64,000 nt of DNA. Source: Acidobacteriota bacterium. Its GTDB lineage: Bacteria > Acidobacteriota > G020349885. Position numbers and translations under genes: made by a program. The DNA lies in the NCBI GenBank assembly GCA_020349885.1, contig CP070701.1, positions 2,084,433 through 2,148,432 of the forward strand, given 5' to 3'. Under the pieces are notes generated by a model. It was not told the origin of the DNA. It saw nothing but the letters and a program-made list of their open reading frames with translations, and ran no database searches. The number at the start of each line of letters is the position of its first letter. Positions within the stretch are counted from its first letter, which is position 1. Shown in pieces: positions 1 through 64,000 of the stretch.

Positions 1-1
1 G

Positions 2-88
2 TTCGTACAGGAGGTGGACACGGCCATCCTGAAAGACGCCGAAAGGGCCTACAAGATCAGAGAGGATTTGAAGAAAAGAGCGCGATAG
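2..88 (+). CDS. C-terminal end of an unidentified protein (partial)
   Basis: An open frame runs in from the window edge and stops at TAG (86-88), giving 28 charged residues that end in KKRAR. The codon use fits a real gene tail in this high-GC genome. The family cannot be recognised from so little. The stop codon touches the first unit of the downstream heptamer array, so the gene's 3' untranslated region is that array. Confidence 0.5.
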   Translation, partial: FVQEVDTAILKDAERAYKIREDLKKRAR

Positions 89-201
89 GCCAGGGGCCAG
101 CCTAACAGGGATTAGGGAATAGGGATTAGGGATTAAGAAAACAAGGATTAGAAAAAATTCCTTCTGCTAACCCCTAACGACTAATCCCTAACCCCTTCCT
201 C
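87..201. repeat. Inverted pair of heptamer arrays (GGGATTA type)
   Basis: Bases 108-135 are four tandem 7-mers of the GGGATTA/GGGAATA type, with three looser units of a GGCCAG type in the same phase before them (87-107). Bases 167-194 are four tandem 7-mers of the CTAAYCC type, which is the reverse complement of the left arm. The two arms are separated by about 30 AT-rich bases and could form an imperfect hairpin. It lies between a gene end and the selenoprotein promoter. Confidence 0.75.
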
Positions 202-210
202 CTGCTCCGA

Positions 211-239
211 TTGACAGCACTTCCCCGGCCCAATATCAT
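211..239 (+). promoter_or_regulatory. Sigma-70-type promoter of the selenoprotein gene
   Basis: TTGACA (211-216) and TATCAT (234-239) are separated by 17 bases. The expected transcript start is about 55 bases before the ATG at 302, and an AAGGAGG ribosome-binding site (291-297) lies 4 bases before that ATG. Both support a start upstream of the in-frame TGA. Confidence 0.75.
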
Positions 240-301
240 GCCGCGGTAACCGCCGGGTTTTCCGGCGCGATCGTAAGAACGCTACACCGAAAGGAGGCGG
301 C

Positions 302-787
302 ATGGCACAACACGAGACGAAGAAGCTCGACGCGGGAGACGTTTTTCCGGAGATTTCCCTCGACCTCGTAACCGGGGCGTCGCTGCGCCTCCCGCTGAAG
401 CAGTGGACGGTGTTCCTGGTGTACAGGGGGAACTGGTGACCCGTCTGCCGTCAGCAGTTGGCTGACTTCCAGAAGAATCTCGGCGGTTTCGAAAAGCTCG
501 GCGCCCGGGTCGTCGCGGCGTCGGTCGAGGGGCTGGACGAGGCGAAAAAGACGGTGACGGAGCAAGGGTTGAGTTTTCCCGTGGGATACGGGCTCGACGC
601 GCTGGAGGTCGCCGCCCGGTGCGGCGCCTTCTACGACGCGGAGCGGAAGTTCCTGCATTCGACCGGCTTCCTGCTCGGGCCGGACGGGAGCGTGCGCATC
701 GCCGCCTACAGCACGGGCCCCATCGGCCGCCTTACGCCCGCCGACTCGCTGAGACTGATCGAGTACTACCAGAAGCAGGACGCGTAA
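302..787 (+). CDS. Peroxiredoxin-like selenoprotein (AhpC/TSA fold, UxxC)
   Basis: This is a 161-residue thioredoxin-fold redoxin with an in-frame TGA (437-439) at codon 46. Reading through gives YRGNW-U-PVC. Cysteine homologues of this peroxiredoxin-like family carry the pattern YRGxWCPxC at this site, so the TGA sits exactly on the catalytic residue, with the resolving Cys at 49. Upstream residues (start MAQHETKKLD) and downstream residues (QQLADF, then an SVEG strand and a late FLLGPDGSVR strand) belong to one continuous domain. The start at 302 has a strong ribosome-binding site and a promoter; a start at 458, after the TGA, would cut off the active site. A bSECIS hairpin follows the TGA. 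Expected role: thiol-dependent reduction of peroxides or disulfides in the cytoplasm; the substrate is unknown. It needs SelA/B/C/D, which are not in the window. Confidence 0.9.
437..466 (+). promoter_or_regulatory. UGA(Sec) codon plus bSECIS stem-loop
   Basis: After the TGA (437-439) there are 10 spacer bases, then a perfect 6-bp stem: GTCAGC (450-455) and GCTGAC (461-466), around the loop AGTTG (456-460). The loop starts 17 bases past the TGA and has G at its second position. This matches the bacterial SECIS rule (a small apical loop with an early G, roughly 16-37 bases after the UGA) and resembles the spacing in E. coli fdhF. The element lies inside the coding sequence, as in other bacteria. 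Confidence 0.85.
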
Positions 788-804
788 CGGGGAAACCGCA
801 CCTA

Positions 805-928
805 AGCCAATAGCCAGGGGCCAGGGACTGCTCAATCTTTCTCGTAGTGGTTTGGGATGGGCCTACGGCCAGATGACAAATGACAGATAGGGGATAGGAG
901 ACAGGGTTTAGGGATTAGCGGTTGGCGG
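805..928. repeat. Two heptamer arrays after the selenoprotein gene
   Basis: Bases 805-825 are three tandem 7-mers of an AGCCAGG type. Bases 873-928 are eight consecutive 7-mers that drift from ATGACAA through ATAGGGG to TTAGGGA and TTGGCGG while keeping strict 7-base phase. They fill most of the gap between the selenoprotein gene and the convergent gene ending at 937. No promoter or coding potential is seen here. Confidence 0.65.
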
Positions 929-936
929 CGCTATGC

Positions 937-3900
937 CTAGTCCACCTGAGCCAGGTCTTCGTCGAGGATCTTGTCGAGCGTCTCGACCAGGCGGTCGGCG
1001 TCCTGCTCGGAGAAGGGCATGGGCGGCCGGATCTTGATGACGTTGAAGAGGAGGCCCTCGACGGCGACGAGGATGCCGTGGTCCTTCAGCCGCTCGGTGA
1101 CGTACGTGGCCTCATCCTCGGCGGGCTCGAGCGTCTCCGGGTTCAGGACGAGCTCGATGCCGTGGTACAGGCCGCTCCCCCTCACGTCGCCGATGATGGA
1201 AAAATCCTTCTTCAGCTCCTCCAGGCCCTCGAGGAGCCTTTTCCCCACCCGCAGGGCGTGCTCCTGCAATTTTTCGTCCTCGAGGACGTCGAGCACCGCC
1301 AGCCCGACGGCGCACGAGACGGGGTTGCCGCCGGTGGTGCTGAAGAAGCCGGTCTTCGCGGCGAGCGAGGCCGCGAGCTCGGGCGTCGTCACCACCGCGC
1401 CGATCGGGTGGCCGTTCCCGATGGGTTTTCCCATGGTCACGACGTCGGGCACCACGCCGTTCTCCTCGAACCCCCAGAAGTGCGTCCCGAGGCGGCCGAA
1501 GCCGACCTGCACCTGGTCCGACACGAAGACGCCGCCCGCCTCGTGCACCGCGCGGTACACTTCCTCCATGTATCCGCGCGGGGGGAATATCAGGCCCGGG
1601 GAGCAGGGATGCGACTCGCTGAAGAACGCCGCGAGTTTTTTCCCCTTCGCCTGCAATTTCTTTATCGTCCCGGCCACGTCCGCCGCGTACTTCCTGCCGG
1701 CGTCGGGGTCGTCGCGGCGGTATTTCCCCCGGTACGTGTCCGGAGGAGGGACCAGGTGCACGTGCTCGGCCGCGCCGCCCTCCCGGCCGAAGTCGTCGAC
1801 CTCGGCGGGGCTGATGTCGGTGAGGGCGCACGTGAGGCCGTGGTAGACGCCCTCGTGCACGATGACGTCGGTGCCCCCGGTGTGCGCGCGCGCGAGGCGC
1901 AGCGCGAGCTCGTTCGCCTCGCTCCCCGAGCTCACGAACGTGCACCTCCGCAGCGGCTCGGGCATGGAGTGCGCCAGGCGCTCGGCGTAGCGCACGACGT
2001 GCCCGTGCAGGTAGCGCGTGTTGGTGTTCAGGACCGCCATCTGCCGCCGCGCCGCCCGCACCACGCGGGGGTGCGAGTGCCCGACGTGCGGCACGTTGTT
2101 GACGGCGTCGACGTAGGCGCGCCCCTCGTCGTCGTAGAGGAACTGCCCGTAGCCGCGCACGAAGTGGAGCGGCCTGCGGTAATTGGTGTAGAGGAATTCT
2201 CCTAGGGCGCGTTGGCGGCGGTCGCGCACCTCCTCCGTCGTCATAGCGCCGCCCGCGAGCTCCTCCTCAGGCAGGCCGGCGACGAGGTTCGGGTCGGGGC
2301 AGAAGCCGAGCCACACGTCGCGCTCGCCCGGGCGGGCCGCATGGGGAAAATTTCCTTTGCGGCCCATCAGGTCGCTCACGACCTGGAAGTGAAGGTGCGG
2401 GGGGCGGTCGCCGTTCTCGGAAGAAGCGCCGACGCGGCCCAGCGCGTCGCCCCTGCGGACGCGGTCGCCCTCGCGCCGTTCCCTGAGGGAGTCGCGGCTC
2501 AGGTTCGAGTACAGCGTGAAGAACGTCGCCGAGTCCTTCCCCGTCGAGTGCTCGAGGATGAGCGTCGGGCCGCCGCCCGCGTCGTCCGCGTTGTCGCCGA
2601 GGCTGTGGACGGTTCCGTCGAGCGGCGCGAGGACAGAGGAACCCGCTTCGAGGAAGAGGTCGAGCCCCAGGTGGACGGTGCGGTGCTCGGGCAGCTCGTC
2701 GGCGGGGAGCGGGGGAGATTTCCCGGTGTGGAGGAGCCGGGCCTCGTCGTAGCGGCCTATGCCGACCGCGGCGCCCGCCTCCTTCATCCTCTCGGCGAGC
2801 AGGCGCGTGAGCTCCTCGCAGCCCATGTTCGCCGGGTCGCCGGGAAGGTCGGGGCTGCCGACGCTCAGGTCGAGGACGACGCGGGAGGAGTTCCGGACGT
2901 CCGGCTCCGTCAGCGGGCCGATGCGGTCGCGCTCTTTTTCGAGCCACCGGACGACGCGCTGGGTTTTCGCGCAGGGAGGCAGGCCGCACGCCTCGCGGAG
3001 GACGCCGGTCGCGAGCTCCGGGCGGACCTCCACAAGCTTCTCCAGGGTTTCCCAGCCGGGCTCCTCGGCGAGGTAGTTGTACTCGTTCGCCGGGTTCAGC
3101 CTCCTGCGGAAGGACGCGAGCGAGACCTCCGTGCAAATCCGCATGCAGATGAGGTCGAAGAGGACGTCCGCCTCCTGCTCCGTCAGGGGGTACGCCTCGT
3201 GGTAGCCCCGCACGACGTGGGCCGCCGCCGCGAGGGGCTCCTCCTTTTCGAGCGGCACGTAGCTCGCTGCGATCGCGGGCTCGCACACCGTGTAGGTGTG
3301 CACCATGTCGCCGAAGTCGACGAGCCCGGAAACCTCGAGCTCGCCCTCCGGCGTCAGCGACACGACCGTGTTCATGTCGTTCGCGTCGTTGTGGATGACG
3401 GCGGTGCGCAGGCCCCGAAGGACGGGGGCCGTGCACCTTTCGAACCGCTCGAGAAACGTCTCCAGGATCGCCCGCCGCGAAGGGGAGTGCTCTTTGAGCT
3501 CTTCCCGGATGATGGCGGGGGAGTTGTCGACGTACCACTCGTTGTCCCGGTGCATCGCGGGGTGGGAGAATCCCTCGAGCGCCCGGTCGATGTTTCCGAC
3601 GAACCGGCCCAGGCCCCGGAGCAGGCCCGGGCTGTGGGGCTCCACCTCGCCCAGGATTTTTCCCGGAAGGTAGGTCAGCAGCCGCGCGGGACGCCTGGCC
3701 CCGTCGCCGTCCCGGATGAACGCCAGCCTTTCCCCGCCCGTCGTCGGCTGGACGCGCGGCCAGCTCACCGAGGGGATGCGCTCGGCGAGTCTCTCCTGGA
3801 CCTGGTCCTCGAAGTCCAGTCCGTCCAGGTTCTCTTTCTCCGGATGGATCTTCAGCACGAACTCGCGCCCCTCGTCGTCCCGGACGTGGAAGTTATAGTT

Positions 3901-4011
3901 GTGCTCGCCGGTCAGCGGGCGCGCGCGGACCGGGAAGCCGTAGAGCTCCCGGACCACTTCCTCCGCCCTCTCGACGGAGATGCCGGAAAAAACTTCACTA
4001 ACGAGGTACAT
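937..4011 (-). CDS. Kinase (APH) - M23 peptidase - class III aminotransferase fusion
   Basis: A 1024-residue three-domain protein. Residues about 10-340 are an aminoglycoside-phosphotransferase/hydroxylysine-kinase-like domain (catalytic HNDANDMN at 207-214, DFGD at 232-235). Residues about 440-560 are an M23/LytM-like domain with H447, D451 and the HLH motif at 539-541. Residues about 590-1020 are a class III PLP aminotransferase (SSGSEAN near 695-700, D832, PLP lysine K862 in TMGKPIGNG). In vertebrates the kinase (HYKK) and phospho-lyase (PHYKPL/ETNPPL) that break down hydroxylysine or phosphoethanolamine are separate homologous proteins. The fusion suggests a kinase feeding a phospho-lyase, but the substrate is unknown. 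The M23 metal site looks intact although no signal peptide is visible, so its peptidase role is doubtful. The start at 4011 has no clear ribosome-binding site. Confidence 0.85.
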   Translation of the reverse strand: MYLVSEVFSGISVERAEEVVRELYGFPVRARPLTGEHNYNFHVRDDEGREFVLKIHPEKENLDGLDFEDQVQERLAERIPSVSWPRVQPTTGGERLAFIRDGDGARRPARLLTYLPGKILGEVEPHSPGLLRGLGRFVGNIDRALEGFSHPAMHRDNEWYVDNSPAIIREELKEHSPSRRAILETFLERFERCTAPVLRGLRTAVIHNDANDMNTVVSLTPEGELEVSGLVDFGDMVHTYTVCEPAIAASYVPLEKEEPLAAAAHVVRGYHEAYPLTEQEADVLFDLICMRICTEVSLASFRRRLNPANEYNYLAEEPGWETLEKLVEVRPELATGVLREACGLPPCAKTQRVVRWLEKERDRIGPLTEPDVRNSSRVVLDLSVGSPDLPGDPANMGCEELTRLLAERMKEAGAAVGIGRYDEARLLHTGKSPPLPADELPEHRTVHLGLDLFLEAGSSVLAPLDGTVHSLGDNADDAGGGPTLILEHSTGKDSATFFTLYSNLSRDSLRERREGDRVRRGDALGRVGASSENGDRPPHLHFQVVSDLMGRKGNFPHAARPGERDVWLGFCPDPNLVAGLPEEELAGGAMTTEEVRDRRQRALGEFLYTNYRRPLHFVRGYGQFLYDDEGRAYVDAVNNVPHVGHSHPRVVRAARRQMAVLNTNTRYLHGHVVRYAERLAHSMPEPLRRCTFVSSGSEANELALRLARAHTGGTDVIVHEGVYHGLTCALTDISPAEVDDFGREGGAAEHVHLVPPPDTYRGKYRRDDPDAGRKYAADVAGTIKKLQAKGKKLAAFFSESHPCSPGLIFPPRGYMEEVYRAVHEAGGVFVSDQVQVGFGRLGTHFWGFEENGVVPDVVTMGKPIGNGHPIGAVVTTPELAASLAAKTGFFSTTGGNPVSCAVGLAVLDVLEDEKLQEHALRVGKRLLEGLEELKKDFSIIGDVRGSGLYHGIELVLNPETLEPAEDEATYVTERLKDHGILVAVEGLLFNVIKIRPPMPFSEQDADRLVETLDKILDEDLAQVD

Positions 4012-4095
4012 ATACTGTGTGTTTCAAGACTCGGACGATTAACTTGCCTGGAATTTTACCACACTCCCTGTGTTTCAAACAGCAGAAGAAACGGT

Positions 4096-5061
4096 TCAGA
4101 GCTCCGCGGCCCCCGCGCTCGTCAAAACTTTTTCCCGAAACTCCGCGCCGTCCTCGACGCTCGCGCCGGGTGCCACGAGGCAGTCCCGGAGGCGGGCGCC
4201 CCGTCCGACGCGGGCGTCGTCTAAGACGATCGTGTTTTCGAGAAAACATTCCTCGTCCGCGCGCGCCCCGCGCTCGAGGACGACGAAGCCTTCGAGCCGG
4301 GCCGAGAGGTCCGCGCTGGCCGTCTCGTGCATGAGCGGCAGGGTTTTTCCCAGGTGCCCGGCGAAGCGGCGCGAGGCTTCGAGAAAACGCCGGGGAGTTC
4401 CCAGTTCTTCCCAGAACCCTTCCGCGTCGAGGGCCTCGATGCGCGCGCCCTTTTCGAGAAGCGGGAGATACACGTCCCGCACGATGCCGCACGGCCGGTC
4501 GGCGGGAATTTTCAAGAAAACGTCCGGCCGCAGGATGTGGACGCCGGCGAACGTCGAGGCATGGGCCTGTGCCGCGGGTGCGTCGCCTCCGAACGCGAGG
4601 ACTCGGCCCTCCGTGTCGCGCCAGACGGCCGTGTGCTCGGCGCGGTGCGGCGCGCAGACGAGCGTGGCGGCCGCCGTGCTTCGGCGGGCGCGGGCGACGG
4701 CTTCGCGGAGGGAGAAATCGTAGATGCAGTCTCCGTTTGCGAGGAGAAACAATTCTTCCTTTTCAAAAACCGCCCGCGCCTTGAGCAAACCTCCCGCGGT
4801 GCCGAGCAGCGTTTCCTCCTCGGAGAACTCGACTTCGGGAAAACTCTGCGCGCGAGCGCGGGACTCACTGAGGGCGTCCCGGATGCTCCGGGGACAGTGG
4901 TGAAGGTTGATCACGGCGTGCTCGACGCCCTCGCGCCGCAGGAACTTCAGCACCCGGACGATGAGGGATTCGTGGAGAACCGGCAGGGCGGGCTTCGCGC
5001 ACGCGTCGGTGAGCGGACGGAGCCGCTCGCCCCGGCCCGCCGCCAAAATCATGGCCCGCAC
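4096..5061 (-). CDS. MurU-like sugar-phosphate nucleotidyltransferase
   Basis: 321 residues. The N-terminus has the nucleotidyltransferase signature AAGRGERLRPLTD followed by KPALPVLHESL, and NGDCIYD supplies the metal-binding Asp. This is typical of GlmU/RmlA/MurU-like enzymes that join NTP and sugar-1-phosphate. The C-terminal 80 residues look like short hexapeptide-type beta-helix repeats, which MurU of Pseudomonas (about 225 residues) lacks. The start overlaps the end of the lytic transglycosylase gene by 13 bases, so the two are co-translated. That context favours a cell-wall recycling or envelope sugar role (MurNAc-1-P or GlcNAc-1-P as substrate), but substrate specificity cannot be read from sequence. 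Confidence 0.8.
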   Translation of the reverse strand: MRAMILAAGRGERLRPLTDACAKPALPVLHESLIVRVLKFLRREGVEHAVINLHHCPRSIRDALSESRARAQSFPEVEFSEEETLLGTAGGLLKARAVFEKEELFLLANGDCIYDFSLREAVARARRSTAAATLVCAPHRAEHTAVWRDTEGRVLAFGGDAPAAQAHASTFAGVHILRPDVFLKIPADRPCGIVRDVYLPLLEKGARIEALDAEGFWEELGTPRRFLEASRRFAGHLGKTLPLMHETASADLSARLEGFVVLERGARADEECFLENTIVLDDARVGRGARLRDCLVAPGASVEDGAEFREKVLTSAGAAEL

Positions 5062-7370
5062 GGCGAGCCTCCGTAGGTCGACCGGTAGTGCCCGTAGGAG
5101 TTGAGGACGCGTTTGACGTAGTTGCGCGTCTGGAGATAGGGAATGCGCGCCAGGAATTCCGTCGGGTCGTCGCTTCGAAGGCTATCGCGCCACTCCTCGA
5201 CGCGGTGCTCGCCCGCGTTGTAGGCCGCGACGGCATGGGAAAAATTCCCGTCGAACATCTCCAGAAGGTCGGCCAGGTAGCGCGAGCCGAGGCGGATGGC
5301 CGTCTGCGGATCGTAGAGCGCGTCCTCGTTCTCGAACGTGATGTCCAGGAGGGCGGCGTAGTGCCGCGCCGTCGAGGGAATGAACTGCATAAGGCCCCGC
5401 GCCGCGGCCCAGGACTTGGCGCGGGGATCGAAGCGGCTCTCCTCGCGCATCACGGCGGCGACCAGGTAGGGGTCGACGCCGTCGCGGCACGCGATGCTCC
5501 AGAGAAATTCCCAGTAGGGAAGGGGATAGAGGGCGCGGCGGAGCAAGAGGTCGGCCCGCACCTCGGGTGGTTCACCGGAGGCTGTGCGCCCGGCCAGCCG
5601 CACCAGGAGGCGGTAATCGCCGGCCTCGCGGGCGCAGAGCGCCGCGTCGCGCAGGTCGGCGAGTGAGATCGGCCTGCCCGCGCGGAGATGGTGCCGCAGT
5701 TCGTGCGCGCCCCATTCGCTCAGTCCGAGGGCCGTCAAGTAGCGCGCCCGCCCCAGGGTGCCGTCGAGCGATATTTCGGAAAGGGCGGGCGTTTCCTCCG
5801 CGCCGGGCGGGGAGCGCGGCGCTTCGCGCAGCGAGCGCGCCAGCGCGAACGACTCGCTTCCTTTTTCGTCGCCGCCCGCCCAGAGGCAGCCGCTTTCCCG
5901 GACGATGAAATCAGAGAAGTATCCGCTCGGGTTCGCGTCGAGGACGCGCACGTACCGCCGCCGAGCCTCGTCCTCGTCGCCGTCCCGCTCGGCCAGGCGC
6001 CCGAGCCGGAAGGCGGCTTCCTCCTTGTAGGATGCGAGAGGAGTGCGCCGGAGCACCTCCTCGAACAGCGCGGAGGCGTTCTCACCGTTTTCCTCGCCCG
6101 AGTCTTCGGAGAAGGAAAGCTCGACGCCGCGCTCGAACATCAGGCGCTCCCAGAGGCGGTTTTCGCCGCCAGGCCGAATTTCCTTGAGCGCCCGCAGCGC
6201 CTTCTCCTCTTCACCCGCCCTGCGGTGAAGGGCGACCAGCTTGGCGTGGAGGCTGTCGCGCTTGCTGCTCCGGGGGAAGCGTTTGAGTGCTTCCGACAGG
6301 GAGCGAACGGCCTCCGGGAAAAGACCTTCTTGCTCCAAGATAAGAGCTTCCTGGTAGGCGGCGCGTGCGGCCCACTCCTTGGACGCCGCGAGCTCCTCGA
6401 AGACGGCGCGCGCTTCCGGGAAGCGCTTTTGCTGGACGAGCGCCTGCCCGCGCAGGAAGAGCGCTTCGCTCCGGTTGCGCGAGCGCGGATATTCTTCCAC
6501 GAAGGCGGCGAAACGGTTCTCGGCTTCTTCAAACTCCCGGTTGTTGTAAAACACCTTGGCGAGAAACCAGGCGAGCTCTTCAGGGCGCGCCTTTTTCGCT
6601 CCGGGAAAACGCTCCACGAATTCCCTCGCGGCCCGAAGCGCCCAGTCGTCCGAGTCACGCTCGCGCAGGAAGCGGAGGAGGCGCGAGGCCGCCTCCTTGT
6701 GCGAATCCCGCGCAACGCGATGGTGCAGAATCCCGTAGCCGATCTCGCGCCGGACGGCTTTCGAAAGCGAGCGGAAGCGCAGGAGGCGCTCCAGCGAGTC
6801 GATGGATTTTTTCTTGCGCTGGCGGTCCGCCCCGGGCGGAAGGTCTTCCTCCGGGGCCGTAAGGCGGCGCGCGAGGAGAAGTGTCGCCTCGTTGCGGAAA
6901 AGCCCGCGCGGATTCTTTTCAAGATACTCGAAGACGGCGCGCTCGAGCGCCCTCGCCCGGGTCTTGGGCTCGGCGCGTCCGAGCTCGTCGCGAACCAGGA
7001 GGGCGCGATAGCGCGCATGGGGGGCGAGCGGGTCGTCCGCGGGATACGCTTCATAGAGCGAGAGCGCTTCTTCGAGGCGGCCCGCCCTCTCGAGGTGTGC
7101 GGCCTCGGCGAGCGGAAGGCGGTTTGCGGAGAAGAGGGCCGGGTTCGCTTCCCGAAGCCCCGCGAGCGCCCGCGCCGCTTCGGTCCCCTCCATGGCCGCC
7201 GCCTCCAGGAGCGTTTCCCGTGCGCGTTCGGCCCAGGAGGAAGAATCTTCCGCCGCTTCCGCAGGCCCGGGTGCGTCTTCCGAACCGGGGCTCGCCGAGA
7301 CGATCAGGGTGCAGGCCATGGCGGCGAACGCACCCGTGCGAACACACCGAAGCATTCGTGCGATGGGCAT
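5049..7370 (-). CDS. Soluble lytic murein transglycosylase with TPR-like repeats
   Basis: 773 residues from the ATG at 7370. A signal sequence (MPIARMLRCVRTG then a hydrophobic stretch to VSASPGSE) points to the periplasm. Residues about 40-600 are TPR-like helical repeats that form the Slt70-type superhelix. The C-terminal SLT domain shows the catalytic Glu in REESRFDP, then GLMQFIPSTA and AYNAG. The enzyme cleaves the MurNAc-GlcNAc bond and forms 1,6-anhydro ends. A longer frame begins at 7415, but a TATAAC box at 7378-7383 would place transcription start almost on the 7370 ATG, so 7370 is preferred. It is the first gene of an overlapping pair with the MurU-like gene, consistent with release and reuse of wall sugars. 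Confidence 0.9.
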   Translation of the reverse strand: MPIARMLRCVRTGAFAAMACTLIVSASPGSEDAPGPAEAAEDSSSWAERARETLLEAAAMEGTEAARALAGLREANPALFSANRLPLAEAAHLERAGRLEEALSLYEAYPADDPLAPHARYRALLVRDELGRAEPKTRARALERAVFEYLEKNPRGLFRNEATLLLARRLTAPEEDLPPGADRQRKKKSIDSLERLLRFRSLSKAVRREIGYGILHHRVARDSHKEAASRLLRFLRERDSDDWALRAAREFVERFPGAKKARPEELAWFLAKVFYNNREFEEAENRFAAFVEEYPRSRNRSEALFLRGQALVQQKRFPEARAVFEELAASKEWAARAAYQEALILEQEGLFPEAVRSLSEALKRFPRSSKRDSLHAKLVALHRRAGEEEKALRALKEIRPGGENRLWERLMFERGVELSFSEDSGEENGENASALFEEVLRRTPLASYKEEAAFRLGRLAERDGDEDEARRRYVRVLDANPSGYFSDFIVRESGCLWAGGDEKGSESFALARSLREAPRSPPGAEETPALSEISLDGTLGRARYLTALGLSEWGAHELRHHLRAGRPISLADLRDAALCAREAGDYRLLVRLAGRTASGEPPEVRADLLLRRALYPLPYWEFLWSIACRDGVDPYLVAAVMREESRFDPRAKSWAAARGLMQFIPSTARHYAALLDITFENEDALYDPQTAIRLGSRYLADLLEMFDGNFSHAVAAYNAGEHRVEEWRDSLRSDDPTEFLARIPYLQTRNYVKRVLNSYGHYRSTYGGSPCGP

Positions 7371-7377
7371 GGGAAAC

Positions 7378-7383
7378 GTTATA
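7378..7383 (-). promoter_or_regulatory. Possible -10 box giving a leaderless transglycosylase mRNA
   Basis: Read on the minus strand this is TATAAC, ending 7 bases before the ATG at 7370. No ribosome-binding site fits between them, and no good -35 is visible at the usual distance. Confidence 0.35.
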
Positions 7384-7522
7384 GCACGAAACCCCCGATA
7401 GAATCGAAAAAGCATGAAGCGGCAAAGCGCGACCTCGCTCCGCCGAAACGGAAAAACAAGCTCCGAAGACCAAAAAGCTACTCCTTCACGTTTCTATATC
7501 GGGGTTGGGTCTACACCATCAC

Positions 7523-7551
7523 TTGACATGGGGTCGCGGGTGACCTATACT
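7523..7551 (+). promoter_or_regulatory. Strong sigma-70-type promoter of the DUF151 operon
   Basis: A perfect TTGACA (7523-7528) and TATACT (7546-7551) are separated by 17 bases. The leader to the ATG at 7596 is short (about 38 bases). Confidence 0.8.
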
Positions 7552-7595
7552 TTTATGAGGATTCGTAAGAACCCGAAGAAAGCAAGGGGTATCCT

Positions 7596-8081
7596 ATGCA
7601 GATAAAGATGTCGCTTAAAGGCTTGATGGTCGACCCGGTGACAAAGACGCCCATCGTGGTTTTGCGCGACGAGAGCGGCAAGCGCATTCTTCCCATCTGG
7701 ATCGGCATTTTCGAGGCCAACGCCATTGCCCTCGAGGTGGAGCACATCAAGACGCCGCGTCCCATGACCCATGATTTGATCAAGAGCCTGCTGCAGCAGA
7801 CCGGCGCGTCCATCACCAAGGTCGCCATCACGGGCCTCGTCGACAGCACCTATTACGCCCTCATCACGCTTGACGTGAACGGCGCCGCCGTCGAGATGGA
7901 CTCGCGCCCGAGCGACGCCATCGCGCTCGCCCTTCGGGCGGGTGCCCCCATATACGCCGACGAGGAGGTGCTCGAAAAGTCCAAAACCATGGCGGTCAAG
8001 GACGACCAGGAGCGTTCCGAGCGCATCCGAAAGTGGCTTGAGAGCCTCGACCCGGAGGACCTCGGCAAGTACGAGATGTGA
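7596..8081 (+). CDS. Bifunctional nuclease family (DUF151) protein
   Basis: 161 residues that match the DUF151/bifunctional nuclease domain over the whole length: opening MSLKGLMVDP, then VVLRDESGKRILPIWIG and the highly conserved SRPSDAIALALR. Members are small cytoplasmic proteins. Some plant members have DNase/RNase activity and a Thermotoga structure is known, but the bacterial role is unsettled. It is read from its own promoter and its stop nearly abuts the next gene (a GTG at 8078 overlaps the stop), so it is probably co-transcribed with the TPR/cNMP-binding protein and def. Confidence 0.88.
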   Translation: MQIKMSLKGLMVDPVTKTPIVVLRDESGKRILPIWIGIFEANAIALEVEHIKTPRPMTHDLIKSLLQQTGASITKVAITGLVDSTYYALITLDVNGAAVEMDSRPSDAIALALRAGAPIYADEEVLEKSKTMAVKDDQERSERIRKWLESLDPEDLGKYEM

Positions 8082-8110
8082 GGCCGCGCCTGGCGGCGCA
8101 TGACCCTGCC

Positions 8111-9127
8111 ATGGCACTTTGGAAAAGAGACCGCGACCCCCACGAGCTTCTCGCCAAGGGAAGGTACAAGGAGGCGGTGGAGGGATTCAAAAAGCTCCTC
8201 AAGAGGGATTCCGACAACGTCGGCCTGCGCATCAAGCTGGGCGACGCCCTGGTCGCTATCGGCTCCAAGGACGACGGCATCCGCTGTTACGAGAAAGCGG
8301 CGGGGCTGTATGCCGAAAGAGGGTTTCTGCTGAAGGCCGTCGCCCTTCAGAAGAAGATTCTGAAGCTGGATCCCACCCGCGAGGAGAGCCTCAAGCAGAT
8401 TGCCCAGATGGCCCAGGCGCCGCCGCCCCCGAAACTGGCGGCGCTCGAAGCCACGCGTCCTTCCGCGCCGCGGCCCAAGGTGAAGGCCGAGGTGCCTCCG
8501 AAAGCGGCGGCGCTCGAAGCCACGCGTCCTTCCATTCCCCAAGCCGAGGTCCAGGCCGCGGAGATTCCGACGCAGGAGATCGCCCGGGAGGAAATGGAGG
8601 CCGCCGCCGCGAAAGTGTCCGAAAGCGAGGGCCCGCCCCCACCTGTCGCGGAGCCGCGCGAGGAAGCGATCGCCCTCGGCGCGGCCGCGAAGCAGTCCTA
8701 CATCAAGGCGCGGGTTCCGCTGTTTTCGGACCTCCCCCCCGAGGAGTTCGGCGCGTTCGTGAAGGGACTCAAGCATCATGCCGAGTCGGCCGGCGCGGTC
8801 ATCGTCCGGGAGGGCGCTGTCGGAAATTCCATGTTCGTCATCAGCGAGGGCTCGGTGCAGGTGCGGACGCGCGACCAACACGGGGAGGACGTGGTTCTCA
8901 CGGACCTTGACGAGGGGGATTTCTTCGGCGAGGTCTCGCTCCTCAAGGGCGTGCGCCGCACCGCGACGATCGTCGCCCTCAAGGACGTCGAGCTTCTCGA
9001 GATGACCAAGAAGGACCTGGACCGCATCTCGAAAAAATACCCCTTCATTATGAAGACGGTCGAGAACTTCTACGCCGAGCGCGTACAGCACACCGTCGAA
9101 ACGCTCCAGCAGAAAGCGAAGCTCTGA
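8111..9127 (+). CDS. TPR and cyclic-nucleotide-binding-domain protein
   Basis: 338 residues from ATG 8111 (a GTG at 8078 would add 11 poorly conserved residues). The N-terminal 90 residues are TPR-like (KGRYKEAVEGFKKLLK, then a second helix pair). A Pro/Ala-rich linker contains two copies of a KAEVP/AALEATRPS segment. The C-terminus (about 200-330) is a CRP-like beta-roll: the phosphate-binding cassette reads FFGEVSLLKGVRRTATI, with the Glu and Arg that contact a cyclic nucleotide. There is no DNA-binding helix-turn-helix, so it is not a transcription factor. A signalling adaptor that binds cAMP or cGMP is likely. It lies between DUF151 and def on the same strand. Confidence 0.82.
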   Translation: MALWKRDRDPHELLAKGRYKEAVEGFKKLLKRDSDNVGLRIKLGDALVAIGSKDDGIRCYEKAAGLYAERGFLLKAVALQKKILKLDPTREESLKQIAQMAQAPPPPKLAALEATRPSAPRPKVKAEVPPKAAALEATRPSIPQAEVQAAEIPTQEIAREEMEAAAAKVSESEGPPPPVAEPREEAIALGAAAKQSYIKARVPLFSDLPPEEFGAFVKGLKHHAESAGAVIVREGAVGNSMFVISEGSVQVRTRDQHGEDVVLTDLDEGDFFGEVSLLKGVRRTATIVALKDVELLEMTKKDLDRISKKYPFIMKTVENFYAERVQHTVETLQQKAKL

Positions 9128-9131
9128 GCCC

Positions 9132-9680
9132 ATGGCCGCCCGCGACGTGGTTCTATACGGCGATCCCGTGCTCCGGCGAAGGGCCGACGCCGTGGCGGAA
9201 GTCGGTCCCGAGGTGGCACAGCTGCTGCAAGACATGGTCGAGACGATGCACCGCGAGCCGGGCGTGGGCCTCGCCGCGCCGCAGGTCGGCGTCTCGAAGC
9301 GCCTCATCGTCGTGGACGTCTCGGCGGGTGAGGACGCCAGGAAGATTTTGAAGCTCGTCAATCCGAAGATCCTTCTCGAGGGCGGCGAGCAGACGGGCGA
9401 GGAGGGCTGCCTGAGCTTTCCCGGCATTTTTCTCGACGTGACCCGCCCGCTCCGCGTGCGCATCGAGGCGCTCAACGAGCACGGGTGGCCCCTCTGCGTC
9501 GAGGGCGAGGGCTTCCTCGCGCGCGCCCTCCACCACGAGCTCGACCACGTCGAGGGCCGCCTCTTCATCGACCGCGTGAGCCTCCTCGTGCGCGAGCGCA
9601 CGAAGCGCAAGATCAAGCGCCGCCAGCGCGAGGGCGAGTGGAGCACGGAGTTTGCGGGCCGCCGCGCCGGGGCGCTGTAG
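9132..9680 (+). CDS. def: Peptide deformylase
   Basis: 182 residues with all three deformylase motifs: GVGLAAPQVGV (motif 1), EEGCLSFPG (motif 2, metal Cys) and HELDHVEG (motif 3, metal His pair with catalytic Glu). It removes the formyl group from nascent N-terminal Met using Fe2+ in the cytoplasm. Length is normal. The usual partner fmt does not follow; instead a terminator-like hairpin comes about 40 bases downstream. It starts 4 bases after the previous stop and so ends the DUF151 operon. Confidence 0.95.
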   Translation: MAARDVVLYGDPVLRRRADAVAEVGPEVAQLLQDMVETMHREPGVGLAAPQVGVSKRLIVVDVSAGEDARKILKLVNPKILLEGGEQTGEEGCLSFPGIFLDVTRPLRVRIEALNEHGWPLCVEGEGFLARALHHELDHVEGRLFIDRVSLLVRERTKRKIKRRQREGEWSTEFAGRRAGAL

Positions 9681-9719
9681 AGCGGCAGCGGATTTTTCAC
9701 TTTCTTTCCTTTACTGGTT

Positions 9720-9744
9720 GCCCCGACCGTGTCGGGGCTCGTTT
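9720..9744 (+). terminator. Hairpin terminator after def (CCCCGAC family)
   Basis: GCCCCGAC (9720-9727), a 3-base loop and GTCGGGGC (9731-9738) form a perfect 8-bp stem followed by TCGTTT. The poly-T run is weak. The stem shares the CCCCGAC/GTCGGGG core with hairpins at 22454, 25922 and 25953. Confidence 0.5.
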
Positions 9745-9832
9745 GAGCCTTAAAAAACCCTTTATCCGCACCACTTACAAGTGAAACCCTCATGGAAGAG
9801 TAAAGAGTGCCTCTTTCCGACGTGCTCTCTTT

Positions 9833-9982
9833 CTCGGGTTCTCGGGTTTTCTCGGGTTGTTGAAAAAAATTATCCTTTGTTTTCGCGGAGTTGTTGGGTT
9901 CGTTCGTAATTTCCCTTTAAGGGGCCCCGCCGGAGGCGGGTAAAACTTGCCGCATGTGCCTAATTTGCCGGAGTTGCCGGAT
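9833..9982. repeat. Small repeats, CCCGCC hairpin and TTGCCG nonamer array
   Basis: The 390-base gap between def and serS holds three octamers CTCGGGTT (9833, 9841, 9851), a perfect hairpin CCCGCC-GGA-GGCGGG (9926-9940, identical to 22197-22211), and four tandem 9-mers of the TTGCCGGAT type (9947-9982) in exact phase. The nonamer array read in reverse shares CGGCAAATTAGGCA with the array at 22508-22552. No coding potential is seen. Confidence 0.7.
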
Positions 9983-10032
9983 CGGGTCGATGCTTACCTG
10001 GTTGGAGGCTGACCACCTTTCTGCTTCCATGC

Positions 10033-10061
10033 GTGTCAAAAAATTTTCCTTCGCGTATAAT
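10033..10061 (+). promoter_or_regulatory. serS promoter; probable leaderless start
   Basis: TATAAT (10056-10061) with a weaker -35 GTGTCA (10033-10038) and a 17-base spacer. The serS ATG at 10070 lies 8 bases past the -10 box and has no Shine-Dalgarno sequence, so transcription should begin at or next to the start codon. Confidence 0.6.
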
Positions 10062-10069
10062 GGTTCGTT

Positions 10070-11353
10070 ATGCTCGACCGCCATTTCGTCCGGGAAAACC
10101 CGGACGTCGTCAAGAAAAAATTCGCAGAGCGCGGCCTCCCCCCGGCGAGCGTGGACGCCCACCTGGCGCTCGACGAGAAGCGCCGCCGGATGCTCCAGAA
10201 GGTGGAGGAGCTCAAGCACCTCAAGAACACCGTCTCCAGGGAGATCGGCGAGCTCAAGAAGAAGGGGGAGGACGCCGAGGAGAAGGTCGCGGAGATGCGC
10301 CGCGTGGGCGACGACATCGCCGGGATGGAGGAGGGCGTGGCGGCGGTGGACGGGGAGATGCTGAAGATCGAGCTCGCCATGCCCAACCTCCAGGACGATA
10401 GCGTTCCCGTCGGAACGACGAGCGAGAACAACGCCGAGATTCGCAAGTGGGGGGAGCCGCCGGAATTCTCGTTCGAGCCCCGGCCCCACTGGGAGGTCGG
10501 CGAGGGGCTGGGGATTCTGGATTTCGAGCGCGCGGCCAAGATCGCGGGGGCGCGCTTCGCCCTGCTGCGCGGAGCGGGGGCGCGGATGGAGCGCGCGCTC
10601 ATCGACTTCATGCTCGACATACACACGCGCGAGCACGGCTACGAGGAGGTTCTTCCGCCCTTCATGGTCAACCGCGAGAGCCTCATAGGCACGGGGCAGC
10701 TTCCGAAGTTTGAGCGTGACCTCTTCGGCGTGCACGATTCCGGCTACTACCTCGTCCCCACGGCCGAGGTGCCCGTGACGAACATCCACCGCGGCGAGAT
10801 CCTCGACGAGGCGGCGCTTCCCGTCAAGTACGCCGCCTACACGCCGTGCTTCCGAAGCGAGGCCGGCTCCTACGGCAAGGACACGCGCGGCTACATCCGC
10901 CAGCACCAGTTCAACAAGGTCGAGCTCGTGAAACTTGCGACGCCCGAGACCTCCTTCGACGAGCTCGAATCGCTCACCGAAAACGCCGAGGAGATCCTGA
11001 AGCGCCTTCGCCTGCACTACCGCATCGTCTCGCTCTGCTCGGGCGACCTGGGCTTCGCCTCGGCGAAGACCTACGACCTCGAGGTGTGGCTTCCCTCGGA
11101 GAAGGGCTACAAGGAGATTTCCTCCTGCTCCAATTTCACGGACTTCCAGGCGCGCCGCGCCGCCCTCCGCTACCGCCCAGGCGCGGGCAAGTCGAAGGCG
11201 CGCTTCGTGCACACCCTCAACGGCTCGGGCCTCGCCGTGGGCCGGACGCTCGTCGCCGTACTGGAGCAGTGCCAGAACGAGGACGGCACCGTCACGGTTC
11301 CCGGGGCGCTGCGCCCCTACATGGACGGGCTGGAGCGCGTCGAGCGGGCATGA
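10070..11353 (+). CDS. serS: Seryl-tRNA synthetase
   Basis: 427 residues, full length. The first 100 residues form the long antiparallel coiled coil that grips the tRNA-Ser variable arm (from [20 protein letters not shown]). The class II core follows: motif 2 is [20 protein letters not shown] and motif 3 is [17 protein letters not shown]. It charges tRNA-Ser, and also tRNA-Sec, the first step toward the selenocysteine used by the gene at 302. The stop overlaps the start of the next gene (ATGA). The start codon seems leaderless. Confidence 0.97.
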
Positions 11354-11799
11354 GAACGCGGATCCGCAATTTCTTTGAATTGAACGAGAACGTCAAATCG
11401 GGGGCGCAGCCGACGCCCGAGGACCTCGAAGACCTGTCCGGGCAGGGCTGCCGCGCCGTCTTGAACCTGCGCGCCCCGGGCGAGGAGGGCGAGCTTGCGG
11501 ACGAGCGGGAGCGGGTGGAGGCGCTCGGGATGCGCTACGACCGCGTCCCCGTCACGCAGCGGATCCTCACGCCCGAGAGCGTAGAGGCGTTCGGCAAGGC
11601 CGTGGCCGAAGGGGAAAAGCCCCTCTTCGTGCACTGCGGCGCGGGAAACCGGTGCAGCGCCATGTGGCTCCTGCACCGCGTGCTGAACGAGGGGGCGCCC
11701 CGGGAGCGGGCGCTCGAAGAGGCGCGCACCATGGGCCTCGACCCGAGCGTGGAGCGGCCCGTGCTGGCGCTGCTCGACGAGTTTGGAAAAAACAAATAG
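11350..11799 (+). CDS. DUF442-like phosphatase/sulfurtransferase-type protein
   Basis: 149 residues beginning in an ATGA overlap with the serS stop. The fold is that of dual-specificity-phosphatase-like proteins: [19 protein letters not shown] opens the domain, LNLR is the conserved strand, and [12 protein letters not shown] carries the nucleophile C96 and R101. The loop is C-x4-R, as in the DUF442/Blh family, rather than the C-x5-R of classical phosphatases. Activity may therefore be on phosphate or sulfur substrates. Coupling to serS is probably a matter of expression; no direct functional link is known. Confidence 0.75.
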
Positions 11800-11915
11800 G
11801 CCGCGTAAGCGTTTTCCCCATGTGGAGCGTAAGAGAAAGAAGCCCGTGGAATTAAGAACGGCAAAGGGTCGAATCGGCGCGCTCGCCGCGCTTGTGCCAT
11901 TGAGAATTCACCATA

Positions 11916-13427
11916 ATGCCTGACTCCACTGGCCGCCCCGCCCTCATCCCGCTCCTCCTCGTTCTCGCCGTCGTGCTTCTCGCGCTGCTCGTGAGCATGG
12001 AGAGGCTGATGCTTCGGGAGCAGCCGGCGACGGAGGAAGAGGCGGACGCGTCGGTCTCGCCGGAAACAGAAGAGTCTTTCGAGGCGCCGCCCGAGGCTCC
12101 GGCTGCGGAGGCGGAAGAGGAGGAAAAGATTTCGCGCGAGAACGCCGTGGTGCGGGCCGTCCGCCGCGCCGCGCCGGCGGTGGTCAACATCTCCACGGAG
12201 GAAATCGTCCGCACGCGCCCCCGCCATCCCTTCTTCTCGGACCCGTTCTCGAGGGAATTCTTCGACCGTTTTTTCAAAGCCCCCCGCGCCCGCAAGCGGC
12301 AGAACCTGGGCTCCGGCGTCATCGTTGACGCCGACGGCTACATCCTCACGAACGCCCACGTCGTGGCGCGCGCCGACAAGGTGCACGTGCTCGTCGCCTC
12401 GGGCGACGAGTTCGAGGCGCGCGTCATCGGCTCCGACGCCGATCTGGACCTGGCCGTGCTGAAAATCGACGCGCCGGGTGCACTTCCCACGATTCCGGTC
12501 GGCCGCTCGGACGACCTTCTCATCGGCGAGGACGTCATCGCCATCGGCAACCCCTTCGGGCTTTCGCACACCGTCACGCGCGGCGTCGTGAGCGCCCTCA
12601 ACCGCTCCGTGACCATCAAGGGCAACACCTACGAGAATTTCATCCAAACCGACGCGGCCATCAATCCCGGCAACTCCGGCGGGCCGCTCCTCAACGTCCA
12701 CGGCGACCTCATCGGCATCAACACGGCCATCCTGGGGGCCGCCGAGGGCATCGGCTTCGCCACGCCCATAGGCCCGGCCATGTCCGTCGTCGAGAGCCTG
12801 ATCGAGCTCGGCTACGTCGAGCCGCTGTGGCTCGGCATCACGGGCGTGCAGCCGCTTACCAACGAGCTGCGCGCGTACCTTGGCTACGAGGGTAAGGGGG
12901 GCGTCGTGGTCGCGGGCGTCTATCCCGACGGCCCCGCCGCCCGGGCCGGCGTCGAGCGCGGCGACGTCATCGTCAAGCTCGGGACGCGGGAAATTCATTC
13001 GAGAAAAGCTTTCATCCGGGGACTTCGGCGCGCCAGGGTGGGCGATTCGCTCACGTTCACGCTCCACCGCGGCGGAGAGATTCTTCGAAAGCGCGTGCAG
13101 GCGGCCGCGTTTCCGCCCGAGGCGGGCGAGCGCCTGGCGTGGGACAAGTTCGGCCTACGCGTCAAGGACAACTCCGCCCTTCTGGCCGACCGCCACCGCC
13201 TCGCTACGGAGAAGGGCGCCCTCGTCACCGAGGTCGCGCGCGGCGGCCCGGCCCGCGCGCTCGGTCTCGCGCCGGGCGATGCGATCCTGCAACTGAACAG
13301 CTTCGCCACGCCCGACACGGCGGCGTTCTATCGCGCCGTAGGACGCTCGCTCTGGCAGCGAAGCGTGATGCTCAACGTCGTCCGCGGGCGCTACGGCTAC
13401 TGGGTGCCGCTTGAAGCGGAATGGTGA
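11916..13427 (+). CDS. HtrA/DegP-type periplasmic serine protease with two PDZ domains
   Basis: 503 residues. A single N-terminal membrane anchor (residues 9-27) and an acidic Glu/Ala-rich linker precede the trypsin-like domain, with triad H148 (LTNAHVV), D178 (DADLDLAVLK) and S254 (NPGNSGGPLL). Two PDZ domains follow (about 300-390 and 405-500), the second divergent. It degrades or refolds misfolded envelope proteins. The anchored form is like DegS or HtrA of Gram-positives rather than secreted DegP. It lies 116 bases after the phosphatase and 38 before the TPR protein. A weak promoter-like TTGTGC lies just upstream of the ATG. Confidence 0.92.
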   Translation: MPDSTGRPALIPLLLVLAVVLLALLVSMERLMLREQPATEEEADASVSPETEESFEAPPEAPAAEAEEEEKISRENAVVRAVRRAAPAVVNISTEEIVRTRPRHPFFSDPFSREFFDRFFKAPRARKRQNLGSGVIVDADGYILTNAHVVARADKVHVLVASGDEFEARVIGSDADLDLAVLKIDAPGALPTIPVGRSDDLLIGEDVIAIGNPFGLSHTVTRGVVSALNRSVTIKGNTYENFIQTDAAINPGNSGGPLLNVHGDLIGINTAILGAAEGIGFATPIGPAMSVVESLIELGYVEPLWLGITGVQPLTNELRAYLGYEGKGGVVVAGVYPDGPAARAGVERGDVIVKLGTREIHSRKAFIRGLRRARVGDSLTFTLHRGGEILRKRVQAAAFPPEAGERLAWDKFGLRVKDNSALLADRHRLATEKGALVTEVARGGPARALGLAPGDAILQLNSFATPDTAAFYRAVGRSLWQRSVMLNVVRGRYGYWVPLEAEW

Positions 13428-13464
13428 TTTCGGGTAATATGGCATGAAACACACGGAGGCTGAC

Positions 13465-14502
13465 ATGAAAACCACTTCTTTGGTAATTTCAGCGGTTGCG
13501 CTGATGTTAGGTCTTTTCGCTTACCCCAATTACGCATGGGCGCAGGAGGAAGCGCAGGAGGAGGAAGCACCGGCGGCGGTGCAGGAGGAGGTGCCGGAGG
13601 GGGCGCGAAAGGCATGGGCGCAGGAGGCGGTGCGGAAGGCCGTGCAGGAAGCGGAGGCACAGAAGAAGGCGCAGGAGGTGACGCAGGAGGAGGCGCAGGA
13701 GGAAGCGCAGCAGGAGGAAGCACCGGCGGCGGTGCAGGAGGAGGTGCCGGAGGGGGCGCGAAAGGCATGGGCGCAGGAGGCGGTGCGAAAGGCGGTGCAG
13801 GAAGCGGAGGCACAGAAGAAAGCGCAGGAGGTGACGCAGGAGGAGGCGCAGCAGGAGGAGGCGCAGCAGGAGGAGGCGCCGGCGGCGGTGCAGCAGGAGG
13901 TGACGCGGAAGGAGGCGCCGGCGGCGGTGCAGCAGGAGGTGACGCGGAAGGCGAGCACCGACGGCTGGAGTGACCTGTATCTAGCGGCGCGCATCTTGGA
14001 GGAAAAGAAGGACTGGCCGAGGGCCGTCGCGGCCTACAAGGCACTTGTGCAGAAGCGTCCGAACCTGGCCGATGCGTACGCGGGGCTGGGACGCTCCCAC
14101 ATGGGCTTGGGCGGCAGGGGTCATTGGGAGCCGGCGCTCGAGGCGTTCCAGCGCGCGCTCGAGCTCGACCCGGGCAACGTGGACATCCACCGCCTCCTGG
14201 CGGAGGTTCTGGGAAGTCTGGGGCGCTGGGATGAATCGATTCGCGCCTTCCGCAAGGCCGCGGTGCTCGCGCCGAGGTTTTCTCTCGTTCATCGCGGCCT
14301 CGGCTGGGCGTACTCAAGCTCGGGGCGGTTCGTGGAGGCGGCCGCCGCCTACGAGAAAGCGGTCGAATTGGATCCCGACGACACCATGGCGCGCTACGGC
14401 CTCGCCCGCGCCTACCTTGCCCTGAACGACGTTAAGAAGGCCTACGAGCAGTACGAGATTCTGAAAAAGCAGGCGCCCGACCTGGCCGCCACGCTTTTTT
14501 AG
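13465..14502 (+). CDS. Secreted TPR protein with Glu/Gln/Ala-rich tandem repeats
   Basis: 345 residues from ATG 13465 (GGAG upstream; an earlier in-frame ATG at 13444 lacks one). A signal peptide ends near the AWAQEE cleavage region. Residues about 25-165 are low complexity, made of a 51-residue unit (EEAPAAVQEEVPEGARK then AWAQEAVRKAVQEAE) repeated twice plus shorter EEAPAAVQQEVTRK pieces; these should be helical and highly charged. The C-terminal 170 residues are five TPR motifs (WPRAVAAYKALVQKRP, then WEPALEAFQRALELDPGN and others). Probably a periplasmic scaffold; no enzyme motif. It follows htrA closely and may be co-expressed. Confidence 0.8.
   Translation: MKTTSLVISAVALMLGLFAYPNYAWAQEEAQEEEAPAAVQEEVPEGARKAWAQEAVRKAVQEAEAQKKAQEVTQEEAQEEAQQEEAPAAVQEEVPEGARKAWAQEAVRKAVQEAEAQKKAQEVTQEEAQQEEAQQEEAPAAVQQEVTRKEAPAAVQQEVTRKASTDGWSDLYLAARILEEKKDWPRAVAAYKALVQKRPNLADAYAGLGRSHMGLGGRGHWEPALEAFQRALELDPGNVDIHRLLAEVLGSLGRWDESIRAFRKAAVLAPRFSLVHRGLGWAYSSSGRFVEAAAAYEKAVELDPDDTMARYGLARAYLALNDVKKAYEQYEILKKQAPDLAATLF
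13561..13866 (+). repeat. 153-bp coding tandem repeat, two copies
   Basis: Copy 1 starts at 13561 and copy 2 at 13714, in frame (51 codons each) and nearly identical until indels near the end of copy 2. Made mostly of GAGGCGCAG-like triplets, it leaves all frames on both strands open, which creates a long Pro-rich antisense frame (13397-14317) that is not a gene. Near identity of the copies implies recent expansion. Confidence 0.8.
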
Positions 14503-14509
14503 GCCGCCC

Positions 14510-16594
14510 CTACAGGAACGGCTCCATCGTTCCCATCATCCGCTGCGCCTCCGCGCGGCGCTTGCTTGCGGGGCGCGTGTCGAGCGCGAGGTAGCGGCGC
14601 AGGTGCTCCGAGGCTTCGGAAAATTTCCCGTCGGCGAACAAGCATCGACCCAGGGCGAAGTGTGCGTGGAGATGGTCCTCGTTGAGCTGAAGCGCCCCCC
14701 GGAGAAACTCCCCGGCCTCGTCGCAGCGCCCCCGGGCCACGCTTACCGTCCCGAGCGCCGCCAGGACGTCGGCCGAGAGCAAGACGTCGGGGACGGGCGC
14801 CTCGCTCAAGACGCGGGCCGCCTTTTGAAGAAATTCCGAGGACTCGTCGAACTTTTCCTCCTCCAGCGAAAGCACTCCCAGCGCGTAGAGCGCCTTCGGC
14901 TCGTCCGGGCGGAGGGACAGGGCGCCTTCAAAGTGCCGGCGCGCTTCGTCCCGCTCCCCCGCTTCGAGCGCTAGCTCTCCCGCGAGCAGGCGGGCCCCGG
15001 CGTGGCGCGGAACCCGCGCGAGCACGGCGCGCACCTCCTCCATGGCCTGCTCCATCCGCCCCAGTCCCGCGTGGCACTGGGCGCGGCCTAGATGCAAGGC
15101 GTCGTCGTAGGCGCGGCTCAGGGCGACGGCGCGGTCGAAATTTTTCAAGCCTTTTTCCCACTCCCCCGCCTCCAGGTGGGTCTCCGCAAGGACGCGCAGC
15201 GCGTCCACGCAGGAGGGATTCTTTTCAAGAAGCGCTTCCAGGCGCGCGATTCCCTCCCGTCTCCGGCCCACTCGGATCTCGTCCCGGGCGGCGGCGATTT
15301 CCGAAAAAATTTCCATGAGGGCTTCCAGCGGGGGAGGCGGCGGGCCGGCCTCCTCGCCGCCCGGAGGCTCGGGCGGGGCGGGCGTCGGAAATTCTTTTTC
15401 CATCCCTTCCAGCGCCTCCGCGAGCCGGGCGGCTTCCCGGGGTTTTTCCTCGAACACGTTCCGCACCTCCCGCGCGTCCTCGGGCAGGCGGTACAGCTCC
15501 TCCCCGACGGCGCGGATGTACTTCCACTCCGGCGTGCGGACGCCCCGGAACGCCGGCCAGTTGTAGAGGAAATAGCCCGCAAGCGATTCGAGGCGGCACG
15601 GGAGCTCTTCCTGGAATTTCCCCTCCACGCCGGGGAGGAACGACCGCCCGTCCGTCCCGGGGGCCGGAACGCCCAGGAAATCGCAGAGCGTGGGCAAAAG
15701 GTCTATCAGGCGAACCTGGGACTCGACGCGCCGCCCGCGCGGCAGGTCGGGATGGGAAAGGAGGAGGGGGACGCGGACCGTGGCGTCGTAGAGAAGAAGG
15801 CCGTGAGTATTTTCCCCGTGCTCGCCGAGCGACTCGCCGTGGTCCGCCGTGAGGACGACGAGGGCCTCGCGCATCAGCCCTTGGTGGCCGAAGATGGTGA
15901 AGATTTGCTGGAGGGTGTGGTCAACGTAGGCGACCTCGCCGTCGTAGGGGGAGGCGGAGTAAACTTCCGAGAACGGCTCGGGCGGCGCGTGTTCCTTGTG
16001 CGGGTCGAAGAGGTGCAGCCACGCGAAGAAGGGTTTCTTTTCGCTTTCATCGAGCATCCAGCGCAGCGCGGGCCTCGCGACGTCCTCGGCCCGCCGCTCG
16101 GCGAAATGATGGGGCGGGACTTTCACCATGCCCCCGTCGTCGTAGACGTCGAAGCCGCGGTCGAGCCCGAAGCGGCGGTCCAGCACGGACGCCCCGACGA
16201 ACGCCCCCGTCCGGTAGCCGTGGTTTCGTAAAATTTCCGCGAGCACGGGGGCGCCTTCCGCGAGCGGGAGAGAGCCGTTCGCGCGCACGCCGTGCCGCGC
16301 CGGGTAGAGGCCCGTCAGAAGCGAGGCGTGGGCGGGGAGCGTGACGGGAACCGGGGTGACGGCCTGGGCGCACAGGACGCCCGCGCGCGCCACTTCGGAG
16401 AACGCCGGCGTGCCGGCGGCCCCGTAACCGTAGGGCTCGAGGCGGTCGGCCCGGAGGGCGTCCACGGTGACGAGCAGGACGTTAGGGCGGCGCGTAATTT
16501 CCTCCGAACCCGGCCCGAAGAAGCCGCAGGACGTCGCACCCAGGCCAAGAAGGAACAAGGCTACGGAGCAAACAAAGCGAATGCGGTACCTCAT
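14510..16594 (-). CDS. Sulfatase-like lipoprotein with C-terminal TPRs
   Basis: 694 residues from ATG 16594. The signal ends in a lipobox (GLGATSC), so it should be a lipoprotein. Residues about 35-390 are an alkaline-phosphatase-superfamily sulfatase fold: VTVDALRADRLEPYGY supplies two metal Asp residues and TADHGESLGEHGENTHG the second metal site. The nucleophile site reads TLPAHASLLTG where true sulfatases have C/S-x-P-x-R, so the formylglycine Cys is replaced by Thr and the Arg by His. Residues about 440-690 contain five or six TPRs. Hydrolase or phospho-transferase action on an envelope substrate is possible. The longer frame to 16648 would overlap the neighbouring gene and lacks a signal sequence at its start. 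Confidence 0.85.
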   Translation of the reverse strand: MRYRIRFVCSVALFLLGLGATSCGFFGPGSEEITRRPNVLLVTVDALRADRLEPYGYGAAGTPAFSEVARAGVLCAQAVTPVPVTLPAHASLLTGLYPARHGVRANGSLPLAEGAPVLAEILRNHGYRTGAFVGASVLDRRFGLDRGFDVYDDGGMVKVPPHHFAERRAEDVARPALRWMLDESEKKPFFAWLHLFDPHKEHAPPEPFSEVYSASPYDGEVAYVDHTLQQIFTIFGHQGLMREALVVLTADHGESLGEHGENTHGLLLYDATVRVPLLLSHPDLPRGRRVESQVRLIDLLPTLCDFLGVPAPGTDGRSFLPGVEGKFQEELPCRLESLAGYFLYNWPAFRGVRTPEWKYIRAVGEELYRLPEDAREVRNVFEEKPREAARLAEALEGMEKEFPTPAPPEPPGGEEAGPPPPPLEALMEIFSEIAAARDEIRVGRRREGIARLEALLEKNPSCVDALRVLAETHLEAGEWEKGLKNFDRAVALSRAYDDALHLGRAQCHAGLGRMEQAMEEVRAVLARVPRHAGARLLAGELALEAGERDEARRHFEGALSLRPDEPKALYALGVLSLEEEKFDESSEFLQKAARVLSEAPVPDVLLSADVLAALGTVSVARGRCDEAGEFLRGALQLNEDHLHAHFALGRCLFADGKFSEASEHLRRYLALDTRPASKRRAEAQRMMGTMEPFL

Positions 16595-16622
16595 GCAAAA
16601 TTCCTCCAAAAGTAGGGGCGCT

Positions 16623-17318
16623 TCACGAGCCGCCCCTTTCTGGTGCATTCGTCTGTTGAATTCTTTCTGCCAATTCCTTCTTACGTCTCTCTTGCAGGAA
16701 GAGAAGGATGATCCCGGGCCCTAGTGCCCAGAGCATCACGAGGAGGCCGCCTGCGATGCCAACGGCCGTTAGCATGCCCACGAAGCACCCGGGTCGTCTG
16801 CTCACAATGATGTGTGAAGGCACGGCGATCAATAACTCCGCTAGACTTCCAACGAGAACAGTCGCCACCATGCCTCTCACTGCCGAAAGCCGCTCTGCCT
16901 GTCTGTAGCGGACGAAGAAGAAAACGCACCAGCCAACCCAATTTACCCCAACGAGTGTCCAAAAAATCCAGATTAACCACTCTTCATCGTCGACTTTGAA
17001 AAGCTCTGTAAGAGAACAAAACAACGCCGCCATGAGAATTGTCATCATGAGTGCTGCGATAACAACGGGCGCAAGCAGTCGGCGTCGCCCGATGGGGCGG
17101 CACAGATTGATCGTTCCCGCCCCGTACACGAATAGCGCCTGAGAAGCTACGGTCACGAGCAGTACAATAGTTGTCCAAACAGCGTTGTCGCCGAATGCTA
17201 TGAATAGCCACGACCATTCGGGCAGCAGTTCTTCGTAAGCCATGGCAAATAAGCCAGTGACAATGACGACGTACAATCCGAGAAAAATCCACCTCAGATG
17301 TCTTATGTTGATTTTCAT
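16623..17318 (-). CDS. Multi-pass membrane protein, family unknown
   Basis: 231 residues with six hydrophobic helices (for example IFLGLYVVIVTGLFAMAY near the N-terminus and GGLLVMLWALGPGIILLFL near the C-terminus). The tail is charged (QERRKKELAERIQ). No recognised motif. It is upstream of and on the same strand as the sulfatase gene, 28 bases apart, so may be co-transcribed. GC content and codon use are visibly lower than in its neighbours, which suggests recent acquisition or relaxed selection. Confidence 0.7.
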   Translation of the reverse strand: MKINIRHLRWIFLGLYVVIVTGLFAMAYEELLPEWSWLFIAFGDNAVWTTIVLLVTVASQALFVYGAGTINLCRPIGRRRLLAPVVIAALMMTILMAALFCSLTELFKVDDEEWLIWIFWTLVGVNWVGWCVFFFVRYRQAERLSAVRGMVATVLVGSLAELLIAVPSHIIVSRRPGCFVGMLTAVGIAGGLLVMLWALGPGIILLFLQERRKKELAERIQQTNAPERGGS

Positions 17319-17688
17319 CGGGCTTTAGTGCAGTTTAGCAAACTGAGGAGTCCTATCAAGCAGAAACCGAATCTTACCGAAGGGGGTATCGTCGCGCCAA
17401 AACAGAATCTAACCATGAGCGGTCTTCTTATCTTGTTTGTGGAGTCGTTGCGCCGTCTCCCTCAGCTGCCACAGATTTCCTGGTTTTCGCTCGATCGCTT
17501 CGGCTGACGCAAACGGATCGAGCCGCTTTCGCAGCGCTTCCAACTCCCGCCGTCACCAAAAACGCTATCATCCATCGCTTGCCTTAGCGGGTAAAGTCCA
17601 TGATTTCGATTATCCCTCGGCCCAAAGTATAGCACAGCCAAGCAGTCACTAGGGGTCAGTAAACCACAAGGGTCGCCCCTACGTTTTT
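17319..17688. other. Intergenic region with no supported gene
   Basis: Contains a short hairpin AGTTT-AGC-AAACT (about 17332-17344). Short open frames on both strands show no recognisable protein. No clear promoter. Confidence 0.5.
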
Positions 17689-17723
17689 CTGGCCTCTGGT
17701 TGCTGGAAGCTGGCCGCTGGCTT
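17689..17723. repeat. Heptamer array, five CTGGNNN units
   Basis: Five consecutive 7-mers each begin with CTGG (17689, 17696, 17703, 17710, 17717), in perfect phase. The last unit overlaps the stop codon of the minus-strand gene ending at 17722. Confidence 0.75.
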
Positions 17724-20700
17724 ACGGATGCGGGCCGCAGGTGCCGAGCGGGTTGTCGCGCTCGACGCCAGCGCTGTCGTAGCCCGGGGTTCCCTCCGCC
17801 GCCGTGTCGCATTCGGTGACGAGATAGTAGGCGTTCGGGGCGACCGGCGTAATTATCTCGCTCAGGTAGCCGTCTCCCTCGTCCGTCCCCGCCGTCCAGC
17901 ACACGAGCGGGAAGTGGTTGTAGAGCGGCGCGTCGAGGTCGCCCTCGTAGATGTTGTATTGGATAACACCGGCACAATCGGAGGGAAGCCCCTCCCAAAA
18001 GATTTTTACTTGGCCGGAGGCCCGCTCCACGGTCAAGGGCCTATCGGTACCTGGTGCAGATACCTCTCCAGCGGAAGGAACGTCATCCTCCATCGTTCGT
18101 GCCATAACGCGCCGAGATTGGAAGTCGGGGTCGTCGTAGAAACGGAAGTAGGCCACGAGATATTTTCCGCAGGCCGAATAGGCGACGGCGGGACGGAGGT
18201 CGTCATAAGAACTCTGTTGAATGAGCAGGCCCGTTGCATCGAGCACCGTCCCCGCCGAGGTGACGCGCGCCCCATAGATATCCATACCCGTGCCGCTTCG
18301 TGAATCCTCCCACGCAATGAAATAGCCCGTCCCGTTTGAAGCTACCGAAGGATACAGCTGATTATTCGCCTCCGTGGAGACGGCAATGCCCGCAGGGTCG
18401 AGCACCGTCCCCGCCGAGGTGACGCGCGCCCCGTAAGTATCTCTATTGCAGGTGCATCCACCGTCGTTCCGCCAATCCTCCCACGCGACGAAATAGTCCG
18501 CCCCGTTCGAGGCCACCGAGGGGTACAGCTGGATGTCCACCGTTGTGGAGACGGCGATGCCCGCAGGGTCGAGCACTGTTCCATCCGGGGCCACACGCGC
18601 CCCGTAGATGTCCGTATTGCACAAGCATCCGCCGTCGTTCCGATAGTCTTCCCATGTGACGAAATAGTCCGTTCCGTTTGAAGTCACGGAGGAGCTGAAC
18701 TGGCCGTTTGCCTCCGTGGACACGGCGATGCCCGCAGGGTCGAGCACCGTACCATCCGGGGCCACGCGCGCCCCGTAGATGTCGGTCGTGCCGCTCCGCC
18801 AGTCCTCCCACACGACGAAATAGTCTGTCCCGTTCGACGCCACGGAGGGATACCGTTGATCGTTTGCCTCCGTGGTCACGGCGATGCCTGTAGAGTCGAG
18901 CACCGTTCCATCCGGGGCCACCCGCGCTCCGTAGATGTCCCTGTTCGTTCCGCTCCGCCAGTCCTCCCACACGACGAAATAGTCCGTCCCGTTCGAGACC
19001 GCCGAGGGGTACTCCTGGTTGTTGGCCGCAGTTGAGGCGGCGATGCCTCCCGTGTCAGGCGGTCCGTCGAGCAGTGCACCGTCTGAAGCGCGGACGCGCC
19101 CCCCGTAGATGTCCGCATCAATGTCGTTCCGAAAGTCACGCCACGCGATGAAATAGTCCGTCCCGTTCGAAGCTGCCGAGGGATACTGCTGGTCGCTTGC
19201 CGCCGTGGAGACGGCGATGCCCGCAGGGTCGAGCACAGTCCCATCCGGGGCCACGCGCGCTCCGTAGATGTCGTAGTCCGTGCCGCTTCGGTTATCAGAC
19301 CACGCGATGAAATAATCCGTTCCGTTTGAAGCTACGGAGGGCACCCATTGTTCATCCACCGCCGTGGAGACGGCAATGCCCGCGGGGTCGAGCACCGTAC
19401 CATCCGAGGCCACACGCGCCCCGTAGATGTCCGTATTGCACCAGCATCCACCGTCGTTCCGCCAGTCGCGCCACGCGATGAAATAGTCCGTCCCGTTTGA
19501 AGCCACGGAGGGAGCGTCCTGCCAGCCTGTCGCCGTGGAGACAGCGACGCCTCCTGTGTCCGGCGGGCCGTCAAGCAGCAAACCATTGGATGCCTGCACC
19601 CGCGCCCCGTAGATATCGAATTCCGTGCCGCTTCGGTAGTCCTCCCACACGACGAAATAGTCCGTTCCACTCGAAGCCACGGAGGGAAACCATTGGTTGT
19701 TCGCAGCCGTTGAGATGATGATGCCCGCAGGGTCGAGCACCGCTCCCCCTGCCGTCACGCGCGCCCCGTAGATGTCCAAGTTCGTCCCGCTTCGGCGATC
19801 CTCCCACGCGACGAAATAGTCCGTCCCGTTTGACGCTACGGAGGGGCTGAACTGGCTGCCAGCCTCCGTTGATACGGCGATGCCCGCAGGGTCGAGCACC
19901 GTCCCATCCGGGGCCACGCGCGCCCCGTAAACGTCGTAGAGCGTGCCGCTTCGCAGCTCCATCCACGCCACGAAATAGTCCGTCCCGTTCGAAGCCACGG
20001 AGGGAGACTCCTGCCAGTTTGCCGCCGTTGATACGGCGATGCCCGTGGGGTCGAGCACCGTCCCATCCAAGGCCACGCGCGTTCCGTAGATGTCGGCGTC
20101 CGCGCCGTTTCGCCAGTCATCCCACACGACGAAATAGTCCGTCCCGTTCGAAGCTACCGAGGGGTTGGACTGGTTGTATGCCGCCGGGCCGATCACCGGA
20201 CTCGGCTCCACGGGAAATTCCGGTCCCACCGTCGGGTCGATCAGGATGGGGTATCGGGCGGAAGCAAGAAACTCGTGCGGCACCTCGAACAGGATTTCCT
20301 GACTGGTTGCAAGCGAAGGCCGAACCCGCTCCCGCCGCCCCGCCGCGTCAACCACGGTGACGTTGGATAAAGTTACTTGGCCTTCCTCCCGCCAGGCCGG
20401 AAACACCAGCCCCTCAGGATGCACCTCCGGTTCGCCCGCAGCGCGAATCAAGAAGTGCACACGCAGCGCTGACGCCCCGGACGAGAGCGGTTCATCGGTT
20501 GCCCAATACATCTCCACGCCTTCCTTGCCGCGGTTTCTCACGTAAGGCGTAACGCCGTCGCGCGCTTTTCCCTGAAGCAGGCCGGGCGCGTGCTCCTCCA
20601 GATGATTCTTTCCGAACACCGTCTGCGAGACGTTTCCCCGCTCGAAGCTTACAGAGAGAATTTCGAAATCGGGATTTTCCATATTTCCTTGCGCGAAATA

Positions 20701-21030
20701 CCGCAGCCCGTACGCGTCGATCTCCGCCTGGAACCGCGGCGTCTTATGCGAGAAGGCATTTCCTTTGGAAACAAACGGCCGCTCGCCTCTTGCTTCGGCA
20801 TGGAAACCCTGCTTGGGATGTTCTTCGGGAAGGCCGCGGTTTTCACGGACGGCGCGGATGACTTCGCCCGCATTAAAAGGAAGAGAGTCTATCGCGATCT
20901 CGCCGCCAACGGCCGGCGCCTGCGCCCGCCCCGCTCCGGGATGCGCGGCCGCGCCCGCCGTCTCCGCCTGCACCATCACCGCCGCCGCACACGTCGAAAG
21001 AACTACGATGCTTTGCACTAAATGTTTCAT
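17722..21030 (-). CDS. Secreted 1102-residue repeat protein with C-terminal fibronectin-like domain
   Basis: A signal peptide (MKHLVQSIVVLSTCAAAVMV) is followed by a non-repeat region to about residue 280. Then come twelve repeats of about 53-58 residues plus one decayed unit. Each reads like PSVASNGTDYFVAWED, then RSGT-DIYGARV, then DGTVLDPAGIAVST. The pattern suggests a beta-propeller-like or beta-sheet surface structure. Some units carry Cys pairs (GGCWCNTD). The C-terminal 110 residues are a fibronectin-III-like domain ending NPLGTCGPHP, a tail common in secreted proteins of uncultured bacteria. Repeats are also similar at the DNA level, so copy number may vary between strains. Likely an outer surface or extracellular protein; ligand unknown. 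An adjacent ECF sigma operon may control it. Confidence 0.85.
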   Translation of the reverse strand: MKHLVQSIVVLSTCAAAVMVQAETAGAAAHPGAGRAQAPAVGGEIAIDSLPFNAGEVIRAVRENRGLPEEHPKQGFHAEARGERPFVSKGNAFSHKTPRFQAEIDAYGLRYFAQGNMENPDFEILSVSFERGNVSQTVFGKNHLEEHAPGLLQGKARDGVTPYVRNRGKEGVEMYWATDEPLSSGASALRVHFLIRAAGEPEVHPEGLVFPAWREEGQVTLSNVTVVDAAGRRERVRPSLATSQEILFEVPHEFLASARYPILIDPTVGPEFPVEPSPVIGPAAYNQSNPSVASNGTDYFVVWDDWRNGADADIYGTRVALDGTVLDPTGIAVSTAANWQESPSVASNGTDYFVAWMELRSGTLYDVYGARVAPDGTVLDPAGIAVSTEAGSQFSPSVASNGTDYFVAWEDRRSGTNLDIYGARVTAGGAVLDPAGIIISTAANNQWFPSVASSGTDYFVVWEDYRSGTEFDIYGARVQASNGLLLDGPPDTGGVAVSTATGWQDAPSVASNGTDYFIAWRDWRNDGGCWCNTDIYGARVASDGTVLDPAGIAVSTAVDEQWVPSVASNGTDYFIAWSDNRSGTDYDIYGARVAPDGTVLDPAGIAVSTAASDQQYPSAASNGTDYFIAWRDFRNDIDADIYGGRVRASDGALLDGPPDTGGIAASTAANNQEYPSAVSNGTDYFVVWEDWRSGTNRDIYGARVAPDGTVLDSTGIAVTTEANDQRYPSVASNGTDYFVVWEDWRSGTTDIYGARVAPDGTVLDPAGIAVSTEANGQFSSSVTSNGTDYFVTWEDYRNDGGCLCNTDIYGARVAPDGTVLDPAGIAVSTTVDIQLYPSVASNGADYFVAWEDWRNDGGCTCNRDTYGARVTSAGTVLDPAGIAVSTEANNQLYPSVASNGTGYFIAWEDSRSGTGMDIYGARVTSAGTVLDATGLLIQQSSYDDLRPAVAYSACGKYLVAYFRFYDDPDFQSRRVMARTMEDDVPSAGEVSAPGTDRPLTVERASGQVKIFWEGLPSDCAGVIQYNIYEGDLDAPLYNHFPLVCWTAGTDEGDGYLSEIITPVAPNAYYLVTECDTAAEGTPGYDSAGVERDNPLGTCGPHP

Positions 21031-21086
21031 GTTCTTTCACCTCGTACGATGCTTTGCGCTAAACGTTTCATTTTCTTTCGCCTCAT
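21005..21086. repeat. 41-bp tandem duplication of the start region
   Basis: Bases 21005-21045 and 21046-21086 match at 36 of 41 positions. The unit contains the ribosome-binding site, start codon and first codons of the 1102-residue protein. Confidence 0.85.
21027..21071 (-). CDS. 14-codon upstream mini-ORF coupled to the repeat protein
   Basis: Created by the 41-bp duplication: ATG at 21071, then KRLAQSIVRGERT, stop TGA. The stop overlaps the start of the main gene as ATGA (21030-21027). The first eight codons repeat the main protein's N-terminus (MKRLAQSI against MKHLVQSI), after which the frame runs through the duplicated leader. It could act as a translationally coupled leader; it could also be a by-product of the duplication with no function. 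The GGCGAAAGAAA before it is a plausible ribosome-binding site. Confidence 0.45.
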   Translation of the reverse strand: MKRLAQSIVRGERT

Positions 21087-21150
21087 ATAATGTAGTCTCC
21101 GATTTTTTTGAAAAAGCACAGAATTTTCTTAGAAACGAAAGAAAGACCGC

Positions 21151-21172
21151 CCGCTTTCCCGTTTAAAAGCGG
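21151..21172 (-). terminator. Possible terminator of the sigma/anti-sigma operon
   Basis: CCGCTTT (21151-21157) and AAAGCGG (21166-21172) form a 7-bp stem. On the minus strand it is followed by a T-rich stretch (CTTTCTTT), 40-60 bases after the anti-sigma stop. Confidence 0.45.
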
Positions 21173-21212
21173 TGATCAGGCCGGAATTTTTTTGTGCGGA
21201 GAAATTGCGAGA

Positions 21213-21461
21213 CTAGGCTTTTGAAGAGCCCGACTGCTTTGCAGACTCCGTCGGCGGAGCGTCCTGGAGCTCCATAAAGGAATGGTAATCCTTTGTGAAC
21301 GACTGGCAGGTGGGACAGTGTTCGACGTGGGCGGCCGCCTCGCGCTTCGCGTCCTCCCCGAGGTTTCCTTCGAGGTATGCGATGAGCGTATCGGGATCGA
21401 TTTTCAAGCACCGATGCCGCCACAGGTCCTTCCACGCCATTTCCGCCGAGATCGCGAACAT
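21213..21461 (-). CDS. Zinc-finger anti-sigma factor
   Basis: 82 residues. AAAHVEHCPTCQSF is the H-x3-C-x2-C zinc-binding site of ZAS-type anti-sigma factors, preceded by the usual PDTLIAYLEGNL helix. There is no membrane segment, so this is a short soluble form. Its ATG overlaps the sigma stop (TGATG), which implies translational coupling and a stoichiometric pair. The protein should hold the ECF sigma inactive until a signal, possibly redox given the zinc thiols, releases it. Confidence 0.82.
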   Translation of the reverse strand: MFAISAEMAWKDLWRHRCLKIDPDTLIAYLEGNLGEDAKREAAAHVEHCPTCQSFTKDYHSFMELQDAPPTESAKQSGSSKA

Positions 21462-22105
21462 CAGCAGGAACCCCCTTGTTTCGATTTCTCCATAAGCTCG
21501 TCAAGGGCGGCCTGCAGATGGCGAAGGGCGCGAACCTTGTACTTGCGTGCTCCCGAGGGATTCTCCAACCCTAAGCGTTTCGTCAGGTCTTCCACCGGCG
21601 CCCCCCGGAAATAGTGCTCCAGCAAAATGAGCTTTTCCATCGAAGGGAGCTGCTCAAAGCATTGAAGGAAGTGCTCCAAACGCAAGGTCTTCTCGAGAAT
21701 TCGGTCGGGCTGCTTGGAGGTGGTGTCCTTGGTATCCCGGGGTTGAGCGAAGGCGCTCGGTTCGACTCGAACCAGGCCGCCTTCGTAGGGGCGAATGACG
21801 GCGTCGTAGAAGACGTTCCTGGCGATCTGGAAGAGCCAGGAAATGAAACGCCCCTTGCCGGAATAATTCTTGTACGAGGAAAACAGCTCCGTGTAGAGCG
21901 TCTGGTTGAGGTCTTTGGCCAGCTCCTCGTTACGGGTTAGTTTCAGGTAAAAGCGGTAGGTTCTTTCCCGGTAGCGTTCGAAAACGGCATGAAAGCACGC
22001 TTCGGCTTTCGAGGGCTCGGACTGCCACAAAGCCAAAAGTTCTTCGTCCGACTTCTGCGCAAGCGTTTTATCTTCCATGGTTCGTAACGTTTCAGCTGCC
22101 AACAT
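21461..22105 (-). CDS. ECF-type RNA polymerase sigma factor
   Basis: 214 residues (or 205 from a second ATG at 22078). Region 2 reads FHAVFERYRERTYRFYLKLTRNEELAKDL through GKGRFISWLFQIARNVFYD, with the conserved DLNQTLYTEL helix. Region 4 is EQLPSMEKLILLEHYF through the helix-turn-helix near SGARKYKVRALRHL. It is the first gene of the operon with its anti-sigma partner. A -10-like GATAAT lies just upstream of 22105. The next gene downstream on the same strand is the 1102-residue secreted protein, a reasonable regulon candidate, although a terminator-like hairpin lies between. Confidence 0.88.
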   Translation of the reverse strand: MLAAETLRTMEDKTLAQKSDEELLALWQSEPSKAEACFHAVFERYRERTYRFYLKLTRNEELAKDLNQTLYTELFSSYKNYSGKGRFISWLFQIARNVFYDAVIRPYEGGLVRVEPSAFAQPRDTKDTTSKQPDRILEKTLRLEHFLQCFEQLPSMEKLILLEHYFRGAPVEDLTKRLGLENPSGARKYKVRALRHLQAALDELMEKSKQGGSC

Positions 22106-22507
22106 GCCCTTATTATCTTATAGTCTGCGTTTTTCATCAAATGACACAAGAAAAATTAAATTCCGCTCGCCAACGGCCCTTTCGGACAAGTCCGTTCCCG
22201 CCGGAGGCGGGCAAGCGGCCATGGACTGGTCAACCCCGCCTCTAGTCGGGGTAAATTTTTATCGTAGTGGTTTGAAGGCGCGGGGTCTAACCCGCGCCCT
22301 ACAACCTCCCCCTTGAGGGGGGAGGTAAGCTTGTCCTGGCGGACATGCCAGGGGTGGGGGTGGAAACAATCACCCTCCCCTGAATCCCCTCCCCTCAAGG
22401 GAGGGGCGACTTGAGCGGAAATTTTCTCGGTGTCTCTGCGGTAGAAAATTTTACCCCGACGCAGAGAGTCGGGGCCGGCAACCCAGACTAAGAGTCTGGG
22501 CAAGCTC
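22106..22507. repeat. Intergenic cluster of short perfect hairpins
   Basis: This 500-base gap contains hairpins CCCGCC/GGCGGG (22197-22211), CCCCG/CGGGG (22234-22251), GGCGCGGG/CCCGCGCC (22276-22297), CCTCCCCC/GGGGGAGG (22304-22324), CCCCTCCC/GGGAGGGG (22386-22406), CCCCGAC/GTCGGGG (22454-22474) and CCCAGACT/AGTCTGGG (22482-22500). Two are shared with other intergenic loci (9926, 25922). TCGTAGTGGTTTG (about 22262) also recurs near 842. No gene is supported. Confidence 0.7.
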
Positions 22508-22552
22508 CGGCAAAAGCGGCAAAAACGGCAAATTAGGCAAGTCGGCCAAAAT
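22508..22552. repeat. Nonamer array, CGGCAAAAG type
   Basis: Five 9-base units in phase (22508, 22517, 22526, 22535, 22544), of the form CGGCAAANN with the last two degraded. Same word family as the array at 9947-9982, in the opposite orientation. Confidence 0.75.
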
Positions 22553-22621
22553 CGTTGACAAGAGGCGCGCGGGGCGCGAGTGTTGAGGGATATGCGCGCA
22601 AACGGAAAGGAGTCCGATTCC

Positions 22622-23251
22622 ATGAAGGAAACACAACCTCTTGTCAAGAACGGAACCGTTTTGGAACTTCCCGCCCGGCGTGTTCCGACCGAGGCCCAGC
22701 GCAAGGCGAGCCCGCGACAAGTCGAGGCAAGCCGCCGAAACGCCAGGCGCTCGACCGGCCCCCGCTCCATGCGGGGCAAGGCCGCGTCCTCGATGAACGC
22801 CATCAAGCACGGCGTCTTCGCGCGCGAGGCCGTCCTGCGCACCAAGCTCGCCGACGAGAGCAGGGACGAGTTCGAAAGAATGCTGGAGCGCTTCCGGGAG
22901 TCGTTCGCCCCGAAGGACGCCTTCGAGCGGATGCTCGTCGATAAGATGGTGCGCGCGCTCTGGCGGCTGCGCCGCCTGCACCGCTTCGAGCGCGCCCTCG
23001 CCGAGGAGGACCTGCACCGCTTCGAGACCTCGCCCTTCATGGAGGAGCGCGGCGGGCGGGTCGACGAGGAGGCCGAGCGCATCGCCGCGAGGCGCGGCAT
23101 GCCCCCGGAGGAAAAGCTCGTCAACATCCTGCGCTACGCGGCGGCCCTGGAGCGGGAGTGGACGCGGTGCTACGCCATGCTGGAGCACCGGAAGCAACAG
23201 GCCGCGCGCGGCGAGGACGCGCCGCCCCTGTACCTGTCGCTTCGCCTATGA
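22622..23251 (+). CDS. Uncharacterised STGPR/NAIKHG-type protein
   Basis: 209 residues from ATG 22622, chosen because AAGGAG lies just upstream (an earlier in-frame ATG at 22580 has none). The core SRRNARRSTGPRSMRGKAAS with SMNAIKHGVFAREAVL is a recurrent uncharacterised family found scattered in many high-GC genomes, often in several copies and near repeats. The rest is helical and rich in Arg/Glu (MVRALWRLRRLHRFERALAEE). No catalytic motif. It stands alone, flanked by repeat-rich intergenic DNA on both sides, which hints at mobility, but no transposase is present. Confidence 0.75.
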   Translation: MKETQPLVKNGTVLELPARRVPTEAQRKASPRQVEASRRNARRSTGPRSMRGKAASSMNAIKHGVFAREAVLRTKLADESRDEFERMLERFRESFAPKDAFERMLVDKMVRALWRLRRLHRFERALAEEDLHRFETSPFMEERGGRVDEEAERIAARRGMPPEEKLVNILRYAAALEREWTRCYAMLEHRKQQAARGEDAPPLYLSLRL

Positions 23252-23467
23252 GCAGGAAAGGGGGCACCCCCCTCCCCCCTTCAATTTACAAAACGAACCC
23301 AAGTAAGTGGTGCAAACAAAGGATTTCTTCAGGTTCGTTTCCCCGAACGAACCCGATACGCTATACTCGTCTATGCCGTACGGCTTGACGGAACACCGAT
23401 TCTTCCATGGAAAACAACATGCCAATCAGAACGCGAAATAGTTTCGAGGCTGCCGCGTTCGGTGAAC
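23252..23467. other. Intergenic region with no supported gene
   Basis: AT-richer than the genes on either side. No promoter, RNA gene or coding frame is convincing; it ends at the nonamer palindrome. Confidence 0.4.
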
Positions 23468-23539
23468 GTGCTGAAAGTGCGGGAGGTGCGGAATGTGCGG
23501 CCTGCACCTGCGGCACCTTCGGCACATGCAGCACCTCCA
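23468..23539. repeat. 72-bp element: four nonamers plus four inverted nonamers
   Basis: GTGC begins units at 23468, 23477, 23486 and 23495. Its complement GCAC begins units at 23504, 23513, 23522 and 23531. All eight are 9 bases long and the phase is unbroken across the centre, so the element folds as a large imperfect hairpin. It lies 76 bases before the glycosyltransferase start. Confidence 0.85.
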
Positions 23540-23614
23540 AGCTTCCGAGGAAGTCAAACGGTTTTATACCCCCCGTAGCATAAGGAACTTTCTCAGAGTA
23601 AAATAGGCTCCTTC

Positions 23615-25159
23615 ATGGAACACGGACTCTCTCGAAAAGCGCTTATCTTCTTCCTGCTTCTTTCCCTCGCGTGGCATGCGTTTCAAACTGTTTTCTATCC
23701 CCACATAAGCGGCGAGCTCGGCTACCAGGTGCGGGCGGCCGAGCGCTTCTACCAGGGAGAGGGGTGGCTCTCGCTCTTCGGCGATATCGAGCTCACGCGC
23801 CCTCCGCTTCTTACCGTCGTCATCTGGCTGAACCTTTTTCTCGGGATCTCCGCCGAGACGACGGTAAAACTGGTCTTCATCGTGACGGGAACGCTCGGAC
23901 TCTGGCTTCTCTACACGTTTGTCTGCGCCTTGTTCGGAAAGCGCACGGCCCTTTACGCGGCCTTGGTCTGGTCGGTGCTTCCCCTGGCAAACAGCGTCCT
24001 TTTGACGACGCCAACCCACGGGCTTATGCATGTGTTCGTGCTGCTTCTCATGCACACCGCGCTGCGCATGATTCGCGGGGATACGCGCCCGCTCTCCTTC
24101 GTTGCGCTCGGAATCTGGGGAGGGCTTGCTTACCTGAGCCGGGCCGAAGGGCTGCTTTACTTCTTCGCGCTCCTGGGGGTCGCCTGGCTATTGAGCCCGG
24201 AGCGGTGGTGGAGGCGTTGGCCGAACGTCCTGCTCGCCATCGCCGTCTTTCTCGCCGTCGCCTCCCCGTACCTCGTATTTCTGCGCTATCACACCGGACA
24301 CTGGGCGGCCAGCGTTGAGACGGAGGCCGTTCGGTACGTTCCCCAGACATGGCCTCTTATGTCCTATGCCTACGAACCGGACGCCTCCGTGATCTGGGGC
24401 GACGCCCCGCATACTTTTTTAAACGCTTTCCTGCACAATCCCAAGGGCTTCATCAAGCGCGTGTCCATTACGGGGCGAGATTTTTTCTACATCGCAGGCG
24501 GCCTGAAAGTGATTCCCCTTCATTTATGGCTCTGGATAGGGTTGGGGCTTTTGTCCGCGTCCGCATGGGCCCGGCCCCGAATTCATTTCCTGCTTCTTGC
24601 CGGAATGCTGCCAACGCTCCCTTACCTTTTGATCCATCTCGAAGATCGCTACCTCCTGCAGTTCGGGATGCTTTTGGTGCCATGGCTCGCCCGCGGAATG
24701 GCGGAATTCGAAGGCACTCTCAAGAGTTTCTTCGGAGCGCGGCGGTGGGTCCCTGTCGTGTTCAGCGCGGCCCTCCTCGTGGTGCCTTTCGGGTTCACGG
24801 GCGTTCACCTTCTCAAGCACAAGAGCGAGAGCCACGCCGGGTGTCGGGAAGCCGGGTTGTGGCTTCGCGAGCATGCGGCGCCCGATTCGCTTCTGATCAC
24901 GAATTCGGATATTTTGTGCATCTACTCGGGCCTCACCCTTTTTCACCCTTCCCAAGAAACCGTGCTCCAGATCCGGCAGGGACGTTTTCCCGAAGAAGTC
25001 GAATCGAGGCAGGCCAGCGAGCTTCACCTGGCCATCGAAGAGCGGCCGGACGAGGACGCCGCCTTCGAAAGCATACTCACGGGCTCTTGGCGCGAGAGCC
25101 ATTCCGTGCGTCTGGGCCCCTGCTCCGTTCGCACTTTTCGCTTCGCGCCGAAGGAATAG
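23615..25159 (+). CDS. GT39/ArnT-type membrane glycosyltransferase
   Basis: 514 residues with about ten transmembrane helices (first ALIFFLLLSLAWHAFQTVF). The first outside loop has GELGYQVRAAERFYQGEGW with acidic residues, followed by ELTRPPLLTVVIW. This is the layout of GT-C enzymes (PMT, ArnT) that take sugar from a polyprenyl-phosphate donor. The C-terminal 110 residues are a soluble periplasmic domain. The acceptor (lipid A, glycan or protein) cannot be told. It stands alone, with no ribosome-binding site of note. Confidence 0.78.
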   Translation: MEHGLSRKALIFFLLLSLAWHAFQTVFYPHISGELGYQVRAAERFYQGEGWLSLFGDIELTRPPLLTVVIWLNLFLGISAETTVKLVFIVTGTLGLWLLYTFVCALFGKRTALYAALVWSVLPLANSVLLTTPTHGLMHVFVLLLMHTALRMIRGDTRPLSFVALGIWGGLAYLSRAEGLLYFFALLGVAWLLSPERWWRRWPNVLLAIAVFLAVASPYLVFLRYHTGHWAASVETEAVRYVPQTWPLMSYAYEPDASVIWGDAPHTFLNAFLHNPKGFIKRVSITGRDFFYIAGGLKVIPLHLWLWIGLGLLSASAWARPRIHFLLLAGMLPTLPYLLIHLEDRYLLQFGMLLVPWLARGMAEFEGTLKSFFGARRWVPVVFSAALLVVPFGFTGVHLLKHKSESHAGCREAGLWLREHAAPDSLLITNSDILCIYSGLTLFHPSQETVLQIRQGRFPEEVESRQASELHLAIEERPDEDAAFESILTGSWRESHSVRLGPCSVRTFRFAPKE

Positions 25160-25270
25160 GGCGGCCTTCGCTCGGCTCTCCCGCGCCCCCGCCCGGGAGC
25201 AAGTCGCCCCGCCGAGCCGCCTTCGCGAAAGGGCCGCCGTCCAACTTAGGCCGCGGTCGAGTCTGACCCC

Positions 25271-25678
25271 TTATCTGGGTTTGTAAACGGCGGCGACGAG
25301 CAGGCCCAAGATGAGCATCTTGAAAAACCCGGTCACGATCCACCAGACCGCGACCCAGCCCACCGGCTGGACGGCGTACCACATGAACGTCACGGTGACG
25401 GTCGCCAAAAGCCACATGTAGAAGCCGTAGCGCAGCCCTTCGAGCTTGCGTCCCTCGTAGCCGAAGTGGAAAATCCACGTGAAGGACAGCGCGAACACGA
25501 CCGCGCTCGCGACGAGCGAAGCGTATTGCCTGAAAATCCATGTGTCGCAGGGGCGCCAGAGCGGGTTGCGGTAGAAGTCATGAAGGAGCCACCCGTGGAT
25601 GAGCCCCTCGAGAACAAACACCGCCACACAAACGACAAGGCTCGCCAACAGGAAACGGCTGACGTTGAGTTTCTTCAT
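25271..25678 (-). CDS. Small four-helix membrane protein, unknown
   Basis: 135 residues, four hydrophobic helices. MKKLNVSRFLLASLVVCVAV opens the protein, and LIHGWLLHDFYRNPLWRP forms a conserved-looking loop after helix 1. GGAAACC-type purine-rich sequence precedes the ATG. It is monocistronic and convergent with the GT39 gene. I know proteins of this general look from several deltaproteobacteria-like genomes, without any assigned function. Confidence 0.7.
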   Translation of the reverse strand: MKKLNVSRFLLASLVVCVAVFVLEGLIHGWLLHDFYRNPLWRPCDTWIFRQYASLVASAVVFALSFTWIFHFGYEGRKLEGLRYGFYMWLLATVTVTFMWYAVQPVGWVAVWWIVTGFFKMLILGLLVAAVYKPR

Positions 25679-25805
25679 CGGAAACCTCCTTTCCTCATGG
25701 GATAAAAAGTTTAAATCTCATCGAACAAGCGTGGAAAAAGGCGCTGTATTCGCTTGGGCATGGTCATGCTCCTGGCGTGAACTATGATATCGCAGGGCAT
25801 CCGGC

Positions 25806-25834
25806 TTGTCAAAAGCCTCCACGTGTGCTATCCT
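25806..25834 (+). promoter_or_regulatory. Promoter of the rpsF operon
   Basis: TTGTCA (25806-25811), 17-base spacer, TATCCT (25829-25834). This leaves a leader of about 150 bases before rpsF, which contains two hairpins. Confidence 0.65.
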
Positions 25835-25921
25835 TCGGCGTGGTCCGCTTTTCGCCCGGAACGCCAATTCGATGCGGGTGGAAAAAGAGGCCTAAAAAAA
25901 CAAGCGGAATACTCCTTGTTC

Positions 25922-25972
25922 CCCCGACTAAAGTCGGGGAAACTCCAAACGTCCCCCGACTAAAGTCGGGGG
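25922..25972. repeat. Twin CCCCGACT/AGTCGGGG hairpins in the rpsF leader
   Basis: Two near-identical perfect palindromes, at 25922-25939 and 25953-25972 (with one more C/G pair), both with centre TAAA. The second ends 16 bases before the rpsF ATG, next to the ribosome-binding site. They could modulate translation or be copies of the dispersed CCCCGAC hairpin family; they do not look like the known S6:S18 leader motif. Confidence 0.75.
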
Positions 25973-25987
25973 AAAGGAACCGAAAGG

Positions 25988-26455
25988 ATGCGAACATACG
26001 AACTAATGCTTCTGCTTTCTCCCTCGGCGGAGGAGGCGCAGGTCGACGAGAAGCTCTCGCTCTGCGAGTCTCTCGTCAAAGAGGCCGGAGGAGAGTTCAA
26101 GGATGTCACCCGTTGGGGGCGGCGCCCGCTCGCCTATCCCATCCGTCACGAGAATGAGGCGTATTACGCGATTGTCCGCTTCAAGTCGTCGGGCTCCACG
26201 AACACCGAGCTGAAGCGGCGCCTGCGCCTGGATCCGGACGTTTCCCGCTTCCTACTCATCCGTCTTGACCAAGAGATGCGCTATGCCGAAAAGCATGCGG
26301 ACATGCGCGAGGCGAGCCGTCCCGACGGAGCGGAAACGGCCGCCGGAGCGGAGCCTGCCGCCGGAACGGAGCCTGCCGCCGGAACGGAAGCAACCGCCGG
26401 AGCCCCGGAGAATTCGACGACGGAATCCCAGGAACAGGAAAAGGAAACTTCGTAA
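25988..26455 (+). CDS. rpsF: Ribosomal protein bS6
   Basis: 155 residues. The first 100 are the S6 fold ([19 protein letters not shown], then the typical [17 protein letters not shown] strand). The C-terminal 55 residues are an Ala/Glu/Thr-rich tail with three or four copies of an AAGTEP unit encoded by 18-bp repeats (about 26338-26400). bS6 pairs with bS18 on the small subunit platform. The stop overlaps the rpsR start (TAATG). E. coli S6 also has a variable tail modified by RimK, so tail expansion is tolerated. Confidence 0.97.
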
Positions 26456-26676
26456 TGGTCGAGCGTTTCTTGCGACGAAAAACGTGCTGGTTCTGCAGCC
26501 AGGGCCGGAACTACATTGACTACAAGGACGTGGAGCTTCTGCAGCGCTACGTTCCCCTGCGCGGCAAGATCACCCCGAGCCGCATCACGGGCACCTGCGC
26601 CCGGCACCAGCGCCGCCTGAACGCCGCCATCAAGCGCGCCCGCATGGTGGCGCTCCTTCCTTTCGTGACGGACTAA
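26455..26676 (+). CDS. rpsR: Ribosomal protein bS18
   Basis: 73 residues: [21 protein letters not shown] then the conserved [20 protein letters not shown] and [15 protein letters not shown], with a further Cys (TGTC), fits the zinc-binding form of S18. It binds bS6 in the small subunit. Translationally coupled to rpsF. Confidence 0.97.
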
Positions 26677-26688
26677 GGAGATTTTTTC

Positions 26689-27135
26689 ATGAAGCTCATT
26701 CTGCGCGATCACGTGGAGGGACTCGGAGGCCGCGGGACGGTCGTGGAGGTCAAGGAGGGCTACGCCCGCAACTATTTGCTTCCCAAGGGGCTCGCGCTTC
26801 CGGCGAGCGAGGCCAGCATGCGTCGCATCGAGGCTGAACGCAAGCGCATCGTCGTGGCGGAAGCGAGCGCGCATGAGGAAGCCGCGCAGCTCGCCGAGCG
26901 CATGCGCGACGTCTCGCTGACGCTCGCCAAAAAGGTGGGCGAAAACCAGGAGCTGTTCGGTTCCGTCACCGTCGCCGAGATTGCGGAAAAACTGAGCGAG
27001 GCGGGCTTTGAAATCGACCGAAAGCTCATTCGCCTGAACGAGCCCATCCGAAAGCTGGGCATCTACGACGTGACTCTCGAGCTGCACCACGAGGTGCAGC
27101 CCGTCGTCAAGGTCTGGGTCGTCAAGGAAGAATGA
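26689..27135 (+). CDS. rplI: Ribosomal protein bL9
   Basis: 148 residues. The N-terminal domain has the hallmark GRGTVVEVKEGYARNYLLP (residues about 14-32), followed by the long connecting helix (MRRIEAERKRIVV) and the C-terminal domain. AGGAG lies 8 bases before the ATG. It caps the usual rpsF-rpsR-rplI order. Its stop overlaps the start of the next membrane protein gene (ATGA), so the operon runs on into functions unrelated to the ribosome. Confidence 0.97.
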   Translation: MKLILRDHVEGLGGRGTVVEVKEGYARNYLLPKGLALPASEASMRRIEAERKRIVVAEASAHEEAAQLAERMRDVSLTLAKKVGENQELFGSVTVAEIAEKLSEAGFEIDRKLIRLNEPIRKLGIYDVTLELHHEVQPVVKVWVVKEE

Positions 27136-27620
27136 GCGAGGAGAGGCCGGACGGTTTCGTGCCGCTTGCGGAAGCGATGGAGCCCATCTCGGAAACGGCG
27201 CAGCATACGGAAGAAAAGCCCGCCGCCATGGAGGCGCCCTACACCGCGCTCACGCGCACTATCGCGCCCCTTCTGGCGTGGCTGTTTCCCGGCGCGGGCC
27301 ACCTGTTCCTGGGACGCTGGGGCAAGGCGCTCGTCTTTTTCCTTCTGATCGCGTGCGCCCTCGGCGTGGGATTCGCCCTCGACGGGAAACTCTACACGCC
27401 GCAGCAGGGCGATCTCTTTGCGCTCTTCGGCTCTTACGCCTGCCTCGGCGTCGGGCCTTCGTATTTTCTCCTGCGCGCCTTTCCGTTTTCCCACGGCGAC
27501 CCCTACTCCCCCTGGGCCGAGTACGGCAACCGCTTCATCCTGACGGCGGGCGTGATGAATCTCCTGCTCATGCTCGATGCGTTCGACATCGCCGTGGGCC
27601 GAAAAAGCAAATCGCTATGA
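27132..27620 (+). CDS. DUF6677-like membrane protein
   Basis: 162 residues. After a 45-residue hydrophilic start, LLAWLFPGAGHLFLGRWGKA marks a family of small proteins with TM2-like GxGHxxxG helices; two or three more hydrophobic segments follow. Function unknown. Both ends overlap neighbours (ATGA with rplI and with the next small gene), so it is firmly part of the ribosomal protein operon. Confidence 0.78.
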   Translation: MSEERPDGFVPLAEAMEPISETAQHTEEKPAAMEAPYTALTRTIAPLLAWLFPGAGHLFLGRWGKALVFFLLIACALGVGFALDGKLYTPQQGDLFALFGSYACLGVGPSYFLLRAFPFSHGDPYSPWAEYGNRFILTAGVMNLLLMLDAFDIAVGRKSKSL

Positions 27621-27787
27621 GTCACGTAGGCCTCATGGTGCTCTACATGGGCATGATCTCGCTTTTCTTCGGCACGCTCCTGCGGAACGACCGCCGCGCC
27701 ATCGCCGTCTTCGCCGTGAAAATGTTTCTCATTCTGCTGGTCGCGTCACTCGCGGTCGCGTGGATCCTGGCTCCGTTTCCGCGATGA
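27617..27787 (+). CDS. Small two-helix membrane protein (56 aa)
   Basis: ATG at 27617 overlaps the previous stop, and its own TGA overlaps the next ATG. Two hydrophobic segments (GLMVLYMGMISLFFGTLL and MFLILLVASLAVAWIL) flank a short basic loop. No family recognised. The double ATGA coupling argues that it is a real gene despite its size. Confidence 0.7.
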   Translation: MSHVGLMVLYMGMISLFFGTLLRNDRRAIAVFAVKMFLILLVASLAVAWILAPFPR

Positions 27788-28194
27788 GCGCACGGCGGTG
27801 GATTCTCCTCTGGTCGCCGGTCGGAATTTACGTCGCTTGCATCTTCTATCTTTCCTCGCTCCCGAATCCGTTTGAAATCACGGGCGTCCCGCCCGCGCCC
27901 GCCTGGGCCCTTCACATCGTGGAATACGCCGGCCTGTCTTTTCTCTGGATCCGCGCCGTAACGAGCGGCCTCGCGCGGCCTCCGCGCTTCGTCGAGGCGG
28001 CCATCGTTGTGGCGGCCGCCGGGGCCATAGGCGCGGCCGACGAGGTGTGGCAGTCGTTCCACCCGGGACGCTGGGCCACGGCGTGGGATGCGCTCGCCGA
28101 CACGGTCGGCGCCTTCGTGGGCGTGGCGGCGTTCGCAGGGCTCGTCCGGGCGCTGCGGGGACGGCGGGCCGCGCATTCGCCTATCCGTTCTTAG
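27784..28194 (+). CDS. VanZ-like membrane protein
   Basis: 136 residues, about four helices. IFYLSSLPNPF near the N-terminus, HIVEYAGLSFLWIRA and the conserved GAADEVWQSFHPGR with DALADTVGAFVG match the VanZ-like family (named after a teicoplanin resistance accessory, but generally of unknown function). The ATG overlaps the previous stop. Six bases separate it from the diguanylate cyclase gene. Confidence 0.85.
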   Translation: MSARRWILLWSPVGIYVACIFYLSSLPNPFEITGVPPAPAWALHIVEYAGLSFLWIRAVTSGLARPPRFVEAAIVVAAAGAIGAADEVWQSFHPGRWATAWDALADTVGAFVGVAAFAGLVRALRGRRAAHSPIRS

Positions 28195-28200
28195 CGTCAG

Positions 28201-30195
28201 ATGGCGAGCCCGCCGAAGCGGACAAGCTGGAAACCCGTATGGCACAGCGCTGTCCCTGCGGCATGGGCGCTGTGCCTGGCCGGCGCGTGTTCCCTTTTCC
28301 CCCCATTGGCGCCGTTCCGCATTCCCCTCTACGTGCTCCTGATCGTGGCTGCTGCAACTGTGGTCAACCGGCGGAGCACCGGCCCGCCCCGGCGTGGAAG
28401 CGCAGGCCGCAGAGCCGCGCCGTGGACTGCCGCGCTCACGCTGCTCGTGTTCGAGGGCGCGCGCGCTTTCGCCCGCACGCCGGCATGGGCGGACTCCGCC
28501 GCCGCCGGAGCGGGAATCGCCGCGGGAGCGCTTGCCGCCTGGAGCATGGGCCGCCTTCGCCGCTCCCACATGGAGCAGGCGCTCGACCTGCGCACGCTGC
28601 GGCACCGCCTGAGCGACCTTTCGCGCAAGGAGGGACCGCCCTCCGCGGCGCGCGCCGACGTGCTCGACGGCGCCGACCGCTACTTCGACAGCACCATGGC
28701 GCTCCTGCAGCATGCGATGGGAGCGCGCACGGCGGCCTTCTTCCAGTGGAGCGCCGCGGAGGAGCATTTCCTTCTGCGCGCGCACGCAAGCGACAGCATG
28801 CACATGAAGCCGCATGCCGTGCTTTCGAAGGACGTTTTTCCCTTCGCCCAGCTCATGCGCTCGCGCGAGCCGCTCGTCACGGCGCCCTCGCGCGAGGCGC
28901 CGGTCTCGCTTCCCTATTACGAAAAAGGCGAAGCGGTGCGCTCGCTCGCGGCGGCGCCCGTCGAGGGCGCGGGCGGATCCCGCCGGCCGGGGTTCGAGGG
29001 CGTGCTAATCGTCGACCATCCCGACGTCGGAGCGTTCGTGGCGGGCGACCGGGCGCGCCTCCGCGAGTGGGCCGGGCACCTGCAGGAAACCCTCGCGCTC
29101 TGGCGCCAGGTGGCGCACGCGGAAGAAAGCGCCCGCGAGCTCAAGGTGCTGTTCGAGGGCGCGCAACGCTTCTCGGCCCTTCTTGACGGCCAGGGCATCG
29201 CGAAGGAGCTCCTGTCGCTCGCGCACGACGCCGCGCCCTACGACGCGGCGGCGGTGTGCTCGTTCGAGTCCGGCGAGGGGCCTTATCATGTCGCCGCCTT
29301 CGAGGACGGCGCCTTCAAGGAGTGGCGGGAAACGAAAACCGGGGCCTCCTGGGCGCGCTGGATTTTCGAACACGCCGAGGAGGCCGTCTCGTTCGGCGAC
29401 CTTCAGTCCCAGGACTCGACCCGCGAGCGAACGGCCATGCCCCTGTTCTCGCTCCGGGAGCCGACGCGGGGATTCGCGTCGTTTGCGGGCCTGCCGCTCT
29501 GCTCCGCTAAACGCCGCTTCGGCGCGTTCGTGGCGGGAAGTTTTTCCGAGAATTCTTTCGATGCGCGCTCCCTGCGGACGCTCACCGTCCTGGCTTCCCA
29601 CGCCGCGCTCTCCATGGAAGCCGCCGCCATGTACCGGCGCATGGAGGAACTCGCGGTGACCGACGGCCTCACGGGTCTCTACAACCACCGCCGTTTCCGC
29701 GCGGCGCTCTCCGACGAGGTGCGGCGCGCCGAGCGCACCGGCGCCGCACTCTCGCTCCTCATGCTCGACCTCGACCACTTCAAGCGCCTCAACGACACCT
29801 ACGGCCACCCCGCGGGCGACTCGGTGCTGCGGCAGACGGCCGCCCTGCTGCGGCGCACGGTGCGCGACATCGACGTCGCCGCGCGCTACGGCGGCGAAGA
29901 GTTCGCCGTGCTCCTGATCGACACCGACGCCGCCGACGCCCTCCGCACCGCCGAGCGCGTCCGCGCAGCCGTCGAGGCCGAAACGTTTTCCCACGAGCGC
30001 ACGCAGCTCGACGTCACCGTGAGCGTCGGCGCCGCGACCCACCTTGCCGGCTCAAGCGGGCCCGACGCGGCCCTCTCCGCCGACGCGCTCCTGCGCTCCG
30101 CCGACCGCGCCCTCTACGCGGCGAAAGAGGCGGGGCGAAACTGCACCCGCCACGCCGACGCGCTCGCCGCGGAGGCGCGGAGTGTTCAGCCATGA
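28201..30195 (+). CDS. Membrane-anchored GAF-domain diguanylate cyclase
   Basis: 664 residues. Two or three N-terminal hydrophobic segments (to about residue 110) are followed by two GAF-like domains (about 150-310 and 320-480) and a GGDEF domain (about 490-650). The active site is ARYGGEEFAVLL, and RDID five residues before it is the inhibitory I-site, so product feedback is likely. It makes c-di-GMP from two GTP. It is the last gene of the long operon that begins with rpsF, an unusual link between ribosomal protein expression and second-messenger synthesis. The GAF ligands cannot be predicted. Confidence 0.9.
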   Translation: MASPPKRTSWKPVWHSAVPAAWALCLAGACSLFPPLAPFRIPLYVLLIVAAATVVNRRSTGPPRRGSAGRRAAPWTAALTLLVFEGARAFARTPAWADSAAAGAGIAAGALAAWSMGRLRRSHMEQALDLRTLRHRLSDLSRKEGPPSAARADVLDGADRYFDSTMALLQHAMGARTAAFFQWSAAEEHFLLRAHASDSMHMKPHAVLSKDVFPFAQLMRSREPLVTAPSREAPVSLPYYEKGEAVRSLAAAPVEGAGGSRRPGFEGVLIVDHPDVGAFVAGDRARLREWAGHLQETLALWRQVAHAEESARELKVLFEGAQRFSALLDGQGIAKELLSLAHDAAPYDAAAVCSFESGEGPYHVAAFEDGAFKEWRETKTGASWARWIFEHAEEAVSFGDLQSQDSTRERTAMPLFSLREPTRGFASFAGLPLCSAKRRFGAFVAGSFSENSFDARSLRTLTVLASHAALSMEAAAMYRRMEELAVTDGLTGLYNHRRFRAALSDEVRRAERTGAALSLLMLDLDHFKRLNDTYGHPAGDSVLRQTAALLRRTVRDIDVAARYGGEEFAVLLIDTDAADALRTAERVRAAVEAETFSHERTQLDVTVSVGAATHLAGSSGPDAALSADALLRSADRALYAAKEAGRNCTRHADALAAEARSVQP

Positions 30196-30253
30196 AAAAA
30201 CCCCTCGATTCGAACTCGCTTGCACGAGCAATAAGCCCTGAGGAAAAGACGCC

Positions 30254-31120
30254 GTGCCGTATCCGCTAACCCCCCTGGCCGCGGTGCGAAGGCGAACGCC
30301 GCGATGGATAAAGAAAGTCCTGAAGCCCTTTTATTCTCTCGCGCTGGACGTCCTCGACCTCGTGTCCGGCCACGGCCGCCGGGGGCTGCCCCCATCGAAA
30401 ATCATGCTCCACCAATACGGGGGCCGAAGCGAGAAAACGTACAAGGACGTGGCCGTGTACTTCGTCCGGAGCCTGGTCGACCTCTGCGGACTCGAGCCGG
30501 AGGAGCGGGTGCTCGACGCCGGGTGCGGCGCGGGGCGCCTGGCGTTCGGCCTGACCGGCTACCTCGGCCCGAAGGGACGCTACGACGGGTTCGACGTGGA
30601 CGCAAAAAGCATCCACTGGGCACAAAGGAACATCTCGAATAAATTCCCCAATTTCCACTTCCAGGTGGCGGACGTGCAAAACCGGTCCTACAACCCCCGC
30701 GGCGGGATTCCCGCCGCCGCCTTCACGTTCCCCTACGAGAACGAGACGTTCGACCTGGTGTTCCTCTTCTCCGTGTTCACCCACATGCTCCCCGCAGACA
30801 TGGAGCGCTACATGGCGGAAATCTCGCGCGTCCTGAAAAAAGGGAAACGGGCCTACCTCACTTACTACCTCCTCAACCAAGAGTCGCTGCGGGCCATCCG
30901 GGAAAAGACGCTCGCCCTGAATTTCGAGTACGCCTTCGGCTCCTACCGCACCATAAACAAGGACGTGCACGAACACTCCATCGCCCACGATGAATCCCTC
31001 GTCCGGGACCTACACCGGAAGTACGAGCTTACAATCAGCGAGCCCGTCCGCCGCGGCTCGTGGTTCGGGAAAATTGATTCTTCCGACTACCAGGACGTCG
31101 TCATCGCCCGGAAGAAATAA
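30254..31120 (+). CDS. SAM-dependent methyltransferase
   Basis: 288 residues from a GTG at 30254 (no suitable ATG nearby). Motif I is VLDAGCGAGRLAFGL, followed by YDGFDVDAKSIHWAQ (acidic end of strand 2) and DLVFLFSVFTHMLPADM (motif IV region). A basic N-terminal stretch (WIKKVLKPFY) precedes the Rossmann core. The class I fold is clear; the substrate is unknown, though this type often methylates sugars or lipids in envelope glycan clusters. 58 bases after the cyclase. Confidence 0.82.
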   Translation: MPYPLTPLAAVRRRTPRWIKKVLKPFYSLALDVLDLVSGHGRRGLPPSKIMLHQYGGRSEKTYKDVAVYFVRSLVDLCGLEPEERVLDAGCGAGRLAFGLTGYLGPKGRYDGFDVDAKSIHWAQRNISNKFPNFHFQVADVQNRSYNPRGGIPAAAFTFPYENETFDLVFLFSVFTHMLPADMERYMAEISRVLKKGKRAYLTYYLLNQESLRAIREKTLALNFEYAFGSYRTINKDVHEHSIAHDESLVRDLHRKYELTISEPVRRGSWFGKIDSSDYQDVVIARKK

Positions 31121-31174
31121 TTCTCCTAAAAACCTCTCCCCGTCCCCGCGCCGCGGTTTTTCATTTTCCGATTA

Positions 31175-32212
31175 TCAGGGTGAGGAGACCCGGAGCACGA
31201 TTTTTCCGAAAATCTCGCGGCTCTCAAGAAGCTCGTGCGCCCGGCGCACCTCCTCAAGCGCGAGGACGCGGCCCACGACCGGCTCCAGGCGGCCGGCCTC
31301 GACGTGCTCGAGGATGTCGAAGTAGTGCGCGCGCCGGCCCATCGTCGAGCCGAGCACGGAGACGCACTTGTAGAAGACGAGCGCGGCGTTGAAGGAGATG
31401 TCGTAGCCCGAGGTGGCGCCGCACGTGACGATGCGGCCCCCTTTCACCAGGCAGGCGAGGCTTTTTGAGAAAACCTCCCCGCCGACGTGGTCCACGACCA
31501 CGTCCACGCCGCGCTTGTCGGTGAGGCGCATGATCTCCTCCGTGAAATCGTGCGTCCTGTAGTTGACGCCCTCGTCGGCGCCGAGCTCTTTCGCCTTCTG
31601 AATCTTTTCCTTGCTTCCCGCGGTCACGAACACGCGCGCGCCGTGGAGCTTCGCTATCTGGACGGCAGCCGAGGAGACGCCGCTTCCCGCGGCATGGACG
31701 AGGACGTCTTCATCCGGGCGCACACGCGCGCGCGTGACGAGCATCTGCCACGCCGTGAGGAACACGAGCGGCACGGCGGCCGCCTCCTCGAACGAGAGCC
31801 TTCCCGGTTTGAGAAAGAGGTTCGCGGCGGGCACGGAGACGTATTCGGCGCAGCCGCCGTTCGCCCACGCGCCTAGGATGGCGTAGGAGGGGCAGAGGTT
31901 GTCGTCGCCGGCCTTGCAGTGCGCGCAGGAGCCGCACGAGAGGCCCGGCGCTATCACCACCTCCGCGCCCGGCTTCCATGCATCCACGCCCGCGCCCACC
32001 TCCTCCACGACGCCCGCCACGTCGCACCCGGGGATCAGGGGAAAGGGGAACGCGCGCTTCGTGAGGCCGTTTCGGACCCAGAGGTCGAGATGGTTCAGCG
32101 CGCAGGCCTTTACCCTGACCACGGCGCCCCCCGGCTCGCACTCGGGCCTGGGCGCGTCCTCAAAGAGAAGTTTTTCCACGCCCCCGTGCTCCCGGATGAC
32201 GACCGCCTTCAT
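31175..32212 (-). CDS. Zinc-containing alcohol dehydrogenase/quinone reductase (MDR)
   Basis: 345 residues of the medium-chain dehydrogenase family: N-terminal GroES-like domain with VIPGCDVAGVV and a structural zinc loop GLSCGSCAHCKAGDDNLCPS (four Cys), then the Rossmann domain with VHAAGSGVSSAAVQIAK. The catalytic-zinc Cys is seen as VRVKACALNHLDLWVRNG. It uses NAD(P)H and acts on an unknown alcohol, aldehyde or enone. Its ATG overlaps the stop of the FmdB-like gene upstream. Confidence 0.88.
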   Translation of the reverse strand: MKAVVIREHGGVEKLLFEDAPRPECEPGGAVVRVKACALNHLDLWVRNGLTKRAFPFPLIPGCDVAGVVEEVGAGVDAWKPGAEVVIAPGLSCGSCAHCKAGDDNLCPSYAILGAWANGGCAEYVSVPAANLFLKPGRLSFEEAAAVPLVFLTAWQMLVTRARVRPDEDVLVHAAGSGVSSAAVQIAKLHGARVFVTAGSKEKIQKAKELGADEGVNYRTHDFTEEIMRLTDKRGVDVVVDHVGGEVFSKSLACLVKGGRIVTCGATSGYDISFNAALVFYKCVSVLGSTMGRRAHYFDILEHVEAGRLEPVVGRVLALEEVRRAHELLESREIFGKIVLRVSSP

Positions 32213-32526
32213 CTCTTGTCCTTGGCCTTCGGCTTTTTTCCGCCTGAGGAAGTTTCCGCTTTCTTCTTTTCCTCCTTCTTCTCCTTCTTGCCCTTGGCGT
32301 CACCGGCGCCTTCCTCGGGACTCGCTTCCGAGGGACGGGCGGATTTCCGGGCGTAGTCCGTCACGTACCAGCCCGTGCCCTCGAACTTGATGGCCGAGCG
32401 CGAGATGAGTTTCTCCACCTTGCCCTTGCCGCACTTCGGGCACTTCCGCACGGGCGGGTCAGAGAATTTCTGCATCCGCTCGAACGTGCAGTCGCATGCG
32501 CGGCACCGGTATTCGTAGATGGGCAT
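32209..32526 (-). CDS. FmdB-family zinc-ribbon protein
   Basis: 105 residues from ATG 32526 (a longer frame to 32619 adds an unconserved stretch). MPIYEYRCRACDCTFE and VRKCPKCGKGKVEKLIS give the CxxC...CxxC ribbon typical of FmdB-type putative regulatory proteins. The C-terminal 40 residues are Lys/Glu/Ala-rich and probably disordered. The family is widespread and poorly understood. Coupled (ATGA) to the dehydrogenase. Confidence 0.88.
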   Translation of the reverse strand: MPIYEYRCRACDCTFERMQKFSDPPVRKCPKCGKGKVEKLISRSAIKFEGTGWYVTDYARKSARPSEASPEEGAGDAKGKKEKKEEKKKAETSSGGKKPKAKDKR

Positions 32527-32859
32527 GGTTTTCTCTTCTCTTCTTCCGCTACGCGAAAAAAAACAGCCTATTCTACCATATGTCGACTGGGAGGGGGCTG
32601 GGGCCGCGCCCTGCCTCAATCCTGAAACGCGCGCGCCCAGCTCAGCACGGAAAGTTGCGCTGGCGGCCCCCGTGCGTCTATAATATCAAGTTAAAGCAAG
32701 GAGGGTAAACGAGAACCCTAAAACGATGGAAGAGAATACGCAACCTTCTGTCCGCATACATCAAGTTGATGCTTGTGCATAAGCCTGGAAAGCCAGCGGA
32801 AGAATGGGAGAGCGCGCTCTCGGTCTTTCCTCCTACATGAGAACGGGGCGAGTGTGAAC
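32527..32859. other. Divergent intergenic region upstream of cmk
   Basis: Holds the cmk promoter and a long leader of about 170 bases that includes an unused AAGGAGGG (about 32699) and an 18-codon open frame (32726-32782) with no supporting start signal. No known riboswitch consensus was recognised. Confidence 0.5.
32655..32684 (+). promoter_or_regulatory. Promoter upstream of cmk
   Basis: TTGCGC (32655-32660), 18-base spacer, perfect TATAAT (32679-32684). Confidence 0.55.
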
Positions 32860-33567
32860 ATGGGGGCTCGTTACGTCGTGGCGCTCGATGGGCCGGCCGG
32901 GGTCGGAAAAAGCACGGTGGCGCGGACGCTGGCGCAGCGGCTGGGCGCCGTATACGTCTCAAGCGGCCTGGTCTATCGCGCCGCGGCTTGGGGAACCCTG
33001 CACGACGGCGTTTCGGCGGACGACGCCGAGGCCGTGTGGGCGTGGCTCAACAAGCGGCGCATCGAGCTGCGGGCCATAGGGAACGAGGCGCATGTGTTCC
33101 TGGACGGGGAAAACCTGACGGAGCGGCTGCATACGCTGGAGGTGAGCGAGCGCGCCTCGCGCCTTGCGGCGCTGCCGGAAGTGCGGCAGGCGCTCATTGA
33201 GCGCCAGCGCGAGATGGCCGAGCGGCACCCGGCCGTCGTCATGGAAGGGCGCGACATCGGCTCGGCCATCTTCCCCGACACGCCGTACAAGTTCTATCTC
33301 GAGGCCGACGAAGCCGAGCGCGCCCGAAGGCGCCTCGAGGAGTTGCGCGCGCAGGGCGCCGCCCTCGACCACCCCAAGGTGCAGGAAGCGATCCGCTCAC
33401 GCGACGCGCTCGACAGCAGCCGCTCGACGGCGCCGCTGCGCGTTCCCGAAGGAGCGCATACCGTTGACACGACGGACCTCGGCGTCCCGAAAGTGGTGGA
33501 AAAAATTTTGAAGCATATGGAATCGATGTCTTTTCAAGCGGCCCAGTCGTCGGAGCGGCCCGGATGA
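32860..33567 (+). CDS. cmk: Cytidylate kinase
   Basis: 235 residues from ATG 32860. The P-loop is ALDGPAGVGKSTVAR, followed by VSSGLVYRAAAW (CMP-binding, in place of the usual DTGAMYRA), VVMEGRDIGSAIFPD and SRSTAPLRVPEGAHTVDTT. All are diagnostic of bacterial CMP/dCMP kinase. It phosphorylates CMP and dCMP with ATP. The frame is open back to 32773, but those residues are not conserved. The usual downstream neighbour rpsA is absent. Confidence 0.95.
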   Translation: MGARYVVALDGPAGVGKSTVARTLAQRLGAVYVSSGLVYRAAAWGTLHDGVSADDAEAVWAWLNKRRIELRAIGNEAHVFLDGENLTERLHTLEVSERASRLAALPEVRQALIERQREMAERHPAVVMEGRDIGSAIFPDTPYKFYLEADEAERARRRLEELRAQGAALDHPKVQEAIRSRDALDSSRSTAPLRVPEGAHTVDTTDLGVPKVVEKILKHMESMSFQAAQSSERPG

Positions 33568-33597
33568 GCGCTTCAGGAATCGGCCGCCGCAAAAGGC

Positions 33598-33617
33598 GGG
33601 GGCTCGCCTGCGCCCCC
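33598..33617 (+). terminator. Possible terminator hairpin after cmk
   Basis: GGGGGC (33598-33603) and GCCCCC (33612-33617) with an 8-base loop, 30 bases after the cmk stop. No T-run follows, so it may be a weak or Rho-assisted site. Confidence 0.35.
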
Positions 33618-33688
33618 GACGAGTTCCGACAAGTCGAGCATCCTCGCTCTGCGGGACTTGCCGGTGCATGGAGTAAGATGCAACCCAC

Positions 33689-33702
33689 TGTCCTACAGGA
33701 CA
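33689..33702. promoter_or_regulatory. 14-bp palindrome upstream of the ankyrin gene
   Basis: TGTCCTACAGGACA is a perfect inverted repeat (TGTCCT/AGGACA, centre AC) 47 bases before the ATG at 33749. It is operator-like in form. The regulator is unknown and no clear -10/-35 pair was found beside it. Confidence 0.35.
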
Positions 33703-33748
33703 AACCGCGTGAACGACTTCAACAACCCAACAAAGGAGACGTCAAAAG

Positions 33749-35164
33749 ATGAAAAAAATTAACTATTCTCTCAAGGCCGGTTCGCTCTTGCTTCCGCTGC
33801 TCTTCGGGTATGCGGCACATGGATCAGACCTTATCGGCGCGGCGAAGGCCGGAGACACCGCCGGCGTGAAGCAATTGCTTGAACAAGGCGCCGACGCTAA
33901 CGCGAAGGACGAACACGGCGGGACCGCCCTGATGACGGCGGCGTTCGGGGGCCGCACCGAGACGGCGGAGGCCCTGGTGCGCGCGGGCGCGGACGTGAAC
34001 GCGAAGGACGCACACGGCTACACCGCCCTGGTGGAGGCGGCGGCGGGGGGCCACGCGGAGACGGTGGACGTCCTGCTCGAGGCGGGGGCGGACGCGAGCG
34101 CGAAAGTCGAGAACGGCATGACGGCCCGGGATGCCGCGGAACGTTCGGGCCACACGGAGATTGTGGAAATTTTCAAACAGGCCGAAATCAATTCGAGCTT
34201 GCTGCGCGCGGCGAAGACCGGCAAAACCGACGCCCTGGGACAACTGCTTGAACAAGGCGCGGACGCGAACGCGAGAGATTTTATCGGCCAGACCGCCCTG
34301 ATGTGGGCGGCGGACAGGGGCCATGCGGAGGCGGCAAAAACCCTGATGGGGGCGGGCGCGGACGTGAACGCGAAGAGCAATTACGGCGGCCTGACCGCCT
34401 TGGTGATTGCGGCGGACAGGGGCCACGCGGAGACGGTCAAAACCCTGATTGAGGCGGGTGCAGACCTGAGCGCAAAGCAACGAAACGGTTGGACCGTTCT
34501 GATGCTTGCGGCGCACAAAGGCCACGCGGAGGTGGCAAAAACCCTGATTGAGGCGGGGGCGGACGTGAACGCGAAGACCGAAGACAACCGGACCGTCCTG
34601 ACCGAAGCGGTTGGAAGCGGCCACACGGAAACGGTAATAACCCTGCTTGAGGCGGGCGCGGACCTGGGCGCAAGGCAAGAAGACGGCGGGACCGTCCTGA
34701 TGCTTGCGGCGCACAAGGGCCACACCGAGACGGCGAAGGTCCTGGTCGAGGTTGGCGCGGACGTGAGCGCGCAGGACAACAACGGCTTTACCGCCTTGAT
34801 GAAGGCGGTAAAAGGCGGCCACGTCGAAATCGTGCGGCTTTTGATTGACGCGGGCACGGACGTGAACATGAAGAATCAGTACGGCGCGACCGCCTTGATG
34901 GAAGCGGCCTGGGACGGCGATGCCGATATCGCAAACGCCCTGATTGAGGCGGGGACGGACGTGAACGCGATGCAAAGCGACGGCTGGACCGCCCTGATTA
35001 TCGCGGCGTTTTCGGGCCACACCGAAACCGTGAAAGCTTTGCTCGACCAGAGCACGGACATAAACGCCAAGGACAAGGCAGACGGCAAGACCGCCCTGAG
35101 GTGGGCGGAGGACAAGGGCCACACGGAGATTGCGGAACTTCTCAAAGAGGCCGGGGCGGAATGA
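33749..35164 (+). CDS. Secreted ankyrin-repeat protein
   Basis: 471 residues. A signal peptide (LKAGSLLLPLLFGYAAHG) is followed by about 14 ankyrin repeats of 33 residues, from residue 25 to the end, with the standard TALMxAAxxGHxETVKxLLEAGADVNAK pattern in pieces; unit 4 is shorter and its helix 2 is altered. Nothing but repeats is present, so this is a protein-binding scaffold in the periplasm or outside. GGAG lies upstream. The DNA repeats make the antisense strand open over 594 codons, which is not a gene. Confidence 0.9.
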   Translation: MKKINYSLKAGSLLLPLLFGYAAHGSDLIGAAKAGDTAGVKQLLEQGADANAKDEHGGTALMTAAFGGRTETAEALVRAGADVNAKDAHGYTALVEAAAGGHAETVDVLLEAGADASAKVENGMTARDAAERSGHTEIVEIFKQAEINSSLLRAAKTGKTDALGQLLEQGADANARDFIGQTALMWAADRGHAEAAKTLMGAGADVNAKSNYGGLTALVIAADRGHAETVKTLIEAGADLSAKQRNGWTVLMLAAHKGHAEVAKTLIEAGADVNAKTEDNRTVLTEAVGSGHTETVITLLEAGADLGARQEDGGTVLMLAAHKGHTETAKVLVEVGADVSAQDNNGFTALMKAVKGGHVEIVRLLIDAGTDVNMKNQYGATALMEAAWDGDADIANALIEAGTDVNAMQSDGWTALIIAAFSGHTETVKALLDQSTDINAKDKADGKTALRWAEDKGHTEIAELLKEAGAE

Positions 35165-35270
35165 CGAAAAATTTTCGATTCCTGACCACGTCGAGACAAT
35201 GGCCGATGCTCGCCCCGCCCGGGGAAGGGGGTGGGAGGAGGAGCGAGATACGCCGTAAGGAGTAATCCCG

Positions 35271-35741
35271 ATGGACATTGCGCTGAAGTGGGGGCTGATT
35301 TTTGGGATCGCGGGATTCCTGCTGGCCGGTTTCTTCGGCACTTTCCTGGGCTGCTGCAATTTCGTCGTCGTCCTCGGACTGGGCGCCCTGTGCGGGGGCG
35401 TGACGGCCTCCCAGATCGTGCACGCGTTCAGTGCGACGCCACGCAGCTCCATTAAAGAAGGGGCCAAGGCTGCGGCGCTTGCGAGCGCCTTCATGGTGGT
35501 GGGCGACGTCATCGGGCGCATGATCGGCGCAGTGCTTTCGAAAGAATCGATGAAGTACATTGAAGAGATGCTGGTCGAATGGGGATGGGTTTCTCCGGGA
35601 GATCTCATGGAGCCGGGGGCCCAGGCGGGCTATTGGATCGGAAGCGTCGTCAGCGCGGGCTGTTGCAGCATTGTGGACGTCATCTTCATGGTCGCGGGCG
35701 GGGCCTTGGGCGCGTGGTTCTATGAAAAGGTGTGGAAATGA
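35271..35741 (+). CDS. Gly/Ala-rich membrane protein, unknown
   Basis: 156 residues with four hydrophobic segments (GLIFGIAGFLLAGFFGTFLG at the start; FMVAGGALGAWFYEKVWK at the end). CC pairs occur at FLGCCNF and SAGCCSI. GGAG precedes the ATG at 35271. Its stop overlaps the DUF2085 gene start (ATGA), so it belongs to a three-gene membrane protein operon. No family recognised. Confidence 0.7.
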   Translation: MDIALKWGLIFGIAGFLLAGFFGTFLGCCNFVVVLGLGALCGGVTASQIVHAFSATPRSSIKEGAKAAALASAFMVVGDVIGRMIGAVLSKESMKYIEEMLVEWGWVSPGDLMEPGAQAGYWIGSVVSAGCCSIVDVIFMVAGGALGAWFYEKVWK

Positions 35742-36235
35742 GCTCTGGCCGGCGCCGGGCGAGCCTTGGGGCGTGGCTTCGCATCGGCGTGGCCGCCGCC
35801 TCGCTTGGGGTGTTCACGGCGGGCGCCGCCGCACCGCTTCTCGAGTCGGCGGGACGCGCCGGCACCGCATCCCTCTGCCGCAGGGCGTTGAGCGGCGCGT
35901 GCCATCAAAAGCCCGAGCGCGCGTTTACCATCGCGGGCGCGCCGATGGCGCTCTGCACCCGCTGCACGGCCATATACGCGGCCATTCCCCCGGCCCTGCT
36001 CGCGCTGGCCGCCGCGTGGAGGCGCCCCTCGACGCGTCGCGGCATGCTCGCCGCCGCCGCGGCGCTTGCGCCGATGGCCGTGGACGGTTTTTTCCAAACA
36101 CTTGATATCTACGACGCCCCGGCGCTTCGGGCCGTGACCGGCGCCCTCGGCGGCGCCGCCATCGCACTCGTCTGGCACGTGCTTTTCACGAAGCCGCCCG
36201 GGAAGGACGCCGTGCGGGAGCTCTCTTATGCGTGA
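35738..36235 (+). CDS. DUF2085 membrane protein
   Basis: 165 residues. GACHQKPERAFTIAGAPMAL followed by CTRCTAIYAA is the DUF2085 signature (conserved HQ and CxRC cysteines), with helices on either side. Function unknown; the Cys/His set suggests metal or redox chemistry at the membrane. Coupled at both ends to its neighbours by overlaps. Confidence 0.85.
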   Translation: MSSGRRRASLGAWLRIGVAAASLGVFTAGAAAPLLESAGRAGTASLCRRALSGACHQKPERAFTIAGAPMALCTRCTAIYAAIPPALLALAAAWRRPSTRRGMLAAAAALAPMAVDGFFQTLDIYDAPALRAVTGALGGAAIALVWHVLFTKPPGKDAVRELSYA

Positions 36236-36605
36236 AAAAAGCGAGGCGCTGCGCATCAACGAGATCCAGCTCCTTCTCGCCATGAAGCGCACCTCGCTAG
36301 CGACGCTCCGCACGGGCATCCTCATCGCCGCGCTGCCCCTTACGATCGCGTCCTTCCTGGTGGCTACCTCGCGCTATTACGACACGGGAGAGATGAAGAT
36401 GGCGCTCTGGACATTGGGAATTTTGTGCTTCTCGTTTTTCCTTCTGGGCGTTTACCTGATTGTGAGGTCGCTTACGAAGATTCGCATCTTCGACGCCCAG
36501 GTGGATAAAATCGCCTCCCGCGACCGCGACATTCGGCATCTCGTGGACACGTGGAAGGAGGTGAGAAGATTTCGCCGCGCCCGCCCGAGGTTCAAATGGT
36601 TTTAG
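36228..36605 (+). CDS. DUF202-type small membrane protein
   Basis: 125 residues. MREKSEALRINEIQLLLAMK then RTSLATLRTGILIAALPL resembles the DUF202/YidH-like family (ERTxLAWxRT pattern), with two or three hydrophobic helices and a basic C-terminal tail. It overlaps the previous gene by 8 bases. The role is unknown. Confidence 0.75.
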   Translation: MREKSEALRINEIQLLLAMKRTSLATLRTGILIAALPLTIASFLVATSRYYDTGEMKMALWTLGILCFSFFLLGVYLIVRSLTKIRIFDAQVDKIASRDRDIRHLVDTWKEVRRFRRARPRFKWF

Positions 36606-36656
36606 CCAAACCCTCGAGCGGGCTTGCCAGCCTCAAACCACTGCGCAAAAGATTGC

Positions 36657-36691
36657 CCGGCCCCTGACGGCTGGCCTCTGGCGGCCAGCCC
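36657..36691. repeat. Heptamer array, CTGGCNN type
   Basis: Five 7-base units in phase: CCGGCCC-type at 36657, then CTGACGG, CTGGCCT, CTGGCGG and CCAGCCC-type. It lies between convergent genes and shares the CTGGCC word with the arrays at 17689 and 48931. Confidence 0.6.
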
Positions 36692-36767
36692 CCTCCCGCC
36701 TTGCAGCGCGGCGGCTCCGCGAAGTCTGCAATTGACAACCGACTCACCGCTCCCTGCAATGAATCGT

Positions 36768-38429
36768 TTAATATTCCAGCGGCACCATTACGCCTCTGTT
36801 GAGATCGGCGCTGCCCGCTTGCTTCTTTATTTTCTGAACGTCGAACAACGCTTTTTCCCCGTACACGGACTGCATTAAGGGGATTTCGCGTCCTTGTACC
36901 AGAGCGGTTTTGGCGCCCAGACCGTGTTCTCCGCTCGGCACGCCGCCGCTGCAGACGGCGAAACGAATCGCGTCCCCTTGAAGTATCCTTGCCTCGGCGT
37001 AATCCGACTCGTCGGCGGTCAGGGCGTTGTAATGCATGTGCCCATTGAAGGGATGGCCGATTTCGACGACGTGCGGGCCGGGAATGCCCCTGTTCTCGCG
37101 ATACCTGGCGTACCTCGCGGATTCGCGCTCCCAGTAGCGATGCATCTCGAATAATTTGTCGAGAGGCACGGCGCAGTCCGTCCCGACCTTCCTGCAGGAC
37201 CTTTCATTTATCTGAACCGGAACGGAATGCCGCAGAGCCCTCACGGTATCCACCGCATCGGGATCAAACCAATTGTCCTCTAAAACATCGTACTTGCTCA
37301 TGAGCCCCATGACGTTCTCCGCGGTTTTTTCGTCATGCATCAACAGGCCCACCTCGAGAGCGACTTTGGCCGCAGAGGGGATCTTCCTTTTGACTTCCTG
37401 TTTGTCCAGGAAGCGTTGAGCCAGCTCCAGGCCCCCCCCTCCTATCCAGTCAATCCCGACAATCCCGAGGCCGTCGCCGTCGAGGCTTACGAGCTCGGCT
37501 CCGTTCCGCAACCCGTAGTCCGAAGCGGCCTCTACGACGAAGTCCAGCGCCTTGTAAGGGTCGTCGAAGAATATCACGCCCGTCCAAACGTCTTCTCCCG
37601 CCCCGGTCCTTTTCGGCAAGGTTCTTATCCCGGCGTAGGCGCAAATGGACAGCGCCCCTTCGTCGCCGACAAACAAATCGAACGGATACGAGCCGGGGCC
37701 CGTGAAGATGCCGGACGAGTTCTTCAGGTTTTCTCGCCAGCGATACGTTGGAACGTCGAGGTGCAGCGTTTCTCCCGCGCCGGTTGCCAAAGCCACGGAG
37801 TCGGGCTTTTCGGTTCTCGCTCCGCGCGCCAGATCCATCCTGGCCCCGGACGCCAGAACCTGGCCGAGCCTCGTCACCCAGTCGCGCGTTGAGCCGAACG
37901 CGGCTTCGAGACCGCTTGCGTTCGTCTTGACGTTCCCGCCGAATGACGCGCCCTGGTCTGTCGGCTGGACGGGAAACATCCTGCCCGCGCGTGCCAATAT
38001 TTCCTTTCGCTCCTTAAGGGTCACCCCCGCCGGCAGCAGCACTTCGCTTCCGTCGTCGTTCACGGCGTAGGTGATTTGACGGGTTCCCAGGGTGTCCGTT
38101 TCGATCGGCTTTGTGACTTTTTCAAACCCGCTGACGTCCGGCACCGTCAGAAACTCCTCCATTGATATGACGACCTCCGGTCTCTTATCCCGGCCCATAC
38201 GCGGAACGCATCCGCCCGCCAACCCGGATCTCCAACCCTGGACTCTTACGGGAATACCGGTCTCGAACGCTTTCGCAGTAATTTCCTCCAACTCCTCGGT
38301 CGTCCCGGGAAACACGATCTTTAAAGCCGCCTGGGGCTCCGCGATTATGATCTTTGACTCATCCCGCAAGTATGCAGCGCCCGCCAGTGCGACGCGTTCG
38401 CGCTCAATCACTCTGTAGCCGGTGTCCAT
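36768..38429 (-). CDS. FAD-linked oxidase (FAD_binding_4/GlcD-like)
   Basis: 553 residues. The FAD-binding PCMH domain spans about 30-240: KIVFPGTTEELEEITAKAFE, VRVQGWRSGLAGGCVP, and DQGASFGGNVKTNASGLEAA, the pyrophosphate and flavin contact loops. The C-terminal half is the FAD-oxidase substrate domain, with HPFNGHMHYN (metal-like His) and GGVPSGEHGLGAKTAL. Family members oxidise 2-hydroxyacids such as glycolate or D-lactate. The protein is longer than GlcD (about 500) and lacks a neighbouring FeS partner, so the substrate is open. GC is slightly lower than in its neighbours. Monocistronic. Confidence 0.85.
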   Translation of the reverse strand: MDTGYRVIERERVALAGAAYLRDESKIIIAEPQAALKIVFPGTTEELEEITAKAFETGIPVRVQGWRSGLAGGCVPRMGRDKRPEVVISMEEFLTVPDVSGFEKVTKPIETDTLGTRQITYAVNDDGSEVLLPAGVTLKERKEILARAGRMFPVQPTDQGASFGGNVKTNASGLEAAFGSTRDWVTRLGQVLASGARMDLARGARTEKPDSVALATGAGETLHLDVPTYRWRENLKNSSGIFTGPGSYPFDLFVGDEGALSICAYAGIRTLPKRTGAGEDVWTGVIFFDDPYKALDFVVEAASDYGLRNGAELVSLDGDGLGIVGIDWIGGGGLELAQRFLDKQEVKRKIPSAAKVALEVGLLMHDEKTAENVMGLMSKYDVLEDNWFDPDAVDTVRALRHSVPVQINERSCRKVGTDCAVPLDKLFEMHRYWERESARYARYRENRGIPGPHVVEIGHPFNGHMHYNALTADESDYAEARILQGDAIRFAVCSGGVPSGEHGLGAKTALVQGREIPLMQSVYGEKALFDVQKIKKQAGSADLNRGVMVPLEY

Positions 38430-38542
38430 AATCTGATATTACGCGGATTCGCTTCGTTCCTGCATTTTGAAGATATCACGCCCGGATTGTATGCCGCGGC
38501 CTGCTCCCTGAAAGTGGTTCAATGAACGGGCGGCGGAGCGCC

Positions 38543-38558
38543 GCGCCGACGTCGGCGC
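38543..38558 (-). terminator. Perfect hairpin at the end of the kinase operon
   Basis: GCGCCGAC/GTCGGCGC, a 16-base perfect palindrome directly after the kinase stop. No T-run follows on the minus strand. It may act as a transcript-end stabiliser or a weak terminator. Confidence 0.4.
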
Positions 38559-38559
38559 G

Positions 38560-40254
38560 CTATTCTTTCTTCTCTTTCTCCTCCTCCACCACCTCCTCCT
38601 CCACGGAGCACTCGAGCACCGCCTCGCCTTTTTTCCAGCTGGCTTGCATATGAATGGCGCGCTCGACGTCCGGAGAGAACGCGTGGCGAAGGTCGCAGCG
38701 GGCAAGGAAACGCTTCTCGCCCTCCTGACCGCCGAGCGTTATCGCCAGCGTTCGGGTTCCCTCGTAGACCGTCAGGACGTTTTCCCAGTCGAAGCCTTTT
38801 TTGAAGAAGCGGGTGAACCGTTTCTTGACCCCCTTCTTTTCCTTCTCGAACGCGTCCCTCAGGAGCGTTCGCCCCTTTTCGTTCTTGACGGTGACGGTTC
38901 CGCTGTCGAGCTTGTGCTTGAGGCCGAGCGCCACCTCGACTTTCCGCGCTTTGGGCGGCGCCTTTTGCCTGGGCGCGGGCGGAGGCTTTTCAGCGGGCGG
39001 GGTGCGCACGGGCCTGGGCGCGGGTTCGGGTTTTGGAGGAGGAAGCGGCGGAGGCTGTTCCTTTGCCTCTTGCTTCGGAGGCTCCTCGGCCGGGGCGGGC
39101 GGGGAAATTGCTTCTTCTTGAGTCGACGGAGCCTGCTCCGTGGGGGGCATGCCGCCTTCCGGGACGGGCAGCTCTTCAAGCGCCGCCTCGGCCACGAACG
39201 GTGGCGGAAGCTCTACGATCTCGCCCGCCGAATTGTGCGAAGAGTTTTTCGAGCGCGACCAAAAGCCCACGCCCAGCACAAGGACGAAGCCGAGAAGGGG
39301 GATGCCGATCAGGGCAGCCAGCATGGCCGGACTTCGGCGCAACTCGCCCTCCAGGCGCGCCCACCAGGGCTGCGCGGTCGCCTGCTTCGCCCGCTCTTCC
39401 GCCTCGAAGTCCTCGATGGCCTGGATGATGTCCAGCGCCCGGGCGTAGCGGTTTTGCGCCTTTTTTGCGAGCATCTTCGCCAGGATGTCCTCGATGCCTT
39501 CGGGCAGGTCGGTGCGGTGCTTCGAGGGCGACGGGGCGTCGGTGTTGACGATCTGGTAGGCCACGGCGGCCATCGAGGAGCCCGAGAATGGCAGGCGGCC
39601 CGTGAGGAGCTGGTAGAAGATGATGCCGGCCGAGAAGATGTCGGCGCGGTGGTCGAGGTCGGTGCCCAGGATTTGCTCGGGCGCCATGTAGTAGGGCGTC
39701 CCCAGGAGCTTTCCCGTCTGCGTGAGCGAGGACTGGGGGATTTTGGCGATGCCGAAATCGGTGATCTTGAGCTCGCCGGCCGTGGTGAGGATGAGGTTCG
39801 CCGGCTTGATGTCGCGGTGAATGACGTTGCGCTGGTGCGCGTAGTCGAGGGCGCGCGCGAGCTGCTTCATGATGTCGAGAATTTTCGGGATGGGAAGAAG
39901 CTGGTCGCTGACCATAAAGTCGCGCAGGTTGGCCCCGGGGGCGAATTCCATGGCGATGAAGGCCGTATGCGTCTCCGCCTCCTCGCCCACGTCGTAGATT
40001 TGGATGATGTTGGGATGGACCAGGTTGCCCGCGGCCTGGGCCTCACGGAAAAAACGCGCGCGGAACTCCGTTTCCTCCTTCTCCGAGAGCGGGAGCGCGA
40101 AGTTGAGCGTCTTGAGCGCGACGTGGCGGCCGATGGTCGGGTCCTTGGCCTTGTAGACGACGCCCATCGAGCCCTTGCCCACCTCGGACACGATTTTGTA
40201 GCGTCCGAGCTTTTTCGGAAGCGGTTTAGTCGAGTAAGTCGGCGCTTCGGTCAT
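38560..40254 (-). CDS. Membrane Ser/Thr protein kinase (PknB-like)
   Basis: 564 residues. The kinase domain is at about 15-280: [13 protein letters not shown] (P-loop), HVALKTL (catalytic Lys), [23 protein letters not shown] and YYMAPEQ. All catalytic residues are present. A membrane helix follows ([18 protein letters not shown], about 325-342), then a Pro/Glu-rich linker and a Lys/Glu-rich C-terminal domain of about 110 residues outside the membrane. There are no PASTA repeats, so the sensor differs from PknB of Gram-positives. The ATG overlaps the deacetylase stop, so it is the third gene of the S41-deacetylase-kinase operon. Confidence 0.92.
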
Positions 40255-41201
40255 GGCTCGAGCGGGAGGTTTTCCTCTTCCACAATCTCCGACGCCGAGA
40301 CGAGCCGCACGCCCCGCGCCTCGAGGCGCGGCAGGGTTTTTTCCAGGACCTCGAGCGTTGTCGGATAAAGATGGCCGATGCCCACGGCGGTGCCCTGCTC
40401 GCGCGCGAGGGTTTCTAGGCGCTCAAGCATCTGCCTCGTGTACGCCGATGCCGGCTCCGTATCGAGGAAAACGTCGCGGATGGAGCAGGGGATGCCGAGG
40501 CGTTTGGCCGTCTCGAACGCGACGGTATCGGGGGTCGTCTTGCTGTCAATGAAGAAAAGGCCCCAGTCGCGGACGGGGGCGAGCGCCCACTCCATCACGT
40601 CGCGGCGCGTAGTGGCGCGCGAGCCCATGTGCGTATTGACGCCCTGGAGGTAGGGCACGGCCTTGAGGGCGTCGAGCACGGAGCCCGTGATTTGCTCGCG
40701 CGTCATGGAGGTCAGGACGGCGCCCTGGCCCGGATTGGCGCCCTCGCCTTCGGGCTCCATCGGAAGGTGAAGCCACACCTCGAAGCCTTCGCTGTGAAGC
40801 CGGCGGGCGAGGGCATCGCCGCGCGGCGCGTTGGGAAGCACGGCAAACGTGAGCGGCGCACCGACGGCCATGGCGCGCTCGACGGCCGCCTCGTCGTAGC
40901 CCACGTCGTCGAGGACAATGGCGATTTTTGCCGGCTCGCCGGGCGCCCGCACGGGATGCGAGCGCGGAAAAGAGGGCTCCGGCCGGGGCGGGGCACCTTC
41001 GGCCCCTTGCTGGACGCTGGGATCGGGAATATATTTGGGCGCTGGCGGCGGGGGTGCGGTCTCATCCACCGGAGCCACGTCGGGCGCGGGCAGCCCCGTG
41101 TCCTCCAGGTAGAGGAGCACGGCGTAGGCGGCGGCGCAGAGCACGCCGAGCGCCAAAATAGCCCATTTCAAGGACGGGGCCTTGCTGCGCCGGCGGCTCA
41201 C
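40251..41201 (-). CDS. Divergent polysaccharide deacetylase (YibQ-like)
   Basis: 316 residues from a GTG at 41201, chosen because it overlaps the S41 gene's stop (GTGA); an unconserved frame extends to 41402. A membrane anchor (WAILALGVLCAAAYAVLLYL) and Pro-rich linker precede the domain: IAIVLDDVGYDEAAVERAM, LTFAVLPNAPRG, GVNTHMGSRATTRR and LFFIDSKTT. This is the DUF610/divergent deacetylase family, whose cluster envC-ctpA-yibQ is conserved in Proteobacteria. Probably periplasmic, with a cell-envelope role. It is coupled on both sides by 4-base overlaps. Confidence 0.87.
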   Translation of the reverse strand: MSRRRSKAPSLKWAILALGVLCAAAYAVLLYLEDTGLPAPDVAPVDETAPPPPAPKYIPDPSVQQGAEGAPPRPEPSFPRSHPVRAPGEPAKIAIVLDDVGYDEAAVERAMAVGAPLTFAVLPNAPRGDALARRLHSEGFEVWLHLPMEPEGEGANPGQGAVLTSMTREQITGSVLDALKAVPYLQGVNTHMGSRATTRRDVMEWALAPVRDWGLFFIDSKTTPDTVAFETAKRLGIPCSIRDVFLDTEPASAYTRQMLERLETLAREQGTAVGIGHLYPTTLEVLEKTLPRLEARGVRLVSASEIVEEENLPLEP

Positions 41202-42352
41202 GACGTGGCGTTCTCCTTCAGGGCGCTGAGCGCGGCGTCGAGCACTTCGTCTTCGGGAGTCTCCGGATCGTCGGCCTGCGGCCGGTCGGGCATCAGTCCC
41301 TGGCCTTCGAGCGGCTCCCCCCCGGCAAGGAAATACTCCCTGGTCGAGATCCAAAGGGCGGCACCCGAGGACAGCTCCACGAGCTCCTGCGCGCGTCCCC
41401 ATCCGAACGTCCGGTCACCGACGAGCGTGGCGCCTGCGTACTCGTGAAGCACGGCGGCCAGAAGCTCGGGTGCCCCGGCCGTCGAGCCGTCCACCAGGAA
41501 CACGAGGCGCTCCGGCGCGTCGATTCGCTCCGGCTCGGCGAAGCGCACCGACTCCTCCGACACCGTTTTGATACGCGCTGTCTCCCCTTCCTCGAGCAGG
41601 AAGTCGGCGATTTCAAGCGCGGCCTCGAAGTCCTGCGAGACGAAGCGTCTGAGGTCAAGGACGAGGGGCAGGTCGGGCGCGGTTTTCTGAAGGAGCGCTT
41701 TCCAGGCGGCGAGCGTGCTCTGCGCCATCGGCGGCGGCACGATGTAACGGGCTTCGGGCCGTTTTTGAATCACGGGTTCTTCGCTCAGCGCGCGGCGCTT
41801 GAGAGTAATTTTTTCTTCCCCGCCTTCCCCCGAGTCCACGAGCGAAAGCGTCACCTCCGTATCCGGCTTCCCCCGAAGGACGCTTCGCACCTGATGGAGT
41901 GTCATGGCGCGCGTGCTGCCACCGCCCACGGAGTGAACATACTGCCCCGGCTTGATGCCGGCCTCCTCGGCGGGGCTTCCGCGGCGAACGCTTACTATGT
42001 AGGCATAGCCGTGCTGCTTGACGAGATCGAGCCCCACGTCCGCGTCCGGGCTCCGGCGCTTGCTGAGCTCTCGAACCTCTTTCGCGGAAAGATAGCTGCT
42101 GTAGGCATCGCAGCTCTCGGCGAGGGCGCGGTAGGAGCTTCCGCCCAGCCGCGCATCGTCCACCGGTTCGACGAAGCGCGTCGTAACGAGGCTGTAGGCC
42201 TGCGCAAGCACCTCGAGCCCCTCATAGGTGCCGGGCCGCGCGCCCTGGGAAGAGAGGAAATATCCCCCTCCCACGAAAAGCCCCACGGCGGCCGACAGCG
42301 CCAGCACCGAGAGGCGCGCCCAGCGTTCGCTTCGAGTATGCGTCATGCTCAT
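41198..42352 (-). CDS. S41/CtpA-family protein lacking the Ser-Lys dyad (probable pseudoprotease)
   Basis: 384 residues: N-terminal anchor (LSVLALSAAVGLFVGGGYFL), PDZ domain (about 100-175, with GSPAEEAGIKPGQYVHSVGG) and the S41 fold (about 200-350). In active C-terminal processing proteases the nucleophile Ser lies in a T/S-A-S-A-S-E loop and the general-base Lys 25 residues later in TFGKG. Here the loops read STAGAPELL and TFGWGRAQ, so the Ser is Gly293 and the Lys is Trp318, exactly 25 apart. The PDZ and fold are otherwise well kept. It may act as a scaffold, for example for amidase activation as EnvC-CtpA-like systems do. First gene of the operon with the deacetylase and kinase. Confidence 0.85.
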   Translation of the reverse strand: MSMTHTRSERWARLSVLALSAAVGLFVGGGYFLSSQGARPGTYEGLEVLAQAYSLVTTRFVEPVDDARLGGSSYRALAESCDAYSSYLSAKEVRELSKRRSPDADVGLDLVKQHGYAYIVSVRRGSPAEEAGIKPGQYVHSVGGGSTRAMTLHQVRSVLRGKPDTEVTLSLVDSGEGGEEKITLKRRALSEEPVIQKRPEARYIVPPPMAQSTLAAWKALLQKTAPDLPLVLDLRRFVSQDFEAALEIADFLLEEGETARIKTVSEESVRFAEPERIDAPERLVFLVDGSTAGAPELLAAVLHEYAGATLVGDRTFGWGRAQELVELSSGAALWISTREYFLAGGEPLEGQGLMPDRPQADDPETPEDEVLDAALSALKENATS

Positions 42353-42356
42353 AATT

Positions 42357-42391
42357 CGTATAACGTGTCTCGTATAGCGTATCGCGTATAA
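42357..42391. repeat. Heptamer array, five CGTATNN units
   Basis: CGTAT or CGTGT begins units at 42357, 42364, 42371, 42378 and 42385, with exact 7-base phase. The array lies just upstream of the S41 operon start and supplies its -10-like TATACG on the minus strand. Confidence 0.8.
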
Positions 42392-42457
42392 AGGGAAATC
42401 GCTAAAGACCTCCTCTATGTCGTGAGCTTTTTCAGAGGCTTCGGAGCATTTGTTTTC

Positions 42458-42492
42458 ATACGATATACTCCATACGCCATACGAAATACGAT
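42458..42492. repeat. Inverted partner heptamer array, five ATACGNN units
   Basis: ATACG or ATACT begins units at 42458, 42465, 42472, 42479 and 42486. The word is the reverse complement of CGTAT, so this array and the one at 42357 form an inverted pair with 66 bases between, in the divergent promoter region of the S41 operon and ubiE. Confidence 0.8.
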
Positions 42493-42559
42493 TCTCTTTC
42501 CATTATGCCATAGCTTGAGGGACAATTCACGGCGCAGCGAAGAACCGGGGCTCGATTCG

Positions 42560-42588
42560 TTGACCCTTCCCACCGCTCGTGCCATAAT
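42560..42588 (+). promoter_or_regulatory. ubiE promoter; probable leaderless start
   Basis: TTGACC (42560-42565), 17-base spacer, CATAAT (42583-42588). The ATG at 42598 is 9 bases past the -10 and has no Shine-Dalgarno sequence. Confidence 0.6.
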
Positions 42589-42597
42589 CCTCGGAAT

Positions 42598-43332
42598 ATG
42601 CGCGCATCGCTCACGAGCAGGGATCGCATCGCCGACGCGGGCGGCGGTATGGGGCATGAGATTCGGAAAATGTTCGCCCGCGTGGCAGGACGATACGACT
42701 GCCTGAACCACCTTCTGAGTTTGGGCCGGGACCGCGCATGGCGGAGGCGCGCCGTCGGAGCGCTCGCGCCGCTTCCCCCCCGGGCGCGCGTGCTCGACGT
42801 GTGCGCTGGCACGCTCGACTTCGCGCTCACCGCCCGCAAGGCGCAGCCCGACGTCCGCCTCGTCGGGGCCGATTTTTGCCTTCCCATGCTCGCGCAGGGA
42901 AGGAAGAAGCGCGGCGCACAGGCGATTCGCACGGCGTGCGCGGACGCGCTGAGGCTGCCGTTTCGAAAGGATTCGTTTGAGGCGGCCGTCTGCGGCTTCG
43001 GCATTCGCAACCTCGACGCGCTCCAACGGGGCGTCGAAGAGATCTTCCGCGTGCTGCGGCCGGGCGGCAAGGCGGCCGTCTTGGAGTTTTTCAGGCCCGA
43101 GCGCGGGGCGACGAAGGCGTTTCACCGGACCTACGGGCGTACGGTCATCCCCCTCGTCGGAGGGCTCGTCTCCGGCGACTGGAGGGCTTACAGATACCTT
43201 CCGTCCTCGGCGAACGGGTTTTGCACCGTGGCGGCCTTTGAGCAAACCATGCGCGAGGCGGGTTTTCAAAATGTCTGGAGCGAGCCGCAGACGCTCGGCG
43301 TCGCGACGCTCGTGGTCGGAGAAAAGCCGTGA
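42598..43332 (+). CDS. ubiE: UbiE/MenG-type quinone C-methyltransferase
   Basis: 244 residues. FARVAGRYDCLNHLLSLGRD followed by RAWRRRAV is the UbiE/COQ5 signature; motif I is VLDVCAGTLDFALTAR; KDSFEAAVCGFGIRNL and the late RTYGRTVIPLVGGLVSGD are also typical. It methylates demethylmenaquinone or a ubiquinol precursor with SAM. A second in-frame ATG (42649) begins nearer the conserved region, but the promoter fits 42598. Its stop overlaps ubiX (GTGA), so the pair is a small quinone-synthesis operon. Confidence 0.92.
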   Translation: MRASLTSRDRIADAGGGMGHEIRKMFARVAGRYDCLNHLLSLGRDRAWRRRAVGALAPLPPRARVLDVCAGTLDFALTARKAQPDVRLVGADFCLPMLAQGRKKRGAQAIRTACADALRLPFRKDSFEAAVCGFGIRNLDALQRGVEEIFRVLRPGGKAAVLEFFRPERGATKAFHRTYGRTVIPLVGGLVSGDWRAYRYLPSSANGFCTVAAFEQTMREAGFQNVWSEPQTLGVATLVVGEKP

Positions 43333-43895
43333 AGTGGGTCATTGGAGTTTCGGGGGCCTCGGGCGCGGCGTATGCGAAGCGCCTCCTTGCCTTTCTTGCC
43401 GAGCGCGCCGAGGAAGACCGCACCCTTCGGGTCGAGATGGTGGCGAGCACGAACGGCAGGGCCATCTACCGCGACGAGACCGGCGCGCCGCTTGAGGACT
43501 GGCCGTTTCGCCTTTACAGCAAAGATGACTTCCGCGCGCCCTTCGCCTCGGGCTCGGCGCCCTACGACGGCATGGCCGTCGTTCCCTGCAGCGGCGGAAC
43601 GCTCGGGCGCATCGCGTCGGGCGCCTCGGAGGACTTGATTACCCGCGCGGCGGAGGTGATGCTCAAGGAGCGGCGGAAGCTGCTGCTCGTGTTCCGCGAG
43701 TCGCCACTCTCCCTCGTGCACATCGAGAACATGGCCTCGGTGACGCGCGCCGGCGGAACGGTGCTCCTCGGCGCCCCCGTTTTCTACAGCGGAGCGAAGA
43801 CGAAGGAGGACCTGGTGGATACCGTCGTCGCCCGCGTCCTCGACCACATGGGAATTCCGCACACGCTCATGCCTCCCTGGGGCGGCGGGGAATGA
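43329..43895 (+). CDS. ubiX: Flavin prenyltransferase UbiX
   Basis: 188 residues from a GTG overlapping the ubiE stop. The FMN-binding GVSGASGAAYAKRLL, MAVVPCSGGTLGRIASGAS, and RKLLLVFRESPLSLVHIENM are hallmark UbiX segments. It makes prenylated FMN for UbiD-type decarboxylases, including those of ubiquinone and menaquinone routes. Homododecameric cytoplasmic enzyme in known cases. A ubiD gene is not in the window. Confidence 0.95.
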   Translation: MKWVIGVSGASGAAYAKRLLAFLAERAEEDRTLRVEMVASTNGRAIYRDETGAPLEDWPFRLYSKDDFRAPFASGSAPYDGMAVVPCSGGTLGRIASGASEDLITRAAEVMLKERRKLLLVFRESPLSLVHIENMASVTRAGGTVLLGAPVFYSGAKTKEDLVDTVVARVLDHMGIPHTLMPPWGGGE

Positions 43896-43913
43896 GTTTT
43901 TTTTGGAAAAAAG

Positions 43914-43942
43914 TTGAGGTTTGAGGCGTTTTAATCTAATAT
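43914..43942 (+). promoter_or_regulatory. Promoter of the TPR gene at 44071
   Basis: TTGAGG (43914-43919), 17-base spacer, TAATAT (43937-43942). The leader is about 120 bases. Confidence 0.55.
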
Positions 43943-44070
43943 GGCTGTCTTAATACGCCTCCTGCCGGTGCAGGGGCAAGCGATGGAACGGATAAACGCT
44001 TGGGCGCGGAGGCGCGTAACGTTAGTATGAGACGAAGCGACTCGCGGCTTAACACAAGGGAAGACAAACT

Positions 44071-45537
44071 ATGCTGAGAGTTAAATGTTTTATTGCGGTA
44101 CTGGGCGCGGCCCTTCTTCTTGCGGCGGCGCTTTGGGCGCAGGAGTGCAAGGAAGACTACGGGGCGACGCAAATGAATTACGCCGCCGCCGTCCGGCTCA
44201 TGAGCGCCGGCAAGTTCAAGGAGGCCATCCCGCACTGGAAGTGCTGCTTGGATTACAACCAGCGGTGGGGCGAGGGCTGGAGCGCGCTGGGAGACTGCTA
44301 CCTGAAGCTTAAGAGTCCCGAAAACGCCCTGAAGTGCTACTCCAACGCCCGCAAAAGCGGCCACGAGTCGCTTTCCATGCTCACGAACCTCATCGGCATC
44401 TATCACCAGAAGGGCGAGGGCGCAAAGGCAAAGGAGCTTCTTGAAAAGGTGGATCCGGCGAATTTTCCGGTGGAGGAGCGCGTCGGATTTTACGCGTTGC
44501 GCGGCAAGCTCCATTTCGACAACAAGCGCTACGGCGCCGCGGCCGAAAGCTACAAGCAGGCCTGCAGGCTCGAAAAGACCGCCAAGAACTCCTACATGGC
44601 AGGCCTTTCTCTTTCGCTGGACAATGATCCCGACGCCGCGTTTCCCTTTTTGAAAGACGCCGTCTCGCTCGATTCAAAGAACCATGACGCCAAGTACCGC
44701 CTGGCCGATATCTACGTCGACAAGGCCCGCCGCGAGAAAAACTCCTCGCACTACGCCGAGGCCGCCAAGCTCGCCTCCACGCTCACGAAGATAAAACCCG
44801 ACGAGGCCAAGTATTTCCGCCTCCTGGGAGAAGCGCAGATTGGCTCGAAACAGTTCGACTCGGCCATTGCCTCGCTCAAGAAGGCCGCCTCCCTCGACCC
44901 GGATCACTGCCTTGCGAAGCACAACCTCGGACGCGCCTACAACTTCAAAAAGGATTGGAACAGCGCCGTCAGGACGCTTACGAGCGCCTCGAAATGCGAT
45001 CCCAACGACCACCGCATCCTTCGCGACCTGGGCTGGGCGTACGAGAACAAGTTCAAGAAGGAGGAGGATGCCGACGCTCTGGCCCAGGCAACCATCGCCT
45101 ACAAGCGGGTCAACCAGATTCGGCCCGGTGTCGCCGCCGCGGACATGGCGCGCGTGGAAGCATTGGGAGTTAACCTCGAGGCGGACCTCGCCGACCAGGC
45201 GGCTGCCGATCGCGAGAGGCGCTACGAGGCCGAGCGCAAGCGCCTCCTGAAGCTCATCAAGGTCACCGAGCCCCGCCGCACGACTTCCAAGGTGGGCGGT
45301 GCGACCCTTACCTACATATTCGCTACGGTGAACAACGAAAGCGACACCCTCCTCAACGCCTTCATAGATGTGCGCTTCCTCAACGCTTCGGGTGCCGAGA
45401 TGCAGAGGGTGCGCAAAGAGATCAAGGGCCTTCAACCCAAAAGCAGCCGGCCTCTCAACGTGGAAGTCGACGGCGTCGAAGACGCGGCCGATTACCAGGT
45501 CATCGTAGCGAACGTCCAGTTCGAGTTTTCGGGATAA
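44071..45537 (+). CDS. Secreted TPR protein with FxLYD-like C-terminal domain
   Basis: 488 residues. A signal peptide (CFIAVLGAALLLAAALWAQ) is followed by eight or so TPRs (about 30-360; for example HWKCCLDYNQRWGEGWSALG and AIASLKKAASLDPDHCLAKH), a charged helix (RERRYEAERKRLLKLI), and a 95-residue beta domain resembling FxLYD modules (LTYIFATVNNESDTLLNAF, then NVEVDGVEDAADYQV). A periplasmic scaffold is likely. Own promoter; a promoter for the next gene lies in the following gap. Confidence 0.82.
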   Translation: MLRVKCFIAVLGAALLLAAALWAQECKEDYGATQMNYAAAVRLMSAGKFKEAIPHWKCCLDYNQRWGEGWSALGDCYLKLKSPENALKCYSNARKSGHESLSMLTNLIGIYHQKGEGAKAKELLEKVDPANFPVEERVGFYALRGKLHFDNKRYGAAAESYKQACRLEKTAKNSYMAGLSLSLDNDPDAAFPFLKDAVSLDSKNHDAKYRLADIYVDKARREKNSSHYAEAAKLASTLTKIKPDEAKYFRLLGEAQIGSKQFDSAIASLKKAASLDPDHCLAKHNLGRAYNFKKDWNSAVRTLTSASKCDPNDHRILRDLGWAYENKFKKEEDADALAQATIAYKRVNQIRPGVAAADMARVEALGVNLEADLADQAAADRERRYEAERKRLLKLIKVTEPRRTTSKVGGATLTYIFATVNNESDTLLNAFIDVRFLNASGAEMQRVRKEIKGLQPKSSRPLNVEVDGVEDAADYQVIVANVQFEFSG

Positions 45538-45616
45538 TAAAAGCGTCACCCGCTCCGACCGTCGGGGGCCGGCCGCGGCGAGTCGGGAGTCAGCCTCCCG
45601 AAGTCTTTCCTTTCGC

Positions 45617-45645
45617 TTGACACCGGAACGCACCGCCCGTATCCT
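45617..45645 (+). promoter_or_regulatory. Promoter of the thiS-thiG operon region
   Basis: Perfect TTGACA (45617-45622), 17-base spacer, TATCCT (45640-45645), followed by a leader of about 20 bases to the ATG at 45674. No TPP riboswitch consensus is seen. Confidence 0.75.
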
Positions 45646-45673
45646 ACCGTAAGAGCAGTGCAAGCGAGGCGCG

Positions 45674-46321
45674 ATGCGTACCGGGTTCAATACGGAAATC
45701 AAGCGAGGCTCCACGCTCTACCACGTCCAGACCGAGGACAAGGGGGACGTCAACCCCCTGATTGAGAGCCTCGTCTACGTGGGAGGGCAGGTCCTCGATT
45801 CCGTGCGCTCTTCCTACGACCAGGCGCTGAAGGGCGAGGAAATCGACGCGCTCCTGGAGAAGCAGCACCAGGACATCCTGAAAAAAATTCGAAGCGGCGC
45901 CTACGAGGCCGCCATCTCGAGCGTCGCGGGCCGGGATAGCACCCAGTCGCTTCGGGCCCAGCGCGGACTCGACGACCTCATCATCGACTACCTGTCCAAA
46001 GAAAAACAGAAGGCGCACCTTGAGCTCAGCATGAACCACGGCGCGGAGTTCGTCTACGGACGCGAAACCTCCGTCGAGATTACCGCCTGCAACGATCGCA
46101 CGCGCAAGCCCATGCCCGGCGTTTCGGTCCTCGTCAAACTCATCAGCACGGCAGCACCTCCCACGACGCTCTTTGAGGGCAAGACCGACGCCGAGGGGCG
46201 GGCGACGGCCACGGTGACCATTCCCGTGCTCGAGGGCGGCAACGCCGCCGTCATCCTCAAGGGCACGTCCGAGCTCGGAAGCGACGAATTGAAACAATTC
46301 GTCAAGCGCGTCAAGCCATGA
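45674..46321 (+). CDS. Uncharacterised protein preceding thiS
   Basis: 215 residues, no signal peptide. The N-terminus (FNTEIKRGSTLYHVQTEDKG with PLIESLVYVGGQVLDSVRSS) is a conserved domain I have seen in deltaproteobacteria-like and acidobacterial genomes without a known function. The middle is helical (EEIDALLEKQHQDILKKI). The C-terminal 95 residues look like a beta-sandwich (YGRETSVEITACNDRTRKPM, GKTDAEGRATATVTIPVLEG), similar to carboxypeptidase-regulatory or Big-type domains. Its stop overlaps thiS (ATGA), so it is co-translated with thiamine genes; no direct link is known. Confidence 0.7.
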   Translation: MRTGFNTEIKRGSTLYHVQTEDKGDVNPLIESLVYVGGQVLDSVRSSYDQALKGEEIDALLEKQHQDILKKIRSGAYEAAISSVAGRDSTQSLRAQRGLDDLIIDYLSKEKQKAHLELSMNHGAEFVYGRETSVEITACNDRTRKPMPGVSVLVKLISTAAPPTTLFEGKTDAEGRATATVTIPVLEGGNAAVILKGTSELGSDELKQFVKRVKP

Positions 46322-46521
46322 CCCTCATGGTGAACGGCGAGCGCTTCGACGCGGAGGGGGACGGCTTCTGCGTCGCGGAGCTTCTCGAGGCATTGGAGCT
46401 TTCCCGCGAGCGCGTGGCCGTGGAAGTGAACCGGGAGCTTGTGCGCCGCTCGGAGTTCAGCGAAACGGCCCTCCACGAGGGCGACAAGGTGGAAGTCGTT
46501 CGCTTCGTGGGAGGGGGATGA
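46318..46521 (+). CDS. thiS: Sulfur carrier protein ThiS
   Basis: 67 residues with a ubiquitin-like beta-grasp pattern: MVNGERF, AELLEALEL, VAVEVNRELVRRSEF, GDKVEVVRFVGGG. The C-terminal Gly-Gly is the site of thiocarboxylate formation by ThiF and ThiI/IscS. It donates sulfur to ThiG. thiF is absent here. Translationally coupled to the preceding gene. Confidence 0.92.
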   Translation: MTLMVNGERFDAEGDGFCVAELLEALELSRERVAVEVNRELVRRSEFSETALHEGDKVEVVRFVGGG

Positions 46522-46548
46522 GGGGCCGGAAAGGAAATTGGTAGAACT

Positions 46549-47322
46549 GTGAAAGGCCCCTTAAAAATCGGAGGGCGCACGTTCCGGTCGCGCCTCATCC
46601 TCGGCACCGGCAAGTACGAAAACTTCCGCATCATGCAGGAAGCACACGAGGCGTCGGGAACCGAGCTCGTGACGGTCGCCGTGCGGCGCATCGACCTGGC
46701 CGACCGGGGGAAGGAATCCATCTGGAGCTACATCGACACGAAAAAAATCTCTCTCCTTCCCAACACCGCCGGCTGCTATACCGTCGACGAGGCCATCCGC
46801 ACGGCTCGCATGGCGCGCGAGTTGTGCGAAACCGATTTCATCAAGCTCGAGGTCATCGGCGACGAGAAGACCCTTCTCCCCGACACCGCGGGGCTGCTGG
46901 AAGCGACGCGCGTTCTGGTCAAGGACAAATTCGTGGTCATGCCCTACACGAACGACGACCCCATCGTGGCCAAGAAACTGGAGGAGGCAGGCGCCTCGTG
47001 CGTGATGCCGCTCGCCGCCCCCATCGGCTCGGGGATGGGCGTCCAGAACCGCCTTCACCTGGGCTTCCTCTTGGAGCAGGCGGGCGTTCCCGTCATTGTG
47101 GACGCGGGCGTGGGCACGGCCTCTGACGCCGCGATCGCCATGGAGCTGGGCTCGGACGGCGTGCTCATGAACACGGCCGTCGCGTGCGCGAAGGATCCCC
47201 TCAAGATGGCGTGCGCCATGAAGCTCGCCGTCGAGTCGGGCCGCCTTGCGTACGAATCAGGAAGAATCCCCAGGAAACGCTACGCCTCGGCCTCAAGCCC
47301 CGAAACGGGACTCATCGAGTAA
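46549..47322 (+). CDS. thiG: Thiazole synthase ThiG
   Basis: 257 residues from a [21 protein letters not shown] opens the TIM barrel; [16 protein letters not shown] has the Schiff-base Lys; [10 protein letters not shown] and [17 protein letters not shown] are phosphate-loop motifs. It makes the thiazole phosphate of thiamine from DXP, dehydroglycine and ThiS-thiocarboxylate. The end, [11 protein letters not shown], is the usual ThiG terminus. A second, out-of-place copy of this end follows the next gene (48792-48839). Confidence 0.97.
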
Positions 47323-47332
47323 AGGCATAATA

Positions 47333-48784
47333 ATGCCGAACCTCGGATTGCGACTCCAAGGCGCTTCTGCGTTTCTGTTGGTTCTCGCCACGTTCAGCAC
47401 AACCGCTTGCCAGGCCAGGAATGTGAGCATACATTCCCTGGAGGCCCACCCATCCGTCGTCCTTATCACGATCGATACATTAAGAGCAGATCATCTCTCC
47501 GGATACGGTTACACCATCCCCACGTCGCCGAATCTCGACGCCTTCATGGCGAAGGGCGTGCAGTTCACGAACGCGTTCTCTCCCGCGCCGTGTACGGCAC
47601 CGTCACATGCATCTATCATGACGGGGCTGTATCCGAGCTTTCACTCCGTGGGTGCCTACAACGGCATTTACGCGCTTTCTTCGGAAACCGAGACACTGGC
47701 GGAAATTGCCGGCCGGAACGGTTGCACCACCGCGGCGATTGTCAGCAACCCGGTTTTGTCCAAGGCGTTGGGTTTGAATCAAGGATTCCAGAGCTACGAT
47801 GATCATCTCGACGGCAAGGAACTCAACCGCCCCGACAAGGAACAATACGCGAACACGGCGGTGGACAAGGCCTTGGCCAAGATGGAAGAATTCACTTCCG
47901 ATGCGTTTTTTCTCTGGCTTCATCTTCATGACCCGCACGGACCCTATGTGCCGCCTGAGTCATGGGACGGATTCCGCGACCGCGATTATGCCGATGCTCA
48001 ATTTGCCCTGCCCGTGGGCGAGGACCACTCCGGCTATCGAGCCATCCCAGCCTATCAGGTCTATTATGACGTTCGGCGCTACGGGGATTACGTGAGACGG
48101 TACGACTCGGAAATCGCTTTCGCGGACCATGAGCTGTCCCGCCTGTTCGACGCCCTCGAACGGACGGGCCGGCTTGCAAGCACCATGGTCATCGTGACCG
48201 CGGACCATGGCGAGGCCTTTGGAGAAGACGGGTTTTACTTTGCCCACAGTCATTCCGTGGGAACGGATCAAGTGCATGTCCCCCTCCTCATGGTCGGGCC
48301 GGGCATTCCGGAGGGGCGCGTGGTTTCCGAGCCGGTCTCGACGCGGGCTGTCTTCGCTACCGTTTTGGACTTTCTCGGAGTCCCTTCGCCTGCCCGGGGT
48401 TGGGCGGACAGCCTTCTTCCCCTGGCGAAGGGAGAGGAAAGCCGGAAAGCCCAGGCAGTCTACGTGGAAAGCCTGAACCAAGTAGGAATTGTTTTTCGGC
48501 ACGGTTTCTTGCGGCGCGACCGTCGCCCGAAGGACGACGCGGAATTCTGGGCCGCTCCAAATCCCGCCAGCGGCAGCTTCTGGAAGCCCTTGGGCGAGCA
48601 ATATTTCCGGCTTTCTGAGCCGGCAGAGCTATCTCACAAAGACAATCTTGAACGTTTGGCGGAGATGCTTTCTGTGTTCGACGAGAAGGCGAAGGCATTT
48701 GCCACTCGCATCCGCGACGGGGAAGAGGTGCGGTATTCTCAAGAACAAGTTCGTGCTTTGCAGGCTCTGGGATATGCGCGATAG
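47333..48784 (+). CDS. Sulfatase-like lipoprotein
   Basis: 483 residues from ATG 47333 (an open frame runs back into thiG). The signal ends in a lipobox (TFSTTAC). Sulfatase/alkaline-phosphatase fold: VVLITIDTLRADHLSGYGY gives the metal Asp pair and VTADHGEAFGEDG the second site. The nucleophile loop reads CTAPSHASIMTG; by alignment with C/S-x-P-x-R the nucleophile is Thr and the Arg is His, as in the TPR-sulfatase at 14510. There are no TPRs. GC is lower than in thiG and argG, and the gene lies between thiG and a duplicated thiG 3' end, both consistent with insertion by transfer. Confidence 0.85.
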   Translation: MPNLGLRLQGASAFLLVLATFSTTACQARNVSIHSLEAHPSVVLITIDTLRADHLSGYGYTIPTSPNLDAFMAKGVQFTNAFSPAPCTAPSHASIMTGLYPSFHSVGAYNGIYALSSETETLAEIAGRNGCTTAAIVSNPVLSKALGLNQGFQSYDDHLDGKELNRPDKEQYANTAVDKALAKMEEFTSDAFFLWLHLHDPHGPYVPPESWDGFRDRDYADAQFALPVGEDHSGYRAIPAYQVYYDVRRYGDYVRRYDSEIAFADHELSRLFDALERTGRLASTMVIVTADHGEAFGEDGFYFAHSHSVGTDQVHVPLLMVGPGIPEGRVVSEPVSTRAVFATVLDFLGVPSPARGWADSLLPLAKGEESRKAQAVYVESLNQVGIVFRHGFLRRDRRPKDDAEFWAAPNPASGSFWKPLGEQYFRLSEPAELSHKDNLERLAEMLSVFDEKAKAFATRIRDGEEVRYSQEQVRALQALGYAR

Positions 48785-48791
48785 CGCCGGA

Positions 48792-48839
48792 AGCAAAAGA
48801 GCGCCGGCCTCGAGCCCCGAGACGGGCCTAGTCGAATGA
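48792..48839 (+). pseudogene. thiG: Duplicated 3' end of thiG
   Basis: Fifteen codons and a stop reading [15 protein letters not shown]. They match the real ThiG end ([16 protein letters not shown]) in frame and about 80% at DNA level over 40 bases. The copy follows directly after the sulfatase stop, as expected if a segment entered the thiG 3' end and kept or duplicated the target end. It has no start codon and is not expressed as ThiG. Confidence 0.8.
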
Positions 48840-48845
48840 GGGGCA

Positions 48846-48872
48846 TCGGCCGCTGGGGGCCGACGGGGTTTT
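48846..48872 (+). terminator. Terminator, perhaps the original thiG terminator
   Basis: TCGGCC (48846-48851) and GGCCGA (48858-48863) form a 6-bp stem with a 6-base loop, followed by CGGGGTTTT. It lies after the duplicated thiG end. Confidence 0.5.
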
Positions 48873-48930
48873 GAAAGAAGCCTCTGGAAGCGGTAAAATG
48901 ATCTATGGGCTCTTGTCGAAACTCTCCGAA

Positions 48931-48958
48931 TCCTCATCCCTGGCCCCTGACCCCTGAT
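48931..48958. repeat. Heptamer array, CCCTGNN units
   Basis: Three clear 7-mers CCCTGGC, CCCTGAC and CCCTGAT (48938-48958) preceded by a looser unit. They end 2 bases before the ABC ATPase ATG, taking the place where a ribosome-binding site would be expected. Confidence 0.65.
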
Positions 48959-48960
48959 TT

Positions 48961-49659
48961 ATGAACGTCGTCGTCCGCATTGAAGACCTCTCGAAGGAGT
49001 ACCGCCGCGATTCGCAGCGCATTCCGGTGCTGGAAAAAATTTCCCTCCGCGTCGAGGAGGGCGATTTCATGGCGCTTATGGGGCCGTCGGGCTCCGGAAA
49101 GACTACCCTTTTGAATCTTCTGGCCGGCATTGACCGCCCCACCTCGGGCGTGCTCGAAGTGGCGGGGATTAATCTTGCCGGGCTGCGCGAGGGCGACCTG
49201 GCGCGCTGGCGGGCGCGGCACATCGGCTTCATCTTTCAGCTTTACAATCTTCTGCCCGTCCTCACGGCCTACGAGAACGTCGAGATCCCGCTCCTTTTGA
49301 CGAAGCTTTCCAGGAAGGAGCGCCGCCGGCACGTCGAAACCGCCCTCGACATCGTGGGCCTCTCGGATCGCCGCGATCATTACCCGCGCCAGCTCTCCGG
49401 CGGCCAGGAACAGCGGGTGGCCATCGCCCGCGCTCTCGTCACCGATCCGACGCTCCTTTTGGCCGACGAGCCCACGGGGGACCTGGACGCCCGAAGCGCG
49501 GAAGAAATTCTCACGCTGCTCGAACGCCTCAACGAGGAGCACAAGAAAACCATCGTCCTTGTCACCCATGACCCGCGCGCCGCAAAACGCGGCAAGACGC
49601 TTCGCTATCTCGACAAGGGCGTCCTCACCGACCCGCCCGCGGGACTGCTTGCCGGATAG
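48961..49659 (+). CDS. LolD/MacB-type ABC transporter ATPase (no permease nearby)
   Basis: 232 residues. Walker [18 protein letters not shown]-loop [20 protein letters not shown], signature [15 protein letters not shown], Walker [17 protein letters not shown]-loop VTHD. The Q-loop sequence is typical of the MacB/LolD/FtsE subfamily (type VII), which works with FtsX-like permeases in lipoprotein release or mechanotransmission. No permease lies in the window, so the partner is elsewhere. It is followed after 43 bases by argG. No ribosome-binding site is seen before the ATG. Confidence 0.9.
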
Positions 49660-49701
49660 GACGGGCCGTTGTCGAAGGCGAAACCTATAAGGAAGAAACC
49701 C

Positions 49702-50958
49702 GTGCCCAAGAAAAAACTCGTTCTCGCCTACAGCGGCGGACTGGACACGTCCGTCATTCTGAAATGGTTGATTCAAAAAGGATACGACGTTGTCTGCTTC
49801 GTCGGAAACGTCGGGCAGAAGGACGATTTCCAAGCGGTCAAAAGGAAGGCGCTCCGGACGGGCGCGTCCAAGGTCTGCGTGGAGGACCTGCGCGAGGAGT
49901 TCGTCACCGACTTCATTTTCCCCGCGCTTCGGGGCAACGCCGTCTACGAGGGAAGGTACCTGCTCGGGACCTCGCTCGCGCGGCCCCTGCTGGCGAAGAA
50001 GCAGATCCGGATCGCCGAGCAGGAGGGGGCGCGCTACGTGTCGCACGGCGCGACAGGCAAGGGCAACGACCAGGTAAGATTCGAGCTCACGTATTACGCC
50101 CTCAACCCCAAAATCAAAATCGTCTCCCCCTGGAAGGACCCGCAATTCCTGCGGAAGTTCAAGGGACGGGGCGACCTGCTCGCCTACGCCAAGAAGTGGA
50201 AAATCCCCGTCAAGGCCTCGGTGAAAAAATCCTACAGCGAGGACGAGAACCTTATGCACATAAGCCACGAGGCCGGCGAGCTGGAAGACCCGATGTACCG
50301 GCCGCCCGAGTACGTCTTCAGCGTCACGACGTCTCCCCGAAAAGCGCCCAACAAGGAGACCGTGCTTGAAATTCACTTCCGGGACGGCACGCCCGTCAAG
50401 GTGGTCAACCGGAACACGGGAACCGTCAAGACGAAACCCCTGGACTTGTTCCTCTATCTCAACGCCCTAGGCAGCCGGAACGGCGTCGGCAGGGTGGACA
50501 TGGTCGAGAACCGCTTCGTCGGCATAAAGTCCCGCGGAATTTACGAAACGCCGGGCGCGACCATCCTATGGCACGCTCACCGCGACCTGGAAAGCGTCGC
50601 GATGGACCGCGAGGTCCTGCGCCTCAGGGACATGCTCATACCGCGGTTCTCGCAGTTGATCTATAACGGCTTTTGGTATTCCCCGGAGATGGATTTCCTC
50701 ATGAGCGCCTTCCAGAAAAGCCAGGAGGCCATCAGCGGACGGGTGATTCTTTCGCTCTACAAGGGAAACGTCACGACCGTCGGCCGGGAGTCGCCCACAT
50801 CGCTTTACGACGAGAAGCTCTCCAGCATGGAAGTGGAGGGAGGCTTCGACGCGACGGACTCGACAGGCTTCATAAATATCCATGCCGTCCGGCTGAAGGC
50901 GCACCACCTGGTGCTGAGAAAGAGAAAACCCTATGAGTGGCGCAAGAAGAAAAAATAG
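49702..50958 (+). CDS. argG: Argininosuccinate synthase
   Basis: 418 residues from the GTG at 49702, chosen because AAGGAAG lies 6 bases upstream; the frame is open from a TTG at 49669. The ATP loop is [33 protein letters not shown] and [11 protein letters not shown] are conserved. It joins citrulline and aspartate with ATP. argH starts inside its 3' end (26-base overlap), so the last two arginine steps are coupled. Confidence 0.96.
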
Positions 50959-52180
50959 GCGCGCCGCGCGGGGCCGGAAGGCAAGCCCTTCGGCTCCGCT
51001 CAGGACAAGGCTCTGGGACAAAGGGGCCGCGCTTGACCCCGAAGCGGAGCGCTTCACCGTGGGAGAGGATTATCTTCTTGACCGGAAGCTCGTGCAGTAC
51101 GACTGCCTTGCCTCGATCGCCCACGCCCGGGCGCTCGGCAAGGCGGGCCTGCTGAAGACGACGGAAGTCCGGCGGCTCACCCGGGAGTTGAACCGCATCA
51201 TCGCGCTCGACAGGAAGGGAAAATTCAAGATCTCACGCTCGGAGGAGGACTGCCACACGGCCATCGAGAACCATCTCACGAGGCGGCTGGGCGAGGCGGG
51301 AAAAAAGATTCACACCGCCCGGTCGAGAAACGACCAGGTGCTCACGGCGCTGCGGCTGTATTGCAAGGAGGAGCTTGGAGATTGCAGGAAGCTCGCGCAA
51401 GCGCTCGTGCAGAGCCTCCGGGGGTTCGTGAAAAAATACGGCAGGGTGAAATTCCCCGGCTACACGCACACGAGGAAAGCCATGCCTTCCTCCGTCGCCA
51501 TGTGGGCCGGCGCCTTCGTCGATTCGATGAAGGACAATTTGAAGCTCGTGAACGCGGTGCTCGGGCTGATGGATCAGTCCCCGCTGGGCACCGGCGCCGG
51601 GTGCGGCGTGCCGCTCAGAATCGACCGGCAGCGCACGGCGAAGCTTCTCGGCTTCAAGCGCGTGCAGCAGAATCCGGTTTACGCGCAGATGAGCCGCGGT
51701 AAATTCGAGGCGACGCTCCTTCACGCGCTGGGCCAGATCATGTTCGACCTGAACAAAATTTCTTCCGACCTCATCCTGTTCAGCATGCCGGAGCTCGGCT
51801 ATTTCGAGATACCAAGGGAATTCTGCACCGGGAGTTCCATGATGCCCCAGAAGAAGAATCCCGACGTTCTGGAGCTCCTGCGGGCGAAATACCACGCGGT
51901 CGTCTCGTGCGAGTTTTACGTCAAGAGCGTAACGGGAAATCTTCCTTCCGGCTACAACCGCGACGTGCAGCTCACTAAGGAGCCGACGATGCGGGGACTG
52001 GAGATTGCGAAGGAAAGCCTATCCGTCGCGTCGCGGCTCGTTAAGAAACTGCGCGTCAACAAGGAGAATTGCCGAAAAGCGCTGACGGAGGAGATTTACG
52101 CGACGGAGAAGGCGTACCGGCTCGTCAGAAAGGGCGTGCCGTTCCGCGAGGCGTACCGGGAGGTGGCGAGAAGGTATTAG
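50933..52180 (+). CDS. argH: Argininosuccinate lyase
   Basis: 415 residues. The fumarase/aspartase signature is [55 protein letters not shown] and [19 protein letters not shown] are further conserved blocks. It splits argininosuccinate into arginine and fumarate. It is shorter than the usual 455-460 residues, with a reduced C-terminal domain. The first 25 residues replace the normal MSKLWGGR-type start and are encoded in part by a dispersed repeat (50986-51012); conservation begins at RLWDKG. Confidence 0.94.
50986..51012. repeat. Dispersed CCCTTCGGCTCCGCTCAGG-type repeat inside argH
   Basis: These 27 bases match a short palindromic word (CTTCGRCTCCGCTCAGGACA) that I know as a frequent dispersed repeat in many environmental genomes. 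Here it is in frame within the argH N-terminus, directly before the conserved region. Confidence 0.5.
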
Positions 52181-52247
52181 CTTCGCTGCCGCTTCCCTCG
52201 GTTTCCCTCTAAAGCCTCCCACTCGATCTTGAAGCTGGCGCGTCCTC

Positions 52248-54197
52248 CTACCTCGGCCGTGCGGATCTCGCGGGCCGCACCGTGCGTGCGGGGCGCTCGG
52301 ACCGGCCGCTTTCCCCCGCGCCGCCGTAGCTGTTATGGGTGTTCGAGCGCTGCTGGACGTTTCGGTCGTCGGGGCGCGCCTGCGGCGGGGGCTGGACGGG
52401 GCGCGAGGCGGAGCGGTTCTGGCGGGCGGAGGGCGCCGGCGCGGCGGGAGGCGAAATCCTTTGAGACATCTTGTTTCGTATGTTCTCGAAGCGCTGGGAG
52501 CGTTCCATGATGCGCTCGAACGCGGGAGGCCGCTGCTCCGGCGACCGTTGCGGACGCGCCCGCTCGGGCGCGCGCTCGCGCCCGCCCGCATTCCCGCGTT
52601 CCCTTGGAAGCACTTGATTCGTGCGCGCTTTCTGTCTTTCAGGGCGCGGCTGCAATTGCGCGGGCTTCGGCTCTTGCCTGTTCGAGGGTGCGGGTCGCGA
52701 TGTGCGCCCCATGCGCCTGTCGATATTTTCCAGACGCTCGCGTCGCGCGCCCTCGCGCGATTGCACGCCGGGGCGCTCCGTGCGGCCTTGATGAGGCCGC
52801 TCGGTAGACCATAGGCGGCGGGCGGGGCTCGCTGCATTTTCGCCGCCCCTTTCGGCGCGGCGGGCTGTTGCACCGTGCCCGGGCGGGGTTTTTCCGCCTT
52901 CCATGCCGGGCCGATGGTGCGGCGGGCGGTTATCCGGAGGCCGGTTGTCGGGCGGGCGGCGGCCTCCGCCGTTTTGGTTTATGACGTTCACAATCTGCGT
53001 CACGTTGCAGGTGGACATCGAAGTAGGGACGTAGTGGCTGATGTGGCTGTAGGAAAACGAGAAGAGGGGAAGACTGACGTGGAAAAAACTCCCCGCGGGC
53101 GCGAACGTCCAGCCCGAGTGATAACTCGTGCCCACGGAAAAACCGATGTAGGTGCTCGCCGGTCGGCCGTAGAGGCCGAGCGGGCACCAGCCGACGGTGT
53201 CGCCGTACGTGCTCCATGAGACCCACGCGGGAGCGAACGTGCGCCCCGGCACCCAGCACCAACCGAAGTCCGCCGCCCACACCCAGCGCCCGTAGTGGTA
53301 GGGCATCCAGCCCCACGGCTCGTAGGAAGCCCAGAAATAGCCCACCGGCGTGGGGCGCCAGTAGCCGTTGTAATAGGGCCGCCACGAGACGGGCACGTTC
53401 CTGGGAATCCAGACGAAGGAGCCGTACACGGGATAGTATTCCCACGTCCCGTAGGCGGCGAGCTCGTACGCATAGCGGACCGAGGCGCCCCGGAAGCCGT
53501 AGCGCGCGACGGCCGTCTCGTAGTCCGGGTCCCCGTCGTAGAAGTATTCGAGATAGCCCTGATTGCGCGCCCAGCGGACGAGGGAATCCGCGCGCTCGCG
53601 GAAGATGGCCGGCGTATCGACCTCGCCGAAGGGCGAAAAGTGCGTGCGGTAGCCCGCGTCCACGTAGGCGACGTCGGCGCCGCTCGACACCTTGGCCGTG
53701 CCCTCGAGCGTCGTGACGCGGACGTCGCCCTCCTCGAAGGCGTCAATTCGGTAGAGACCCTCGCGCAGTAGGCGCACCTGTCCTTCGCCTGCATAGACCA
53801 GGATGTCGCCCGCGTAGCGCGCCTTCTGGACGAGAAGGCCGCCCCGGTCGAGATGCACGACGGCCGCCTCGGGAGACGTCTCAAAGCCGAGCGCCTCCAC
53901 CTCGAGCGCCGTGTTCGCGTCGAGGAAGAGCGTCGAGCCCTCGGCAAGCTCGATGGAGGCGCGGCTTTCGGCCTCAGTCACGAGGTACATGCCGGGATAG
54001 ACGGGGGTGTTTCGCGTGAGAATCTGAAGCTCTTCCTCGCCCGGGAACTGGGCGTAGAGGCCCCCATCGACGACACCCACGCGGGCGTAATTTTCCCCCT
54101 CCTCGTGGCGCGCCAGGACGGGCGGCGCGATTAAAACGGCCAGAATCCAGATCCCCCCCAGCGTTTTCCTGACGGCGGCGACTGTAGACTCGTGCAT
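52248..54197 (-). CDS. FecR-domain and DUF6600 secreted protein with disordered tail
   Basis: 649 residues. A signal peptide (GGIWILAVLIAPPVLARHE) is followed by a FecR-like beta domain (about 50-200; AVVHLDRGGLLVQKARYAGD, VTTLEGTAKVSSG), a Trp/Tyr/Gly-rich DUF6600 region (about 215-390; GYWRPTPVGYFWASYEPWGW, WVWAADFGWCWVPGRTFAPA), and a 230-residue Arg/Pro/Gln-rich tail. Such proteins are common in Acidobacteriota and related groups and are of unknown function; a surface or matrix role is plausible. Convergent with argH. Own promoter not evident in the low-GC gap upstream. Confidence 0.83.
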   Translation of the reverse strand: MHESTVAAVRKTLGGIWILAVLIAPPVLARHEEGENYARVGVVDGGLYAQFPGEEELQILTRNTPVYPGMYLVTEAESRASIELAEGSTLFLDANTALEVEALGFETSPEAAVVHLDRGGLLVQKARYAGDILVYAGEGQVRLLREGLYRIDAFEEGDVRVTTLEGTAKVSSGADVAYVDAGYRTHFSPFGEVDTPAIFRERADSLVRWARNQGYLEYFYDGDPDYETAVARYGFRGASVRYAYELAAYGTWEYYPVYGSFVWIPRNVPVSWRPYYNGYWRPTPVGYFWASYEPWGWMPYHYGRWVWAADFGWCWVPGRTFAPAWVSWSTYGDTVGWCPLGLYGRPASTYIGFSVGTSYHSGWTFAPAGSFFHVSLPLFSFSYSHISHYVPTSMSTCNVTQIVNVINQNGGGRRPPDNRPPDNRPPHHRPGMEGGKTPPGHGATARRAERGGENAASPARRLWSTERPHQGRTERPGVQSREGARRERLENIDRRMGRTSRPAPSNRQEPKPAQLQPRPERQKARTNQVLPRERGNAGGRERAPERARPQRSPEQRPPAFERIMERSQRFENIRNKMSQRISPPAAPAPSARQNRSASRPVQPPPQARPDDRNVQQRSNTHNSYGGAGESGRSERPARTVRPARSARPR

Positions 54198-54666
54198 GGC
54201 TTCGCCTTCCTTTCTTCCCCCCAGCCTCGAGCCCGTCGGGGCGGGGCGGAAAGTTTACCCGTTCGCCTTTTCTTCCTTCTTACTCTTAAGACGCCCGAAT
54301 CATACCCACGGTTTAGTTTCATCGTGACATTAAAGAAAGCAATTGCTGTGCCAGCTTTCTCAATGTCCGTCTGGAGTCCGTGCGCACATTGCCCGCAAGT
54401 CAGCGAAAATAAAAGACTTTTACATAGTCCAAGAAACGGTTTGTTGCGCCTAAATTGCGCTTGTTCCGCCTGGAGCGGGCGATCAATAGCTGATACCAGG
54501 AGTGTTGGCCTCACATTTTTCAGCCAAATCACCTTTATTTACAAGGGATTGTGGCGCACTGGTCAGAATTTGAGCAGGCAGGCCTTTTAACCATAAGCTG
54601 AATGTTCGACGAACCGGGACTTCTCATTCCCCGGCGCCGCTCGGGAGCGTAATGAGCCGGGAAGCC
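54198..54666. other. Low-GC intergenic region, unexplained
   Basis: About 470 bases, clearly AT-richer than its surroundings, between two minus-strand genes. Open frames exist on both strands (54131-54532 minus, 54192-54590 plus), but neither resembles a known protein. It holds a GTTCGACGAAC palindrome (about 54606-54616) and a GAATGAG-type inverted repeat near 54624. A tRNA reading was tested and rejected. It may be decayed mobile DNA or an RNA gene. Confidence 0.35.
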
Positions 54667-57018
54667 CTATCCTTTACGTATGGTCACCCGCCACCTGTCT
54701 CCTTCCTCTTTCACGGACAGCACTTGGTGCCCGTCTTTCTCGGCGCTTGGCGGGACGTTGCGAGCGCCATCGCCGTCAAGGAAAACCGCGAGCACCTGGC
54801 CCTTCGCCATCTGGCCGAGCAGAAGCTTGGTTTTGACGTAGTTGAGCGGGCAGGTGACGCCTTGCAAGTTTTCCTCCCGGTCGACCTTTGCCTCTTCGCT
54901 TTTTACGCCGGGGGCGCTGTTGTCTGGCGCTTCCTTTTCCGCTTGCGAGGCGGGCGCATCGTCCGCGGATCTGAAACGAAGGGAGGGGTCCAGGCTGTCG
55001 TACAGCTTCTGCACCGCGTCGACCATCGCGGACACGTCGCCCGCGTCCGCGCGAAACGTTTTTTCTGGATTGCCAGACGACGCGCTGCTCAGCCCCCCCT
55101 CGGTCAGCTTGCGGAAAGTCTCCTTGACGAGCCCCGTATCAATAAAATGCTTGGTGAAAAGCTCGAGGGCTTCGGCGTCGTCTCCGGCTTCCTCTCCCTG
55201 CGTGACCAACAGGGCGCGAGAGGCGAGGACGGTGGCCGCGAAGAGTCTCCCCTGTTCGACGGCCTCGCGGGCGCTCGCGAGGTCCACCTCGATCAGATCG
55301 AACACCCCTGCGCCGCACTCGCCCGGTCCCCGACCCGCAAGGGAGAACAGCTCCTCTGAGCCCCAGTCGAAATAGCAGTTCTTGTCCTCCTCGAAGGACG
55401 GAATGCGGCCGTGCTTACGGGCGAGTTGCGCGGCGAGCTCCCGGCCGCCGTCTTCGAGGAAAACGTCGAAGTCGGGGCACTGGGGCGCTTCCGCGAAGGC
55501 GTGCAGGAATTCGGAGATGAAAGCCGGAACGTTCCGCGCCGGAACGACGTCTTTTCCCCGGGCGAGCCTGGTAATTCCCTCGCCCACCCTGCCCCCGAGC
55601 TGGACCACGTAGCAGGGCACGAGCCTTCCGTCGACGCGGCGCGCCGCTCCGAAAAGCCCTATCTGTCCTACGGGGTGGCGGCCGCAGGCGTTGGGGCAGC
55701 CGCTGACGTGGAGATTGAACTCACCGAGCTTGTCAAGAGAAAGCCCGCTATGTGTCAGCTCGTCAATGACGGCGCAGGAAAGCCCCCGGGAAAGGCAGAT
55801 GCCCAGCCTGCAGGTGGATGCCCCGGTGCAGGCGATAGCGTTGCGCGCAATCGGAGAAAAAGTCTCCGCGAGCCCAAGCTCCCCGAGCTTCCTGTGCAGC
55901 GCGGCAAGCTCCCTGTCATGAACGGAGCGGAGCACCAGGTTCTGCAACTGAGTGGTTCTGGCTATGCCCTCCCCGTGCGCCTCGACGACGTCGGCCAGCT
56001 TCTCGAACGTCCCCGCGTCAATGTCCCCCAGGACGAGAGGTATGTGGACAAGGCGGTACCCGCTCTGCTTCTGGGCCGTGGTGTTCTTCTCGCGCCACTC
56101 ACGGAAGCCCTCCTCAGGCGGCTCCCCGTTTTTGGGGACGGATGTGCCTGGGCCCGGAAGGTCGCGCACGTGCAGGGGAGGGAGGCCCTTTTGGCGCAGC
56201 TTCGAGAGCTCGTCCTCGTACAGGGTGCGAAAGCGCTCCGGGCCCATCCGCTCGACCAGGAACCGCAGCCGCGCCTTGTGCTTGTTCTTTCGGTCACCGT
56301 GCTTGTCGAAGACGCGCTTGACCGCCTCGGCAACGAAGTGGGCATCCTGCGCGGGCACGAACTCCTCTAAGAGGTCGGCGACACGACTTTTTGCGCCCAT
56401 GCCGCCTCCCACGTAAACGGCGAACCCCGGTTCGCCGTCTTGTTTTTTCGCGATGAACCCCACGTCGCTCAGCGTGGCGCCGGCGCAATCCTCGGCGCAT
56501 CCCGAGAAAGCGATTTTGTACTTGCGCGGGAGCCGGTAGCTCAGCGGATCGTCAAGCAGAAACTCCGTCACCGCGATGGAATACGGCGTCACGTCGAAGG
56601 CCTCCTTGGGGCAGACACCGGAGTCGTAGCAGGCCGTGATGTTGCGGACGGTGTTTCCGCCTCCGCCCTTTGTCGAGAGTCCCGCGCCGTAGAGCTTCAC
56701 CAGGGCGGGGTGGATTCCCTCGAGCTCCACATTATGAACTTGAATGTCCTGGCGGGTGGTGACGTGGAGGACGCCGCTGCCGTACTTTCGGGACACGCCG
56801 GCCAGGGTCCGCATCTGGTGTGGCAGAACGCCGCCGGCGGGAAAGCGTACCCTCAACATGAATGTTCCGTCTTTCCGCTGCTCGTACACGCCGAGGGGAA
56901 CGCGGAAGGAGCGGAACTCGGCGGCGGAAATTTCCCCTTTCCCGAACCGCTCCACGTTCTCCCTGAATTTATTCAGATCATCCTCGAGGGAATCCGGCAG
57001 CTTAAATATTGTTTGCAT
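54667..57018 (-). CDS. Ferredoxin-type sulfite reductase fused to a TusA domain
   Basis: 783 residues. Residues 1-540 are a complete siroheme/4Fe-4S sulfite or nitrite reductase (two NIR_SIR halves). The cluster ligands are C397 and C403 (C-x5-C in CTGASTC) and C441 and C445 (C-x3-C in CPNAC). Residues about 545-680 are a helical domain. Residues 718-783 are a TusA/SirA-like sulfur carrier domain with C723-P724 (VTCPLNYVKTKLLL). The operon context (cysH, sat, cysK) shows sulfite is the substrate. The TusA part may carry the sulfide as a persulfide or thiol-bound form to the synthase. Last gene of the operon. Confidence 0.9.
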   Translation of the reverse strand: MQTIFKLPDSLEDDLNKFRENVERFGKGEISAAEFRSFRVPLGVYEQRKDGTFMLRVRFPAGGVLPHQMRTLAGVSRKYGSGVLHVTTRQDIQVHNVELEGIHPALVKLYGAGLSTKGGGGNTVRNITACYDSGVCPKEAFDVTPYSIAVTEFLLDDPLSYRLPRKYKIAFSGCAEDCAGATLSDVGFIAKKQDGEPGFAVYVGGGMGAKSRVADLLEEFVPAQDAHFVAEAVKRVFDKHGDRKNKHKARLRFLVERMGPERFRTLYEDELSKLRQKGLPPLHVRDLPGPGTSVPKNGEPPEEGFREWREKNTTAQKQSGYRLVHIPLVLGDIDAGTFEKLADVVEAHGEGIARTTQLQNLVLRSVHDRELAALHRKLGELGLAETFSPIARNAIACTGASTCRLGICLSRGLSCAVIDELTHSGLSLDKLGEFNLHVSGCPNACGRHPVGQIGLFGAARRVDGRLVPCYVVQLGGRVGEGITRLARGKDVVPARNVPAFISEFLHAFAEAPQCPDFDVFLEDGGRELAAQLARKHGRIPSFEEDKNCYFDWGSEELFSLAGRGPGECGAGVFDLIEVDLASAREAVEQGRLFAATVLASRALLVTQGEEAGDDAEALELFTKHFIDTGLVKETFRKLTEGGLSSASSGNPEKTFRADAGDVSAMVDAVQKLYDSLDPSLRFRSADDAPASQAEKEAPDNSAPGVKSEEAKVDREENLQGVTCPLNYVKTKLLLGQMAKGQVLAVFLDGDGARNVPPSAEKDGHQVLSVKEEGDRWRVTIRKG

Positions 57019-57074
57019 GGTGCTTCTCTTCCTACCCGGGTTGGGGGGCGTTCCCGCGCGGCCCCCGGCCCGAC

Positions 57075-58070
57075 TTATGCCTTCGGCTTGCCTTCCTCTC
57101 CTAGAAAGTCCACGAAAAACGAGCTGTACTTGAGCCCGCTGTCCGGAGAGACGGCCACGGCCACCCCTTCCCTGTTCTTTCCGTACTCAGCGGCGGCGTG
57201 CACGATAGCCCCGGTGGACGGCCCCACGATCAGTCCTTCCTCCCGGAAGAGGCGCTTGGTCATGGCGTAGGCCGGGTCGTCGTCCACGCGAACTACCTGG
57301 TCGACGACGCTGCGGTCGAAAATTCCCGGCTCCTTCGATTCCTCCAAGTTTTTCAACCCCGAGACTCTATGCCCCTGCTGGGGCTCGACAGCGATTACTT
57401 CGATGTCCGGGTTTTTTTCTTTGAGGTACCGCCCGACGCCGGTAATCGTGCCGCAGGTGCCGAGACCCGCAAAGAAGTAGCGCACCGCTCCTTCGGTTTG
57501 ATTCCATATCTCGGGGCCCGTGGTCTCGTAGTGAGCCTTCACGTTGTCGGGATTCTCGTACTGATTGGGCATCGCGTATTGCCCCTTGTGGGCTTCGCCC
57601 TTCACGAAGGAGTGGGCGAGCGCAATGGCCCCGTCCTTCGGGTGGTCGGTGGGACACAGGTCATCCGGCGTGGGCCAGACCTCGGCCCCCAGCATGCGGA
57701 GGAGCACTTTCTTCTCCTCCGGCTCCCCCTCGGGGATCGTCGCCGTGAACTTCTTTTTCATGAGTGCGGCCAAGGCGGCCAGGGCTATGCCGGTGTTGCC
57801 GGAAGTGGGCTCTACCAGCTTCTTCCCCTCCAGCTCTCCCCGCTCCTCCATGCCCTTGAGCAAATAGAGGGCGGGGCGGTCCTTGATGGACCCGAACGGA
57901 TTGAACCATTCCAGCTTCAGGTGGAGCTCGAAACCGCCCTGGGGAATTACCCTGCCTATCTTCACGATGGGGGTGGGGTTGTCGGGGCCGGCTATCAGCT
58001 CCCGTATATCTCCGAACCGTCGAAGGGTGGTATTAGCACCGAGCGTTTTCTTACCGTCTTTGTCTGCCAT
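57075..58070 (-). CDS. cysK: Cysteine synthase (O-acetylserine sulfhydrylase family)
   Basis: 331 residues of the fold type II PLP family. The PLP lysine is K63 in NPFGSIKDRPA; the substrate loop is EPTSGNTGIALA; GLGTCGTITGVGRYLKE is the phosphate loop. EGLIVGPSTGAIVHAA carries the C-terminal Ser contact. It forms cysteine from an activated serine and sulfide. The sequence departs somewhat from canonical CysK/CysM (a longer N-terminus and MPNQYENPDN), so O-phosphoserine or a carrier-bound sulfide is possible. It is 102 bases from sat and 56 from sir. Confidence 0.88.
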   Translation of the reverse strand: MADKDGKKTLGANTTLRRFGDIRELIAGPDNPTPIVKIGRVIPQGGFELHLKLEWFNPFGSIKDRPALYLLKGMEERGELEGKKLVEPTSGNTGIALAALAALMKKKFTATIPEGEPEEKKVLLRMLGAEVWPTPDDLCPTDHPKDGAIALAHSFVKGEAHKGQYAMPNQYENPDNVKAHYETTGPEIWNQTEGAVRYFFAGLGTCGTITGVGRYLKEKNPDIEVIAVEPQQGHRVSGLKNLEESKEPGIFDRSVVDQVVRVDDDPAYAMTKRLFREEGLIVGPSTGAIVHAAAEYGKNREGVAVAVSPDSGLKYSSFFVDFLGEEGKPKA

Positions 58071-58171
58071 TATTATCCGTAGATTTCCTTCAGGCTTCCG
58101 TTGCTGTGCGTCACCAGCAATAGCGAGCCCTTGGGATGTTTTCTTATTCTTTAACGCTATAGTTTATCACA

Positions 58172-59344
58172 TTATCCCTGCCAGTTGCGCTGTGCCCCGT
58201 ACGTCCCTCGCAGGACCTCCGCCACCTCGGGGCGGGTGAACTCCGCAGGCAGCTCCTCTCCCCGCGACAGCATCTCGCGCACGCGTGTTCCGCTGAGGCG
58301 GAGCCACTCGGACTCGCCGTGCGGGCAGGTCCTGGCGGAGATGACGCCCCCGCACGCGCGGCAGTAGAACGTGTGGTCGAAAAAGAGCGGCGTGACGCCG
58401 ATCTCGTCCGGAGAAAACTCGTCGAAGATGCGGTGGGCCGCGAAGGGATCGTAAAAGCTGCCCACGCCCGCGTGGTCGCGCCCGACGATGAAGTGGGTGC
58501 AGCCGAAGTTCTTGCGCGCCAGGGCGTGGAAGATGGCCTCGCGCGGGCCGGCGTAGCGCATCGCGGCCACGAACGCCCCGAGCACCACGCGCCCCTTCGG
58601 ATAGTAGCCCTCGATGAGCGCGCGGTAGCAGGCGAGGCGAACCTCGGCCGGGATGTCGTCGCTTTTGGTCTCGCCCACGAGCGGGTGCAGGAAGAGGCCG
58701 TCCGTGATTTCAAGCGCGCACTTGTGGATGTACTCGTGGGCCCGGTGGACGGGGTTGCGCGTCTGGAAGCCCACGACGCGCCGCCAGCCGAGCTCCTCGA
58801 AGCGCCCGCGCGCCTCGGCGGGCGTGAAGGCGCAGTCGTCGAACGCGCCGTGCGGAATTTTTTCGAAAAGCCGCACGCGGCCCCCGAGATAGAAATCCTT
58901 CTGCGCGTAGAGGCGCTTGACGCCCGGGTGACGCTCGTCGCGGGTGCCGTAAGCTTTCTCGGCCTCACGCTTCTTGTCGTAGGGAAAGCGGCACCCGGCT
59001 TCGAGCATGCCTAAAATCTTTCCCTCGTCGTCCGCGAGCGCGACCGGCTCGCCCGGTTCGACGGCGGACGCCTCCTGCTCCGTCGCGGCGAGGGCCACGG
59101 GCAGCGTCCACGGGAGGCCGCTTGCGAGGCGCATCGTTTCGAGGACGCTCTCGTAGTCCTCCGGCCCCATGAATCCTTCCAGGGGGCTGAGTCCGCCTAT
59201 GGCGATTAGTTCAAGGTCGCTTTTTTCACGGGGCGTGAGCCGCAGGCGCGGGGCGTTCTTCAGGACGCTTTCCCACTTGCGCCTCCCGTGAGGCTTCACC
59301 TCGCGGTTGACGAGCCGGCCGCCGTGGGGTTTGGAAAGTGACAT
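58172..59344 (-). CDS. sat: Sulfate adenylyltransferase
   Basis: 390 residues of the monomeric Sat/ATPS type. Motifs are GFQTRNPVHRAHEYIH (the HxxH-like adenylate loop) and FIVGRDHAGVGSFYDP. Also seen are ISGTRVREMLSRGE-type residues near the end and a four-residue zinc loop CRACGGVISARTCPHG. It makes APS from sulfate and ATP. No CysC kinase domain is fused and no cysC lies nearby, so APS goes straight to CysH. Confidence 0.95.
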   Translation of the reverse strand: MSLSKPHGGRLVNREVKPHGRRKWESVLKNAPRLRLTPREKSDLELIAIGGLSPLEGFMGPEDYESVLETMRLASGLPWTLPVALAATEQEASAVEPGEPVALADDEGKILGMLEAGCRFPYDKKREAEKAYGTRDERHPGVKRLYAQKDFYLGGRVRLFEKIPHGAFDDCAFTPAEARGRFEELGWRRVVGFQTRNPVHRAHEYIHKCALEITDGLFLHPLVGETKSDDIPAEVRLACYRALIEGYYPKGRVVLGAFVAAMRYAGPREAIFHALARKNFGCTHFIVGRDHAGVGSFYDPFAAHRIFDEFSPDEIGVTPLFFDHTFYCRACGGVISARTCPHGESEWLRLSGTRVREMLSRGEELPAEFTRPEVAEVLRGTYGAQRNWQG

Positions 59345-59390
59345 CGTGCTTTCTCCTTCCTATTCTTTTTCGTAATTACTCGGTCATGTT

Positions 59391-60116
59391 TTATTTATGC
59401 AGTCCGCACTCCGTCTTGGCGAAGCCCGCCCATCGGCCCGAGCGGGGGTCCTCGCCCGGCTTCACGGGCCTCGTGCAGACCGAGGTGTTGCACCCGATGC
59501 TCGGGTAATCCCGGTCGTGGAGCGGGTTGTAGGGAACGTCGTGCTCACGGATGTAGTTCCAGACGTCATCGTCACGCCAGTGGGCCAGGGGATTGATCTT
59601 GATGAGGCCGAATTTCTCGTCGTTCTCGACGAGGGCGGTGTTGGCGCGCGTGGGCGCCTGCTGGCGGCGGATGCCCGTAATCCACGCGTCCTGCTCCGCG
59701 AGCGCCCGCGTGAGGGGCTCCACCTTGCGCAGGTTGCAGCACAGGGTGGGGTTGCGCTCCCAGAGCGCTTCGCCGTGTTCCTCGACCTGCTGCTCCGCGG
59801 TGAGCTTCGGCTTCATCGCCACGGGCGTTATGCCGTAGCGCTCGACGAGGCGGTCGCGCGTCTCGAGGGTTTCCTTGAAGTGAAGCTGCGTGTCCAGGTA
59901 AAAGACGCGCACCTTCTTGTTGACGCGGGAAATCATGTCGAAGAGCACCACGTCCTCGGCCCCGAAGCTGCACGCCAGGGTGATTTTGGGAAAGTAGCGC
60001 TCGACGGCCCACCGCAGAATCGCGAGCGTCTGCTCGGCCTCGAACGTCCGGTGCAGTATTGCCGGGTCTTTTTGCCCGTTCGTTTGCGCCTTTAGAAACG
60101 TTGCAAGTTGCGTCAT
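59391..60116 (-). CDS. cysH: APS reductase (CysH, 4Fe-4S type)
   Basis: 241 residues. ACSFGAEDVVLFDMI and FYLDTQLHFKETLE bind the nucleotide; CCNLRKVEPL has C126-C127, and a second Cys pair (C209, C214) completes the iron-sulfur ligands that mark enzymes using APS rather than PAPS. The second pair reads GCNTSVCTRPV, C-x4-C, where the usual form is C-x2-C. The active-site C-terminal motif ECGLH is present (C237). It makes sulfite from APS with thioredoxin. First gene of the operon. GGAGGT lies 9 bases before the ATG, just after an attenuator-like terminator. Confidence 0.93.
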   Translation of the reverse strand: MTQLATFLKAQTNGQKDPAILHRTFEAEQTLAILRWAVERYFPKITLACSFGAEDVVLFDMISRVNKKVRVFYLDTQLHFKETLETRDRLVERYGITPVAMKPKLTAEQQVEEHGEALWERNPTLCCNLRKVEPLTRALAEQDAWITGIRRQQAPTRANTALVENDEKFGLIKINPLAHWRDDDVWNYIREHDVPYNPLHDRDYPSIGCNTSVCTRPVKPGEDPRSGRWAGFAKTECGLHK

Positions 60117-60141
60117 CGTTTTTTTACCTCCGTTTAAGCTG

Positions 60142-60184
60142 AAAAACCCACCGCTCCAACGCTGGTGCGCTGCAGTCAGTGGGT
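60142..60184 (-). terminator. Attenuator terminator upstream of cysH
   Basis: On the minus strand ACCCACTG (60184-60177) pairs with CGGTGGGT (60153-60146) with one G-U pair; an inner stem is possible, and a run of five T follows (60146-60142). It lies between the Cys-rich leader peptide and the cysH ribosome-binding site (60131-60126). A terminator placed before the first gene of an operon implies attenuation. Its 5' arm (60183-60175) is also complementary to leader bases 60281-60274 (GTCAGGGG) with one bulged A, a candidate antiterminator. Confidence 0.75.
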
Positions 60185-60256
60185 CAAAAGCTTTGCTAAT
60201 TGTCTATACGCTAAAGGTTGTCTTGGGGCGTTACGGCTCCTTTGTCGTTTTCGGAA

Positions 60257-60331
60257 TTAGCGCCGCTCTTGTGCCCCTGACGGCAGGCACACCGCGGCGC
60301 CGCTACAGCCGCACGGGCCGGCGCAGCACAT
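60257..60331 (-). CDS. Cysteine-rich leader peptide of the cys operon
   Basis: 24 residues starting MCCAGPCGC, with Cys at codons 2, 3, 7, 9 and 15 and stop TAA (60259-60257). It lies between the operon promoter and the attenuator terminator. Five Cys codons in fifteen are far above expectation, and the peptide precedes genes for cysteine synthesis. The region after the last Cys codon (codons 17-19) can pair with the terminator's 5' arm. The start has no strong ribosome-binding site. By analogy with trp, his and leu leaders and poly-Cys upstream ORFs of Mycobacterium, slow translation at low Cys-tRNA would favour readthrough. Confidence 0.7.
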   Translation of the reverse strand: MCCAGPCGCSGAAVCLPSGAQERR

Positions 60332-60380
60332 TATCGTTGAGAAGCGCGTTCGGGCGTTCTCGGTTGCCATAACAGAACAG

Positions 60381-60407
60381 CTTATACTGATTTTCTTGCC
60401 GTGTCAA
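60381..60407 (-). promoter_or_regulatory. Promoter of the cys operon
   Basis: On the minus strand TTGACA (60407-60402) and TATAAG (60386-60381), spacer 15 bases (short). Transcription would begin near 60374 and give a leader of about 255 bases that contains the peptide and terminator. Confidence 0.6.
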
Positions 60408-60417
60408 CAGGAAAAAT

Positions 60418-60434
60418 TTCCTGAATTTCAGGAA
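60418..60434. promoter_or_regulatory. 17-bp palindrome next to the cys promoter
   Basis: TTCCTGAA-T-TTCAGGAA, perfect 8-base arms, 10 bases upstream of the -35 box of the cysH promoter. The position suits an activator or upstream repressor site. It is also 58 bases upstream of the -35 of the divergent glycosyltransferase promoter. Confidence 0.55.
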
Positions 60435-60492
60435 AAAGTCCTACGGGCTTGCCCGCCCTAACGACCTTGGGGGGCTTGCCCTGCCCGTCTCG

Positions 60493-60522
60493 TTGACAGG
60501 GGGCGGGTAATTTCGCCATACT
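60493..60522 (+). promoter_or_regulatory. Promoter of the GT2/methyltransferase operon
   Basis: TTGACA (60493-60498), 18-base spacer, CATACT (60517-60522); the ATG follows at 60547. Confidence 0.6.
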
Positions 60523-60546
60523 ACGGCTTCCTGACGGAAGACTCTC

Positions 60547-61539
60547 ATGAAGAAGCTCATCGTCCAGATTCCCTGCTATAACGAGGAGGAGCACATCGCG
60601 GCGGCTCTCGCGGACGTGCCGCGCGCGCTTCCGGGCGTCGACGTCGTCGAGACCCAGGTCATCGACGACGGAAGCTCCGACGGCACGGCCCGGGCGGCCC
60701 GCGAGAGCGGGGCGCACCACGTGGTGCTCCTGCCGCAGCACATGGGACTCGCCCACGCCTTCCTGGCGGGTGTCCACAACGCCCTGGGCCTCGGGGCCGA
60801 CGTCCTGGTCAACACCGACGCCGACCGCCCTTACTCCGGGCGCGACATCGAGCGCCTCGTGGCCCCCATCGTGCGCGGGGAGGCGCAGGTGGTGGTCGGC
60901 TGCCGCGACATCAGGAAAGTGCCTCACTTCTCGCCCCTCAAGCGGCTGCTCCAGCGCGTGGGCGCGTGGGTGGTGAACCGCGCCACGGGGCTTCGGCTTC
61001 CGGACGTCACGAGCGGCTTCCGGGCCTACGGCCGGGAGGCCATGCTTCGGATGAACGTTTTCTCCCACTATTCCTACACACTCGAGACGCTCATCCAGGC
61101 GGGCCGCCTGGGCCTGGCCGTGGCGCACATCATGGTCGAGCCCAACCCCGAGGTGCGCCCCTCGCGCCTGGCACGGAGCATCGCCCACTACGTCCTGCAG
61201 TCGGTCCTCATCATCCTGCGGGTCACGACCCTATATTATCCGCTGCGCGTTTTTCTGAGCCTGGGCGCGCTCTCGTTCGCCGCGGCCCTGGCCCTCGTGG
61301 GCCGCTACCTTTACTACTACACGCTCACCGGCGCCGTGGGCCACCTGCCGTCGCTTGCGCTCGCGGGCGTCCTCGTGGTGCTCGGCATCGTGCTCAGCGT
61401 CGGGGGCCTCCTCGCCGACCTGATGGCGGCGCAGCGCATGCTCCTGGAAGAAACCCTATACCGCGAGCGGCAGCGCCTCTACGCGCACGCACCATCCCGG
61501 CATGAAGTCGCCGGGCAAGCGGACTCCAGTGCCTCGTGA
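60547..61539 (+). CDS. Family 2 glycosyltransferase with C-terminal membrane helices
   Basis: 330 residues. GT-A fold: VQIPCYNEEEHIAAAL, VIDDGSSDGTARAA and VLVNTDADRPYSGRDIERL (DxD-like), then GLRLPDVTSGFRAYGREAM. Two membrane segments are at about 225-250 and 265-295. This resembles dolichol/undecaprenyl-phosphate mannose or glucose synthases (DPM1/ArnC-like) that charge a lipid carrier, which would fit a donor for GT-C enzymes such as the one at 23615. It overlaps the methyltransferase gene by 38 bases. Confidence 0.85.
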   Translation: MKKLIVQIPCYNEEEHIAAALADVPRALPGVDVVETQVIDDGSSDGTARAARESGAHHVVLLPQHMGLAHAFLAGVHNALGLGADVLVNTDADRPYSGRDIERLVAPIVRGEAQVVVGCRDIRKVPHFSPLKRLLQRVGAWVVNRATGLRLPDVTSGFRAYGREAMLRMNVFSHYSYTLETLIQAGRLGLAVAHIMVEPNPEVRPSRLARSIAHYVLQSVLIILRVTTLYYPLRVFLSLGALSFAAALALVGRYLYYYTLTGAVGHLPSLALAGVLVVLGIVLSVGGLLADLMAAQRMLLEETLYRERQRLYAHAPSRHEVAGQADSSAS

Positions 61540-62137
61540 CCGCGGGTTTCCGCCCGGCTACTACGACAAGCACCTCACCCGCAATCCCTTGGCGCGGTGG
61601 ATGCTCCGCGGGCATTACCGCACGATCGAGGAGTACGTGGAAAAAACGGGCGGCCGCCGCGTCCTCGAGATAGGCTGCAACCGTGGGGCCATCCTCGAGC
61701 GCATCGCGGGGGCGGCGGAATGGGTCGTCGGCTGCGACGTGGACGTGGATGCGCTCCGGCTGGGGCGGCGCCTGCTCGGGGAAGAGTCGCTTCTCGCCGG
61801 AGGCTCGGCGTTCTCGCTTCCCTTCCGGGAGGGCGCGTTCGACGTCATCGTCCTGTGCGAAATTCTGGAGCACCTGGACGCGCCGGAGGAAGCCCTCGAG
61901 GAGACGGCGCGCCTTCGACCCAAAGCGGTCATTCTGAGCGTCCCCAGGGAGCCGCTCTGGCGGGTGCTCAACATGGCGCGCGGCGCCTACTGGGGGTCCC
62001 TGGGCAATACGCCCGGCCACGTGCAGCACTTCTCGACGCGTGGATTCCTCCGCTTCGTCGAGCGCTATTTCCGCGTCCTGGAGGTGCGAACGCCGACGCC
62101 GTGGACCATGGTGCTCGCGGCGCCGCGTGGAGGGTGA
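61502..62137 (+). CDS. SAM-dependent methyltransferase
   Basis: 211 residues. RRVLEIGCNRGAILERIAG is motif I; VVGCDVDVDALRLG the acidic strand; GAFDVIVLCEILEHLDAPEE the methyltransferase-11 type motif IV. The start lies inside the 3' end of the glycosyltransferase gene. Together they look like part of a glycan- or lipid-modifying pathway; the target is unknown. Confidence 0.83.
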   Translation: MKSPGKRTPVPRDRGFPPGYYDKHLTRNPLARWMLRGHYRTIEEYVEKTGGRRVLEIGCNRGAILERIAGAAEWVVGCDVDVDALRLGRRLLGEESLLAGGSAFSLPFREGAFDVIVLCEILEHLDAPEEALEETARLRPKAVILSVPREPLWRVLNMARGAYWGSLGNTPGHVQHFSTRGFLRFVERYFRVLEVRTPTPWTMVLAAPRGG

Positions 62138-62144
62138 GCGGTTC

Positions 62145-63158
62145 ATGAAGAGATCGCTAAATATACTGTTTCTTATCTCCATTGTCGGCTGTAGCGAAAA
62201 GCCGGTTCAGGAACCGCTGGCGTCAGGTCACGTTCCGCCCAACTCAGTCGAGATTAATCAGTCTGTCCTGGGTGAAGAGTTACGGAAGGCACGTCTCAAA
62301 AGCCTTGAAGCCTGCCTGTGGCCAAAGGAAGGGGGCTTTAGAGATCCTCGTCTCGACTCTCGCTCTCGTTGCGATATTGTTCCAGCCGAGAAAGCAGCAT
62401 TTGATTTAGGAGAACTTGCTCTGCCGGTTTTGCAGAAAGCCCTTCTCGATGATGAGGTGAAGGAAAGGCAAGGATGGGCTGCTCGCATGATTGCAACAAT
62501 CGGCGGAGAGCAAGCTCGGCACATTCTTCAGAGTGTTTTCCAGGAATCAGGCGATCTGCTGGGCTTGCTCTGCTTCGCCATGTCCTCGACAGGAACAAAA
62601 GCGGATGAGCGCTTTTTGATTAATACAATCCAAAGTGAAGTTGACGTAGACAACTGGTGGGAGATCGATGCTGCAGCCCTATCGCTGGGAGTGCTGAGAT
62701 CCGAGGCTGCGAAAGAAGCACTCTCAGAGCTTGCAACCAAAGAAAAGAGAGGAATATTGTCAAGCACGGCTGCCCGCTCCCTAGAGTGGATAGAGAACGG
62801 GGAGTGGAATGTGCCTCAAATCGCCAATGCTAACGAGCGCGACGAGGTGATACTTTCTATGTTCCGTTGTGGAATTCCCCGGTCCGAGGAGAGCGAGGTT
62901 TTTTACGAAGAAGCCAACGACCGCATATGGAAGCGCTCTGATAGAGCATGGCAATTCGAACCAATCGATGCGGAGCATCCGCAGAGGGGCGCTCCCAAGC
63001 TTTACTTTAATGTGTTCATTACGCAGGATCGTGAGCGAGCACTTGCCAGAGTCGAGATCTATTTTGACATGATGAACGCTAGCGGTTTTCTCTACACCCT
63101 AAGGAAAAATGACGAGCAATGGAAGGTTTCGGGAATTCTTTTTGAGTGGATTTCATAG
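62145..63158 (+). CDS. Lipoprotein with HEAT-like repeats
   Basis: 337 residues from ATG 62145. A short signal with lipobox (LISIVGC) is followed by helical pairs resembling HEAT repeats (residues about 80-230: LALPVLQKALLDD, GWAARMIATIGGEQARHIL, AAALSLGVLRSEAAKEALSEL). The C-terminus (about 250-337) is a small alpha/beta domain (LYFNVFITQDRERALARVEI). GC content is far lower than in both neighbours, so it was probably acquired horizontally. No known function. Confidence 0.72.
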   Translation: MKRSLNILFLISIVGCSEKPVQEPLASGHVPPNSVEINQSVLGEELRKARLKSLEACLWPKEGGFRDPRLDSRSRCDIVPAEKAAFDLGELALPVLQKALLDDEVKERQGWAARMIATIGGEQARHILQSVFQESGDLLGLLCFAMSSTGTKADERFLINTIQSEVDVDNWWEIDAAALSLGVLRSEAAKEALSELATKEKRGILSSTAARSLEWIENGEWNVPQIANANERDEVILSMFRCGIPRSEESEVFYEEANDRIWKRSDRAWQFEPIDAEHPQRGAPKLYFNVFITQDRERALARVEIYFDMMNASGFLYTLRKNDEQWKVSGILFEWIS

Positions 63159-63255
63159 TCTTGCCTTCGGCGGAGGAGGAAATGGTGAAAGGCGAGCGGG
63201 CCGGCCTTCGCTACGGGCGCAGCGTTTCTTTGACGCCCGCCCCGCCGGGCATGGG

Positions 63256-64000
63256 CTAGGCCGCACCCTTCTCGATGACGCCGCCTCCCACGACCTCGTC
63301 GCCCACGTAGAACACGGCGGACTGGCCGGGGGCGGGCGCGCGCTGGGGCGTCTTGAACTCGACGAACGCCGAGCCGTCCCGGGGCGTCACGAGCGCCCGG
63401 GCGCCCGGATGATTGTAGCGGATGGCCACGTCGGCCTCGAGGGGCTTTTCGGCGGCGAAGCGGCGGAGCCAGTTCACGTTCGCGGCGCGGAAGGCCCGCC
63501 TGTAAAGGCGCTCCTCATGACCGACCGTCACCTCGTTTCTTTCGGCGTCAACGGAGAGCACGTACAGGGGCTCCGGGTGGGAAAGTCCCAGCCCCCGGCG
63601 CTGCCCCACGGTGTAGCGCCATACGCCGCGGTGTTGGCCGAGCACGTGCCCCTCCTCGTCGCGGACGACGCCGTGCGGGCCGTCGCCGTCTGAGGAGATT
63701 TCCCTTTCCAGAAAGCCCACGTAGTCGCTTCCGGCGAAGCAGATGTCCTGGCTCTCGGGCTTTTGGGCCACGGGAAGGTCGGCCTCGCGCGCGCAGGCGC
63801 GCACCTCCTCCTTGCTGAGTTCCCCTACGGGAAACACGGTTTTTTTCATTTGCTCTTGCCTGAGCGGGTAGAGGAAATAGGACTGGTCCTTGTCGGTGTC
63901 GCAGCCGCGCAGGAGGCGCCACTCGCGCTCCTCGCGGTCGAACGCGAGGCGCGCGTAGTGGCCCGTGGCTATCGTCGAGGCCCCGAGCGCGAGCGCCTTG
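63256..64000 (-). CDS. mnmA: tRNA-specific 2-thiouridylase MnmA (C-terminal part)
   Basis: 248 residues remain; the N-terminal ATP-binding part lies beyond the window edge. Seen are TIATGHYARLAF, KDQSYFLYPLRQEQ, the catalytic Cys in SQDICFAG, and YTVGQRRGLGL; the C-terminal beta-barrel follows. It thiolates U34 of Lys, Glu and Gln tRNAs using a persulfide from the TusA-E relay or IscS. The last codon is TAG at 63256-63258. Confidence 0.95.
   Translation of the reverse strand, partial: KALALGASTIATGHYARLAFDREEREWRLLRGCDTDKDQSYFLYPLRQEQMKKTVFPVGELSKEEVRACAREADLPVAQKPESQDICFAGSDYVGFLEREISSDGDGPHGVVRDEEGHVLGQHRGVWRYTVGQRRGLGLSHPEPLYVLSVDAERNEVTVGHEERLYRRAFRAANVNWLRRFAAEKPLEADVAIRYNHPGARALVTPRDGSAFVEFKTPQRAPAPGQSAVFYVGDEVVGGGVIEKGAA

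Follow-up and report, generated by a model that had tools for sequence, protein, structure and literature searches.

A peroxiredoxin (Prx)-like selenoprotein is almost certainly encoded at positions 302-787 of the window, the 64,000-nucleotide stretch of Acidobacteriota DNA that we analyzed. The product, of 161 residues, is a predicted thiol:disulfide oxidoreductase of family PF00578 with a UxxC motif, in which a hairpin would direct selenocysteine (Sec) into residue 46. By computation we find an open frame, a conserved Sec/Cys column, a covarying hairpin, a full set of Sec machinery and a predicted fold. The locus had originally been predicted to be a selenoprotein from its sequence, and this reading is now supported by the Sec machinery of the genome, by homologues that align through the TGA, by a difference in the hairpin between Sec and Cys forms, and by covariation in its stem. 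The coordinates of the features are given in Table 1.

Table 1. Features of the redoxin locus, in window coordinates.
Feature	Position	Strand	Evidence
Sigma-70-type promoter-like site, TTGACA-17-TATCAT	211-239	+	consensus match alone
Shine-Dalgarno AAGGAGG, 4 nt 5' of the ATG	291-297	+	sequence
Prx-like redoxin selenoprotein gene, 161 aa, TAA stop	302-787	+	frame, PF00578 (E=4e-16), homologues
TGA read as selenocysteine, UPVC redox motif (U46...C49)	437-439	+	TGA at this codon in 12 homologues, many others with TGC/TGT
bSECIS hairpin, stem 450-455/461-466, loop AGTTG 456-460	450-466	+	sequence, folding, Sec-versus-Cys contrast, covariation, published model

One frame interrupted by a single TGA

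Translation of the forward strand recovers the frame that the original prediction described, running from the ATG at 302-304 to the TAA at 785-787 and broken only by the TGA of codon 46. With Sec at that codon, the product reads MAQHETKK...YRGNWUPVCRQQLADF...QKQDA, followed by the stop. The strong ribosome-binding site claimed for the gene is borne out by the AAGGAGG that precedes the ATG, and the putative promoter matches the consensus at 11 of 12 positions (0.1 expected from shuffles). GC content by codon position is gene-like both 5' (0.62/0.38/0.84) and 3' (0.68/0.45/0.89) of the TGA.

Standard gene callers had been expected to start at 458 and lose the active site. Consistent with this, a six-frame ORF list made with standard stops contains on the forward strand just 458-787 (109 aa), and also lists an antisense ORF at 236-835. 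Only 109 residues of the redoxin are thereby left, the active site is lost, and misannotation is easy. That one of these two ORFs is the real gene, with the 5' part of the longer frame arising by chance, is what the output of a standard ORF finder would favor. We consider this extremely unlikely in view of homologues whose alignments cover residues 1-159 and take in YRGxW and the first beta strands, a strong ribosome-binding site and a promoter-like site upstream of 302, and a third-position GC of 0.84 in 302-436.

Imperfect 14-nt tandem repeats of the AGGGATTAGGGAATA type lie on either side of the redoxin gene, at window positions 107-149 and 889-931, and an inverted copy is found at 167-203. 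The sequence AGGGATTAGGG is present twice (0 expected). At 937-4011, the reverse strand encodes a protein of 1024 aa that fuses a phosphotransferase (APH) to an M23 peptidase-like domain and a class-III aminotransferase.

Homologues carry Sec or Cys at codon 46

Within the phylum, 12 homologous loci from separate genomes have a TGA at the position of codon 46. The best relatives, L024 and L025, are 40% identical to the redoxin over the full length and each contain one TGA at this position; ten more distant loci have it as well. Alignment of Cys homologues across codon 46 had been proposed as a check, and these align through the TGA, so that the column holds either Sec or Cys. The Cys homologues, with TGC or TGT, are 37-46% identical over 150-160 residues (Ktedonobacter 46%; Deinococcus, Mycobacterium, Bradyrhizobium and others 37-45%). 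The motif YRGxWCPxC is invariant in fifteen of them (38-46% identity), and an alignment of 16 sequences has Y41, R42, G43, W45, C/U46, P47 and C49 as invariant positions. Relatives were not found when contigs were searched with the redoxin protein as the single query, and a second, alignment-based contig search used a pattern with Cys at 46 and was hence blind to Sec forms. No relatives of the protein were found among phage records.

Most homologues are one substitution away from TGA at codon 46, which leaves room for a pseudogene or a sequencing error, that is, a nonsense mutation or a wrong base in a Cys redoxin gene. We regard this as very unlikely. The TGA falls exactly at the single codon expected for Sec and is common to the 12 loci, and sequencing error is improbable because independent genomes share it. 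Moreover, the frame is otherwise intact, it is preceded by a promoter-like site and a ribosome-binding site, and its coding bias continues beyond the TGA. The hairpin is kept with compensating changes, and the Sec machinery of the genome is complete.

A hairpin with bSECIS geometry follows the TGA

The published model of the bacterial SECIS element (bSECIS) has a loop of 3-9 nt with a G in its first two positions, a stem of 4-16 bp, a distance of 16-37 nt from the UGA and an MFE of -7.5 or lower. A 6-bp stem with loop AGTTG, starting 10 bases after the TGA, had been noticed from the sequence. We confirm this hairpin, whose stem pairs GTCAGC with GCTGAC and whose loop begins 16 nt from the TGA, and its geometry agrees with the model in loop, stem length and spacing. 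The MFE, from -7.9 for the isolated stem-loop to -12.2, is also within the limit. Rfam gave no match in the window, a result of low weight given that bacterial SECIS elements are highly variable.

Folding z-scores of the hairpin against shuffled sequences ranged from -1.5 to 0, and the shuffles were often equally stable, so that energy does not set the hairpin apart. Among the 1298 TGAs on both strands of the window, the loosest bSECIS geometry with a 6-bp Watson-Crick hairpin occurs at 65, and a stricter form, which asks for an AG[G/T]-type loop of 4-6 nt at a spacing of 16-22, at 3, the redoxin TGA among them. Taken alone, the hairpin is modest evidence for a selenoprotein. The signal exceeds chance because homology extends through the TGA, the stem covaries, and the hairpin differs between Sec and Cys homologues.

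When comparing Sec to Cys homologues, a stem-loop with a dG of -7.5 kcal/mol or lower was present in 10/13 Sec forms (window included) and in 11/90 Cys forms (TGC/TGT); the 13 Sec homologues are mutually related, and the former figure therefore does not represent thirteen independent cases. The stem-loops of the other three Sec homologues have energies of -5.2 to -5.8 kcal/mol. When the window sequence is aligned without gaps to L024, L025 and L043, five of the six stem pairs are altered on both sides. The covariation score for these four sequences, of which L043 is a distant paralogue (25%), was 0.917, compared with 0.056-0.194 when the partners were slid, and was reached in 2 of 500 shuffles. 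At codon 51, for example, L024 has CTG for CAG and, opposite, GCA for GCT, a synonymous change by which the pairing is preserved.

The genome encodes the Sec machinery and uses TGA as a stop elsewhere

The source genome is a single contig of 2.4 Mb and is 95% complete. A search for selA, selB, selC and selD had been suggested alongside the original prediction, and all four are present: SelA scores 564 bits, SelB 318/349 bits (over the cut-off), SelD 362 bits, and tRNA-Sec, with anticodon TCA (UCA), 68 bits. In the search of relatives, SelA was over the cut-off in 15 of 20 genomes, the source genome counted.

The SelD gene (L020, 1480-2450, forward strand) itself has an in-frame TGA at a known Sec site, in the motif GUASK, and is a selenoprotein candidate. 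A formate dehydrogenase-like gene (L056, 1501-2229, reverse strand) has an in-frame TGA in the context ...NCARTUHAP and is a candidate Sec enzyme. GUASK and TUHAP match the UxxK and UHxP Sec motifs given in PMC13188914. With the redoxin, this makes at least three genes in which the genome appears to read UGA as Sec.

In-frame TGA in three or more genes would also be expected if TGA had been reassigned throughout the genome to a standard amino acid (Trp, Gly or Cys, as in codes 4, 25 or 10). We attach a negligible probability to such a reassignment. TGA terminates 17 of the 41 long ORFs in the window, all three in-frame TGAs stand at textbook Sec sites, and the genome encodes a tRNA-Sec with a TCA anticodon. 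TGA also ends thiS immediately ahead of thiG, and since it serves as an ordinary stop at such sites, there is no code change.

Besides the redoxin gene, a search of the window for coding-like TGA read-throughs returned only the stop of thiS, at 46519, and, at 5664, a weak antisense candidate. The thiS and thiG genes (46318-47319, forward strand) share a frame with this one TGA between them and thus look like a read-through; we rejected this candidate, the TGA being a genuine stop that follows the GlyGly end of ThiS and precedes ThiG. The TGA at 5664 (forward strand) lies in a long antisense-type frame with coding-like GC opposite a transglycosylase gene, and this frame most likely just mirrors the opposite strand.

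Fold and active site

The redoxin protein matches PF00578 with 59.5 bits (cut-off 26) and has the UxxC active-site motif U46-P-V-C49. An AlphaFold model, built with Cys at 46, has a mean pLDDT of 88.9 and a peroxiredoxin fold. Its structural matches include Bcp4 (Z 22.0, rmsd 1.8 over 151), Prx IV (Z 21.1, rmsd 1.9 over 155) and AhpE (Z 20). In an alignment to a Sulfolobus Prx (6q5v), the Thr of PxxxTxxC is matched by U46, the peroxidatic Cys of this motif by C49, and the conserved Arg by Ser120; we take the Thr, Cys and Arg to have these roles in Prx enzymes. The canonical PxxxT/SxxC motif is absent from the redoxin, which has RGNWUPVC there, and so is the conserved catalytic Arg.

The sequence and the model together point to a Prx fold that lacks two of the three conserved Prx catalytic residues and has a thioredoxin-like UxxC pair. 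Because U occupies the Thr position of TxxC and the catalytic Arg is absent, we place the protein with the UxxC Prx-like selenoproteins and not with the canonical peroxiredoxins. The original prediction had assigned codon 46 to the catalytic Cys; this is correct within the YRGxWCPxC family but not by the standard of peroxiredoxins, whose peroxidatic Cys aligns with Cys49.

The protein might instead be a true peroxidase that follows the Prx mechanism, with Cys49 or Sec46 as the peroxidatic residue, and it would be a selenoprotein in that case too. The close structural matches (Z 22 for Bcp4, 21 for Prx IV) and the position of Cys49 are in agreement with this, and Sec reacts well with peroxides. 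With RGNWUPVC in place of PxxxTxxC and Ser120 in place of the Arg, two of the three conserved catalytic residues are gone, and we give a true peroxidase an appreciable, though lesser, chance.

For the thiol:disulfide oxidoreductase that we favor, we infer Sec insertion itself, the substrate and a redox cycle between U46 and C49 as follows. SelB with Sec-tRNA(Sec) would bind the hairpin just 3' of the UGA and direct Sec into residue 46, and translation would run on to the TAA. Sec46, with which the first active-site helix begins, would act as the nucleophile on a disulfide or peroxide, and Cys49 would resolve the product as a selenenylsulfide. A cycle of Sec46 attack, Cys49 resolution and reduction by thioredoxin or other cellular thiols is likely. 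The enzymatic activity of the Prx-like UxxC family is itself a prediction, "predicted with high confidence" (PMC13188914).

Relation to known families

The redoxin falls within a family of selenoproteins that has been on record since the mid-2000s, the Prx-like thiol:disulfide oxidoreductases with UxxC (reference sequence WP_010940744.1; PMC1088965, PMC1794560, PMC2398784, PMC13188914), and all of the family's features that could be tested here were found. Members have been reported in Geobacter, Desulfotalea and Syntrophus (PMC1794560), Prx-like 1 accounted for 225 sequences in the GOS survey (PMC2398784), and a 2026 review lists the Prx-like UxxC selenoprotein as a high-confidence family (PMC13188914). 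Like the Geobacter and GOS Prx-like 1 proteins, the window member has PF00578, UxxC with Sec at the thioredoxin-like first position, a bSECIS immediately 3', and Cys homologues as counterparts; this placement was made by PF00578 and motif. It differs in being short (161 aa), and the Cys redoxins nearest to it are those of Chloroflexota, Actinomycetota, Bradyrhizobium and Deinococcus.

The Sec peroxiredoxins share the fold, and the nearest NCBIfam profile, PrxU (NF040737), matches weakly (E=8e-5, 22 bits against a cut-off of 270). However, their Sec occupies the second motif position (TxxU), whereas that of the window protein lies three residues earlier. The Cys redoxins annotated as "peroxiredoxin family protein" in Ktedonobacter, Mycobacterium, Bradyrhizobium and Deinococcus share the identity and the YRGxWCPxC motif described above, but have TGC or TGT for TGA and usually lack the hairpin.

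The subfamily of redoxins of about 160 residues is otherwise Cys-containing in Actinomycetota, Bradyrhizobium, Deinococcus and Chloroflexota. Its Sec form (window, L024 and L025) could possibly constitute an undescribed subfamily of Prx-like selenoproteins, although we are doubtful of this. Our results add a well-supported selenoprotein, together with related Cys counterparts, for a genome of a sparsely sampled class. They alter no principle, and the Sec/Cys subfamily pair is a handy case for Sec-Cys exchange and the loss of bSECIS.

Follow-up and report, generated by a model that had tools for sequence, protein, structure and literature searches.

The 64-kb window, the whole stretch of DNA that was analysed, carries on its reverse strand the operon cysH-sat-cysK-sir, whose Pfam domains indicate the formation of cysteine from sulfate. 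The operon follows a leader of approximately 255 nt with a promoter, a cysteine-rich open reading frame (ORF) and several hairpins (Table 1). The sulfite/nitrite reductase of the operon (54667-57018) is fused to a C-terminal TusA domain (PF01206).

Table 1. Features of the cysH leader and of the operon downstream, in window coordinates.
Feature	Position	Strand	Remarks
Promoter	60381-60407	-	TTGACA 60407-60402, TATAAG 60386-60381; read directly
Cys leader peptide, 37 codons + stop	60257-60370	-	MATENARTRFSTIMCCAGPCGCSGAAVCLPSGAQERR; 24-codon form begins at 60331
1:2 hairpin, antiterminator protector	60259-60301	-	from the MFE fold of the complete leader
2:3 antiterminator, long imperfect hairpin	60164-60293	-	-50.7 kcal/mol
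3:4 intrinsic terminator, 17 bp, then T5 (60146-60142)	60142-60185	-	-27.5 kcal/mol
cysH Shine-Dalgarno sequence, GGAGGU	60126-60131	-	GGAGG 60131-60127; can pair with ACCUUU 60218-60213 without the antiterminator
cysH, PAPS/APS reductase, first operon gene	59391-60116	-	PF01507
sat, ATP sulfurylase	58172-59344	-	PF01747, PF14306
PLP-dependent enzyme, cysteine synthase type (cysK)	57075-58070	-	PF00291; substrate judged from context
Sulfite/nitrite reductase (sir)	54667-57018	-	PF01077, PF03460

The promoter lies where a first-pass annotation of the same DNA had placed it. Its TTGACA and TATAAG boxes are separated by 15 nt only. The pattern scan for promoters requires a spacer of 16-18 nt, and the leader promoter is therefore missing from its list. 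Relatives carry TTGAxx-17-TATAxx in the corresponding position. A perfect palindrome, TTTCCTGAAATTCAGGAAA (window 60417-60435, reverse strand), is located immediately 5' of the -35 box and may be an operator, or else a hairpin that has nothing to do with the switch. A role as regulon-wide operator was rejected for this palindrome, which occurs in the genome as a single exact copy.

The cysteine-rich ORF had been described initially as a 24-codon peptide with Cys at positions 2, 3, 7, 9 and 15. All of these residues are present behind the ATG at 60331, but an in-frame ATG at 60370, approximately 3 nt past the predicted transcription start, extends the frame to 37 codons. The five Cys codons are common to both versions, starting at 60328, 60325, 60313, 60307 and 60289, and are numbered 15, 16, 20, 22 and 28 in the longer one. 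A TAA stop (60259-60257) terminates the frame. A near-leaderless start at ATG 60370, yielding the longer peptide, appears more likely than a start at ATG 60331, because neither ATG is preceded by a Shine-Dalgarno sequence. Another candidate leaderless gene was observed at window 10049-10072 (forward strand), where TATAAT stands 8 nt ahead of the ATG of a 427-aa ORF. When the leader was shuffled 20000 times with its dinucleotides kept, a short ORF with five Cys in 15 codons arose 4 times. No second cysteine leader was seen within 1.5 kb ahead of cysS in the same genome.

The leader is strongly structured (z -2.9). Its 3:4 hairpin is a terminator, as claimed in the first-pass annotation, with five T and a position ahead of the cysH ribosome-binding site; the stem comprises 17 bp and not the 8 bp described there. 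None of 1000 shuffles matched its energy. The 2:3 antiterminator, whose energy was likewise matched by none of 1000 shuffles (z -5.5), combines the helices GGUGUGC:GCGCACC, GUCAGGGG:CCCACUGAC, GCUAAUU:AAUUAGC and AAAGG:CCUUU. The first strand, GGUGUGC, overlies codons 27-28 of 37, and its partner GCGCACC sits in the terminator loop. Two pairings noted earlier as separate elements are joined in this hairpin. As noted there, GUCAGGGG (60281-60274) can pair with the terminator 5' arm, but this helix makes up no more than a part of the antiterminator. The stem between GCTAATT (60261-60255) and AATTAGC (60201-60195) does belong to the alternative fold, nested within the same single hairpin as GUCAGGGG:CCCACUGAC. 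Antiterminator and terminator are predicted to be mutually exclusive. The 1:2 hairpin takes in Cys codon 28 of 37 (15 of 24), and pairing of the Cys segment with the linker was significant in the window leader (p=0.005 against shuffles).

Genomes of the same phylum, beyond the window's own class, were compared. The CysH proteins closest to that of the window among the phylum genomes searched (59-63% identity) belong to a family designated f17. A leader peptide with 6-8 Cys was found in all eight f17 genomes examined. Seven of them have the complete region, with a peptide such as ...MVSPATCCCCCCCRPTRPTGGSGPGG... located 110-200 nt upstream of cysH; in the eighth, G214, a run of eight Cys lies at the end of a short contig. 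The three hairpins recur in all seven complete leaders. The Cys run pairs with the segment that follows (1:2). This same segment, CCGGCGGCAGCGGG or a close variant, can instead pair with CCCACUGCCACCGG, the 5' arm of the terminator (2:3). The 3:4 hairpin is the terminator itself, CCCACUGCC...GGCAGUGGG-U6, with U5-6 across the leaders. In an alignment of the seven sequences, pairing is preserved in 98, 93 and 99% of the cells for 1:2, 2:3 and 3:4, respectively. The compensatory changes anticipated in the first-pass annotation are few. Double changes affect 0, 1 and 1 pairs, including A-U to C-G in the terminator, and do not exceed shuffles in these seven sequences with their near-invariant core. 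Covariation is uninformative in f17 because the core bases hardly vary.

The window leader and the f17 leaders have the CCCACUG core and the logic in common. The f17 covariance model (R1) did not match the window leader, whose direct homology to the f17 leaders is accordingly no more than a possibility. Beyond f17 itself, the model gave only a single hit in a neighbouring family and two marginal hits. A match with an E value of 8e-11 was observed at L231:1501-1627 (genome G176), upstream of a cupredoxin-like ORF and without a Cys run. This sequence may represent a decayed or re-used attenuator.

A survey covered 80 loci around cysH from the window's phylum. The cysH strand carried 44, 22 and 12 short ORFs having 4, 5 and 6 or more Cys, respectively, in 8 residues, and the opposite strand 12, 2 and 0, while W, H, Y, F, M, N, Q and K showed no comparable excess on the cysH strand of these loci. 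Of the 80 loci, 36 have at least one Cys-rich ORF in the orientation of cysH; many relatives have none near cysH. Strong U-tailed terminators were sought within 135 nt 3' of each ORF. On the cysH strand they follow 20 of the 44 Cys-rich ORFs, usually 53-81 nt past the stop codon, as opposed to 11 of 1500 Cys-poor short ORFs (0.7%). On the opposite strand, the numbers are 0 of 1500 Cys-poor and 1 of 12 Cys-rich ORFs. The 20 terminator-linked ORFs span ten families (f10, f17, f21, f23, f38, f43, f45, f59, f60, f83). The genes next to the Cys leaders are cysH, cysD, sulfite reductase or tetrapyrrole methylase, cysD being assigned from PF01507 and position. Pairing of the leader with the terminator 5' arm was compared with shuffles in 27 cases, window included, and 17 of them reached p<=0.05; related genomes among these cases are not independent.

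The same arrangement occurs at five of eight loci from named Acidobacteria (L040, L043, L045, L046, L047), and the sulfite reductase of genome G083 is 80% identical to its counterpart in a named Acidobacteriaceae genome. By sequence, the surveyed phylum is probably Acidobacteriota. At L068, L086 and L088, which are actinobacterial and contain Cys runs, no terminator was present. In Eremiobacterota, Cys-rich short ORFs (e.g. MQYVLCCCPCRCFGDSVGPA) were observed ahead of cysH at L062 and L102; at L102, no strong terminator was found within 135 nt after the ORF.

The conservation in relatives, on which the first-pass annotation had made its reading depend, was found: Cys-rich peptides and terminators are kept upstream of sulfate-assimilation genes, strongly in f17 and in at least ten families. 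Together with the leader-terminator pairing above shuffles, this supports the cysteine attenuator that had been proposed. Chance, in the form of an unregulated terminator beside a Cys-rich frame that GC-rich DNA happened to produce, is a highly improbable explanation. Such frames do arise, as the 64-kb window holds two further short ORFs with five Cys in 15 codons, and the single terminator behind an opposite-strand Cys-rich ORF points the same way; however, terminator, antiterminator and cysteine operon co-occur here, and the combination recurs in relatives. A different sensor acting on the terminator hairpin, be it a riboswitch of unknown type, a tRNA sensed in the T-box manner or an RNA-binding protein, with the Cys-rich ORF a coincidence, would suit the length and the high degree of structure of the leader. 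An Rfam search yielded no family at threshold, T-box and SAM riboswitch included, in the window leader or nine relatives, and the feature recurring across the phylum is the Cys codons and not an RNA aptamer, which makes such a sensor very unlikely.

The switch was modelled by folding only that part of the leader which the ribosome leaves uncovered at each position. Before segment 4 is made, the antiterminator forms with a probability of 0.99 when the ribosome is stalled at Cys 15, 16, 20 or 22 of 37. The probability drops to just 0.37 for a ribosome held at the fifth one (28), and with the ribosome at the stop codon it is 0. At equilibrium with the full terminator present, the terminator prevails in almost every case, even with a stalled ribosome (P 0.79-1.0). 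This is usual for attenuators. The switch would therefore have to be decided kinetically, during transcription. The antiterminator is also the first to form in the model without any ribosome, so that basal termination would depend on earlier formation of the 1:2 hairpin.

It is proposed that RNA polymerase transcribes the leader while a ribosome trails on the Cys-rich ORF. With ample Cys-tRNA, the ribosome would reach the stop codon and cover the 5' arm of the antiterminator. The terminator could then fold and halt transcription ahead of cysH. With scarce Cys-tRNA, the ribosome would stall within the cluster of Cys codons, leaving the antiterminator free to form, and the polymerase would continue into the operon. 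The leader is thus very probably a classical ribosome-mediated transcription attenuator, which senses charged tRNA-Cys and controls cysH-sat-cysK-sir. The ORF, the terminator, the mutually exclusive structures and the recurrence of the arrangement in relatives are borne out by the sequences; translation of the ORF, stalling, the kinetic choice of fold and the response to cysteine are inferred.

The same RNA offers a translational route. With the ribosome at the stop codon, ACCUUU (60218-60213) pairs with the cysH Shine-Dalgarno sequence with a modelled probability of 0.45-0.69, which falls to 0 when the antiterminator is forced; in the antiterminator, ACCUUU is occupied by AAAGG. The Cys-rich ORF might accordingly govern cysH translation, stalling rearranging the leader and exposing the Shine-Dalgarno sequence while the terminator is incidental. 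A precedent exists in mycobacteria, for which a leaderless ORF with translational attenuation is reported (as cited in PMC9031893 and PMC13236596). This explanation is improbable as the sole mechanism: strong terminators follow Cys-rich ORFs of the phylum far more often than other short ORFs, the leader pairs with the terminators, and with the antiterminator forced the cysH Shine-Dalgarno sequence is just partly open in the model. Translational control may be an extra layer rather than an alternative, and masking by ACCUUU possibly adds such a second layer to the transcription attenuator.

The leader thereby supplies a candidate cysteine sensor for sulfur assimilation in a phylum whose members abound in soil and for the most part have yet to be cultured. 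According to a 2010 survey, hardly any of the attenuators predicted for Acidobacteria had been given a function (PMC2965389). The Cys run followed by a terminator is a signature usable for annotating sulfur regulons. Tentatively, and as something to be doubted rather than assumed, most of the phylum (probably Acidobacteriota) might sense cysteine via leader-peptide attenuation, moved among cysH, cysD, sulfite reductase and siroheme genes by operon rearrangement, the window version being leaderless and hiding the cysH ribosome-binding site to give two layers of control.

The literature search yielded no report of this switch in Acidobacteriota nor of any Cys attenuator that uses a terminator to control sulfate assimilation; subscription journals were mostly outside its coverage. 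A close counterpart is uORFC-8-2 upstream of cysS in Rhodobacterales, a predicted complete Cys transcription attenuator (PMC8632094). Both leaders combine an ORF with Cys codons and a terminator for transcription attenuation. In contrast to the window leader, uORFC-8-2 is alphaproteobacterial, contains two tandem Cys codons and controls a cysteinyl-tRNA synthetase; no Rfam match to it was found in the window. Cys leader peptides without terminators have been predicted for the cys operons of Mycobacterium and Propionibacterium, and a Cys leader peptide also for cbs of Bifidobacterium (PMC1262725). Mycobacterial polycysteine leaderless short ORFs act as cysteine-responsive attenuators (Canestrari et al., 2020, as cited in PMC9031893 and PMC13236596). 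The actinobacterial leaders resemble that of the window in their runs of Cys codons before cysteine genes, and leaderless initiation is possible in the window too. As far as these sources describe them, they have no intrinsic terminators and are translational or Rho-linked, whereas the window leader has a strong terminator. Actinobacteria are known for Cys leader peptides without terminators; here, a cysteine biosynthetic operon very probably has complete attenuators of the trp type.

The proposed mechanism is classical and, as far as searched, new for the sulfate-assimilation operon and the phylum. It draws attention by its wide occurrence in the phylum and as a clean, testable switch, not by a new principle. 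With the trp, his, leu, ilv, thr and phe attenuators, the window leader shares a peptide enriched in the amino acid that the operon makes, the 1:2, 2:3 and 3:4 hairpins and a terminator before the first gene. It differs from them in its amino acid, cysteine, in the control of sulfate assimilation, in its probable origin from Acidobacteriota, in a possibly leaderless ORF and in an unusually long antiterminator.
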